A DNA stretch of 43,767 nucleotides, taken from an uncultured bacterium. Its GTDB lineage: Bacteria > Patescibacteriota > Minisyncoccia > Moranbacterales > GWC2-37-73. The stretch's first letter is position 1. Each line of letters opens with the position of its first letter. Both the position numbers and the translations under genes were made by a program. This document shows, in pieces, positions 1-43,767 of this stretch. The notes beneath the pieces are model-generated. The model saw nothing but the letters and a program-made list of their open reading frames with translations, did not search any database and was not told the DNA's origin. The stretch is from the NCBI GenBank assembly GCA_903837175.1, contig CAILTR010000046.1, forward strand, positions 1 through 43,767. Reading direction: 5' to 3'.

Positions 1-138
1 ATGTTTGCTAAACTAACACAAAAGGATGTAGATGCTGTCGTTAAAGGCATCAATAATCGTCCGAGAAAGCGTCTTGGCTATTTAACTCCCTACGAGGTAT
101 TTGTAGAGGGCAAAATTGCAACTCAAGCTAGAATGTAG
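1..138 (+). pseudogene. 3' end of an IS30-family transposase, truncated by the window edge
   Basis: Translation MFAKLTQKDVDAVVKGINNRPRKRLGYLTPYEVFVEGKIATQARM*; NNRPRKRLGYLTPYEVF is the typical IS30 transposase C-terminus. Whether the full gene lies upstream is not visible. Confidence 0.85.
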
Positions 139-273
139 GTAATTTACGAATCCCTTACTAATATACGAATATGCAACTCTTTTGAATTTTATTAGTATAT
201 TCGCTTGCCTGTCGGCTCGTCTGCCGATAGGCAGGTAGGCGGATAATTGATTTGTAAATTCGTAGAGAAAAAC

Positions 274-1707
274 TTAATTTCCTCGCCTTTTAAATAGCAC
301 CAATACCGTTTTCAAACAAATCTGGATATCTTCCCAAAGCGACCAGTTTTCAATGTAATAAACATCCAGCTTATATTCATCTTCAAATTGTAAATCGCTG
401 CGACCAGAAACTTGGGCCATCCCAGTCACGCCAGGTTTTATCGTTAGCAGCCGCCTGTGATATTCGCTATATTTCTCGACCTCTCGTTGTTGATGGGGAC
501 GCGGCCCAACTAAACTCATATCGCCTTTAAGGACATTAAAAAATTGCGGAAGCTCGTCAATTGAATATTTTTCGATAAACGCTCCGACCTTAGTTTTGCG
601 AGGATCATTTTTAATTTTATAAAGCGGTCCTTTGCGCAAACTTTTTTTCGCAATTAGCTCCTTTTCATATTCAATTGCCTTGCGACCTTCTTTCGTATTT
701 GGATTAGTGCACATTTCCCATTTCATATAACGAAATTTAAACACATCAAATTTCTTCCCATCCCCACCAATGCGCTCATTTTTATAAATAATTGGACCAG
801 CTTTTTTCTCTTCAAAAAAGGATTCCAATTTAATTAAAAACGCAACTAAAATCATCAGCGGCGCAAATAAAATAATTAAAATAATCGATGCCACCAAATC
901 AAAAGCTCTTTTTAAAATCTTCCCCCAGCCCTCTAGCGGCGTATTACGCACTTCAATAATCGGCTCACCACTAAAAATCCCGGCTTCAAAGCGAGCAGTT
1001 TGCAAGGTAGTTGGAATAAATTTATAAGCCACGTTATTAATCGCGCAATAATCAATCAATTTTTCTTGTTCCGAATCAGTCAGCGTCGAATCGCAGACAA
1101 TAATTTCATCAAGACCTTTTTGCTTTTTAATTTGACGGATTAGGGTAATACTTCCGCTCTCAATATGGTCAACAATCCAATAACCAAGGCTGGGATCCTT
1201 TTCAATAATCCTTTTAACTTTGTCCATCTTGCCATTACTGCCTATTAATAAGACCTGATGGACACCCATCCCGCGACTAATCAAAAGCTTTTTTTGAATC
1301 TTTCTTAGTAGATAGCGTCCGAAAATTACAAAAATAACCACCAAAACCCAACCGGCTAAAATAATAAAACGCGAAGAAAAAAATTCTCGTTTTAAAAAGA
1401 TTGTCACAATTACCACCACCAAGGCAATTGAAGTAGCGGAAAAAACCTTTAACGCTTCGTGCCAAAATTTACGCGTAACTTGCAAATTATATAAACCTTC
1501 CAAAGCGTAAATAAATAAAATAACCGGCATGAGCATTAAGACCGCTAAAAAATAACTTCTCAGCGGAAATTCATACAGCTTCGGTTTCAGTAAAAGAATT
1601 TCCGGAATATTGCGAATCACAAAAGCGCTCAGCGCTGCTAAGATAATCATCACCGCGTCAATTGGAACCTGAATTGCACTAAAAATTAATTCTGACTTTT
1701 TTTTCAT
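274..1707 (-). CDS. Undecaprenyl-phosphate sugar phosphotransferase (exopolysaccharide biosynthesis polyprenyl glycosylphosphotransferase)
   Basis: N-terminal TM helices, C-terminal [31 protein letters not shown] ... [22 protein letters not shown] ... [13 protein letters not shown] bacterial sugar transferase motifs. Confidence 0.93.
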
Positions 1708-2111
1708 TTACCCTGTTAAATAAGATTTGAGTCTTCAAAAAAAGAAGGACTTTTCTTATTATTTTACTTTTTACTTTAATTCACGATGTTAATTTAAATT
1801 AAAACTCAAATCTTAATTTTAAAAAATAGTAATTCTTTAAAATTATTTAACAGGGTGAACCTACGAAATTACAAAATAAATACATTCCATCTTTGCGAGC
1901 TTGTAATCAAGCGAAGCAATCCAGAGAAGTGCCGAGCTCATTATTTTTCACTCCGCCCAGGGTGGATCGCGATGAAAATTTTTTTCCTTCAAAAACAAAA
2001 TGTATCAAACCAATCGATAAGCCGGATTCTGTCGAGGACAACCATTTATCTAGGTATACTGTTACCAGCACACTCAAGCGGCACCCCGCCAATGCTACGC
2101 ATCAGAAGCTC

Positions 2112-2276
2112 CAAGTTACAAGAAACAAATAACAAACAAAATGCAAACACCAATCACCAAAATTTAAAACACATTATTTGTGATTTGAAATTTGAGGATT
2201 GAAATTTTTTTGCCTGCCTGCCGGTAGGCAGGGGATTTGTATCTTGGTTATTGAAATTTCCAGTGCGAAGCACTGG
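2112..2276 (-). repeat. Dispersed repeat copy inside rnpB (insertion 2), with nested GCCTGCC palindrome
   Basis: Minus strand: CCAGTGCTTCGCACTGGAAATTTCAATAACC...TTTGTTTGTTATTTGTTTCTTGTAACTTG; matches insertion 1. Confidence 0.8.
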
Positions 2277-2420
2277 CAGTACGGCCTTGCATCCAAGTAA
2301 GGATTTAGCCGTTTCACCTCTCATGTTACCATAAGAACTCACCCAATCTTGCGAAAGGGTGTCTTGCTAACTTTCGCGCAAGACGTCTCTGCTCGCACCT
2401 CTGCCGTTGCGCAGCAAGGG

Positions 2421-2571
2421 AAATTACAAATTACAAGAAACAAATAGCAAACAAAAACTAAACCTCAATTGCCAAAAATCAAACTAAGTTGCTTGTGATT
2501 TGGAAATTGGTTATTGAAATTTGTTTGATTATTGTTTATTAGTTATTGGAATTTCCAGTGCTACGCACTGG
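2421..2571 (-). repeat. Dispersed repeat copy inside rnpB (insertion 1)
   Basis: Minus strand: CCAGTGCGTAGCACTGGAAATTCCAATAAC...TTTGTTTGCTATTTGTTTCTTGTAATTTGTAATTT; same ends and orientation as insertion 2. Confidence 0.8.
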
Positions 2572-2913
2572 CGATGGGCGTTACCCACTACCCTTGCTCC
2601 GATAAATCGGAGCTGAATGTCCGGACTTTCCTCCCCGCCTAGGGCGGGGCGATTGCCTAATTGACTTGATACATTTTATTTTCAAAGACCTCTTAAAAAC
2701 ATTATACCACAACCAGCGGATTCTATCCCTTTTTAGCCAAATTGTCAAGAGCTTAAAGTCAGTATTTTTCCTCTCTTAAAGCAAATCTGGGGGTATCGAA
2801 TTAGGTTGCCGCCTTGCTTATTTAGCGAAAATAAGCTATATTTAAAAAAGTTTCAGAACAGCTCATAAGGTGTGTCCATTAAAAAAATTAATTAATTTTA
2901 AATCATAAATTAA

Positions 2914-3210
2914 ATGGAAAAAATCAAAGCATTTTACGAAAAGAACAAACAACTAACCGTCCCAGCTATTGTTCTCATTGCGGTCATCGGCGTCTATGGG
3001 GTTTATCGCATAGTTCACCACATGGAAGTTTTAAAGGTTAGAAAAGCTCAAGAAGCTCAAGCAACCGAGCAAAGAAAGGTTGAGAAAAAAGCAAAGCAAG
3101 CCGCCGAAGAAGCAGCCCAAGCTCAAGTTGCACCAACAACGCCAACAGTAACCACCCCCGAAATTACAAAGACAACTCCAGCAAAAACTACGTCAGCAGG
3201 GTTAAAATAG
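2914..3210 (+). CDS. Small single-TM protein with Ala/Lys/Gln/Thr-rich tail, hypothetical
   Basis: 98 aa ORF, hydrophobic segment VPAIVLIAVIGVYGVYRI, followed by a terminator hairpin. Confidence 0.65.
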   Translation: MEKIKAFYEKNKQLTVPAIVLIAVIGVYGVYRIVHHMEVLKVRKAQEAQATEQRKVEKKAKQAAEEAAQAQVAPTTPTVTTPEITKTTPAKTTSAGLK

Positions 3211-3228
3211 TTTTTCAATAAAGTCCTC

Positions 3229-3262
3229 AAAAAACACTCAAAAAAAATCTGAGTGTTTTTTA
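3229..3262 (+). terminator. Rho-independent terminator
   Basis: AAAAAACACTCA...TGAGTGTTTTTT just after the + strand ORF. Confidence 0.75.
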
Positions 3263-3282
3263 TTTGCCAAAAATTTTCCAGT

Positions 3283-3380
3283 TGTCATCCTAAACCTGTT
3301 TCAGGATCCCTATTGCAGAAAGTCCTGCGAAATAAAGAAAACAGATTCTGAAACCTGCCTACCGGACATTCAGAATGACA
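3283..3380. repeat. GTCATCCTGAA-type dispersed palindromic repeat, copy 1
   Basis: gtcatcctaaacctgtttcaggatcc...agattctgaaa...attcagaatgac; second copy at 29175-29280. Confidence 0.75.
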
Positions 3381-3505
3381 TTTCTATGTCATTTTCTTTA
3401 CTCTCATAAATCGCCAACCGTCTACGCACTTCGCAATGTGCAGAGGGGGAGAAATGCAGAAATCAAAATATAAAAATCTAAAAGCTAATGAAGCTATAAG
3501 CTAAT

Positions 3506-5389
3506 TTACTGTCTACCTCCAAAATACCACCCTAAGACTTCCTGCGTAATTGGCAGGGCGCTAGAGTGACCTTCGCCGCCACCTTCAACTAGAACTGCCA
3601 TGGCAATTTGAGGATTATCATAAGGCGCGTAAGAAACAAACCAACCATGCGTCTTCCCAGTGGTTCCATATTGAGCCGTCCCGGTTTTTCCAGCTACGGC
3701 CACTGACAATTCTTTTAATGTTTGGGCAGTTCCATCTGTAACAGTTTTGCGCATACCCTCCTGGACAACTTTTAAAACCTCCGGCGAAATAAAACCAGTT
3801 CTGATTTTTTTCGGATTAATATTTTCAACCTCGCCCGTACTTTTTTTAATTTGTGCGACTAAGTGGGGTTCATATAAAGTCCCTCCGTTAGCAATCGCCG
3901 CAATATAGTTAGCTAGCTGCAATGGAGTGGCTGTCACATAGCCTTGTCCGATTGAGGCATGGTAACTGTTACCGATATACCATTTCTCCCCAAGCGTATC
4001 TTGCTTCCATTGCTCGCTAGGAATAAGACCCGAAGCTTCCCCGCCGAGATCAATGCCAGTCGGGCTGCCAAAGCCAAAAAGGTTATAATATTTTTTCATT
4101 GTGTCCATACCCAAGCCTCGAATATTTCCATAGCCTCCTCCAAGCGTATAGAAAAAAATATCATTACTTTGAGCAATCGCCATTCGCACATCGCTCGGCC
4201 CATGCGCTTTCCAATCACGGAAACTGAAACCTCCCACATTAAGAACCCCGCCAAGTCCGTCGATAATAGTTGAGGGCGTAATAGTTCCTTCTGAGAGCGC
4301 CCCGGCCGCGATAGCAGGCTTAATAGTCGAGCCAGGTGGATACTCACCAGAAATTGCCCGATTAAAAAGAGGCTTACTCTCATCTTTAATTAATTTTGAA
4401 TAATCATCCGCGGAAATTTTTTTAGCAAATAAATTGTTATCGTAGCTAGGTAAATTCACTAAAGCTAAGACTCCCCCGGTTCTTGGATCGATCGCCACGG
4501 CGGCGGCTGTCTTCGTCCCAGTTTTTTCCAAAATACCATTAATACTGTCGTAAAGTTTTTTCTGCAGCTCAGCATCAATATTCAGGATTAAATCACTACC
4601 CGGTTTTGGGTTTACAATCCCAACCTCACGCTTAGCATTGCCAGTTGAATCAACTTCAATCTGATCAGCCCCATGCACTCCGCGCAAGTCACTTTCGTAA
4701 GCTTTTTCAAGTCCTTGTTTTCCGATATAATCAGTTAGTAGATAACTACTGTCTTGATCAAGTTCACTCTGCTTGATTTTTCCTTCGTAGCCAAGAATAT
4801 GCGAAAAAATTTGAGCATCAACATATTGCCTGATAGCCGTTTTTTCAATAAAAATTCCAGGTAGTACATTTCCTTTTTCTAAAATATTCAGTAGCTCGTC
4901 TTGGGAAATATCTTCTTTTATTAAAATAACACCTGAAGGATTATCTCTGCCGCTTTCTAACCTAATTTGCATATCAGCCTGATCCATATTTAAAATCAAC
5001 GCCAAACTTTGAGAGATTTCCTGCAACTTGCTATTTTCGACTGGCAAACCAGCTGGGATTGAAACTAGGTCAATACTTGGGGCATTACTAACCAAAGCAG
5101 TTCCCGTCCGATCGAAGATTCTTCCGCGTGGAGCTTTAATCACCACTGACCGTATACTATTACCCCGAGCTATTTCTTGATAATAAGCGCCCTTTAAAAC
5201 AGTCAGAAAAATAATCCGGCCAGCTAGAATAACCATGAAAAAAATAATCAACCACCATAAATAATCCAACCCTCTTTTTCCCAGCCCTCTTTCCATCTTG
5301 GCTGCTTCTTTTTCGGTAGCGGTCAAGACATAATCTTCAATTTCCATGCCAGCATACCGATGTAAAGTATTTTTCTTTTTTCCATTCAT
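3506..5389 (-). CDS. mrdA: Penicillin-binding protein 2, peptidoglycan transpeptidase
   Basis: PPGSTIKPAIAAGAL (SxxK), SND, KTGTAQYG motifs, PBP dimer domain; follows mreC/mreD. Confidence 0.92.
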   Translation of the reverse strand: MNGKKKNTLHRYAGMEIEDYVLTATEKEAAKMERGLGKRGLDYLWWLIIFFMVILAGRIIFLTVLKGAYYQEIARGNSIRSVVIKAPRGRIFDRTGTALVSNAPSIDLVSIPAGLPVENSKLQEISQSLALILNMDQADMQIRLESGRDNPSGVILIKEDISQDELLNILEKGNVLPGIFIEKTAIRQYVDAQIFSHILGYEGKIKQSELDQDSSYLLTDYIGKQGLEKAYESDLRGVHGADQIEVDSTGNAKREVGIVNPKPGSDLILNIDAELQKKLYDSINGILEKTGTKTAAAVAIDPRTGGVLALVNLPSYDNNLFAKKISADDYSKLIKDESKPLFNRAISGEYPPGSTIKPAIAAGALSEGTITPSTIIDGLGGVLNVGGFSFRDWKAHGPSDVRMAIAQSNDIFFYTLGGGYGNIRGLGMDTMKKYYNLFGFGSPTGIDLGGEASGLIPSEQWKQDTLGEKWYIGNSYHASIGQGYVTATPLQLANYIAAIANGGTLYEPHLVAQIKKSTGEVENINPKKIRTGFISPEVLKVVQEGMRKTVTDGTAQTLKELSVAVAGKTGTAQYGTTGKTHGWFVSYAPYDNPQIAMAVLVEGGGEGHSSALPITQEVLGWYFGGRQ

Positions 5390-5889
5390 AAAAATCTTTT
5401 CTTAAACTTTTTAAGTGCGCTAAGCCAAAAGAAAAATAAGCCAGCATTACATCCCACTTGGAAAATAAAGAATTTAAAACTACCAAAAACTTGGAAAAAA
5501 CTAACCGGCTGCTGGCCAAGCATTAGGAAAAGGCTAAAAAGACTCTTTGAGATTAGTGTGGCTGCAATAATAAACAAGACTAGTAGGAGAATCCCAATAC
5601 CCTTGACTTCGACCGAAAGCCTACGTGAAAAAAAACTAACTGCGTAAATTAAAAGTAAAAAAATTATTACATGCTGGCCTAACGGCGCAAAAGAAGCAAG
5701 ATCGTAAAACAAGCCTGCCACAATTGCCCAGTTTAAAGCTAGTGCGAAACCATCGAGTACTGCCATAGCTAGCACTAGCATCAATACTGAATCACCTAGC
5801 ACATCCGGGCTAATCAGCACAGATAAGAAGCTTAGCTGGATTAGAAGCGCAAAAAAAATAAGTCCCAAATAAATAATTTTCTTTCTCAT
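5386..5889 (-). CDS. mreD: Rod shape-determining protein MreD
   Basis: Hydrophobic protein from MRKKIIYLGLIFFALLIQLSFLSV, between mreC and mrdA. The longer ORF start at 6066 overlaps mreC, so the internal ATG at 5889 is preferred. Confidence 0.82.
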   Translation of the reverse strand: MRKKIIYLGLIFFALLIQLSFLSVLISPDVLGDSVLMLVLAMAVLDGFALALNWAIVAGLFYDLASFAPLGQHVIIFLLLIYAVSFFSRRLSVEVKGIGILLLVLFIIAATLISKSLFSLFLMLGQQPVSFFQVFGSFKFFIFQVGCNAGLFFFWLSALKKFKKRFL

Positions 5890-5917
5890 CTTTTTAGAAT
5901 TGTTCGACAGATTGAGT

Positions 5918-6733
5918 TTAGTTTTCTTTATTCCCCAAAACCACAAAAACAAACTGCAAATTAGAAATTTGAACTGGTGACACGATTGTAGCTTGTTGAA
6001 ATAAATGGTCCGCAGAAGAGTGCACGCCCTGAATAGTTCCCACGTAAAGACCTCTTGGCATCCCAACGCCTATGCCGGAAGTAACTACCTCATTTCCACC
6101 TTGAATCACATCGGCTTGCAAAACCATGTCAAAAGTTACGCCTAAGCCATATTCACCCCTAGCTACACCCTTAGCCCCTGTTTGAGTAGTGGTGACATTA
6201 ATAACACTTTTCGGATTTGTCAGTAAAATAATTTTTGCGTTTTTCAAGGTAACTTCGCTAACCCTTCCAACTAGAGCACTTTTAGAAATTATAACTGGCA
6301 TACCTTCAGTAACGCCAGAATCGCGACCCTTGTCTATTTCAATCCAATTACCCATCCCATTTAAATCTTGACTGATAACATTAGCCGCCAGTAATTTAAA
6401 CTGGTCTCTTGGCAGTAAACCTAACTGCTTACGTAAATCGTCATTTTCATTTTTCATATCAACCAGCGTTGCTCGCTCCTGTAAAAGACGTTCATTTTCA
6501 CTGATAAGTTTTTTATTTTCTGCCTTCAGCTGTCCAATTGAACTTATAAACTCCCCCACCCCCTCAATAGCAGCTGAAGTAGTATAAGCAATTTTCTGAA
6601 AAGGTGATAATCCCGCAAGAAAAATAGTTCTAATTGGATTTGAAATTTTAACTGGATTCAAATAAAGAAGCCCTATAAAAAAAGCCACCAGTAAAAATAT
6701 TTTAAATAATTTTGTCGAAGTGAATCTTTGCAT
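5918..6733 (-). CDS. mreC: Rod shape-determining protein MreC
   Basis: N-terminal TM, coiled coil, MreC beta-domain (ANVISQDLNGMGNWIEIDKGRDSGVTEGMPVI...); order mreB-mreC-mreD. Confidence 0.92.
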   Translation of the reverse strand: MQRFTSTKLFKIFLLVAFFIGLLYLNPVKISNPIRTIFLAGLSPFQKIAYTTSAAIEGVGEFISSIGQLKAENKKLISENERLLQERATLVDMKNENDDLRKQLGLLPRDQFKLLAANVISQDLNGMGNWIEIDKGRDSGVTEGMPVIISKSALVGRVSEVTLKNAKIILLTNPKSVINVTTTQTGAKGVARGEYGLGVTFDMVLQADVIQGGNEVVTSGIGVGMPRGLYVGTIQGVHSSADHLFQQATIVSPVQISNLQFVFVVLGNKEN

Positions 6734-6827
6734 TTATTAAATAGCTTTTTAGTCAGCCAGCTGGCGGCGGACTAGTTTTTTAGAAATCGCACACAATGCA
6801 AGGCTCTAAATATAAAGCTAACTTAGA

Positions 6828-6940
6828 ATTTTTACGAACGCAGTTTCTTTTTTGGCCATATGAGCGACAGCTCATCCGAGTAGCTAGCCATAGTCTTGGA
6901 CTAGCTACGTGCTCAAAAAAGAAGTTGCGTTCGTAAAAAT
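6828..6940. repeat. Long inverted-repeat element with two inner hairpins between mreB and mreC
   Basis: Arms atttttacgaacgcagtttctttttt / aaaaaagaagttgcgttcgtaaaaat pair at 24 of 26 positions; inner TGAGCgacaGCTCA and TAGCTAG...CTAGCTA. Confidence 0.8.
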
Positions 6941-6998
6941 GATTTTTAAAATCAAACAATATTATACTAGCAACCTAATTTGCGTATGACCTAGTTTT

Positions 6999-8084
6999 TT
7001 ATTTAAAAGACTTCTCCCTTTGGTCCTCAACTAAAACGTGTTTGAGTAATTCTAAGTCTTCCAAGACAATCCCTGTCCCGCGCACTACGGCCGTGAGGGG
7101 ATCTTCCATCATGCGTACTGGCATTTCCGTTTGGTTAGCAATTAATTTATCCAAGCCCCGAATTAAACTGCCGCCTCCGGCTAAAATAATTCCGCGTTGC
7201 ATAATATCGGATAAAAGTTCTGGCGGCGTTTCCTCAATAACAGTTTTAATATTGTTGACAATAATTCTAATGGAACGAGAAATCGCCTCTCTGATTTGTG
7301 CATCATTAACAAGAACTTCTTTTGGAAGACCACTGACTAAATCCCGACCGCGAATTGGAATGGTGAGTTGTTCCTTTAAAGGATAAGCGCTACCCACCGC
7401 AATCTTAATTTCCTCAGCCGTTTTTTCACCAATCAGCAAATTAAATTCATCCCGACAATAACGGATGATGTCTTCATTCATTTCATCTCCAGCCACGCGC
7501 AAACTGCGCGCACTGACGATGCCACCCAAGGAAATAACCGCAATCTCAGAGGTCCCGCCCCCAATATCAACGACCATATTTCCTTTAGCATCCGTGACAG
7601 GCAGTCGGGCGCCGATCGCGGCCGCCATTGGTTCCTCAATCAAATAAGCTTCGCGTGCGCCTGCAGCTGTAGCCGCATCAATTACGGCTTTCTTTTCAAC
7701 TTCCGTAATAACTGAAGGAATCCCAATTAATACGCGCGGACGCGGAGAAAAAGAAAAAGAATCTTTATGCACTTTTTCAATAAAATATTTTAGCATTTGG
7801 GTCGTCACTTCGAAATCGCTCACCACTCCGTCCACTAAAGGACGCGTTGCTACAATATGCCCTGGCGTTTTACCAACCATCCTTTTTGCCTCCTTGCCAA
7901 TCGCCAAAACTTGACCAGTCCGCTTATTAATCGCCACCACTGAGGGTTCGTTAATTACAATCCCTTTGCCCTTAAGGTAAACCAAGGTATTAGCCGTGCC
8001 TAAATCAATCCCAATGTCATTGGAAAGATTACTAAAAAAACCACCTACATATTTTTGAAAAAAGTTTTTTATTTTCGCTAGCAT
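6999..8084 (-). CDS. mreB: Rod shape-determining protein MreB (actin-like)
   Basis: NDIGIDLGTANTLVYLKGKGIVINEPSVVAI; DIGGGTSEIAVISLGGIV. Confidence 0.97.
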   Translation of the reverse strand: MLAKIKNFFQKYVGGFFSNLSNDIGIDLGTANTLVYLKGKGIVINEPSVVAINKRTGQVLAIGKEAKRMVGKTPGHIVATRPLVDGVVSDFEVTTQMLKYFIEKVHKDSFSFSPRPRVLIGIPSVITEVEKKAVIDAATAAGAREAYLIEEPMAAAIGARLPVTDAKGNMVVDIGGGTSEIAVISLGGIVSARSLRVAGDEMNEDIIRYCRDEFNLLIGEKTAEEIKIAVGSAYPLKEQLTIPIRGRDLVSGLPKEVLVNDAQIREAISRSIRIIVNNIKTVIEETPPELLSDIMQRGIILAGGGSLIRGLDKLIANQTEMPVRMMEDPLTAVVRGTGIVLEDLELLKHVLVEDQREKSFK

Positions 8085-8302
8085 AGTTTAAATTTTTACT
8101 AACAACAAAACAGCCTAATTTAAGCGTTAGTAAGCTACTTTTATCTCTTAATATCATAGGCTAAATAAGCCTTGATGTCAAAACGAATTCAAATTGCCAA
8201 ATTGTTATATTATTATATTGCTAAAATTCAGACTCGCAATTTGCTGTCCCTTTTCCCCAAGAACTACTAACAATTTAACAATGTAGCAGTTTAACAATAT
8301 TT

Positions 8303-9325
8303 TTAAAGCCCGTATTTCGCCTTATTGGCGACGTGCTCCTCGAAAGTTTTGGCGAAAACTGTTTTGCCAGTTTTAGGATCGCTTAAAAAGTAAACGTAAT
8401 CTGTTTGAATTGGGCTAAGGGTGGCTAAGATTGAAGCCAGGCCAGGGTTAGTTACGGGGCCCGGGGGCAAGCCTTTATTCTGATAAGTGTTGTAAGGCGA
8501 ATCAAGTTTGGTTTCGGCGATTGAATGTTGGAATTTATTGGTGCCTAGTGCATATTCTAAAGTCGCATCGCTTTGCAGTGGCATTCCATTTTCAAGCCGA
8601 TTCCAAAAAAGTCCCGCCACGATTTTCCGGTCGCTGTCATTACGCACTTCCCCTTCAACCACACTGGCCATCGTAATAATTTCGAACAAGGGTTTTTGCT
8701 GACCGGCTAAATCCGTTTTTATTACGCTAACTACCTTAACGGAAAAATTAGCCAGCATTTTTTTCACGATTTCATCCGCCGAAACTTCTTTAGCAAAATA
8801 ATAAGTATCCGGGAAAAGAAAACCTTCTAGCGTAGCCCCTTTAGGTAAATCGCTTAAAAAAGGATAGCTACTCAAAATTAAATCGGTTGGATTTTTCGTC
8901 AGCTTTAAAAAATCCTCGCCAGGCAGGCCACTGGCCGAAAGTCGCTCCGCCATCGCCGCCATCGTCCAGCCCTCTGGAAAAGTAACCTTCACTCGCATGG
9001 GGACCACTTCTCCCCCTGTAACAATCCGGGCTGCTTCGGGAATTTGCATCCCCTTGGGAAATTCATACACTCCCGCGATAATATTATGTAGCTTTCCAAC
9101 TTTCCATAAATAAAAAGTAAAGTAATATTTGCCAGCGATAATCCCTGCCTTAGTTAACTTTTCACCAACCACCAACGCATTATCCCCATTTTCAATTACG
9201 ATATTTTTAGCCGCGCCAGCCGCGCCAAGCGAAAGGTAGGTTTGATTATAAACGTAAAAAAAACACCCGTCCAAAAAGACGACTACTAAAAAAATCAAAC
9301 TAATTTTTCTTCGAAGGCTCAGCAT
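8303..9325 (-). CDS. mltG: Endolytic transglycosylase MltG
   Basis: YceG/MltG signatures: LEGFLFPDTYYF, ASVVEGEVRNDSDRKIVAGLFWNRL, LQSDATLEYALG, SPYNTYQNKGLPPGPVTNPG. Confidence 0.95.
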   Translation of the reverse strand: MLSLRRKISLIFLVVVFLDGCFFYVYNQTYLSLGAAGAAKNIVIENGDNALVVGEKLTKAGIIAGKYYFTFYLWKVGKLHNIIAGVYEFPKGMQIPEAARIVTGGEVVPMRVKVTFPEGWTMAAMAERLSASGLPGEDFLKLTKNPTDLILSSYPFLSDLPKGATLEGFLFPDTYYFAKEVSADEIVKKMLANFSVKVVSVIKTDLAGQQKPLFEIITMASVVEGEVRNDSDRKIVAGLFWNRLENGMPLQSDATLEYALGTNKFQHSIAETKLDSPYNTYQNKGLPPGPVTNPGLASILATLSPIQTDYVYFLSDPKTGKTVFAKTFEEHVANKAKYGL

Positions 9326-9342
9326 TTTTTTAACTTTTCAAT

Positions 9343-9783
9343 TTAGATTCCCATCACTTGGATCGTAATATCCCTTTTGCGAGAACCATCAAACTCTAAA
9401 GCGAAAATGCTTTGGTTTTCGCTCATCGCCAACTTCCCCTTTTCAACTGGGATAGTTTGGCTAATTCCTAACAGAAAAGATTTGCAATGCGAATGACCAT
9501 TGCTTCTCGCGTCGGATTTAGAACTCTTCCGAAGTTCAAACAAATCATGCGAGTAGCGATCATCCATCGGTACTAATTTATATAACACCCGCATAAAATC
9601 CTGCATCAACATCGGTTCATTATGGTTAATTACTATTCCCATCGTCGTATGAGGCGCAAAAACCAAAACCACCCCTTCTCTAATTTCCGAATTTGCCAGC
9701 ACCTCCTGCACTTTTGCGGTAATATCGAAAAACTCAATCTGCGTCTTACTCTCAACTTCAATTTTTTGTTTGTAAATTTTCAT
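9343..9783 (-). CDS. UPF0047/YjbQ family protein
   Basis: VVLVFAPHTTMGIVINHNEPMLMQDF ... SNGHSHCKSFLLG ... LAMSENQSIFALEFDGSRKRDITIQVMG. Confidence 0.88.
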   Translation of the reverse strand: MKIYKQKIEVESKTQIEFFDITAKVQEVLANSEIREGVVLVFAPHTTMGIVINHNEPMLMQDFMRVLYKLVPMDDRYSHDLFELRKSSKSDARSNGHSHCKSFLLGISQTIPVEKGKLAMSENQSIFALEFDGSRKRDITIQVMGI

Positions 9784-9896
9784 GTTGATTTTAAATCACG
9801 AATCAACTCCAATTTTATCCCGAATAATCCCCAATCCTAATGATTTATATCATTCGTGAATATTAGTGTTAAATTCGTGTTGATTAGCGATTTATA

Positions 9897-11036
9897 TCAT
9901 CTAAAGACATTTGCCACAACTTTGGCGGCTTGGCGATTAAGCGCCTCTGGAATTATTTTATCACGAGTCGGTTTTTTTACCAAGGAGGCCAAAGCTTTCG
10001 CCGCGGCTAATTTATGCTTATCAGTTATTTTAACTGCGCGATTATCTAAGGCGCCTCGAAAAATTCCTGGAAAAACCAAGACGTTATTAATTTGATTTGG
10101 ATAATCGCTTCTACCAGTAGCTACTACCATCGCACCACCGGCGAGCGCTTCTTCCGGCATAATTTCTGGTACAGGATTACTCATCGCAAAAATAATCGCG
10201 CGCTCATTCATCAGCGCAACCTCACTACGCGTAATTAAATTTGGAGCGCTCACCCCAATAAAAATATCCGCTCCCTCCATTGCATTTTTTAAAGTTCCGG
10301 AAATATTTTTTGGATTCGTAATTTCCGCAATTTCCATTTTTGAACTATTGAGTCCTCCCGCACGTTCTTTAAAAATAATCCCAGTACTATCAACCACTAA
10401 GACATTTTTTGCGCCATAAAGTAATAATAACTTTGTAATCGCCACCCCAGCAGCTCCCGAACCAGAAAGTACAATTTTAACTTCTTTAATATTTTTCTCG
10501 ACAACTTTTAGCGCGTTAATAATTCCAGCCAACACCACGATGGCGGTACCATGCTGGTCATCATGCATCACGGGAATTTTCATTTCCGCTTTCAATCTTT
10601 CTTCAATCTCGAAACATCTCGGCGCCGAAATATCCTCCAAATTTATGCCGCCAAAAGTTGGCTCGAGAGCTTTGACAATTTTAATAATTTCCTCAGTGTC
10701 CTGGGTTGCCAAGACAATCGGAATCGCATCTACCCCGCCCAGCTCCTTAAAAAGGAGCGCTTTTCCTTCCATGACTGGCAAAGCTGCTTCCGGCCCGATA
10801 TTCCCTAGCCCTAAAACAGCGCTCCCATCCGAAACCACAGCTACCGTATTTTTTCGAATGGTATATGCGAAAGAAAGTTTTTTATTTTTCGCCACCGCCC
10901 TGCAAACATCAGCCACCCCTGGGGTATATAAAACAGCCAAGTTTTCCTTGGTTAACTTTCGCTTACTCCTAATTTCAATTTTCCCACCTATTTTTTTACT
11001 CAGTTCAATTGGATCTTCCATGCAGATAATTTTCAA
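9897..11036 (-). CDS. NAD(P)-dependent malic enzyme (malate dehydrogenase, decarboxylating)
   Basis: LAVLYTPGVADVCRAVA, DGSAVLGLGNIGPEAALPVMEGKALLFKELGGVDAIPI, HDDQHGTAIVVLAGIINALK. Confidence 0.95.
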   Translation of the reverse strand: MKIICMEDPIELSKKIGGKIEIRSKRKLTKENLAVLYTPGVADVCRAVAKNKKLSFAYTIRKNTVAVVSDGSAVLGLGNIGPEAALPVMEGKALLFKELGGVDAIPIVLATQDTEEIIKIVKALEPTFGGINLEDISAPRCFEIEERLKAEMKIPVMHDDQHGTAIVVLAGIINALKVVEKNIKEVKIVLSGSGAAGVAITKLLLLYGAKNVLVVDSTGIIFKERAGGLNSSKMEIAEITNPKNISGTLKNAMEGADIFIGVSAPNLITRSEVALMNERAIIFAMSNPVPEIMPEEALAGGAMVVATGRSDYPNQINNVLVFPGIFRGALDNRAVKITDKHKLAAAKALASLVKKPTRDKIIPEALNRQAAKVVANVFR

Positions 11037-11195
11037 TTTTCAATTTTCAATTTTCAATGAATTTCAAATGACTAAATGAATTTAATATTTTAAAATTAAA
11101 ACATTTAGATTTGATTTCAAATTTAAAACTTCAAATTTAAAATTAAAAGATAAATTAAACAATTTAAAAGGTAACCTTTACGCAAAAGTATTTTT

Positions 11196-12131
11196 TTACT
11201 TTTTAGCGAGCTTCAGTTTCTTATACACGCTTCCGGCGGCGACTGCGCCTTCGGCGACAGCGGTGATAATTTGACGAAACTTATTTGAACCAGTTGTAGC
11301 ATCGCCAGCAGCATAGACATTTTCAATCGCGGTGCTTTGATCACTGCCCACGATAATATAACCTTGCTCATCAGTTTGGACGCCTAACTCTTTTACCACT
11401 ACCACCCCAGGCACAGAGCCTATTTCAATAAATACGCCCTGGAGTTGAATTTCTTTCTTTTCACCTCCAACTTTTTCATAAACTAACCCTTCTACCTTCT
11501 CATCTCCTAAAATTTCCTCAATTTTTTCGAAAGAATCTATCGCTACTTTACCAGTTCGTCCAAGTTGATCCTCCCAAGCTGGCTCAAAAATTTTCGTGCC
11601 TTCTTTGTATAAAAGTTGGACGCTATTAGCAAACTCGGCCAAATGAATCGCAGCCGTAGCAGCCGCATCACCTCCCCCAATCACAACTACGTCTTTACCT
11701 CTAAAGAACATTGCGTCACAAACAGCGCAATAAGAAATACCTTTACCTAAAAATTTATCTTCCCCAGGGATATTCATTTTCCGCGGTTTCATCCCTAAAG
11801 CAAAAATAATTGAAATTGTTTCATATTTCTTTCCATCTTCCGTCAGAACTTCGAAACCCGCTTCCGTCTTATTAACTTTACTAACACTAGCCTCAATAAT
11901 CGTTCCGCCGAGATCTTTACTTTGAGTTTGAAATTTTTCCATTAAGTCCTTGCCTGAAATTGATTCAATCCCGGCGTAATTTTCAATCTCCCAAGCTTCT
12001 GTCACTTGACCGCCAATTTCTGCCCCAATTACTAAATTATTAAGTTTATAGCGCGAAGCATAAATTGAAGCTCCCAAGCCCGCTGGACCCGCCCCAATGA
12101 TAATCAAATCATACATAGTTTTACTTTTCAT
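11196..12131 (-). CDS. trxB: Thioredoxin-disulfide reductase
   Basis: DLIIIGAGPAGLGASIYASRY, CAVCDAMFFRGKDVVVIGGGDAA, GSVP, YAAGDATTG. Confidence 0.95.
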   Translation of the reverse strand: MKSKTMYDLIIIGAGPAGLGASIYASRYKLNNLVIGAEIGGQVTEAWEIENYAGIESISGKDLMEKFQTQSKDLGGTIIEASVSKVNKTEAGFEVLTEDGKKYETISIIFALGMKPRKMNIPGEDKFLGKGISYCAVCDAMFFRGKDVVVIGGGDAAATAAIHLAEFANSVQLLYKEGTKIFEPAWEDQLGRTGKVAIDSFEKIEEILGDEKVEGLVYEKVGGEKKEIQLQGVFIEIGSVPGVVVVKELGVQTDEQGYIIVGSDQSTAIENVYAAGDATTGSNKFRQIITAVAEGAVAAGSVYKKLKLAKK

Positions 12132-12218
12132 TTTATATTTAAGCTTAACTTATTTTCCTTAACTTCTTAATTTTATCACAACTGAAAATTTTAGCGATAG
12201 GGAGAAAAAATATTTATC

Positions 12219-12239
12219 TCCGGAGGACGGTCCTCCGGA
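12219..12239. repeat. TCCGGAGGACSGTCCTCCGGA palindrome, copy 1
   Basis: tccggaggacggtcctccgga. Confidence 0.8.
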
Positions 12240-12263
12240 AGTATTTTTTCACTCACGCCAAAA

Positions 12264-12842
12264 CTACACTGAAACAAATTTTTTCATTGCAATGATAACC
12301 TTTTTAGTAATTTCAATTTTCTTTTTCTCATCCAACGCTCGACAATTTCCAATTAAGACACTTTGCGTCCTGAGGCCACAAAATTCAAGGGTGTCATCAG
12401 TTGTGACTTTAATTGAGCGACTACCTCTAAAAATCTTTTGATAAACAGCAGGCCCGCCTGACGTAGTAAAAACCAAAGCGCGCCTTCCTTTTAATAAACC
12501 TTCTGGCAAACCACTACTTCCATATCGAAAAGCAAATTGCGCCATCAGCACCCGGTCATAAAAACCCTTCAAAATTGCCGGCACGTTACTCCACCAGGTC
12601 GGATAGATGAAAATCAAGTTCTTTGCTTTAAGTATTTTTTCTTGAATACTATGCACGAATACATCACTCGAAGTTCCATCAGCCTGACTTATATCCCTAA
12701 CGCCCAAAACAGGATCAAAACCAATTCCATACAAATCCAAGACTTCATAAGCTTGGCCCCTCTGCTTAAGCCAATTTTCAACCTCCTTTAAGATTACCCC
12801 GTTGTGCCCTGTGCGACTGAAGTGGGCGTAAATAATTAACAT
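12264..12842 (-). CDS. NAD(P)H-dependent oxidoreductase, flavodoxin-like fold (KefF/MdaB type)
   Basis: MLIIYAHFSRTGHNGVILKEV, FIYPTWWSNVPAILKGFYDRVLMAQFAF, LKGRRALVFTTSGG. Confidence 0.87.
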   Translation of the reverse strand: MLIIYAHFSRTGHNGVILKEVENWLKQRGQAYEVLDLYGIGFDPVLGVRDISQADGTSSDVFVHSIQEKILKAKNLIFIYPTWWSNVPAILKGFYDRVLMAQFAFRYGSSGLPEGLLKGRRALVFTTSGGPAVYQKIFRGSRSIKVTTDDTLEFCGLRTQSVLIGNCRALDEKKKIEITKKVIIAMKKFVSV

Positions 12843-12890
12843 ATATTTTTTATTTTAAAAAATTATTATTTTTTTCCTATTGGGACCATC

Positions 12891-12911
12891 TCTGGAGGAC
12901 GGTCCTCCGGA
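12891..12911. repeat. TCCGGAGGACSGTCCTCCGGA palindrome, copy 2
   Basis: tctggaggacggtcctccgga. Confidence 0.75.
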
Positions 12912-12930
12912 AGCGGACTGCTCCTCTGCG

Positions 12931-13563
12931 CTATTTGAAACGAACCCTAATCGCAACCAGCGACGGGCATTGGCCCTCTGGAAGCTTGCTCAATAAAAAA
13001 TCATAGACTTGCTGACAATTCTGGGGGTTGGTACGCACTGTTAGTGCAACTGGCGATAACCATAGCAGAAAATTCTTTGGCTTAAGTTTTAAATAAAAGA
13101 TTCTGCCCATAATAGTTATCAGCTCCCGCTCAAAAGCTGCGCCCTCAGGACCAGAACCTAGATTATTCTTTTCATTAGGATCTGCGTAAAAATAGTCCAA
13201 CTCCTCCCAGCTGAATCGCCCGCTCCTGCTTCCCTTTTGAATCATAAGGTCGCCCTTATTAAATTCATACCTCCGCTGAACGAAGGGGAATTTATAAGAA
13301 ATAGCAAATATAATTGCAAATACAATGGCAAAGAAAATCATAAACCAAAAGAAAATCGAAAACGCATCAGAAATACTTATAGCAGCTATTCGTCCCAATG
13401 AAATTATTGTCAGCACCAGCGAAAAAAAGAAACTCTTTATCAGCATCTCACGAAACATTATTTTTTCCTCCTGGGGATTTATTTCCCAACTCATGCTTTC
13501 AGGTGGCCATGGTTGAGAAATTTCAGCAGCTGCTAATTTTCCAACCCTAAGAACATTTTCCAT
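12931..13563 (-). CDS. Hypothetical membrane protein with two adjacent TM helices
   Basis: SFFFSLVLTIISLGRIAAI and FSIFFWFMIFFAIVFAIIFAISY; soluble C-terminal part; 84-bp-type repeat array upstream. Confidence 0.7.
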   Translation of the reverse strand: MENVLRVGKLAAAEISQPWPPESMSWEINPQEEKIMFREMLIKSFFFSLVLTIISLGRIAAISISDAFSIFFWFMIFFAIVFAIIFAISYKFPFVQRRYEFNKGDLMIQKGSRSGRFSWEELDYFYADPNEKNNLGSGPEGAAFERELITIMGRIFYLKLKPKNFLLWLSPVALTVRTNPQNCQQVYDFLLSKLPEGQCPSLVAIRVRFK

Positions 13564-13590
13564 ATTTTTATTTAAAATTATTATTTATTC

Positions 13591-13701
13591 TTATTACAAT
13601 ATACTGAAATATTGTAATAAGAATAAGTAGTAAAAATGCAGGTCAGAGACTTTCTTAAAATTCAATAGGTAACATATTACAATATACTGAAATATGGTAA
13701 G
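13591..13701. repeat. Palindromic 84-bp repeat array A (2 units), upstream of 12931..13563
   Basis: ttattacaatatactgaaatattgtaataagaataagtag at 13591; atattacaatatactgaaatatggtaaggg at 13674 (83 bp offset). Confidence 0.85.
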
Positions 13702-13742
13702 GGAGTATTTTTTAAGCCTATCTTTCACTTAAGAACTACCCA

Positions 13743-14159
13743 TTACTCATTAAAAATTTTGTTAATGAAACGATGATAAGGATACTTATTAAGTAAGCTT
13801 GCTGGGTCATAACTGCTTTTTCCATTTTCAAGTCTTTTCTTTTCAGCACTCAGAATCGTCGTTGAAAGCCAAGACGCATTTTTTTCATCGCCACCGTGCA
13901 GCCACAGATCAGTTTTCTGAATTGTACTATTGCCAACGCCTAAGGCTTTTCGGATATCTTCATAATTTAGCCCATCCAATAATAACTTTGCGATCTGAAT
14001 TCTACGGGCCAACATTAAGGATTCACTCTGGCTAAAAAGCCCCAGAAAAAATTTTACAATTTCTTGCTTAGTCTTAAGCGCAGAAATTACCTCAAACAAA
14101 TTATCAATCGCAATATATTTTTGTTTTGAATTTATTTGATGCGGTTTTATTTTTGCCAT
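13743..14159 (-). CDS. TrpR/YerC-YecD-like transcriptional regulator
   Basis: SQSESLMLARRIQIAKLLLDGLNYEDIRKALGVGNSTIQKTDLWLHGG resembles the Trp repressor-type HTH (YerC/YecD family). Confidence 0.8.
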   Translation of the reverse strand: MAKIKPHQINSKQKYIAIDNLFEVISALKTKQEIVKFFLGLFSQSESLMLARRIQIAKLLLDGLNYEDIRKALGVGNSTIQKTDLWLHGGDEKNASWLSTTILSAEKKRLENGKSSYDPASLLNKYPYHRFINKIFNE

Positions 14160-14216
14160 ATAAGTTATTTTACTTTTTAATTCCCCATATTTTTATGTTC
14201 GTCGTTATTATATCCC

Positions 14217-14488
14217 ATATTACAATATACTGAAATATTGAAACGGAGAATGGCATGGCAAACGGGGACTTGGCAGGGTTGAGAAAATTGGGTTGGTGGG
14301 ATATTACAATATACTGAAATATTGTAACGGGAATAGATAGAGAAAATACTGGCTTTAGCGTGTGATAGAAATGAGGCGGGTGGGATATTACAATATACTG
14401 AAATATTGTAATGGGAATAAGTAGAGAAAATGAGGGCAATCGTGTTTTTGGGAAATTGGAAAGGTGGGATATTACAATATACTGAAAT
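14217..14488. repeat. Palindromic 84-bp repeat array B (4 units, last truncated), upstream of the TrpR-like gene
   Basis: ATATTACAATATACTGAAAT starts at 14217, 14301, 14385 and 14469: three consecutive offsets of exactly 84 bp. Confidence 0.92.
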
Positions 14489-14493
14489 GCTTT

Positions 14494-14520
14494 CTCTCCG
14501 GAGGACCGTCCTCCGGAGAG
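14494..14520. repeat. TCCGGAGGACSGTCCTCCGGA palindrome, copy 3, inside the broken last unit of array B
   Basis: ctctccggaggaccgtcctccggagag directly after ATATTACAATATACTGAAATGCTTT. Confidence 0.8.
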
Positions 14521-14528
14521 TTTCATTT

Positions 14529-14640
14529 TAGCTTATCCAATTTTTGCTTAGCCAGTAAAGATTCTCGACTTGGTTTAATATCACGGGTCTGTTTTTTTAT
14601 TGAAAAAGGTACCTGACCCCTTTAATTTGGCGCATAGGAT
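14529..14640. mobile_element. Solo end of a repeat element (REP/RAYT-like?), copy 1
   Basis: ttagcttatccaatttttgcttagccagtaaagattctcgacttggtttaatatcacgggtctgtttttttattgaaaaaggtacctgacccctttaattt; near-identical copies at about 17046 and 17284. Confidence 0.65.
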
Positions 14641-14664
14641 TATTTTAATTATTCCACTGTTGTT

Positions 14665-15603
14665 TCATTTTTCATTTTCCGTTTTGTCATTACTGTCACT
14701 ATTATCATCATACATAATAAACTTGCCGGCACTTAGCATCTCAATTTTCAGTGTGGATTCCTCTTCCATTAATGACAACACACGTTCAGACACTTTACCT
14801 TTCTCTTTTAATAAATCTATACGCTGAACAAGTGTCTCGTTAGAATCAGGAATCAATTTAAATTCCTGGTCAAAACATTCCATTTCCCGCGTCAGTTCTT
14901 CAATTTCAACATCAATCTCCAGTATCCTATTCTTAATCACTTCCATTCGTTCGATATCTTCAATTTCCTTCTTCTCATTCGGCCTCATCTTGAAAGCATA
15001 TTGCCCAGCAAAACCCTTCTTCATTTCATCCATTGTTGTTGCGATTAGTTTTCCACCAACGCCAAACTTGCTAAGATACAAGCCATCTCCCAAATATATC
15101 GCCAAATGAGTAACATTCATATGCTCTGGATCTTTTGAAATCATAATTGAATCACCAGAAACCATATTTTGCTCATCAAAATCCGTTATGTCCCACTTTC
15201 CAATAAAAAACTGGCTGAACTCATAGTCAATTCCGTTTGCGAAATGAACGAAAGACCCGCAGTCAAATTTACCCTCCCGTTTGTGGTCTTCTTGAATAAA
15301 AGTAGCAATCCTCTCAAGCATCGCTTCCGGCAATTCAACAATTTTCAGAACATCCTTAATCGCAATAACAATTTCCAATTTTTTTGTCTTTGAAAGATTG
15401 TTCAATGCATAATAGCTAGCCGCACCATCTGGCAATCCTCTTCCCATACCTATATCATAAACCGTGAACGTATCTTCCGAATCTCCATCTCGAACTTTAA
15501 TTGGCCTACTGGTGTCTATGACGAATCTGGTCACAGGTTCTGATTCACGCTTCAACTCTGGCACGTTTTCGTTATTAGGAAAACCCTCAATTTTATGACT
15601 CAT
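14665..15603 (-). CDS. NlpC/P60-like (papain-fold) domain protein with C-terminal coiled coil
   Basis: GKFDCGSFVHFANG (candidate catalytic Cys) and VTHLAIYLGDGLYLSKFGVGG (candidate catalytic His); heptad-like C-terminal half. No obvious signal peptide. Confidence 0.6.
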   Translation of the reverse strand: MSHKIEGFPNNENVPELKRESEPVTRFVIDTSRPIKVRDGDSEDTFTVYDIGMGRGLPDGAASYYALNNLSKTKKLEIVIAIKDVLKIVELPEAMLERIATFIQEDHKREGKFDCGSFVHFANGIDYEFSQFFIGKWDITDFDEQNMVSGDSIMISKDPEHMNVTHLAIYLGDGLYLSKFGVGGKLIATTMDEMKKGFAGQYAFKMRPNEKKEIEDIERMEVIKNRILEIDVEIEELTREMECFDQEFKLIPDSNETLVQRIDLLKEKGKVSERVLSLMEEESTLKIEMLSAGKFIMYDDNSDSNDKTENEK

Positions 15604-15639
15604 ATTTTTGACTTATTTTTTATTTAAAAATTTTTATCC

Positions 15640-15800
15640 ATATTACAATATACTGAAATATTGTAATGGAAAAGGGTAGGAAAAATACGTGGTTTAGCGT
15701 GTGATAGAAATGAGGCGGGCGGGATATTACAATATACTGAAATATTGTAACGGAAATAAGTAGGGAAAATGGGAGGATGCGGAGGGTAGGAATTTGGGGG
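15640..15800. repeat. Palindromic 84-bp repeat array C (2 units), upstream of 14665..15603
   Basis: atattacaatatactgaaatattgtaa at 15640 and 15724 (84 bp offset). Confidence 0.9.
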
Positions 15801-15873
15801 CGAAAAGGTGGAGTGGCTATTGCTAATCGCTAAGGATTATTTTTTGTGAGGATGGTCCTTGGCGGAATTTTAA

Positions 15874-16263
15874 CTATTTTTTTTCTTTAAGTTCCTCTAT
15901 TTTCTCTTCTATCTTAGCGTCTATATCATCTTTAATTTCTTCTTTAGCTTTTTCTAATTCCTCGACTTTCAATTTTAATTCTTCAATCACCTCCGCGTGC
16001 TCGTCAACTACTTGCTCAAGTTCAGTAAAATTATCTGCGGTCTGATTTCCAAATTGCTCCAGCTCATCCTTAAATTTTTCCTCCAGGGATGAAAAATCAA
16101 GTTCAAGCCCCTTGATATATTTTAGATCATTCCTGATGACATCAATTTTTGATTTCAAGCCCTTGAATTTTTTATTTAAGGAAACAATCTTCGAAAACAG
16201 CCAGCTATTAACACCAATAGCGACAAGAAGGGCGACTCCCAAAATTGAAAGGTAGCTTTCCAT
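15874..16263 (-). CDS. Hypothetical TM + coiled-coil protein
   Basis: N-terminal LSILGVALLVAIGVNSWLF helix then Glu/Lys/Leu heptads. Confidence 0.65.
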   Translation of the reverse strand: MESYLSILGVALLVAIGVNSWLFSKIVSLNKKFKGLKSKIDVIRNDLKYIKGLELDFSSLEEKFKDELEQFGNQTADNFTELEQVVDEHAEVIEELKLKVEELEKAKEEIKDDIDAKIEEKIEELKEKK

Positions 16264-16277
16264 ATGATTATTTTTTA

Positions 16278-17036
16278 TTAAGCATTAGTAACTTCATTTA
16301 CCGCCTCAATATAATTACAATAATCGCATTCCGCTGAGGCACTTGGAATTTGGTCGCCCCTTAAACATTCGTGCAGCTCAAGAATAGCTTTTTCAATCCA
16401 GGCATCGTCACCTTGATATGGAATAACTTTAACATCAAACTCAAGCTTCCCATCGAAGGCTTCCTTATCAGCGTCCCCATTGCAATAGACAAAATATCCG
16501 GTGTCAGCAACCTTGAATCCATTTTTTCGAAAAAGCCATTGATAAATTTCCATCTGCCTTTTATACCCAATCTGCCAAGCAGCATCAAGCGAGACCTCCC
16601 CACTTTTAGACGTTGCCTTATAGTCAACAATGATAAGTTCTCCTTCTGGACTAACCCAAACATCATCAACGCCGCCCGTAACCAGTAAGTTTGTTTTCTC
16701 GTGCAAAAATTGAATTCCCCGCCTGAGCGAATCTCGCCACTCTCCCATTTTTTCATGTTCAAAAGGCACCGCCACAATCCCATATTTTTCCATCAAGGGG
16801 TGAGCGGTTTTTGCAGCCCGATGAAGGTCAAATTCTTTTTTAAGTAGTGCATCCACCGCAGAATTAAGGTTGAAAGGAAATCCTGGAGGTCTTCCCACGC
16901 CAAGACGACGATCCAAATAAAAGCATCTTGGACAATTTAAAAATAAATCTACCTTTGAACGGCTAATCCTAAATGGCTCACTCGAGCCCGGCTCAAAAAT
17001 ATTTCTAGTTCTTTTTGCTTTGTAGTATTGCGACAT
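16278..17036 (-). CDS. PD-(D/E)XK (RecB/Cas4-like) nuclease family protein
   Basis: TGGVDDVWVSPEGELIIVDYKATS (D...DYK), QMEIYQWLF; Cys pairs CPRC near N-terminus and CDYC near C-terminus, compatible with a Cas4/AddB-type Fe-S site. Confidence 0.75.
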   Translation of the reverse strand: MSQYYKAKRTRNIFEPGSSEPFRISRSKVDLFLNCPRCFYLDRRLGVGRPPGFPFNLNSAVDALLKKEFDLHRAAKTAHPLMEKYGIVAVPFEHEKMGEWRDSLRRGIQFLHEKTNLLVTGGVDDVWVSPEGELIIVDYKATSKSGEVSLDAAWQIGYKRQMEIYQWLFRKNGFKVADTGYFVYCNGDADKEAFDGKLEFDVKVIPYQGDDAWIEKAILELHECLRGDQIPSASAECDYCNYIEAVNEVTNA

Positions 17037-17045
17037 AAGATTGTT

Positions 17046-17415
17046 TTAGCTTATTCAATTTCTACTTAACCAATAAAGGTTCTCGACTTGGTTTAATATC
17101 ACGGGTCTGTTTTTTTATTGAAAAAGGTACCCGACCCCTTTAATTTGGCGTTTAATTTGGCATTGATAAAAAAGGTACCTGACCCCTTTAATTTAGTGAC
17201 CCCTTTAATTTAGTCTTGATAAAAAAGGTACCTGACCCCTTTAATTTAGTCCTGACCCCTTTAATTTAGTCCATAAGATTATTTTAGCTTATCCAATTTT
17301 TGCTTAGCCAGTAAAGATTCTCGACTTGGTTTGATATTGCGGGTCTGTTTTTTTATTGATAAAAAAGGTACCTAACCCCTTTAATTTAGTCCTGACCCCT
17401 TTAATTTAGTCCATA
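17046..17415. mobile_element. Cluster of GGTACCTGACCCCTTTAATTTAGT repeats with two copies of an ORF-tail-like segment
   Basis: GGTACCYRACCCCTTTAATTT near 17126, 17173, 17227 and 17368 plus extra CCTGACCCCTTTAATTTAGT half-units; segments at about 17046 and 17284 match 14529. Confidence 0.75.
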
Positions 17416-17418
17416 ATT

Positions 17419-18174
17419 TTAATTTTTCTGAAAAATAAAAAGGTGTTCGTGCATAATTAGGAGAAAATTACTTTCCCGGGAACGCTTAACCCAAAAGCCA
17501 GTGGCTTTGCAGTTGTGTTGTCTTTTAATAATGTCCTCCTTCAAGACAAAGCCTTGCTTTAAAAATCTTTCCATCACTTTGAAAGCAAGAGGTTGATACA
17601 TTTTGTTTCTTCTGGTATCGCCCATTAGAATTGCACAGAATTTTCCTTTTTTCAGCACGCGATAAAGTTCGCTGGCAACTTTTTCAATTTCGTCGCAAAA
17701 CTTATCAATATCATGAATTCCAGACAAATCCTCAGCAATTTTCCCGTCACTATATTTCACAATGTCGACATAAGGCGGATGAGTAAGGACAAAATCTATC
17801 TCTTCATTTTTAATGAAAGTCATGTTGCGAGCGTCACACATAATGATTCTCTGTTTGGATTTATTTTCAACTTTAAACTCCAAAGATTTTTTTGTTCTTT
17901 CCAAAGCTTCCTCATTAACATCAACGCAAGTAATATGACGATTCAAAATTTTTGCCTCAATAGCGGTTGTACCACCACCAATCATGCAATCGAGAATGTG
18001 ATCGTTTTCCTTTGAATAGCGTAAAATTAAATTCCTCACCACCTCTGGTGCCCAGTTCCCTCGCCAATCAGATTTATGCGTCGCCCAATTTCCACGTCTC
18101 GGAAAAGACCACACTGTTGTGCATTCCAATTCAAATTCATCAGGATGAAGTTTTATTTCTTTTTTGTTTGACAT
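17419..18174 (-). CDS. DNA amino-methyltransferase (N4-cytosine/N6-adenine type)
   Basis: SFPRRGNWATHKSDWRGNWAPEVVRNLILRYS, ILDCMIGGGTTAIEAK (SAM motif), FVLTHPPYVDIVKYS (catalytic [D/S/H]PPY). Confidence 0.88.
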   Translation of the reverse strand: MSNKKEIKLHPDEFELECTTVWSFPRRGNWATHKSDWRGNWAPEVVRNLILRYSKENDHILDCMIGGGTTAIEAKILNRHITCVDVNEEALERTKKSLEFKVENKSKQRIIMCDARNMTFIKNEEIDFVLTHPPYVDIVKYSDGKIAEDLSGIHDIDKFCDEIEKVASELYRVLKKGKFCAILMGDTRRNKMYQPLAFKVMERFLKQGFVLKEDIIKRQHNCKATGFWVKRSRESNFLLIMHEHLFIFQKN

Positions 18175-18183
18175 CTTAAAAAC

Positions 18184-18942
18184 TTAAACTATTTTATATT
18201 TTCTTGACTTAACTAAAAGTATGGAATTATAATCATTATTATCCGTGAATGTATACTGCCAAATTAAATATTCATTTTTTCTTTTTTCAAAAAATAATAA
18301 GAACACATCCTTTTTTGTGTGCTCCGACCATTGTCTAAAAGGATAATATAATTGTCTTATGATAGTATTTCTCGTTTGAGAATTCTTTGCTTCTATGAGA
18401 ACAACCTTATCCTTACCCTCATAACCAGCATCGACTTCTGTTTGCACTCCCTCTGTTTCAATTATATTTTTACCAATTTTATAACTAAATTTAGGCGTAT
18501 ATTTTCTTCCTCTAATCGTAAGGACAAGGGAAGGATCTTCCATGAATGTCCTAATAAGACTTGAAGCATAGGCAAAATCAAGATGCTGCATTTCAGAATT
18601 TCCAATTTTTGAAGTATCTAAATCAAAATCTAATTTGGTATTATAAACTTCCGCTACCCCTTCTATCTCGGGAATATCAACATATCCATCATTTTTAACT
18701 AGTACATAGTATTTATTTTTTACTGGCAACAAGAACAAGCCATTCTCTCTCATTATATTTGGAAGATTTTTCCTGCTATCCATTTTACACAAACAGCGAA
18801 CTTCCTTTTCGTTTGTTTTTGTGAATTTTTGAACAGATTTTTTTATCATTTCTGCTGATAAATAAAAAGGTCCTTTAGAAAAATCGTGATTCAAAATATT
18901 ATAATCTCCAAATATTTTTTCCCAAGAGCTATTATTTGCCAT
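18184..18942 (-). CDS. Putative type II restriction endonuclease (PD-(D/E)XK fold)
   Basis: EVDAGYEGKDKVVLIEAKN (D-x(n)-ExK) followed by TIIRQLYYPFRQW; lies between two DNA methyltransferase genes with gaps of about 10 bp. Confidence 0.75.
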   Translation of the reverse strand: MANNSSWEKIFGDYNILNHDFSKGPFYLSAEMIKKSVQKFTKTNEKEVRCLCKMDSRKNLPNIMRENGLFLLPVKNKYYVLVKNDGYVDIPEIEGVAEVYNTKLDFDLDTSKIGNSEMQHLDFAYASSLIRTFMEDPSLVLTIRGRKYTPKFSYKIGKNIIETEGVQTEVDAGYEGKDKVVLIEAKNSQTRNTIIRQLYYPFRQWSEHTKKDVFLLFFEKRKNEYLIWQYTFTDNNDYNSILLVKSRKYKIV

Positions 18943-18952
18943 ATTTTCGTTA

Positions 18953-19930
18953 TTAATAATTAATCACAACAACCTCTTTAACTTTCCCCCTTCCTGAACC
19001 TTTTGAATTAATCGCCCTTCCAGCAAAAACTTTTTCAATTCTTATTTTCTTGCCTAAATTTGAATACAACTCGTTAATAAAAGGCGTGTCAGAATTTGAA
19101 AGCATCACAAAGCATCCTTTTCTGCTAAGAGCTACAAAAACATCTCGCAATTTTTCCTGTTCTTTTTTCAAAAATCCATATTTAGTGTAACTCGTGAAAC
19201 TTGCAGTCTTGCTAACTGGATAATATGGCGGATCAAAATAAACAAAATCTCCTTTCTTGGCTTTTTCCAAAACTTTTGAATAATCTTGATGTTTAATCGT
19301 GGTGTGCTTCATTGCCACGTGAACTTTTCGCAAATTTTCCTCATCACAAATAAGCGGATTTTTATTGGCAGCATATGGAACATTAAATTTTCCACTTCCG
19401 TTAACTCGATACAAACCATTAAAACAAGTTCGGTTTAGATAAATAAAACGAGCAGCAATGTTAACCTCGGAAAGTTTCTTAACATCAAGGGCGCGAACTT
19501 TCAAAAAATATTCCTTGCTATCATTTTTTTTGTGAAGTTTTAACTTTCTAATCAATCCATCGACATCGCTCTTGATAATATTATAGGTTGTCACTAATTC
19601 CTCATTCATGTCAGATAAATAAGCTTTCTTGGGAAGTAAATCAAAAAACATTGCACCACCGCCAACAAAAGGCTCGAAATAGGTTGCAAATTTTGAATCG
19701 AAACCTTCTGGTGGGTACAAATCATCTTCTCTGAATTGTTGGATGAGCTGCCTTTTTCCTCCAACCCATTTTACAAAAGGTTTTGGATTCTTTTCCGATT
19801 GCTTCTTAAATTCTGATTTTAGGTTTTCAAGTGTAATTTTTTCTGAACTCGCTAAAAAAACTTTCAAATGAATTGGATGAACATTTAAACTCAAGGCAAT
19901 TTCTTTTAATATTTCTTTATTTGCTATCAT
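18953..19930 (-). CDS. D12-class (Dam-like) DNA adenine N6-methyltransferase
   Basis: KPFVKWVGGKRQL, YFEPFVGGGAMFFDL, FVYFDPPYYPVSKTASFTSY. Confidence 0.93.
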   Translation of the reverse strand: MIANKEILKEIALSLNVHPIHLKVFLASSEKITLENLKSEFKKQSEKNPKPFVKWVGGKRQLIQQFREDDLYPPEGFDSKFATYFEPFVGGGAMFFDLLPKKAYLSDMNEELVTTYNIIKSDVDGLIRKLKLHKKNDSKEYFLKVRALDVKKLSEVNIAARFIYLNRTCFNGLYRVNGSGKFNVPYAANKNPLICDEENLRKVHVAMKHTTIKHQDYSKVLEKAKKGDFVYFDPPYYPVSKTASFTSYTKYGFLKKEQEKLRDVFVALSRKGCFVMLSNSDTPFINELYSNLGKKIRIEKVFAGRAINSKGSGRGKVKEVVVINY

Positions 19931-20077
19931 TTTTTTATTTTTCCTTACTATGGTGATATAATACCATTTACACTATTTCCTCGCAACTGTGGATAAGTTT
20001 TTTGATTTCATCCGCCATATTTTTGAAGCTGCTACGCAATAAAGATAATTAACCCACCTCGCATATGACTTTAATTC

Positions 20078-21121
20078 TTACGCCCGGGCGTAAATTAAGT
20101 AGGCGCCGACTAGGAGCATGATGGTACCGGCGATGGCGTGAAGGAGCCGCAGGTTACCTTTGCGCCATTTTTCAAGTTTGCTCATTTTAGTGTTAAAGAA
20201 ATACATGCCGAACGTAATTAGCAGCATCGGCAAAACAAAGATAAAATTATATAAAACCAGTAGGGTTAAAGTTTTCGTCATATTAACTCGCTCGGCTAAC
20301 ATGCCTAAAATTACGACGTAAGGACCGCTAGCGCAAGGCACCAGAAAAAGACTAACTAAAAAGCCAATCCCGAAAGCGCTCCAAGGTCCAGTGGCTTTTC
20401 TGATAATCGCTTGCATCTTCGGTCGCCAAGCCATTGGCACTTCCATAATAAAAAATTTACCGTACCAAAAAACATCTTTAAAATTAGCCAGCCCAATCAG
20501 GATTGCCAAAAAGCCAACGCCTAACGAGAGATAAGTTCCAATATTAAAAAAGGCAATCGCCCGATAAAGCCCAATTCCCATTAGTAAATAGGAAAGGAAA
20601 ATTGCCAAAGAAAACATTAGCCCGGAAAGCAGGGCTTGGCGCTTGCCCTTAGCGCCAATGACGGTTACCAATAGGAGAATCAGTACTGCCAAGGCACAAG
20701 GGTTACTAGCATCCAAGAAGGCTGCCCCAATTAAAGCGACGATGGTAAAACCGCCAACTATACTGTTTGTTTTTGCTTGAACAGTTTTAGGCGGGAGTTG
20801 TTTTTCAAAATAAGCAATAATATTAACATCCCCAGTAAAAACCTGACCATCCACAAAAAGGGCTGGAATCCCAGATGAGCCAGTATATTGTTTTTCCTCT
20901 AACATCCTATTTAGCTTTATCTTATTGGCCAGCTCGTCATAATTAAGCCTCTCAATCGTATACGAGTCGTAGACGCCATTGTCTTCAAAAAACTTTTCGA
21001 CTTTTTGGCAATGCGGACACCAATCCGCGTAAAATAAAATCGCGCTCTTTTTTTCCTGCGCCAAGGTCATATTCGGAACCAAGAAAACCAACAAAAATAG
21101 CAAAAATAATATTTTTTTCAT
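20078..21121 (-). CDS. Thioredoxin-like domain fused to CcdA/DsbD-type transmembrane protein
   Basis: Signal peptide, ILFYADWCPHCQKVEKFF, then LDASNPCALAVLILLLVTVIG and LFLVPCASGPYVVILGML CcdA cysteines. Confidence 0.9.
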   Translation of the reverse strand: MKKILFLLFLLVFLVPNMTLAQEKKSAILFYADWCPHCQKVEKFFEDNGVYDSYTIERLNYDELANKIKLNRMLEEKQYTGSSGIPALFVDGQVFTGDVNIIAYFEKQLPPKTVQAKTNSIVGGFTIVALIGAAFLDASNPCALAVLILLLVTVIGAKGKRQALLSGLMFSLAIFLSYLLMGIGLYRAIAFFNIGTYLSLGVGFLAILIGLANFKDVFWYGKFFIMEVPMAWRPKMQAIIRKATGPWSAFGIGFLVSLFLVPCASGPYVVILGMLAERVNMTKTLTLLVLYNFIFVLPMLLITFGMYFFNTKMSKLEKWRKGNLRLLHAIAGTIMLLVGAYLIYARA

Positions 21122-21175
21122 AAGTTAATTTTTCAATTTTTAAAAGCTAAAAAACTAAAGCCTAAAAGCTGCCCT

Positions 21176-21907
21176 TTATTTCCCATGCCTTCTCCCCCGC
21201 TGTTTATAATCCTCAATCGCCAGTTCAAATTCCTGGTCGTTAAAATCGGGATAATATTTTTCCGAAAAGAAAAGCTGAGCGTTAGCTACATCCCACATCA
21301 TAAAGCCTGCGCTGAGGTGCGGTTCCCCGCCGGTGCGAATCAGGTAATCAACGGCTGGCAAATCCTTCGTCATTAAATATTGCTTAACTGTTTCTTTCGT
21401 AATCGCCTCAGCCGCTAAACCGTCCTTCGCCATTCTTTTAATTGCTTCCAGCATTTCATCATCGCCGCTATACGCCACGAAAAAATTCAGGATATGTTTA
21501 GAATAATTTTTAGTAACCTCCAAACCTTCGCGCATAATTTTTTTCAGTGACTCCGGAAATTGCTCTTCCCACCTGCCAATGAAGTTTATCTTGACTTCGT
21601 TATCATGAATATCCGCGCTTTTAATTAGCTTAGCAAAATACTGCTCATAAATTCGCAGTAGTTCTTTTTTCTCCAGTAGCGGACGCTTCGTTAAGTTTTC
21701 TACCGAAGAACCCCAAAGCGAGACGCATTTAATCCCCATCGCTAAAGCTTTTCGCAGCAGCTTTTCCGTATTTTGCGCGCCAGCCTCATGCCCTTGCCAA
21801 GGCGCTAGGCCTCTTTCTTTCGCCCAACGCCTATTTCCATCCGGCACGATAGCGATATGATTTGGCAAACCATTATTAATATTGTTATTTTGTAACATCA
21901 TGTTCAA
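21176..21907 (-). CDS. uppS: Isoprenyl transferase (undecaprenyl diphosphate synthase)
   Basis: HIAIVPDGNRRWAKERGL, SVENLTKRP, LIRTGGEPHLSAGFMMWDVANAQLFFSEKYYPDF. Confidence 0.94.
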   Translation of the reverse strand: MNMMLQNNNINNGLPNHIAIVPDGNRRWAKERGLAPWQGHEAGAQNTEKLLRKALAMGIKCVSLWGSSVENLTKRPLLEKKELLRIYEQYFAKLIKSADIHDNEVKINFIGRWEEQFPESLKKIMREGLEVTKNYSKHILNFFVAYSGDDEMLEAIKRMAKDGLAAEAITKETVKQYLMTKDLPAVDYLIRTGGEPHLSAGFMMWDVANAQLFFSEKYYPDFNDQEFELAIEDYKQRGRRHGK

Positions 21908-22051
21908 TTTAACAGTTTAAAAAATATCCCTTAAATTTCTAATATCTAATTTCCAATATCTAATAAAAAATATATGCAAAGACATTTAAAAAAAAGAATT
22001 AGATATTAGACATTAGACATTTGTAATTAAGTTTTAAAAGCAATCTTGCTT

Positions 22052-23107
22052 TTAAAACTTCTTCACTTCCTTAATAAACTCTCTCAATAAATCTTTTTCG
22101 GCGACTTTTCTTAAAACCTCGCCTTTTTTAACAATCAGCCCAACGCCTTTGCCACCGACAATCGCCAAATCTGCTTCGCGTGCTTCGCCTGGCCCATTGA
22201 CGACGCAACCCATTACTGCCACGTGCATATCCTTATCAATCAGCGCTAATTGGCTTTCTACTTTTTTCGCCAAAGTAATTAAATCAATCTCAGTGCGACC
22301 GCAAGTCGGACAACTCGTCACCGTGATTCCTCTTTTGCGCAAGCCCAGGGCTTTACAAATCTCCCAAGCTACGCGAATCTCCTCAACTGAATCAGCGGTC
22401 AGCGAAACTCGCAAAGTATCACCAAGCCCATCGTAAAGTAAAATTCCTAAGCCGATTGAGGAAACTACCGTGCCTCTGAAAATCGTCCCCGCTTCTGTCA
22501 CCCCAATATGCAGCGGATAATTAACTTTGGCTGCAAGTAAGCGATACGCCTCGACCGTCCGCGCTACGTCTGAAGCTTTTAGCGAAATAATAATATCTCG
22601 AAAATTATATTTTTCAAGAATTTTAATATGTCGCATCGCCGACTCAACCATTGCCTGCGCGGTCACTTTCCCTTTATATTTTTTTAAAATATCTTTTTCC
22701 AATGAACCACCATTAACCCCGATTCTAATTGGAATTTTTCTTTTTTTAGCTTCCAGGACAACCATTTTAATTTTGTCCTCACTGCCAATGTTGCCAGGAT
22801 TAAGCCGGAGCTTATCAATTCCGCCTTGCATCGCAATCATGGCTAGCTCAGCCGAAAAATGAATATCCGCTACCAAGGGAACCGAAACGCGCTTTTTAAT
22901 TTTAGCAATCGCTTTGGCTGCCACTAAATCTGGCACCGCTAAACGCACCAACTCACAACCAGCTTGCTGAAGCTGTTTGATTTGGGCCACTGTCGCCTTG
23001 ACGTCGCGCGTGTCAGTACTGCACATTGATTGTATCACAATTGGAGCATTTCCTCCAAGATACAAGGAACCAATTTTAATTTTTCTAGTCTTTCTTCTTT
23101 TTAGCAT
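22052..23107 (-). CDS. ispG: 4-hydroxy-3-methylbut-2-enyl-diphosphate synthase
   Basis: PIVIQSMCSTDTRDVKATVAQI, VPLVADIHFSAELA, TSCPTCGRTEIDL, GCVVNGPGEAREADLAIVGG. Confidence 0.96.
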   Translation of the reverse strand: MLKRRKTRKIKIGSLYLGGNAPIVIQSMCSTDTRDVKATVAQIKQLQQAGCELVRLAVPDLVAAKAIAKIKKRVSVPLVADIHFSAELAMIAMQGGIDKLRLNPGNIGSEDKIKMVVLEAKKRKIPIRIGVNGGSLEKDILKKYKGKVTAQAMVESAMRHIKILEKYNFRDIIISLKASDVARTVEAYRLLAAKVNYPLHIGVTEAGTIFRGTVVSSIGLGILLYDGLGDTLRVSLTADSVEEIRVAWEICKALGLRKRGITVTSCPTCGRTEIDLITLAKKVESQLALIDKDMHVAVMGCVVNGPGEAREADLAIVGGKGVGLIVKKGEVLRKVAEKDLLREFIKEVKKF

Positions 23108-23212
23108 ATTTAACTAATGATAACTTTATTAACCCCGTAAAGCTCGCTTCTCTCGTCACGGGGCACGCTTGCTACTTTATGACTTTATAACTTTATGAAC
23201 TTTATAACTTAC

Positions 23213-24283
23213 CTAGCTTTCCCGCTTCTCCAGATATTGAGCTAACTCGGTTAAGAAAGTTTTTAATGACTGATTTAGCTCGGACTTTTCAACTACGCGC
23301 TTTCCTTTTAAAAAATATGTTTGAGCCAGTTTTTGGGTAGTGGCCTTGGCGCCGGTTTTAATTAAAAGATCCTTAAAAACTTGAACTTCTTTTTGACTTA
23401 AATTTTTCTTGCCCAAAATCTCGCTTAGCTTTTTTCTGTCTGCTACATTAGCTTCATCTTTAGCAAAGACCACCATCAATGAAAGTTTTCCCTCTTCAAT
23501 ATCTGAAACCGTCGATTTCCCAATTTTTGCTTTCTGACTAAAAATGCCCAGCAGATCATCTTGGAGTTGAAAAGCTACGCCCAGCGCCAAGCTATAAGCT
23601 TCAAAAAGCGGCTGCGTCTTCTCATCCGCCGTGCCAGCCAGGATTGCGCCTAATTGCAAAGGCATCTGAAAAGTATAGCGCGCTGTTTTATTCTCGTACA
23701 TAACTAAGACTGCTTGCTCACTAGCTCTTTTCGCTTTTTCAATCGCAATATCTTGGGCTTGTCCGGCGATAGTTAGCGCGACCATTTCTTGGAAGAAAGT
23801 CAGCGCCGCCAACGTCCGACTAGCTTCAAAGCCCGCCTCCAAAATTATTCTATTTGCCTGCGCAAAAAGTAGATCGCCAACAATCAACGCCACCGAATTG
23901 CCAAAATGTTCCGCTTCTAAAATAGTTTCTTTACTACTTTCTTTTGCGGTAAAAAAGTTCTGCAAGGTTTTTTGACCATGCCTTAATTTTCCGCGATCAA
24001 TCAGGTCGTCATGAATCAGGAAAAAAAGATGCAGGAGTTCAATCGCTACTGCCACCTTAAGAATTTTTCGCTTTTCCGTACCTCCAACCCCAAAGTAGGC
24101 TTGTTGCAATAAAATCCCGCGAATTCTTTTCCCGCCAGCCAGCGCAATCTTTTTAGTTTGTAAAAGAGCGCTTTCAACCAGCGGACTTTCTTTTTTAGCC
24201 CTAACTATTAAAGTATCAAACTGACGCTCAAGCTCGCTATCAAGGACAGTTTTTGACCCGCGCAATATTTGCTGAAAATCCAT
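23213..24283 (-). CDS. Polyprenyl synthetase (class I trans-isoprenyl diphosphate synthase)
   Basis: GGKRIRG, LLHLFFLIHDDLIDRGKLRHG (DDxxD), FQLQDDLLGIF. Confidence 0.92.
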   Translation of the reverse strand: MDFQQILRGSKTVLDSELERQFDTLIVRAKKESPLVESALLQTKKIALAGGKRIRGILLQQAYFGVGGTEKRKILKVAVAIELLHLFFLIHDDLIDRGKLRHGQKTLQNFFTAKESSKETILEAEHFGNSVALIVGDLLFAQANRIILEAGFEASRTLAALTFFQEMVALTIAGQAQDIAIEKAKRASEQAVLVMYENKTARYTFQMPLQLGAILAGTADEKTQPLFEAYSLALGVAFQLQDDLLGIFSQKAKIGKSTVSDIEEGKLSLMVVFAKDEANVADRKKLSEILGKKNLSQKEVQVFKDLLIKTGAKATTQKLAQTYFLKGKRVVEKSELNQSLKTFLTELAQYLEKRES

Positions 24284-24371
24284 AATTTGAGGTTAATTTA
24301 GCTTAACTGGAGCTACCTTTTCAATTTTTCAATTGTATCATTATGGACAAAAAAGGCAAGGCAGAGAGGGG

Positions 24372-24399
24372 TTGACAAAAATTTAGAAAGAGTTATAAT
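24372..24399 (+). promoter_or_regulatory. Sigma-70-type promoter for the + strand ORF at 24459
   Basis: TTGACA (24372-24377), 16 bp, TATAAT (24394-24399); AGGAG upstream of ATG 24459. Confidence 0.7.
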
Positions 24400-24458
24400 A
24401 GCTGTTATTGTAAATAAGCAGGGTACTTTTAAAAACAGCATAAAACAGGAGAAGAAAA

Positions 24459-24878
24459 ATGCACGATTTAAAGAAAGGAACTCTACCAAAAACAAGATGC
24501 AACTCCAAATTTTCCACGTCAAAGCTAAATGTTTTATTGTCAGCACACTCTTTTACGGTTCAAGAGACTACTTACAAAGTTATTAAACATTCCCAGGGAA
24601 TTACCATTGAGATGCATGCTCTGCTAAAGATCCACATTGAGAAAATAACAAGCCTATTGTATAACAAGGATTCAGTACTCTTCAAAAAAGAAGAAGATGG
24701 TGAATATTGGGAGCTTCATATCAATTTTGAAAGTCCAGAACAACCAAGGCTTGCAGAAAAAGTTTGGAGTTGCATCCTATGCCAACTTGCCTACAACCTT
24801 GAGGAGGATTTCCATAAAAAGAAAACCAGAAAAATAGAAAGAAAAAATGGAAAGCAGGTTCTTTCGGCTTGCAGCTAA
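24459..24878 (+). CDS. Hypothetical protein
   Basis: 139 aa ORF with consensus promoter, RBS AGGAG and downstream hairpin. Confidence 0.7.
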   Translation: MHDLKKGTLPKTRCNSKFSTSKLNVLLSAHSFTVQETTYKVIKHSQGITIEMHALLKIHIEKITSLLYNKDSVLFKKEEDGEYWELHINFESPEQPRLAEKVWSCILCQLAYNLEEDFHKKKTRKIERKNGKQVLSACS

Positions 24879-24904
24879 AAACCTGACCTGTTTAAAAAAA
24901 TTCA

Positions 24905-24936
24905 TAAAGCCAGTCCCAACGAGATTGGCTTTATTA
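24905..24936 (+). terminator. Rho-independent terminator
   Basis: aaagccagtcccaacgagattggctttattattt. Confidence 0.65.
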
Positions 24937-24950
24937 TTTGGCAACATTTT

Positions 24951-25020
24951 CTTATCGCTAGACAAACAAAAATCTCCGCTTTGAGGGGAGATTTCTTATT
25001 TGTAGCGCTAAGGAGAATCG
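24951..25020. repeat. Direct repeat carrying the tRNA-Glu 3' end plus its terminator hairpin (copy of 25107-25176)
   Basis: cttatcgctagacaaacaaaaatctccgctttgaggggagatttcttatttgtagcgctaaggagaatcg, about 70 bp, offset 156 bp. Confidence 0.85.
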
Positions 25021-25158
25021 CTTCTTCGCTCCGACTTGAAGCTGGGGCGCTACACACAGGATGCCTCGCACTTGCTCGCATCCTACTCGCGCCCGTCCGA
25101 TTCTCTCTTATCGCTAGACAAACAAAAATCTCCGCTTCGAGGGGAGATTTTTTATTTG

Positions 25159-25230
25159 TAGCGCTAAGGAGAATCGGACTCCTGTTACCAGGATGAGAAC
25201 CTGGCGTCCTAGCCACTAGACGATAGCGCC
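25159..25230 (-). tRNA. tRNA-Glu (anticodon CTC)
   Basis: GGCGCTATCGTCTAGTGGCTAGGACGCCAGGTTCTCATCCTGGTAACAGGAGTCCGATTCTCCTTAGCGCTA; anticodon arm CCAGG TTCTCAT CCTGG. Confidence 0.95.
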
Positions 25231-25354
25231 CTAAAATAAAATTTTCAATTCACAATTTTCAATTTTCAAACTCTTGTAAAATACCTAGTTAAAATAAAAA
25301 CCGTAACGCTAGGTAGTCTAGCATCAAAAAATAAAAGAATCAAGCTAAATTACT

Positions 25355-26650
25355 TTAAGGTTTTACGTAAGGAGTTTTCCGCCACTGCCGAGTTTGGCGA
25401 CAAAGTAAGTTTTTTGCTTGGTTAGGCTCGGCCAAGAGACCTTCAACAACTTTTTCCATCCGCATCCCTTGGGAGCCTTTGACTAGAATAAAATCACCTT
25501 CCTTGACTAGTTCAGCCAGCGCAGCTACGGCAGCGCCGTGATCTTTAAAATCCATAATCTGGCTAGCTGGAAAACCCTGGGCGATTAACTCCCGGACTGC
25601 ATCGTGCATACGGTCACCCATCACAATTACTAAATCAAGTTTCAACTCGGCAATCCGCCTGCCAACTTCCCGATGCCCCATCTCGCTCTGCGTACCTAAC
25701 TCCAGCATATCACCTAAGACTGCAATTTTCCGCTTGGCCTGAAGTTGCCCCAAGGTAGCTAAAGCCGCTAAAGTCGAGACTGGCGAAGCGTTATAAGTAT
25801 CATCCAGGATGAAGCTTCCATTTAATCCCGCCAAAAGGTTCAAGCGTCCAATTGGGGGCTTCAGCTCTTCCAGGGCTTGGGCGATTTCAACCAAATTTAT
25901 TTTAAAAACAATGCCAGCGGCTACGGCAGCCAAGGCTGCGTAAACATAATGCTCGCCCAAGATATGCTTTAAGCGAATTGGAATATTTTTTCCGGCGTAA
26001 TTTAATTTAAAGCTAAGTCCGTCGGGTCGACCGCCCTCGTAATTATAGATAATATGCGAAGCGTTTATTTCTAATTTTGGATTTAAGCCAAATTTTAAAA
26101 CCCGCGCTTTTGCAGTACTGCCCATTTGCGATGCTAACTCATCATCCCCATTTAGTAAAGCCACTTTAGAACTAGCCAGCGCCTTAATTAAGGTACCTTT
26201 TTCTTTCGCAATTTTCTCAAGCGTCGCAAAAAATTCCAGATGACTGGCTGAAACATTAGTCACGATTCCAATAGCAGGCTGGATAAAGGACATAAAGTGA
26301 GCCATGTCCCCCGGACGGTCAACGCCTAATTCCAAGACCAGCACTTTTGGACAACCTGGCAGGATTAAAGTAAAAACCCATTTAATCAAAACCCAAAGCC
26401 ATCTAAAAATATTTCTACCGCCACTCTCCGCTCCAATAATAGTCAGCGGAATGCCGATTTCATTATTATAATTTTTTTGATTTTCTCGCACTGAAAACTT
26501 CGAAGCTAGTACACGAGAAATAGCGGTCTTGGCTGAAGTTTTTCCAACCGAACCAGTCACCGCCACAATCTGCGGTTGATGGCGCTTTAAAATAACTGTT
26601 GCCATCCAGCGTAATAAATTTTCCAGTAATAAGATTTTTTTAGGTTTCAT
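25355..26650 (-). CDS. murF: UDP-N-acetylmuramoyl-tripeptide--D-alanyl-D-alanine ligase
   Basis: VAVTGSVGKTSAKTAISRVL, LDDTYNASPVSTLAAL, AVLGDMLELGTQSEMGHREVG. Confidence 0.93.
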   Translation of the reverse strand: MKPKKILLLENLLRWMATVILKRHQPQIVAVTGSVGKTSAKTAISRVLASKFSVRENQKNYNNEIGIPLTIIGAESGGRNIFRWLWVLIKWVFTLILPGCPKVLVLELGVDRPGDMAHFMSFIQPAIGIVTNVSASHLEFFATLEKIAKEKGTLIKALASSKVALLNGDDELASQMGSTAKARVLKFGLNPKLEINASHIIYNYEGGRPDGLSFKLNYAGKNIPIRLKHILGEHYVYAALAAVAAGIVFKINLVEIAQALEELKPPIGRLNLLAGLNGSFILDDTYNASPVSTLAALATLGQLQAKRKIAVLGDMLELGTQSEMGHREVGRRIAELKLDLVIVMGDRMHDAVRELIAQGFPASQIMDFKDHGAAVAALAELVKEGDFILVKGSQGMRMEKVVEGLLAEPNQAKNLLCRQTRQWRKTPYVKP

Positions 26651-26668
26651 AAAATAGTCTATATCAAC

Positions 26669-28588
26669 TTAGTCTCCTGACGTAATTATTTTTACATTGC
26701 CGGTTTTTAACTGGGCCTTGTCTATTTTTTTAGCTTCGACTGGAGCCGGCCCAACGGTTGCCGTTGGCACAATCGCTAGCGGGTCAATGCCATTTTTATA
26801 GGTATTATACATCGGGCTAGTGGTTGGATCCTCAGTTGGCTTAACCTTATAGTATTCAAGCAGAAATTTCATCACCTGTCCAAAGGTCGGCGCGGCCGAA
26901 GATTCAGCCCATTCTACCCCTCTTGGATTAACAATTTTAACTAAGACCACAAACTGCGGAGCATTAATCGGGGCATACCCACCAAAAGATCCAATGTTAA
27001 CACCCTCAGCATAACCTTTTGCGCCAACTTTCGCAATTTGAGCCGTTCCCGTTTTTCCGCCGACTAAATAACCTGGCACGTCTGCTCGCTTACCATGGCC
27101 ATTAGTAACGACACTCCTAAGCATCTCGCCCATTTGACTAGCTGTCTTTTCGGAAACAACCTGGCGAACCTCTTGGGGTTCAACTTGCTGAACCTTACCA
27201 TCTGAATATTTAAAACTTTCAACAAGCTGCGGTTTCATTAATACTCCACCGTTAGCCAAAGCGCCATAGGCAGTTGCCAATTGAAGGGGCGTAACTGAAA
27301 TTCCCTGACCAAAGGCTGCGGTAAAAAAATTAATCGTTACTTTAGGATTATTTAAATTTAAGACGTTTCCACTTAATTCCCCTGGCAATTCGATTCCAGT
27401 CTTCTGACCAAAACCAAACCTTTTGACGTAATCAGCAAAAAGTTTATTCCCAACTAATTTTTCAATGTAAATCACGCCAGTATTTAGAGATTTTTCCAGC
27501 ACCTGCGTCATTGTCTGGACGCCATTGGCTTTTAAATCTGAATTGCGAATCGAATAGCCAGCCTCATTCACAACGCCCGTATCAACGTAAGTTGAGGTTG
27601 GGGTAATTTTTTCACTATCTAGTCCGATTGCTTCGGTAAACGCCTTAAAAACTGAACCAGATTCATATTGCTCACTAATAGCAGGATTGCTAAAAGTTGA
27701 AATATCTTCGGTTTTTGAAAATTCATTCGGATCAAAACTTGGCTGGTTTGCCATCGCTAAAATTTTTCCAGTCTTAACCTCCATCACTAAGACCGTTCCG
27801 CTGTCAGCACTAAATTTTTCCATCGCGCGCTTTAAAATTTTCTCAACTTCAAACTGCACGGTATGATTAATCGTCAAAACTAAATCGACTCCATTTTGCG
27901 CAGGATTAATATCCCGATCTGAAATTGAAATCCAGCGGCCTCGAGAGTCACCTTCCTGAGTTAAGGTGCCTGCTTCTCCTTTTAATTCCTTTTCCCAAAA
28001 AGCTTCCAAGCCATACATCCCTTTTTGCTGCTCACCATTAGAACCAACAAAACCAACTAACTGCGAAGCTAATTCTCCGCCAGGATAATACCTAAAACTT
28101 TCCGGAGTCAAATAAACTCCAGCCAATTTGGCCTCTTTAATTTTAGAAACTTCTTCCTCCGAGAGTTTATGTTTAAGCACTTCAAACATACTCCGCTGGT
28201 CGCTCAACTTTTCTTTTAAAAGATTTTCATCCAAACCTAGACTTGTCGCAAGTTTTTCAACGGTCGCCGCTAAATCTTTTAGCTCGCTCGGGACAGCGTA
28301 AGCCATTTGGAGTTGCCGATTAACTGCCAAGGGATAAGTATCATTTTCATCTTGCAAAAAAATTTCTCCCCGATTGGCAATAATTGCCGTGGTACTATCA
28401 TGTTGATTTTCCGCTAAGGCCACATAATTTTGATGCCTTAAAACCTGCAAGACATAAAGTTTTCCAATAATACTCAGTCCAATAAATAAGATGAAAAAGG
28501 CCAGTCCGTGCAATCTCCATTTTTTTTCAGAAGCTGGCTTTTCCTTTCGGCTTGGTTTTATTGGTCTTAGTTGTTTCATAGCTAGCAA
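26669..28588 (-). CDS. ftsI: Penicillin-binding protein (division transpeptidase FtsI/PBP3-like)
   Basis: YESGSVFKAFTEAIGL (SxxK), KSLNTG, GGKTGTAQIA; located between ftsL-like and murF. Confidence 0.9.
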   Translation of the reverse strand: MLAMKQLRPIKPSRKEKPASEKKWRLHGLAFFILFIGLSIIGKLYVLQVLRHQNYVALAENQHDSTTAIIANRGEIFLQDENDTYPLAVNRQLQMAYAVPSELKDLAATVEKLATSLGLDENLLKEKLSDQRSMFEVLKHKLSEEEVSKIKEAKLAGVYLTPESFRYYPGGELASQLVGFVGSNGEQQKGMYGLEAFWEKELKGEAGTLTQEGDSRGRWISISDRDINPAQNGVDLVLTINHTVQFEVEKILKRAMEKFSADSGTVLVMEVKTGKILAMANQPSFDPNEFSKTEDISTFSNPAISEQYESGSVFKAFTEAIGLDSEKITPTSTYVDTGVVNEAGYSIRNSDLKANGVQTMTQVLEKSLNTGVIYIEKLVGNKLFADYVKRFGFGQKTGIELPGELSGNVLNLNNPKVTINFFTAAFGQGISVTPLQLATAYGALANGGVLMKPQLVESFKYSDGKVQQVEPQEVRQVVSEKTASQMGEMLRSVVTNGHGKRADVPGYLVGGKTGTAQIAKVGAKGYAEGVNIGSFGGYAPINAPQFVVLVKIVNPRGVEWAESSAAPTFGQVMKFLLEYYKVKPTEDPTTSPMYNTYKNGIDPLAIVPTATVGPAPVEAKKIDKAQLKTGNVKIITSGD

Positions 28589-28636
28589 TTTAAGCGCAAT
28601 TTAATTAAATTGTTTTTTTGGTGGGGGGGGTTGCAA

Positions 28637-28671
28637 GGAGGTCGAGCCTCCCTAATGGAGGCTCGACCTCC
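28637..28671. repeat. 15-bp perfect hairpin between ftsL-like and ftsI
   Basis: GGAGGTCGAGCCTCC ctaat GGAGGCTCGACCTCC. Confidence 0.9.
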
Positions 28672-28731
28672 AACGTCTAGCTACTATTAATTAAATTTCA
28701 TATAAGAGCAAGTATGTAAACTCTAATAATT

Positions 28732-29133
28732 TCAATTTTTCAATTTTACGTGATTTGTTGCGTAAGCAACGGTCGGACTTTCTTCGAGATAAATAACATT
28801 TTGAGCAGAAACCATATTGAGATCCTTCGATAATTCCTCAATATGATAAAGCGACTTGACTTGGGCCTGACGAATTCGCAAGGATTCATTTTCATTCTTC
28901 TCCTTAGTAATTTCCTTTTCTACTTGGCCAATAACTATCCCCTTTGTAGCTGTTTGGTTAATGCAATAAACGTAAAAGACGCCCGAAAAGACGGCGCATA
29001 TCAGGACAACGAAGACAGGATTAATAAACCCAGCCGTACTTTGACTTAATTGGATCGTTGGCTTTATTTTTCTTTTTATGTTTGGCTGCCAAGTAGAAGC
29101 TTTACTCCTAATGACAACAGTTCGATTAGTCAT
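28732..29133 (-). CDS. FtsL-like cell division protein
   Basis: One TM (INPVFVVLICAVFSGVFYVYCINQ), coiled coil, position between rsmH and ftsI. Confidence 0.65.
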   Translation of the reverse strand: MTNRTVVIRSKASTWQPNIKRKIKPTIQLSQSTAGFINPVFVVLICAVFSGVFYVYCINQTATKGIVIGQVEKEITKEKNENESLRIRQAQVKSLYHIEELSKDLNMVSAQNVIYLEESPTVAYATNHVKLKN

Positions 29134-29174
29134 TTCTCGTGGCTCCCCCCAGAGAAATAAAAAATTATAACTTC

Positions 29175-29280
29175 TGTCATCCTGAATTTATTTCAGGAAC
29201 TCTCTTATAGAGAATAAACTGAAACAAAGAAAGTAGCTTCTGAAACCCTCTAAAGGCGGACAGGCAAATTCAGAATGACA
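29175..29280. repeat. GTCATCCTGAA-type dispersed palindromic repeat, copy 2
   Basis: gtcatcctgaatttatttcaggaact...gcttctgaaa...aaattcagaatgac. Confidence 0.75.
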
Positions 29281-29289
29281 TTTTTTAAC

Positions 29290-30264
29290 TTACACTTTTT
29301 CCACAATTCGCAACTTCGCACTCCGAGCTCGAGGATTTTCCTCTAGCTCAGCTTCGCTGGCCATAATCGGTTTGCGAGTGATAATTTTAACAATTGGTTT
29401 GTTATCACATCTGCACTGTGGAAACTCCGGCGGGCAAATGCATCCCCTTGCATTTTCCCGAAACCAATTTTTAATTAAGGCGTCTTCACCGGAGTGAAAG
29501 GCGATAATCGCTAGTCGCCCACCAGGCCTTAAAACTTCAATCGCCTGGAAAAGAAACAACCGCAGAGACTCAAGCTCTTGATTTGTTTCCATTCTCAGCG
29601 CTTGAAAAGTTTTCGTGGCGCAGTGGATTTTTTTTCTTTTATAAGAACCAGGCACTGCCGATTCAATAATTGAAACTAATTGCGAGGTCCGCCCTATTTT
29701 TTCTTGCCCGCGAACTTCCACAATTTTTCTCGCAATTGAACTAGCATATTGTTCATCCCCATATTCTCTTAAAACTCGCGTCAGCTCTGCTTGTGAATAT
29801 TCATTGACAATCTCCTGCGCTGTAAGTTTTGCGGTCATATTCATCCGCATATCCAAAGGCGCATCACCCATGAAACTGATTCCCCTATCAGTGTCCGCGA
29901 GCTGATCGGAAGAAATTCCTAAATCCGCCAAAATTGCGTCAACTTGATTTATCGCCAAAGAAGTTAGGCTATCTTTTAGCGTTGAAAAATTTTTACTGAC
30001 CAATAAAATTTCGGTTTTCAAATTTTCTAAGCTACCCAGCTTCATTTGCTTTTTAAATCTCGCAATCGCAGCCTGGTCTTGATCGAAAGCAATTAACTTA
30101 CCACTCTTTCCAATTTTATTTACAACTAACTTACTATGCCCACCACCGCCCAAGGTTGCGTCCACCACGGTCATCCCAGCTTTTAATTTCAGCGCTTCAA
30201 CTGTTTCAGCAAGTAAGACGGTTTTATGAATAGTCTGCATTAATTTCCAATTTCCAATTTTCAA
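29290..30264 (-). CDS. rsmH: 16S rRNA (cytosine(1402)-N(4))-methyltransferase
   Basis: HKTVLLAETVEAL, VDATLGGGGHS, AILADLGISSDQL, GGRLAIIAFHSGEDALIKNWFRE. Confidence 0.96.
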   Translation of the reverse strand: MKIGNWKLMQTIHKTVLLAETVEALKLKAGMTVVDATLGGGGHSKLVVNKIGKSGKLIAFDQDQAAIARFKKQMKLGSLENLKTEILLVSKNFSTLKDSLTSLAINQVDAILADLGISSDQLADTDRGISFMGDAPLDMRMNMTAKLTAQEIVNEYSQAELTRVLREYGDEQYASSIARKIVEVRGQEKIGRTSQLVSIIESAVPGSYKRKKIHCATKTFQALRMETNQELESLRLFLFQAIEVLRPGGRLAIIAFHSGEDALIKNWFRENARGCICPPEFPQCRCDNKPIVKIITRKPIMASEAELEENPRARSAKLRIVEKV

Positions 30265-30352
30265 TTTTCAGTCAATTTTCAATGGAATAATTTTCAAACA
30301 TTTTAATTTTAAAAATTCATTGTAAATTGTGAATTGTAAATTGTAAATTTTC

Positions 30353-30787
30353 TTAGTATATTCCCAGCTTGCCCAATTGTTCGGCCACCTCGGCGCTATT
30401 TTCCTCAGCTTTACCTTTATAATTATTCCATTTACTTTCATCCCAAATTTCCAAGCGATTAAAAAGTCCGGCCACCGTAACTGATTTAGTAAGTCCTGCG
30501 TATTCTTTTAAATATTCCGGCAGTAGGATTCTGCCCTGACTATCAACTTCGCTATCAACTGCCCCAGCTAGCATCAACCGTACAAAGCTTCTAGTTGAGG
30601 ATTCTCCCATTGGAAGATTCCCAAGTTTTTCCGCCAATGTTTTCCAAGTTTTCAAAGGATAAACAAATAAGCATTTATCTAATCCCCGCGTTACCACCAC
30701 TTGCGCCCCAAGTTCTTTTCGAAACTTCGAAGGAAGCGCCAAGCGCTTTTTAGGATCGACATTGTGTTGGTATTCTCCGATAAACAT
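30353..30787 (-). CDS. mraZ: Transcriptional regulator MraZ
   Basis: MFIGEYQHNVDPKKRLALPSKFRKEL, DSQGRILLPEYLKEYAGL. Confidence 0.96.
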   Translation of the reverse strand: MFIGEYQHNVDPKKRLALPSKFRKELGAQVVVTRGLDKCLFVYPLKTWKTLAEKLGNLPMGESSTRSFVRLMLAGAVDSEVDSQGRILLPEYLKEYAGLTKSVTVAGLFNRLEIWDESKWNNYKGKAEENSAEVAEQLGKLGIY

Positions 30788-30902
30788 AAATAGCTGTTAG
30801 GTTTTAGCTTCTTTAGCTTTTAGCCTTCTACCTTTTTAGATTTTTAAAATCTATTTTCTTTTTCTAAAAGCTAGTGAAGCTAAAAGCTATTTCCTATTGT
30901 TA

Positions 30903-30969
30903 ATTCCCCACTTTGTTCCACTTAGCTACACTGTAATGCAATTCTACTCCACCCACTGGCACTCGTCAA
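30903..30969 (-). promoter_or_regulatory. mraZ promoter with MraZ-box-like direct repeats
   Basis: Minus strand TTGACG-17 bp-TAGAAT, then AGTGTAGCTA/AGTGGAACAA/AGTGGGGAAT, three 10-bp-spaced AGTGKA/G repeats. Confidence 0.65.
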
Positions 30970-31029
30970 CACTTTGTCAAAAATAAAATCTAGGGCTTTA
31001 ATGAGCCATAGCTTTTAGTTATCCACAGG

Positions 31030-31158
31030 GCATAAGCATACAAACATGTAATCATCTAAGCATACAATCATATAAGCATGTAAGCATATAGACATATAGA
31101 CATATAAACATGTAAGCATACAATCATATAAGCATGAAAGCATGTAAGCATCTAAACA
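31030..31158. repeat. Degenerate about 10-bp tandem word repeat (CATATAAGCATGTAAG...)
   Basis: cataagcatacaaacatgtaatcatctaagcatacaatcatataagcatgtaagcatatagacatatag...; similar tract at 39749-39893. Confidence 0.85.
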
Positions 31159-31161
31159 AAC

Positions 31162-31194
31162 AAAAATACCCTCGCAAAAATGCGAGGGTATTTT
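31162..31194 (-). terminator. Rho-independent terminator downstream of rplL
   Basis: AAAATACCCTCGC aaaaat GCGAGGGTATTTT. Confidence 0.8.
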
Positions 31195-31240
31195 AAGATA
31201 TTGGACAACAAATTTGAATTTATTATCTAGCGTAGTGAGA

Positions 31241-31390
31241 GAAATGAATTCGCCAGATGGAGAATTCATTTCCGAACGAGCGACGATAACAAAAGGTTTA
31301 ATACCTCACCGATTTTATCGGTGTGAGCCCAAAGGGTCCAGGGCCTGCCTACCAGTAGGTAGGCTTGCCCTGGGGTATTAATAACCTTTT
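31241..31390 (-). other. Highly structured 3' region of rplL (three-way-junction-like element plus hairpin)
   Basis: Outer arms aaaaggtttaatacc / ggtattaataacctttt; inner ccgattttatcgg and ccagggcctgcctaccagtaggtaggcttgccctgg; separate gaaatgaattc/gaattcatttc hairpin. Confidence 0.6.
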
Positions 31391-31796
31391 ATTTCAAAGT
31401 TACGGTTGCGCCAGCTTCTTCCAATTTCTTTTTAATTTCTTCAGCTTGAACTTTAGCAACTTTTTCTTTGATTACTTTTGGAGCTGCATCAACTAGGTCT
31501 TTAGCTTCTTTTAGTCCAAGCCCAGTGATTTCGCGAACAGCTTTAATCACGTTGATTTTTTGTCCACCAACAGTTGTAACCTCAACATCAAAATCAGATT
31601 TCTCTTCAGCTGCTTCAGCAGCGGCGACAGGAGCAGCTCCCATCATCATTGGAGCGGCTGCAGAAACACCGAATTTTTCTTCCAAAACTTTCACCAGTTC
31701 AGAAAGATCAAGCACGCTCATTTTTTCAATTTCACCAACAAGTTTTTCAAACTTTGCAGGCACAACAACTTCTTTTTTTTCTTCAGTCATAGACAT
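31389..31796 (-). CDS. rplL: 50S ribosomal protein L7/L12
   Basis: [46 protein letters not shown]. Confidence 0.98.
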
Positions 31797-31938
31797 TAGG
31801 TTTTAGGTTTTAGCTTCACTAGCTTATAGCGAAGACAAAGACTAAAATATATTTTAATTAATTTATCATTCAATATCCTAAAAGCTAACAAGTTTACCCT
31901 GTGGCAAATGCCATCGGGGCTATCAGCTATAAGCTAAT

Positions 31939-32475
31939 CTAGGCTTTTTGCTCTTTAACAGCGTTTAATACTTGAACCAATCCGCGCAAGTTACCAGCCA
32001 AAACATTGACGAAGCCAGAGATTGGAGCATTGAGGGTTCCAACCAATTGTCCGAGCAACTGCTCCTTTGAAGGAACTTTAGCTAGCGCTTTAACCTCAGC
32101 CATACTCATCAATTGACTGCCGAGCACCCCACCGAGCATTTTAACGTTCTCGTTAGTTTTGGCAAAAGTATCAATGATTTTGGCAGCTGAAACTTCATCT
32201 TGGTTAGATAAAGACAAAGCAATTTGACCTTCCATCTTTGCAATGCTAGCACCTTCAATACCTGCGTTTTTAAGCGCAATATCAATCAAGGTTTTTCGCA
32301 CAACGACATAACTCACCCCAGCTTCGCGCAAAGATTTCTTTAAAATTGTTGCATCTTTAACTTTCAAACCTTTAAAATCAACAAACACTGCTGATTTAGC
32401 TGCTTTAATTTTTTCAGTCAGCTCTTTTACAAGTTCCTGCTTTTGATTTCTTGTTAACATGATTATATTTTTCAC
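31939..32475 (-). CDS. rplJ: 50S ribosomal protein L10
   Basis: AKSAVFVDFKGLKVKDATILKKSLREAGVSYVVVRKTLIDIAL; upstream of rplL. Confidence 0.96.
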   Translation of the reverse strand: MKNIIMLTRNQKQELVKELTEKIKAAKSAVFVDFKGLKVKDATILKKSLREAGVSYVVVRKTLIDIALKNAGIEGASIAKMEGQIALSLSNQDEVSAAKIIDTFAKTNENVKMLGGVLGSQLMSMAEVKALAKVPSKEQLLGQLVGTLNAPISGFVNVLAGNLRGLVQVLNAVKEQKA

Positions 32476-32569
32476 TAATACACACGAATCTTTTCGCTAA
32501 TAGTCACTAATGCTTTTCATCCGAGATTATTCGAGAAAAATTCGAGTTGATTTGTGATTTATATAATTA

Positions 32570-32690
32570 AAAATCTGCGTTTCCGCAGATCGACCTTTGG
32601 CACCCTAAAAACATTTTCAAAAAATGCGCTTACGGTTCCTCGACAGGACTTGCACTTTTTCAAGCTGCCTGTTGTCTGCGGACTCTATTA
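32570..32690 (-). ncRNA. L10 leader (ribosomal protein autoregulatory leader)
   Basis: Minus strand CCGCAGACAACAGGCAGC...AAGTCCTGTCGAGGAACCGTAAGCGC...GATCTGCGGAAACGCAGATTTTT upstream of rplJ. Confidence 0.8.
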
Positions 32691-32719
32691 TTATATCTAA
32701 AACTTTCCCTTAGCTAAAT

Positions 32720-33118
32720 TTAAGCAACCACTGGAGTTGCAACCTCTTCAACTTTTTCAGCCACTTTCGCTGGAGCAGTAGCAACTTCTGCAACGGCTGG
32801 CTTTGGCTCAGCTTCAACAGGGGCTACTTCAACTGGCGCAACGACTGGTTTTGGTCTTTCCATTTTCACAGCTCGTTTCTTTCCTTCAAGCGCACCTTCT
32901 CTAATGCAAAGGTTATAAACACTGTCAGAAAGCTGAGCGCCTTTACTAATCCATTCTTTAATCTTATCAATCTTCAAAACAGCCCTTTTTTGATGTGGGT
33001 CATAGCTACCAAGGACCGCTACGTGTTTACCGGTTGGGGCCATAGTGTGCTGTTGCAAAACAATTCTGAATTGAGCCTTATTCTTTCTTCCCACTCTTGA
33101 AAATCTAATAGTCAACAT
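32720..33118 (-). CDS. rpsP: 30S ribosomal protein S16 with Ala/Pro/Val/Glu-rich C-terminal extension
   Basis: MLTIRFSRVGRKNKAQFRIVLQQHTMAPTGKHVAVLGSYDPHQK. Confidence 0.96.
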   Translation of the reverse strand: MLTIRFSRVGRKNKAQFRIVLQQHTMAPTGKHVAVLGSYDPHQKRAVLKIDKIKEWISKGAQLSDSVYNLCIREGALEGKKRAVKMERPKPVVAPVEVAPVEAEPKPAVAEVATAPAKVAEKVEEVATPVVA

Positions 33119-33275
33119 AAGTTCCTTCTTTATTACGAATAAATTATCAGGTATGAAAATGCCTGTTTTAGCCTCTTTTTGGCTGATTTTTAGTACCTAT
33201 CCAATATACAAGCTCGACGGCTTTTTGTCAACCCTTTTATTAAAATGTCCCCCTTTAGTAAAGGATGGCTTTAAC

Positions 33276-33464
33276 CTAGCGAGCAACTTGCATTTTAATC
33301 TTGTCCAACTCCGCTTTAGGCACGTTTTCTTGAATCTTTTTAACAATTTGGTCAATGCGCGTAGCTGAGACTTTAATTTCCCTGGCAATGTCGCGCAAAT
33401 CAAGCCCCCGGGCATAAAGCCGATAGATTTTCTTTCTTTGCGCAGTAAAATTATATGATCGCAT
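33276..33464 (-). CDS. Small helix-turn-helix protein (sigma-70 region 4-like)
   Basis: 62 aa: RKKIYRLYARGLDLRDIAREIKVSATRIDQIVKKI. Confidence 0.65.
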   Translation of the reverse strand: MRSYNFTAQRKKIYRLYARGLDLRDIAREIKVSATRIDQIVKKIQENVPKAELDKIKMQVAR

Positions 33465-33506
33465 AACTTGGATAGTTTATTAGTTTCTTACTAGAGGGGG
33501 GGCAAT

Positions 33507-34637
33507 TTAGAAAATACCCATAATTTTAGTGAAAATATCTATGCGGACTAAGTCGAAATAAGTCACTACCACCATCAAGGTTATCAGTGCCAAGAAGCCA
33601 CCTGTGTGGAAAGCTTGTTCAACTTTTTGACTTATTGGTTTGCCTTTAATTTTTTCAATTAAAATAAAGAGGATGCGACCGCCATCTAAGGCTGGAAAAG
33701 GCAGGATATTCACAATTCCAAGGTTAATACTCAAAAGCGCCATAAAGCGAATTAAAAAAGAAAAGCCTAAAGGAATAATCTGACCCGTATAGGAAGCAAT
33801 CCCAACGATACCCGTTACGGTCAGCCCCTCTTTATTTCCCATAAAAAGTTTGCCAAAAACCCCTAACATCAACAGGATAATTGTACCAATTTCAGTTAGC
33901 CCTTTCCAGAGCGCTTCGAAAAAAGAAAAGCTAGTCGTCACAACTTCACTGAGGCCAGAAATACCGAGCGCACCTTTCCCAGTTTCAACTTGTTCCCGGG
34001 GAATACCTTTTAATTGCAACTCCTTTTTACCTCGCTGGATGACAAGTAAAACTTCCCGACCCTTATTCTCGCCAACATAGCTTTGCACCTCGGTAACGGT
34101 CTTAAAAGAACCACTGCCACCACGTAGGAGCACGTCGCCAACTTGTAAGCCCATTTTTTGAGCGGGCGAATTTTCTTCAATACCTTGAATTAAAATTTTA
34201 GCCCCAGCAACATTCTCCCCCGTAACATCCTGATAAGTCCCTAGCATAAAAGTTCCTGAAAGCAGTAGCCAAGCCAAAAGAAAATTCATCAGCACGCCCG
34301 CCGCTAAAACTTGCACCCTAATCCAAGCAGATTTAGCCGCGAAACTATTGGCGTCCTTTTTCCCATCGCCATCCTCGCCTTTAATTTTCACAAAACCGCC
34401 AATTGGAAACCAATTTAAAGAATAAACCGTATTTTCAGAAACAACTTCCTTATTACCTTTAATAAATTTCCACTTTCCACTTTTAGCATCCTTCACGACG
34501 CCCAAAGCTCTCGGCGGAAAACCAAAGCCAAACTCTTCCGTCTTAATGCCATGCATTCTAGCCACTAAAAAATGCCCCAGTTCATGAACCAGGACTAAAA
34601 TACCAAGGATGACGATGAAGATAAATATAGTAAACAT
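33507..34637 (-). CDS. rseP: RIP metalloprotease (site-2 protease family)
   Basis: VLVHELGHFLVARMHGI (HExxH), PDZ region, NILPFPALDGGRILFILIEKIKGKPIS. Confidence 0.94.
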   Translation of the reverse strand: MFTIFIFIVILGILVLVHELGHFLVARMHGIKTEEFGFGFPPRALGVVKDAKSGKWKFIKGNKEVVSENTVYSLNWFPIGGFVKIKGEDGDGKKDANSFAAKSAWIRVQVLAAGVLMNFLLAWLLLSGTFMLGTYQDVTGENVAGAKILIQGIEENSPAQKMGLQVGDVLLRGGSGSFKTVTEVQSYVGENKGREVLLVIQRGKKELQLKGIPREQVETGKGALGISGLSEVVTTSFSFFEALWKGLTEIGTIILLMLGVFGKLFMGNKEGLTVTGIVGIASYTGQIIPLGFSFLIRFMALLSINLGIVNILPFPALDGGRILFILIEKIKGKPISQKVEQAFHTGGFLALITLMVVVTYFDLVRIDIFTKIMGIF

Positions 34638-34804
34638 GATTTGAAATAATAATAAAATTCTATCCGCCAGATTTCGGATTCTTAATTTTAAGTTTTAAGT
34701 TTTAAGTTTTAAATCAATTTTTCAATGATACAATTTTTAAAAATATTTATTTTTCGCTATTTTAATTTAAATTTTAAACTTAAAATTTAAAATTCGCGAA
34801 GCGG

Positions 34805-35362
34805 TTATACTGTCATAATTTCCTTTTCCTTAACAACTCTAATTTCTTCAATCTTTTTATTATAGTCATCGACAATTTCTTGCAATTTTTCCTTACCTTT
34901 AAATTTATCATCCTCACTCATCCCGCCAGTGGCTTCCACCTTTTGGATTTCTTTCCAAAGATCTTCGCGCACTGAGCGCAAAGAAATCCGAGCTTCCTCA
35001 GCTTTTTGGTTTAAAATCTTTACCATTTCCCTACGACGGTCTTCAGTCAGCATGGGGATATTGACTCGCACTAAAACTCCATCATTCATCGGGTTAAGAT
35101 TAAGGTCTGATTCTCGAATTGCACCTTCAATCGCCCCGATGGCGCCACGGTCCCAGGGTTGAATCACAAGACTTCTTGGCTCTGGGGCAGAGATACTGGC
35201 AATTTGCTTAAGCGGAGTTTTCGCCCCGTAATAATTTACCATCACATCCTCCACTAAAGCTGGCGTAGCCCGTCCAGTCCTAACCTTACTTGCTTCACTT
35301 TTAAGATGTTCCATCACTTTCTCCAGCTCAACCTTTTTTTGACTAATAATTTCGTTGTACAT
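34805..35362 (-). CDS. frr: Ribosome recycling factor
   Basis: MEHLKSEASKVRTGRATPALVEDVMVNYYGAKTPLKQIASISAPEPRSLVIQPWD. Confidence 0.97.
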   Translation of the reverse strand: MYNEIISQKKVELEKVMEHLKSEASKVRTGRATPALVEDVMVNYYGAKTPLKQIASISAPEPRSLVIQPWDRGAIGAIEGAIRESDLNLNPMNDGVLVRVNIPMLTEDRRREMVKILNQKAEEARISLRSVREDLWKEIQKVEATGGMSEDDKFKGKEKLQEIVDDYNKKIEEIRVVKEKEIMTV

Positions 35363-35419
35363 ATTTTCGATAAATTTACTGATTACTTTTACCCGCCATT
35401 ATAATACGTCCGAACAACT

Positions 35420-36481
35420 TTAATATTTTCGTAGCCCAGCGTAAAGTTGAGTTGGGTCGGTTTGGTCATACTTTAAAACTCCAATTTCCTTCGTCGTATC
35501 TAACTGAAAAGTTGCCCACTGCGTTCCACCATCGGTCGATTTATAAAGGGCTTTAGCGGAAGCGTACATAAGCTCCTTTGGATTATTTGGACTGACTGCA
35601 ATAGCGCGAATTGGAAAAGCTTTGGAGCTTTCGATAATATTAACCGCTTCCCATAAATCGCTACTACCAGTCTTTTTGAAAATGCCACTACCTGTGCCGA
35701 CATAAACAACTCCGGCACTGCTAGGATCCCCCGCTAAACTATACACGCTCGTGGTATTACTTTTAGTATCGATATTGTGCGAAATGTTTTCAATCACTTT
35801 TCCGCCATCTTTTGTCTCAAGTAGCCCAGATTCAAAGATTGCAAAAAAGACGTGCCGGTCACTGCTACTGTCAAAAACGATACTAATTACAGGACCCTCT
35901 GCTTTTTTAACATTTGTCCAAGTAATTCCCCCATCCGTCGTTTTAATAATCACCCCTTCGCTCGTGCCTGCGAAAAGAACCTGGGAATTAACCTTATTAA
36001 TTGCCAGAGCTGAAATCACCGTGCCGTCAGCTGGCTCAGTATAAATTTCTTTCCATTGCTGCTCCGCCTTTAAGCGTTTATAAATTTTCGCCCGACCATT
36101 AAGCACTCCGCTAGCATACATCACGTCACTGCTACTTGGATCGAAAATGATATTATACGCTTTATCCGGAAAAGTAACTTGCGTCCAAGTTTCTGCGCCA
36201 TCTTTCGAAACGAAAAGCCCATTAGCCTGGGTTCCGAGATAAATAAGCTTGCTATCGGTCGGATCAATTGCCATCGAAAGCACGTCCACACCCGCGATAT
36301 TTTTTTTATCATCCACCTTAATTTTAGCTTGCCAAGTAGTTCCGCCGTCTAAGGTTTTAAGCACCGTAGCATTAGCCATGGAGTTAGGCGCAGTTTTAAC
36401 GGAACTCGAAGAAAGACTACATCCAGAAAAAAGTAGGGTTGCTGAGACTAAAAATAGCGCTGAGAAGATTTTTTTTGACAT
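35420..36481 (-). CDS. YCF48/BNR-like beta-propeller lipoprotein
   Basis: Lipobox ATLLFSGCSLS; repeated TTDGGITWTNV / SKDGAETWTQVTF / STDGGTQWATF Asp-box motifs. Confidence 0.8.
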   Translation of the reverse strand: MSKKIFSALFLVSATLLFSGCSLSSSSVKTAPNSMANATVLKTLDGGTTWQAKIKVDDKKNIAGVDVLSMAIDPTDSKLIYLGTQANGLFVSKDGAETWTQVTFPDKAYNIIFDPSSSDVMYASGVLNGRAKIYKRLKAEQQWKEIYTEPADGTVISALAINKVNSQVLFAGTSEGVIIKTTDGGITWTNVKKAEGPVISIVFDSSSDRHVFFAIFESGLLETKDGGKVIENISHNIDTKSNTTSVYSLAGDPSSAGVVYVGTGSGIFKKTGSSDLWEAVNIIESSKAFPIRAIAVSPNNPKELMYASAKALYKSTDGGTQWATFQLDTTKEIGVLKYDQTDPTQLYAGLRKY

Positions 36482-36612
36482 AGGTAAAGATTGGATTACG
36501 CATAATTTATGACTTAAATTACATTCCGATTATAGCAAAGAAAAGCGGAAAAACCAAACTCAGAATAACGAAGTAAATGTAACTCCCAAAATATCCAGTG
36601 CTAACTACACTT

Positions 36613-37092
36613 TTATTTGTTTCCTAGCTGTTGACGAATAATTGCATCGTTGGCCCGAGTTAAAATTCTTTTCGAGTCAGCATTGCCTAATTTTTCATGC
36701 GCCTGCTCGAAAGCAAGCCACGCAAAATTTTTATTTTCGAAATCAAGCTGGACCCGCTCGCGCTCCGTTTGGACGCAATATAGCACCGCCCTTTTAAAAA
36801 TATTTACACCCCTACCTTTTTCGATTCTTTCTTTCAGCTCATTACCTTTCGCGCGATAAAAATACCAAACACTTTGACGAAAATTCGGTAAAATTGAAAT
36901 TTCCGAAATTCCCGTTTCTTCCAAAAGTTCGCGCCGCAACGTTTGCTCCTCACTTTCGCCTTGCTCAATGTGCCCTTTTGGAAAGTCCCATTGCCAAGAA
37001 CGATAGCAAAGCAAAAGATACAAGATTTTATTTGCTTGTTTTCGAAACACCACTGCCCCCACTGATTTTTCAAAAGCCAAAAGTTTAGGCAT
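36613..37092 (-). CDS. NUDIX hydrolase
   Basis: GHIEQGESEEQTLRRELLEETGI Nudix box. Confidence 0.92.
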   Translation of the reverse strand: MPKLLAFEKSVGAVVFRKQANKILYLLLCYRSWQWDFPKGHIEQGESEEQTLRRELLEETGISEISILPNFRQSVWYFYRAKGNELKERIEKGRGVNIFKRAVLYCVQTERERVQLDFENKNFAWLAFEQAHEKLGNADSKRILTRANDAIIRQQLGNK

Positions 37093-37106
37093 AGCTATTT
37101 TTCTTT

Positions 37107-39746
37107 TTATTTCCCATGGCAGTTTTTAAACTTCTTGCCACTTCCGCAAGGACAAAGGTCGTTGCGACCAACTTTATTGCTGTTGACAATCGGTTTTTGC
37201 GGAGTAGCTGGCTGGTTAGTTTCAGCTTCCTGACTTCCAGCAAATTGCGCTTGATTATCTTGCGCCCCTTGATATTGGACATTTTCAGGCAAGGCCTCGC
37301 TTTGCGCCTGGGGAGTTGCGGAAACCATTGAAATTTTAAAGACCGTTCTCACCGTAGTTGCACGCATGTTCTCCATCAAATGGGAAAATAGATGAAAAGC
37401 TTCTCGCTTATATTCAATGAGTGGATCCCGCTGACCATAACCGCGCAGCCCAATTCCTTGACGCAAATAATCAATTTCGTCTAAATGATTCATCCAGAGC
37501 GTATCGATCGTTTGCAAAATAATTGCTTTCTCAATTTCGCGCAGCGCTTCACTACCAATTTCCTGTTCCTTTTTAATATAAGCTTCCTTGGCTTTCCCCA
37601 TCACATATTCTTGGATTAAGGTTATTTTCTCAACCGAATTTTTCGATTTATCCTCGCGAATTTGCGCTAGCTTTTTAGCATCCTGCTCATCGAAAGAAAA
37701 AATATTTTGAATCTCAGCTGTAATTTTTTCAACCTCCCACGCATAATCCTCTCCAGCGCAATGCACTGAGATAGTTCGTTCTATTTCTTCTTCAATATAA
37801 CCAAGTAACTCCTGCTTAACCTCACTAGCCGCTAAAATTTCTTTCCGCTTTTTATAAACGACTTCCCGTTGTTTATTCATGACGTCGTCATAATCCAAGA
37901 CGTGTTTACGCGTATCAAAATTATAGCCTTCAATTTTAGATTGGGCGCTTTCAATTGTGCGAGAAATAATCGGGTTTTGAATCGGTTGATCTTCTGGCAA
38001 ACCGAGCGAGTCCATCATCCCTTTCAACTTATCGCCTCCGAATCTCCGCATCAATTCATCCTCTAGCGAAACATAAAACTGCGAAACGCCCGGATCACCT
38101 TGACGCCCAGCGCGACCGCGGAGTTGATTATCAATCCGACGCGCTTCATGCCGTTCGCTACCAATAATGCAAAGCCCACCAACCTCGCGCACGCCTTCTC
38201 CAAGTTTAATATCCGTTCCGCGTCCAGCCATATTAGTAGCAATCGTCACGGCGCCAAACTTGCCAGCCCCAACGATAATGGAGGCTTCCTTTTCATGTTG
38301 CTTTGCATTAAGAACTTCATGCACAATCCCTTCGCGAACTAGCAAGGCGCTGAGATATTCTGATTTTTCAATCGCAATCGTACCGACTAAAACTGGCTGA
38401 CCATTTTTATGTAGTTCCTTAATTTTTTCCACAATCGCGTCGAATTTTCCCTTTTCCGTTTTATAAACCACATCCGGTAAATCTTGGCGCGACATTACCT
38501 TATTAGTCGGAATTTCCAGCACGTCTAATTTATAAACCTTCGAAAATTCTTCCGCGCTGGTTGAGGCTGTACCCGTCATTCCAGCCAATTTAGCATACAT
38601 CCGAAAATAATTTTGAAAAGTAATTGTCGCTAGCGTGCGCGATTCTTTTTGCACTTCGACATTTTCCTTAGCTTCGATCGCTTGGTGCAAACCATCGCTA
38701 TAACGCCGACCTTCCATTAAACGGCCGGTAAAATCATCTACGATAATCACTTGCCCATCTTTAACCACGTAGTCCTTATCTAATTTAAAAAGAATTTCCG
38801 CTTTTAAGGATTGCTCGAGATGATGGACGTAACTAATTTTTCCCAGTTCGTAAATATTACCAACCCCTAAAGCTTGCTCGACCTTAGCAATCCCAGCCTC
38901 GGTCAAGGTTACCGCTTTCATTTTTTCGTCGACTTCATAATCCGCCGTTTCTTTTAGGCGTGGAATAATTTGGGCAAAGCGTTGATAGAGTTTTGTCGAT
39001 TCGCTATCTGGCGCTGAAATAATTAGCGGCGTTCTGGCTTCATCAATTAAAATTGAATCGACTTCATCCACGACCGCGTAATTAAGCTCGCGTTGCGACA
39101 TTTGCTCCGCGCTTTGCACCATATTATCGCGCAGATAATCAAAACCAAATTCATTATTAGTTCCAAAAGTAATAGCTGAGCCATAAGCTTGCCGACGAGA
39201 AATTTCGCTGAGGTTTTCCATTTCAACGCTCACCTCATTACTATCCATAATCTTCGGCTCGTACAAATAAGAAACGCTATGCATAATGCAAGCCGTCGAA
39301 AGACCCAGCGCATGATAAACACTCCCCATCCAATTACAATCGCGCCTGGCTAGATAATCATTAACCGTGACGATATGCACCCCCTTACCTTCCAAGGCGT
39401 TTAAGTAAACGGCCAAAGTGGAAGTTAAAGTTTTTCCTTCGCCTGTTTTCATTTCCGTGATGACGCCCTTGTGGAGCGCAATTCCACCTAGCAGTTGCAC
39501 GTCGTAGTGACGCTCGCCAATTACCCGCTTGGCCGTTTCTCGCACTACCGCAAAAGCCTCCGGCAAAATTTCATCCAAGGTTTCACCTTTCTTTAAGCGC
39601 CCGCGAAATTCCTCGGTCTTAGCTTTAAGCTCTTCGTCTGGCAGCGCAATCATTTTTTCTTCCCAAGTGTTAATCGCCGCCACAATTGGACGGAATTTAT
39701 TTATTTCTTTTTCATTTGAGCCAAATAATTTACTAAATAGTGCCAT
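37107..39746 (-). CDS. secA: Preprotein translocase subunit SecA
   Basis: MKTGEGKTLTSTLAVYLNAL, VVDEVDSILIDEARTPLIIS, C-terminal NDLCPCGSGKKFKNCHGK SEC-C motif. Confidence 0.98.
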   Translation of the reverse strand: MALFSKLFGSNEKEINKFRPIVAAINTWEEKMIALPDEELKAKTEEFRGRLKKGETLDEILPEAFAVVRETAKRVIGERHYDVQLLGGIALHKGVITEMKTGEGKTLTSTLAVYLNALEGKGVHIVTVNDYLARRDCNWMGSVYHALGLSTACIMHSVSYLYEPKIMDSNEVSVEMENLSEISRRQAYGSAITFGTNNEFGFDYLRDNMVQSAEQMSQRELNYAVVDEVDSILIDEARTPLIISAPDSESTKLYQRFAQIIPRLKETADYEVDEKMKAVTLTEAGIAKVEQALGVGNIYELGKISYVHHLEQSLKAEILFKLDKDYVVKDGQVIIVDDFTGRLMEGRRYSDGLHQAIEAKENVEVQKESRTLATITFQNYFRMYAKLAGMTGTASTSAEEFSKVYKLDVLEIPTNKVMSRQDLPDVVYKTEKGKFDAIVEKIKELHKNGQPVLVGTIAIEKSEYLSALLVREGIVHEVLNAKQHEKEASIIVGAGKFGAVTIATNMAGRGTDIKLGEGVREVGGLCIIGSERHEARRIDNQLRGRAGRQGDPGVSQFYVSLEDELMRRFGGDKLKGMMDSLGLPEDQPIQNPIISRTIESAQSKIEGYNFDTRKHVLDYDDVMNKQREVVYKKRKEILAASEVKQELLGYIEEEIERTISVHCAGEDYAWEVEKITAEIQNIFSFDEQDAKKLAQIREDKSKNSVEKITLIQEYVMGKAKEAYIKKEQEIGSEALREIEKAIILQTIDTLWMNHLDEIDYLRQGIGLRGYGQRDPLIEYKREAFHLFSHLMENMRATTVRTVFKISMVSATPQAQSEALPENVQYQGAQDNQAQFAGSQEAETNQPATPQKPIVNSNKVGRNDLCPCGSGKKFKNCHGK

Positions 39747-39748
39747 AG

Positions 39749-39893
39749 CATTTAATCATTTAATCATTTAATCATATAAACATTTAATCATATAAACATA
39801 CAAGCATACAAGCATATAAATATGTAAGCATGCAAACATATAAACATACCTGTTTAAATGTTTACATGACTTACATGACTTACATGACTTCAT
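39749..39893. repeat. Degenerate short-word tandem repeat upstream of secA
   Basis: catttaatcatttaatcatttaatcatataaacatttaatcatataaacatacaagcatacaagcatataaa...tttacatgacttacatgacttacatgactt. Confidence 0.85.
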
Positions 39894-39933
39894 CATATCG
39901 CAAAAAAGCCGTCTCGTCCACTAAGAAATAATC

Positions 39934-39974
39934 AAAAAAACAATCCGACCGCAAGGCAGTTAGGATTGTTTTAA
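39934..39974 (-). terminator. Rho-independent terminator
   Basis: AAAAAAACAATCC...GGATTGTTTTAA downstream of 39994..40371. Confidence 0.65.
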
Positions 39975-39993
39975 GAGTTTTTTTGGAATTTTG

Positions 39994-40371
39994 TTAAGCT
40001 GAATATGAGAGCTGTTCTAGCTTAACTACGCGCTTTTCTAATTTTTCAAATTCCTCCGCATCAACTTTTCTTCTCAATTCAAACTTCACTTCCACCATAT
40101 CGTCTTGTAACCTATCAATTTTAGTTTCCACACTATCTAGTCTATTTTCGACATTCTCTAGTCTCTTTTCAACACTTCCGAGTCTAACCTCAACTCTTTC
40201 AAGTTGATTTTGCATAACATGTTGAACCTCGAGAATTTCACCTTGAGTTTTCACAAGGCTAGAATAATTCTCTGACATCAGTTTCATGGTGCCATCCATG
40301 CTTTCCAAGAGAGAACCAACTTCTCCAACAGTGTAAACTTTTTCTTCAATTTTTTTAGTTTGGTTTTGCAT
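39994..40371 (-). CDS. Hypothetical coiled-coil protein
   Basis: 125 aa; repeated VEVRLGSVEKRLENVENRLDSVETKIDRL heptads. Confidence 0.7.
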   Translation of the reverse strand: MQNQTKKIEEKVYTVGEVGSLLESMDGTMKLMSENYSSLVKTQGEILEVQHVMQNQLERVEVRLGSVEKRLENVENRLDSVETKIDRLQDDMVEVKFELRRKVDAEEFEKLEKRVVKLEQLSYSA

Positions 40372-40409
40372 AAGTATATAATATAACTACTAATTAAGGC
40401 TGTCAATTC

Positions 40410-40664
40410 TCACTTTAAAAAAGTGCTGGCTTCTTGAAGAGAAGCGAAAAAATCTTGAAAGCGATCCTTAAAAAGTAATACTCGACTAGTAACTTGCTCG
40501 CCTTTTTGATTTTTATAGGATTGCGAGATAGTTAAATAATTATTCCCATTACTAGCTTTTTTAACGTCAAAAAAGAAATTATTGCTTCCAGCGCGAAGCA
40601 TTTTAGAAAAAACTTTTTCCGGCATTTTGTTTCCGCCTTGAGCGGGAGTTTGATAGTTACTCAT
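40410..40664 (-). CDS. PUR-alpha-like/DUF3276-like small nucleic-acid-binding protein
   Basis: RAGSNNFFFDVKKASNGNNYLTISQSYKNQKGEQVTSRVLLFKDRFQDFFASLQEA. Confidence 0.6.
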   Translation of the reverse strand: MSNYQTPAQGGNKMPEKVFSKMLRAGSNNFFFDVKKASNGNNYLTISQSYKNQKGEQVTSRVLLFKDRFQDFFASLQEASTFLK

Positions 40665-40838
40665 TTTTGTTTTACCCTAACTAAACCTTATTGCAGACAA
40701 AAAAACTTAGCTAGGATTTTTTTATCATTATGTTAGCCTGAGCTTGCGGCCGCTTGCCCATAATGATATTTTAACAGTTACCTAATATCACTGTCAAATC
40801 ACCCCTGTGGATAAGTCCGAAAATGGCTTTCTTTTAAC

Positions 40839-40864
40839 AAAAAACAGCCCGCAGGCTGTTTTTT
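40839..40864 (-). terminator. Rho-independent terminator downstream of fusA
   Basis: AAAAAACAGCC cgca GGCTGTTTTTT. Confidence 0.85.
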
Positions 40865-40910
40865 GAGTTCATATTTTTCTAAAAACTAACGAAGCTAGTG
40901 AAGCTAAAAG

Positions 40911-42995
40911 CTATTTTTTAGCAATAATCGCCTCCGCGACATTCTTTGGCACTTCATTATAATGTGAAAATTCCATTGAATAACTAGCGCGTCCTTGAGT
41001 CATACTTCGCATTTGCGTAGCGTAGCCAAACATATTGGCTAGTGGCACTTCTGATTCAATTTCTTTCACGCGCGCGTTGCCTTCGCCACGATCATTGATT
41101 TCTTTGATCATTCCGCGTCGAGCGTTAATGTCGCCCACAATGTCACCCATAAATTGTTCCGGCACAGTCACCACCACTTTCATGATTGGCTCGAGAATTA
41201 CTGGGTTAGCGCGCTTAACTGCTTCTTGCACCGCCATTGAACCAGCGATTTTAAAAGCAGCTTCCGAGGAATCGACTTCATGGAAAGATCCATCGTATAA
41301 GGTCACCATCACATCCACCATTGGATAACCAGCTAGCACGCCATTTTCCAAAGCTTCTTTAGCCCCCACATTAATTGGTTTAATATATTCCTGAGGAATA
41401 ACTCCACCCTTAATTTCATCGAAGAATTCATAGCCCTTGCCCTTCTCCTCTTGGGGTTTAACTTTAAGCCAGCAATGACCGTATTGTCCGCGTCCGCCAG
41501 ATTGTTTAATATATTTTCCTTCAGCTTGCGCCTCGCCCTTAATCGTTTCGCGATAAGCTACTTGCGGTTGACCAATATTAGCCTCCACGCCAAACTCTCG
41601 CTTCATGCGATCAATAATAATATCAAGATGAAGTTCGCCCATTCCAGAAATAATCGTTTGACCGCTTTCTTCATCCGTGCGTAAGCGTAAGGTTGGATCT
41701 TCGCCAGCTAGTTTGCGAAGTGCTAAGCCCATTTTTTCTTGGTCAGCTTTGGTCTTTGGTTCCACCGCAATATCAATCACAGGTTCTGGGAAAACAATAT
41801 TTTCTAAAATAATTTGTTTCTGTTCATCACAAAGGGTGTCCCCCGTCGTGGTACTTTTAAGTCCCACTAAGGCGCCAATCCCGCCAGCTCTGATCTCATC
41901 GATTTCTTCGCGGTGATTAGCATGCATCTGCAAAATTCGCCCAATACGTTCTTTCTCACCATTAGTCGCGTTAACCACGTATGAACCAGCTTTCAGCGTT
42001 CCGGAATAAACGCGAAAAAAAGTCAGCTGGCCTACGAAAGGATCGGTGGCAACTTTAAAAGCTAGCGCTGAGAAAGGTTCGTTATCATCAGCTTTGCGCG
42101 TTACTTCTTCGCCATTTTTTGGATTAGTTCCAAGCACTGGCGGCACGTCCAAAGGTGACGGTAGATAATCAACCACCGCATCCAAAACTAATTGCACACC
42201 TTTATTGCGTAGCGCCGTTCCGGTAAAGACTGGCACTAATTTAGCGGCCAAAACTCCCCGACGAAGTGCTGCTTTGAGCTCTTCGGTTGAAATTTCTTCC
42301 CCGTTTAAATATTTCTCAGTTAAAGCGTCGTCCGTCTCTGAAATTTTCTCAATCATTTTTTCGCGCCACTGCTGAGCTTTTTCAACTAACTCAGTCGGAA
42401 TTTCATTTTCCACCACCGTAATTCCCATCTCACCTTCAAAGGTATAAGCTTTCATCTTCATCAAATCAACCACGCCAGAAAAATCACTGCGCTCCCCGAT
42501 TGGAATTTGAAGGGCCAAAGCATTTGGCGTCAAACGATTCCAAATTGAACCCAGCACAAAATCAAAATCAGCGCCTTCTTTATCAATTTTATTAACAAAG
42601 CAAATACGCGGAACGTGATATTTATCCGCTTGTCGCCAGACAGTTTCTGATTGTGGCTCAACTCCTTCTTTGCCATCAAAAATAACCACGGCGCCATCTA
42701 GCACGCGCAGTGAGCGTTCTACTTCCACGGTAAAGTCCACATGACCAGGCGTGTCAATGATGTTGATCGGATGACCTTTCCAACTGCATTTGGTCGCTGC
42801 TGAAGTGATGGTGATTCCGCGTTCTTGCTCTTGTTCCATCCAGTCCATAGTGGCTGCGCCTTCATGCACCTCTCCAATTTTGTGGGTGATTCCAGTGTAA
42901 AACAAAATACGCTCCGTGGTAGTAGTCTTGCCACCGTCGATATGCGCGATAATACCAATGTTACGTAGTTTCGCAATGTCGTTTTCTTGAGACAT
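40911..42995 (-). CDS. fusA: Elongation factor G
   Basis: [47 protein letters not shown]. Confidence 0.99.
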
Positions 42996-43184
42996 AAAAA
43001 ATTAATTTCTAATTTCTAATTTCTAATTTCTAATCAAATTCTAATATTTCAATGTTCGAGACATTTAGAAATTCAAAATTTATTCAAAATTCAAAATTCA
43101 AAATTCAAAATTTTTAATATTATTTTTTTTATTATAAAACAAAGATAGAAACCCCCGCTTAACAGGGATTTCTATCGCAATAAT

Positions 43185-43652
43185 TTAGGCAAAGTGGGCA
43201 AACGCTTTATTGGCCTCAGCCATACGATGCGTATCTTCGCGTTTTTTCATCGCGCTGCCAATTTTATTTGAAGCGTCAATAAATTCATCAGCCATTTTTT
43301 CAGCCATTTTCTTGCCCTTCTTTGCTCGGCAAGCAGCTAGGATCCAACGCACAGCCAAAGTTTGGCGACGTTCTCCGGAAACTTGAATCGGAACTTGGTA
43401 GTTTGCGCCACCAACTCGCTTTGATTTCAGCTCCAAAAGTGGAGAAACGTTTTTAATTGCTTGTTCAAAAACATTCAGTCCGCCTTTTTTAGTACGCTCA
43501 TGAATAATATCAAATGATTCATAGATAACTTTTTCAGCGATACTGCGTTTGCCGTCTTGTAAAATTTTACCAATAAAACGACCCACTAAAATGTTTCCAT
43601 AGCGTGAATCAGCTTTCCATTGTTTTTTATATACTCTTTTTCTTCGTGCCAT
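43185..43652 (-). CDS. rpsG: 30S ribosomal protein S7
   Basis: MARRKRVYKKQWKADSRYGNILVGRFIGKILQDGKRSIAEKVIY. Confidence 0.98.
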   Translation of the reverse strand: MARRKRVYKKQWKADSRYGNILVGRFIGKILQDGKRSIAEKVIYESFDIIHERTKKGGLNVFEQAIKNVSPLLELKSKRVGGANYQVPIQVSGERRQTLAVRWILAACRAKKGKKMAEKMADEFIDASNKIGSAMKKREDTHRMAEANKAFAHFA

Positions 43653-43767
43653 AATGTTATAAATCCCTAATTGAGACTAATTAATTCTCTAATTATCACT
43701 AATTTTTTAAAAGTTTATTCGCGATTATTCGAGATTAAATTCGAGTTGATTCGCGATTTCTATCATC

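Follow-up and report, generated by a model that had tools for sequence, protein, structure and literature searches.

RNase P RNA is usually regarded as a compact, single-piece ribozyme, and helices H9, H25 and H45 are classical sites of intervening sequences (IVS) in rRNA. Vioque is said to have described, in 1997, STRR repeats within the rnpB genes of heterocyst-forming cyanobacteria. Two reports name helix 45 of the Coxiella 23S gene (PMC4990558) and helices 25 and 45 in Campylobacter (PMC2801512) as sites of intervening sequences. Insertions in the rRNA genes of CPR bacteria are common and well described; the survey that documents them, restricted to 16S and 23S genes and centred on group I introns with LAGLIDADG nucleases, places many at the tops of stem-loops, finds GIY-YIG ORFs in some, and makes no mention of RNase P (PMC11270868). 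For the RNase P RNAs of CPR bacteria, the accessible text of Lui et al. 2021 (PMC8172020) gives scores below the Rfam cut-off, large helix extensions and one extended P15, and describes the extensions neither as repeats nor as interchangeable modules nor as common to rRNA. In the open-licence literature we found no paper connecting the CPR rRNA insertions with lengthened RNase P RNAs and no report of interchangeable repeat modules or a GIY-YIG ORF in rnpB. Nor did literature on palindromic repeats, intervening sequences, homing endonucleases or Rickettsia elements in relation to RNase P RNA, judged mainly by title and abstract, yield any report of a finding like the present one.

The DNA analysed here (the window) is a stretch of 43,767 nucleotides from a metagenome-assembled genome (MAG) of an uncultured member of the Moranbacterales, and it carries an rnpB gene with a long insert in each of two arms. 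In the reading that we consider likely, this is a functional, single-copy type-A rnpB gene in which rods with complementary ends now occupy the P9 and P16/17 arms, rods of the kinds found at IVS-type sites in the rRNA genes of relatives. The inserts, here called modules, share with the rRNA IVS of Coxiella and Campylobacter a place at the tip of a peripheral helix in a stable RNA. Their ends are complementary and their predicted fold is a rod, they are patchily present and turn over fast among relatives, and the same module types stand at such 23S sites in relatives. They differ from rRNA IVS in that the host gene encodes RNase P RNA, and in that no S23-type IVS protein was seen in the rnpB modules, a GIY-YIG ORF being present instead in two relatives. 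Because they are located in rnpB we call the modules of the window IVS-like rather than rRNA IVS; IVS-like elements within a functional ribozyme gene are the best reading of them. Insert-rich stable RNA genes, stem-loop tops as sites and occasional GIY-YIG ORFs are features held in common with the CPR rRNA insertions, as are the low Rfam score and large helix extensions with the CPR RNase P RNAs. The cyanobacterial STRR repeats are alike in being genomic repeats within rnpB, but they are short and tandem, whereas the window has single long palindromic rods; the only tandem units of that kind in its rnpB gene form a weak 14-nt, 2.3-copy row at 2176-2207.

The rnpB gene of the window

On the minus strand of the window, the covariance model RF00010 aligns over its full length (model positions 1-367) from 2668 to 2002 with 91 bits (E 3.7e-28). 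This whole-model match identifies a type-A RNase P RNA, though with a score under the Rfam gathering score of 100 bits, and the gene is therefore missed by a default Rfam scan. The host genome (G000) is a MAG of 1.37 Mb in 120 contigs, rated 95.9% complete, in which the window copy is the sole type-A match. The small genomes of the genus, its insert-rich stable RNA genes and a group I intron in the 23S gene of G002 are features that point to the Candidate Phyla Radiation (CPR, Patescibacteria). Taken together, the alignment and the genome search indicate that the gene is probably a single-copy, functional RNase P RNA. The features of the locus are collected in Table 1. The sugar transferase gene downstream also lies 3' of rnpB in several relatives, as read by eye from their gene neighbours.

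Table 1. Features of the rnpB locus in the window, with related loci in other genomes (.. separates first and last position; CM, covariance model)
Feature	Position	Strand	Basis or remark
Gene for type-A RNase P RNA (rnpB), from one strand of P1 to the other	2001..2673	-	673 nt; RF00010
Promoter-like site TTGACA-17-TAGAAT upstream of rnpB	2720..2748	-	11/12 consensus positions; consensus match only
P3 hairpin, without insert	2633..2649	-	P3 arm filled in G001, G003, G004, G014, G015
Short hairpin between P5 and P7, without insert	2596..2613	-	filled in G001, G003, G014
Module 1, replacing the tip of P9	2404..2571	-	CM alignment; fold -53.1 kcal/mol, z -6.3
Module 1, near palindrome CCAGTGCGTAGCACTGG	2555..2571	-	palindrome search
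Module 1, AT-rich body, related to intergenic repeats of the genome	2421..2554	-	sequence comparison
Module 1, far palindrome CCCTTGCTGCGCAACGG, complementary to the near one	2404..2420	-	sequence; pairing count
Module 2, in the P16/17 arm	2089..2276	-	CM alignment; fold of 2064-2280 -77.3 kcal/mol, z -6.2
Module 2, near palindrome CCAGTGCTTCGCACTGG	2260..2276	-	palindrome search
Module 2, AT-rich body	2106..2259	-	inner GC hairpin 2213-2232 common to an intergenic copy
Module 2, far palindrome CTGATGCGTAGCATTGG	2089..2105	-	sequence; pairing count
Downstream gene, exopolysaccharide-type sugar transferase	274..1707	-	PF02397, TIGR03025
Loci of CCAGCCCTTT...AAAGGGCTGG-like stems (G003, G014)	L050:1500-1834, L048:1680-2300

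Both modules are laid out alike, from a near palindrome CCAGTGCNNNGCACTGG through an AT-rich body, whose left arm is rich in A and C and whose right arm is rich in T and G, to a far palindrome. They repeat each other over 125 nt at 73% and 41 nt at 85% identity, and neither encodes a protein. The perfect palindrome CCAGTGCNNNGCACTGG (2260-2276 and 2555-2571) has five matches at up to three mismatches, against 0.51 expected by chance, and the TTTGTTATTTGTTTCTTGTAATTTG tail of the inserts was not matched in any shuffle. As RNA, each module is predicted to form one long rod that prolongs its arm, with a folding z of about -6. Rfam matches to plant microRNA precursors across the P9 module fell far below their cut-offs and were taken as chance.

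In 11 of 11 modules compared, the two 17-nt ends are mutually complementary, and this extends to the three bases that would form the "loop" of each end: 28 of 33 such pairs are complementary, against a mean of 16.8 with shuffled partners, a comparison whose shuffle probability overstates independence because the modules are related. Complementarity that includes the loop bases fits one rod better than two separate hairpins. These sequences do not distinguish duplication of a palindromic target from a terminal inverted repeat.

The conserved rnpB segments that the first-pass annotation had recognised over about 673 nt are borne out by the full-length RF00010 match and by the P1 limits at 2673 and 2001. 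The Infernal alignment to the type-A model that it proposed was run and assigns one insert to P9 and the other to the P16/P17 arm, in agreement with its assignment to the P7-P9 region and the P15-P17 arm. It had correctly seen that the inserts repeat each other, but its limits (about 2112-2276 and about 2421-2571) were too short, since they missed the far palindromes at 2089-2105 and 2404-2420. Its estimate of about 390 nt left after removal does not follow even from those limits, which leave 357 nt; removal of the full modules leaves 317 of 673 nt. The second intact rnpB that would have made this copy a pseudogene was not found in the MAG.

In type-A RNase P RNA, the loop of P9 is generally considered to dock on P1. 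The P9 arm of one genus relative (G004) retains a GCAA loop, while in the window the module takes the place of the loop; the P9-P1 contact would therefore be lost or changed.

Modules in the RNA genes of relatives

Within the genus, rnpB measures 474 nt in G002, 673 nt in G000, 701 nt in G004, 831 nt in G001 and 867 nt in G003. The filled arms are P9 and P16/17 in G000; P3, P5.1 (a label coined here for the hairpin between P5 and P7), P9 and P16/17 in G001; P12 and, as a short remnant, P9 in G002; P3, P5.1, P9 and P12 in G003; and P3 and P16/17 in G004. Five peripheral sites of rnpB in the four relatives (G001-G004) have rods, which belong to three or more sequence types. Besides the AT type, to which the modules of the window belong, these comprise an ACAC type (CCAGTGCTTCGCACTGACACACTGACC...) and one characterised by CCAGCCCTTTTGG. 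A further rod fills P3 in G001 and G004. Empty arms end in short closed hairpins, exemplified by GCCAAGGCGCAAGCTTTGGC at P9 of G004 and CCAATGCTTTGCATTGG at P16/17 of loci L009 and L014. No rnpB was detected in G005, a fifth genus relative, which may reflect a gap in its bin.

Comparison of closely related genes revealed how quickly the arms change. Over the approximately 153 nt of core compared, G000 and G001 are 99.3% identical and differ in the filling of P3, P5.1 and P16/17, while G002 and G003 are 99.4% identical and differ at P3, P5.1 and P9, so that the turnover of modules greatly outpaces change in the ribozyme core. The P9 modules of G000 and G001 occupy the same place with 11 differences in 170 nt, which mostly spare the pairs of a shared fold derived from those same two sequences. 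Together, the analyses show that the modules lie outside the conserved core, have the predicted fold of long arm extensions, and are swapped or gained faster than the core changes.

Across the order, 112 of 122 genomes gave an rnpB match; by our own count 26 matches span more than 450 nt, and many members have short arms. Inserts with the same hairpin-body-hairpin layout occur at P12 of L054, from another family, and at P16/17 of G015 and G018, from another genus of the same family. As a separate observation, the P3, P5.1, P12 and P16/17 stems of G003 all resemble CCAGCCCTTT...AAAGGGCTGG, as if copied between arms, and stems of this kind occur at P3 and P5.1 of G014, a member of another genus of the family.

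Related rods were found in the rRNA genes of relatives, from which all evidence on rRNA modules comes, the rRNA genes of G000 itself not being in its bin. With helix numbers that we take from comparison with E. coli, the tip of H98 in 23S rRNA carries an AT-type module in G001 and G005 and the short hairpin TACGTAATTTATTACGTA in G002, G003 and G004; the H9 modules of G002, G003 and G004 all differ from one another; and at H45, G002 and G003 have a CCAGCTC rod, whereas that of G004 is an ACAC rod. An ACAC-like rod is also present at h39 of the 16S rRNA of G004. Apart from the rods, large insertions interrupt the 23S genes of G002 (L124) and G004 (L120) at positions common to both. An Rfam scan matches one of those in G002 to the group I intron model, and others look protein-coding.

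Origin and possible consequences of the modules

The main test of the link to rRNA was a search for the end palindromes across six whole genomes. All copies that deviate by no more than one base are in rnpB or towards the 3' end of a 23S gene, and sites elsewhere with two mismatches are about as frequent as matches to a reversed control pattern. Complete hairpin-body-hairpin units were found in stable RNA genes (rnpB and 23S) and nowhere else, and in this the module resembles rRNA intervening sequences. The AT-rich body, in contrast, has divergent intergenic relatives in G000, of which those inspected have no palindromic ends. For module 1, its best match among intergenic repeats scores 49.1 bits, where the best of 200 shuffles reaches 41.0 bits; for module 2 the two values are 77.0 and 37.4 bits. 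This control somewhat favours the real query because the database was enriched for matching loci. Part of the module is thus not specific to RNA genes, which counts against the IVS-like reading. When 327 kb of G003 were scanned blindly for long stems, 77 loose ones emerged, among which neither the CCAGCCC nor the CCARTGC type was recognised by eye; the scan is weak, because it also missed the modules of G000 owing to their mismatches.

If the modules are IVS-like elements, they would have spread through insertion or recombination at hairpin tips, possibly with the help of a nuclease, for instance the GIY-YIG protein for which one such module codes in two relatives, and would be tolerated because they only lengthen outer hairpins. 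An RNase III gene is present in all six genomes, and RNase III may cut the rods in the cell. Such cleavage, which would yield a nicked but folded ribozyme, seems to us about evenly balanced against the alternative that the rod is kept as an extended helix. A bolder proposal is that hairpin-tip elements specific to stable RNAs, some of them with GIY-YIG genes, move among rnpB, 23S and 16S genes, and that RNase P RNA works as RNase III-cut fragments; we regard this as possible but doubtful.

An ordinary dispersed AT-rich palindromic repeat might instead land anywhere, with only outer-loop insertions surviving in rnpB, in which case no link to rRNA would be needed. The matches of the body to intergenic repeats, better than those of any of 200 shuffles, agree with this explanation. 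It is nonetheless unlikely: neither the end palindromes, at one mismatch or fewer, nor the ACAC type had a match outside RNA genes in the six genomes, and several unrelated types occupy the same sites. Accordingly, the first-pass description of a dispersed palindromic repeat suits the AT-rich body but not the palindromic ends, found only in rnpB and 23S genes, on which ground the simple dispersed-repeat reading was set aside as unlikely; the accompanying idea of tolerated extra stem-loops in peripheral arms is supported.

Retention of the modules as arms with a function in the ribozyme, such as docking of protein or RNA, would suit the closed, stable predicted folds of the rods. Sister genomes with 99% identical cores swap or lack modules at the same arm, however, and arms are short in many members of the order, making this very improbable. 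A pseudogene or an assembly artefact might be suspected of a metagenome assembly with repeats and a score below the Rfam cut-off; we consider this very improbable, as the genome has no other rnpB match, G001 shows the P9 module in the same position, genes with inserts recur in independent MAGs, and the core segments are conserved. Finally, a group I or group II intron spliced out of rnpB is scarcely credible despite the abundance of group I introns in CPR rRNA genes (PMC11270868), given that the inserts sit at helix tips with plain rod folds and that the kind of scan that detects the group I intron in the G002 23S gene, a positive control, gives no Rfam intron match in the window rnpB.

If the outer arms of RNase P RNA do serve as insertion sites common to rRNA, a habit of insertion familiar from rRNA extends to RNase P RNA, and hairpin-tip insertion would be a property of the stable RNAs of this lineage and not of ribosomes alone. 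It would help to explain why RNase P RNA so often misses the Rfam cut-off in such genomes, and would provide natural constructs to test which arms of the ribozyme can be lengthened or cut.

GIY-YIG genes and other repeats

The P3 arms of G003 and G014 contain an 84-codon ORF for a GIY-YIG protein (PF01541, 58.6 bits), with both P1 strands present outside it; in G014 the two arms of a perfect inverted repeat, CCCCGCCCTTTGAAA, enclose the ORF. Between the two genomes it has 28 synonymous and 8 nonsynonymous changes, and with a pN of 0.039 against a pS of 0.59 the protein appears to be under purifying selection. The ORF suggests that some modules may spread by cutting uninserted sites, and thereby a concrete, testable mover. 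A recent transfer of the element between G003 and G014 is unsupported, the ORFs being only 85.9% identical with the pS given above. Elsewhere in the genus, the flanks of GIY-YIG genes mostly have no clear inverted repeat. A link to Y1/REP transposases was considered and set aside: Y1_Tnp genes occur in six genomes of the genus and not in G014, G015 and G018, whose rnpB genes carry inserts, and nothing ties them to the modules.

Other GIY-YIG loci are associated with repeats of their own. At L193:1410-1900 (G003:C23), a GIY-YIG ORF lies between a 5' fragment of tRNA-Glu and a complete tRNA-Glu gene; the fragment has a hairpin in its anticodon loop and is followed by a further tRNA-like fragment with a similar hairpin. 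At about 1400-1830 of L182 (G000:C21), the inverted repeat TGTCATCCTGAG flanks a GIY-YIG ORF, and a similar palindrome of about 87 bp with arms TGTCATCCTGAAC recurs in the G003 sample.

The window contains several repeats besides those in rnpB. At 24950-25230, the 3' end of a tRNA-Glu gene (CTC, 25158-25230, minus strand) and the hairpin that follows it are duplicated 156 nt away with 97% identity. A repeat centred on the palindrome ATATTACAATATACTGAAATATTGTAAT occurs eight times within 13574-13703, 14200-14516 and 15623-15771, in part as an 84-nt tandem array, and two arrays with an 8-nt period, built of related units such as TAAGCATA and TAATCATA, occupy 31033-31158 and 39749-39848.
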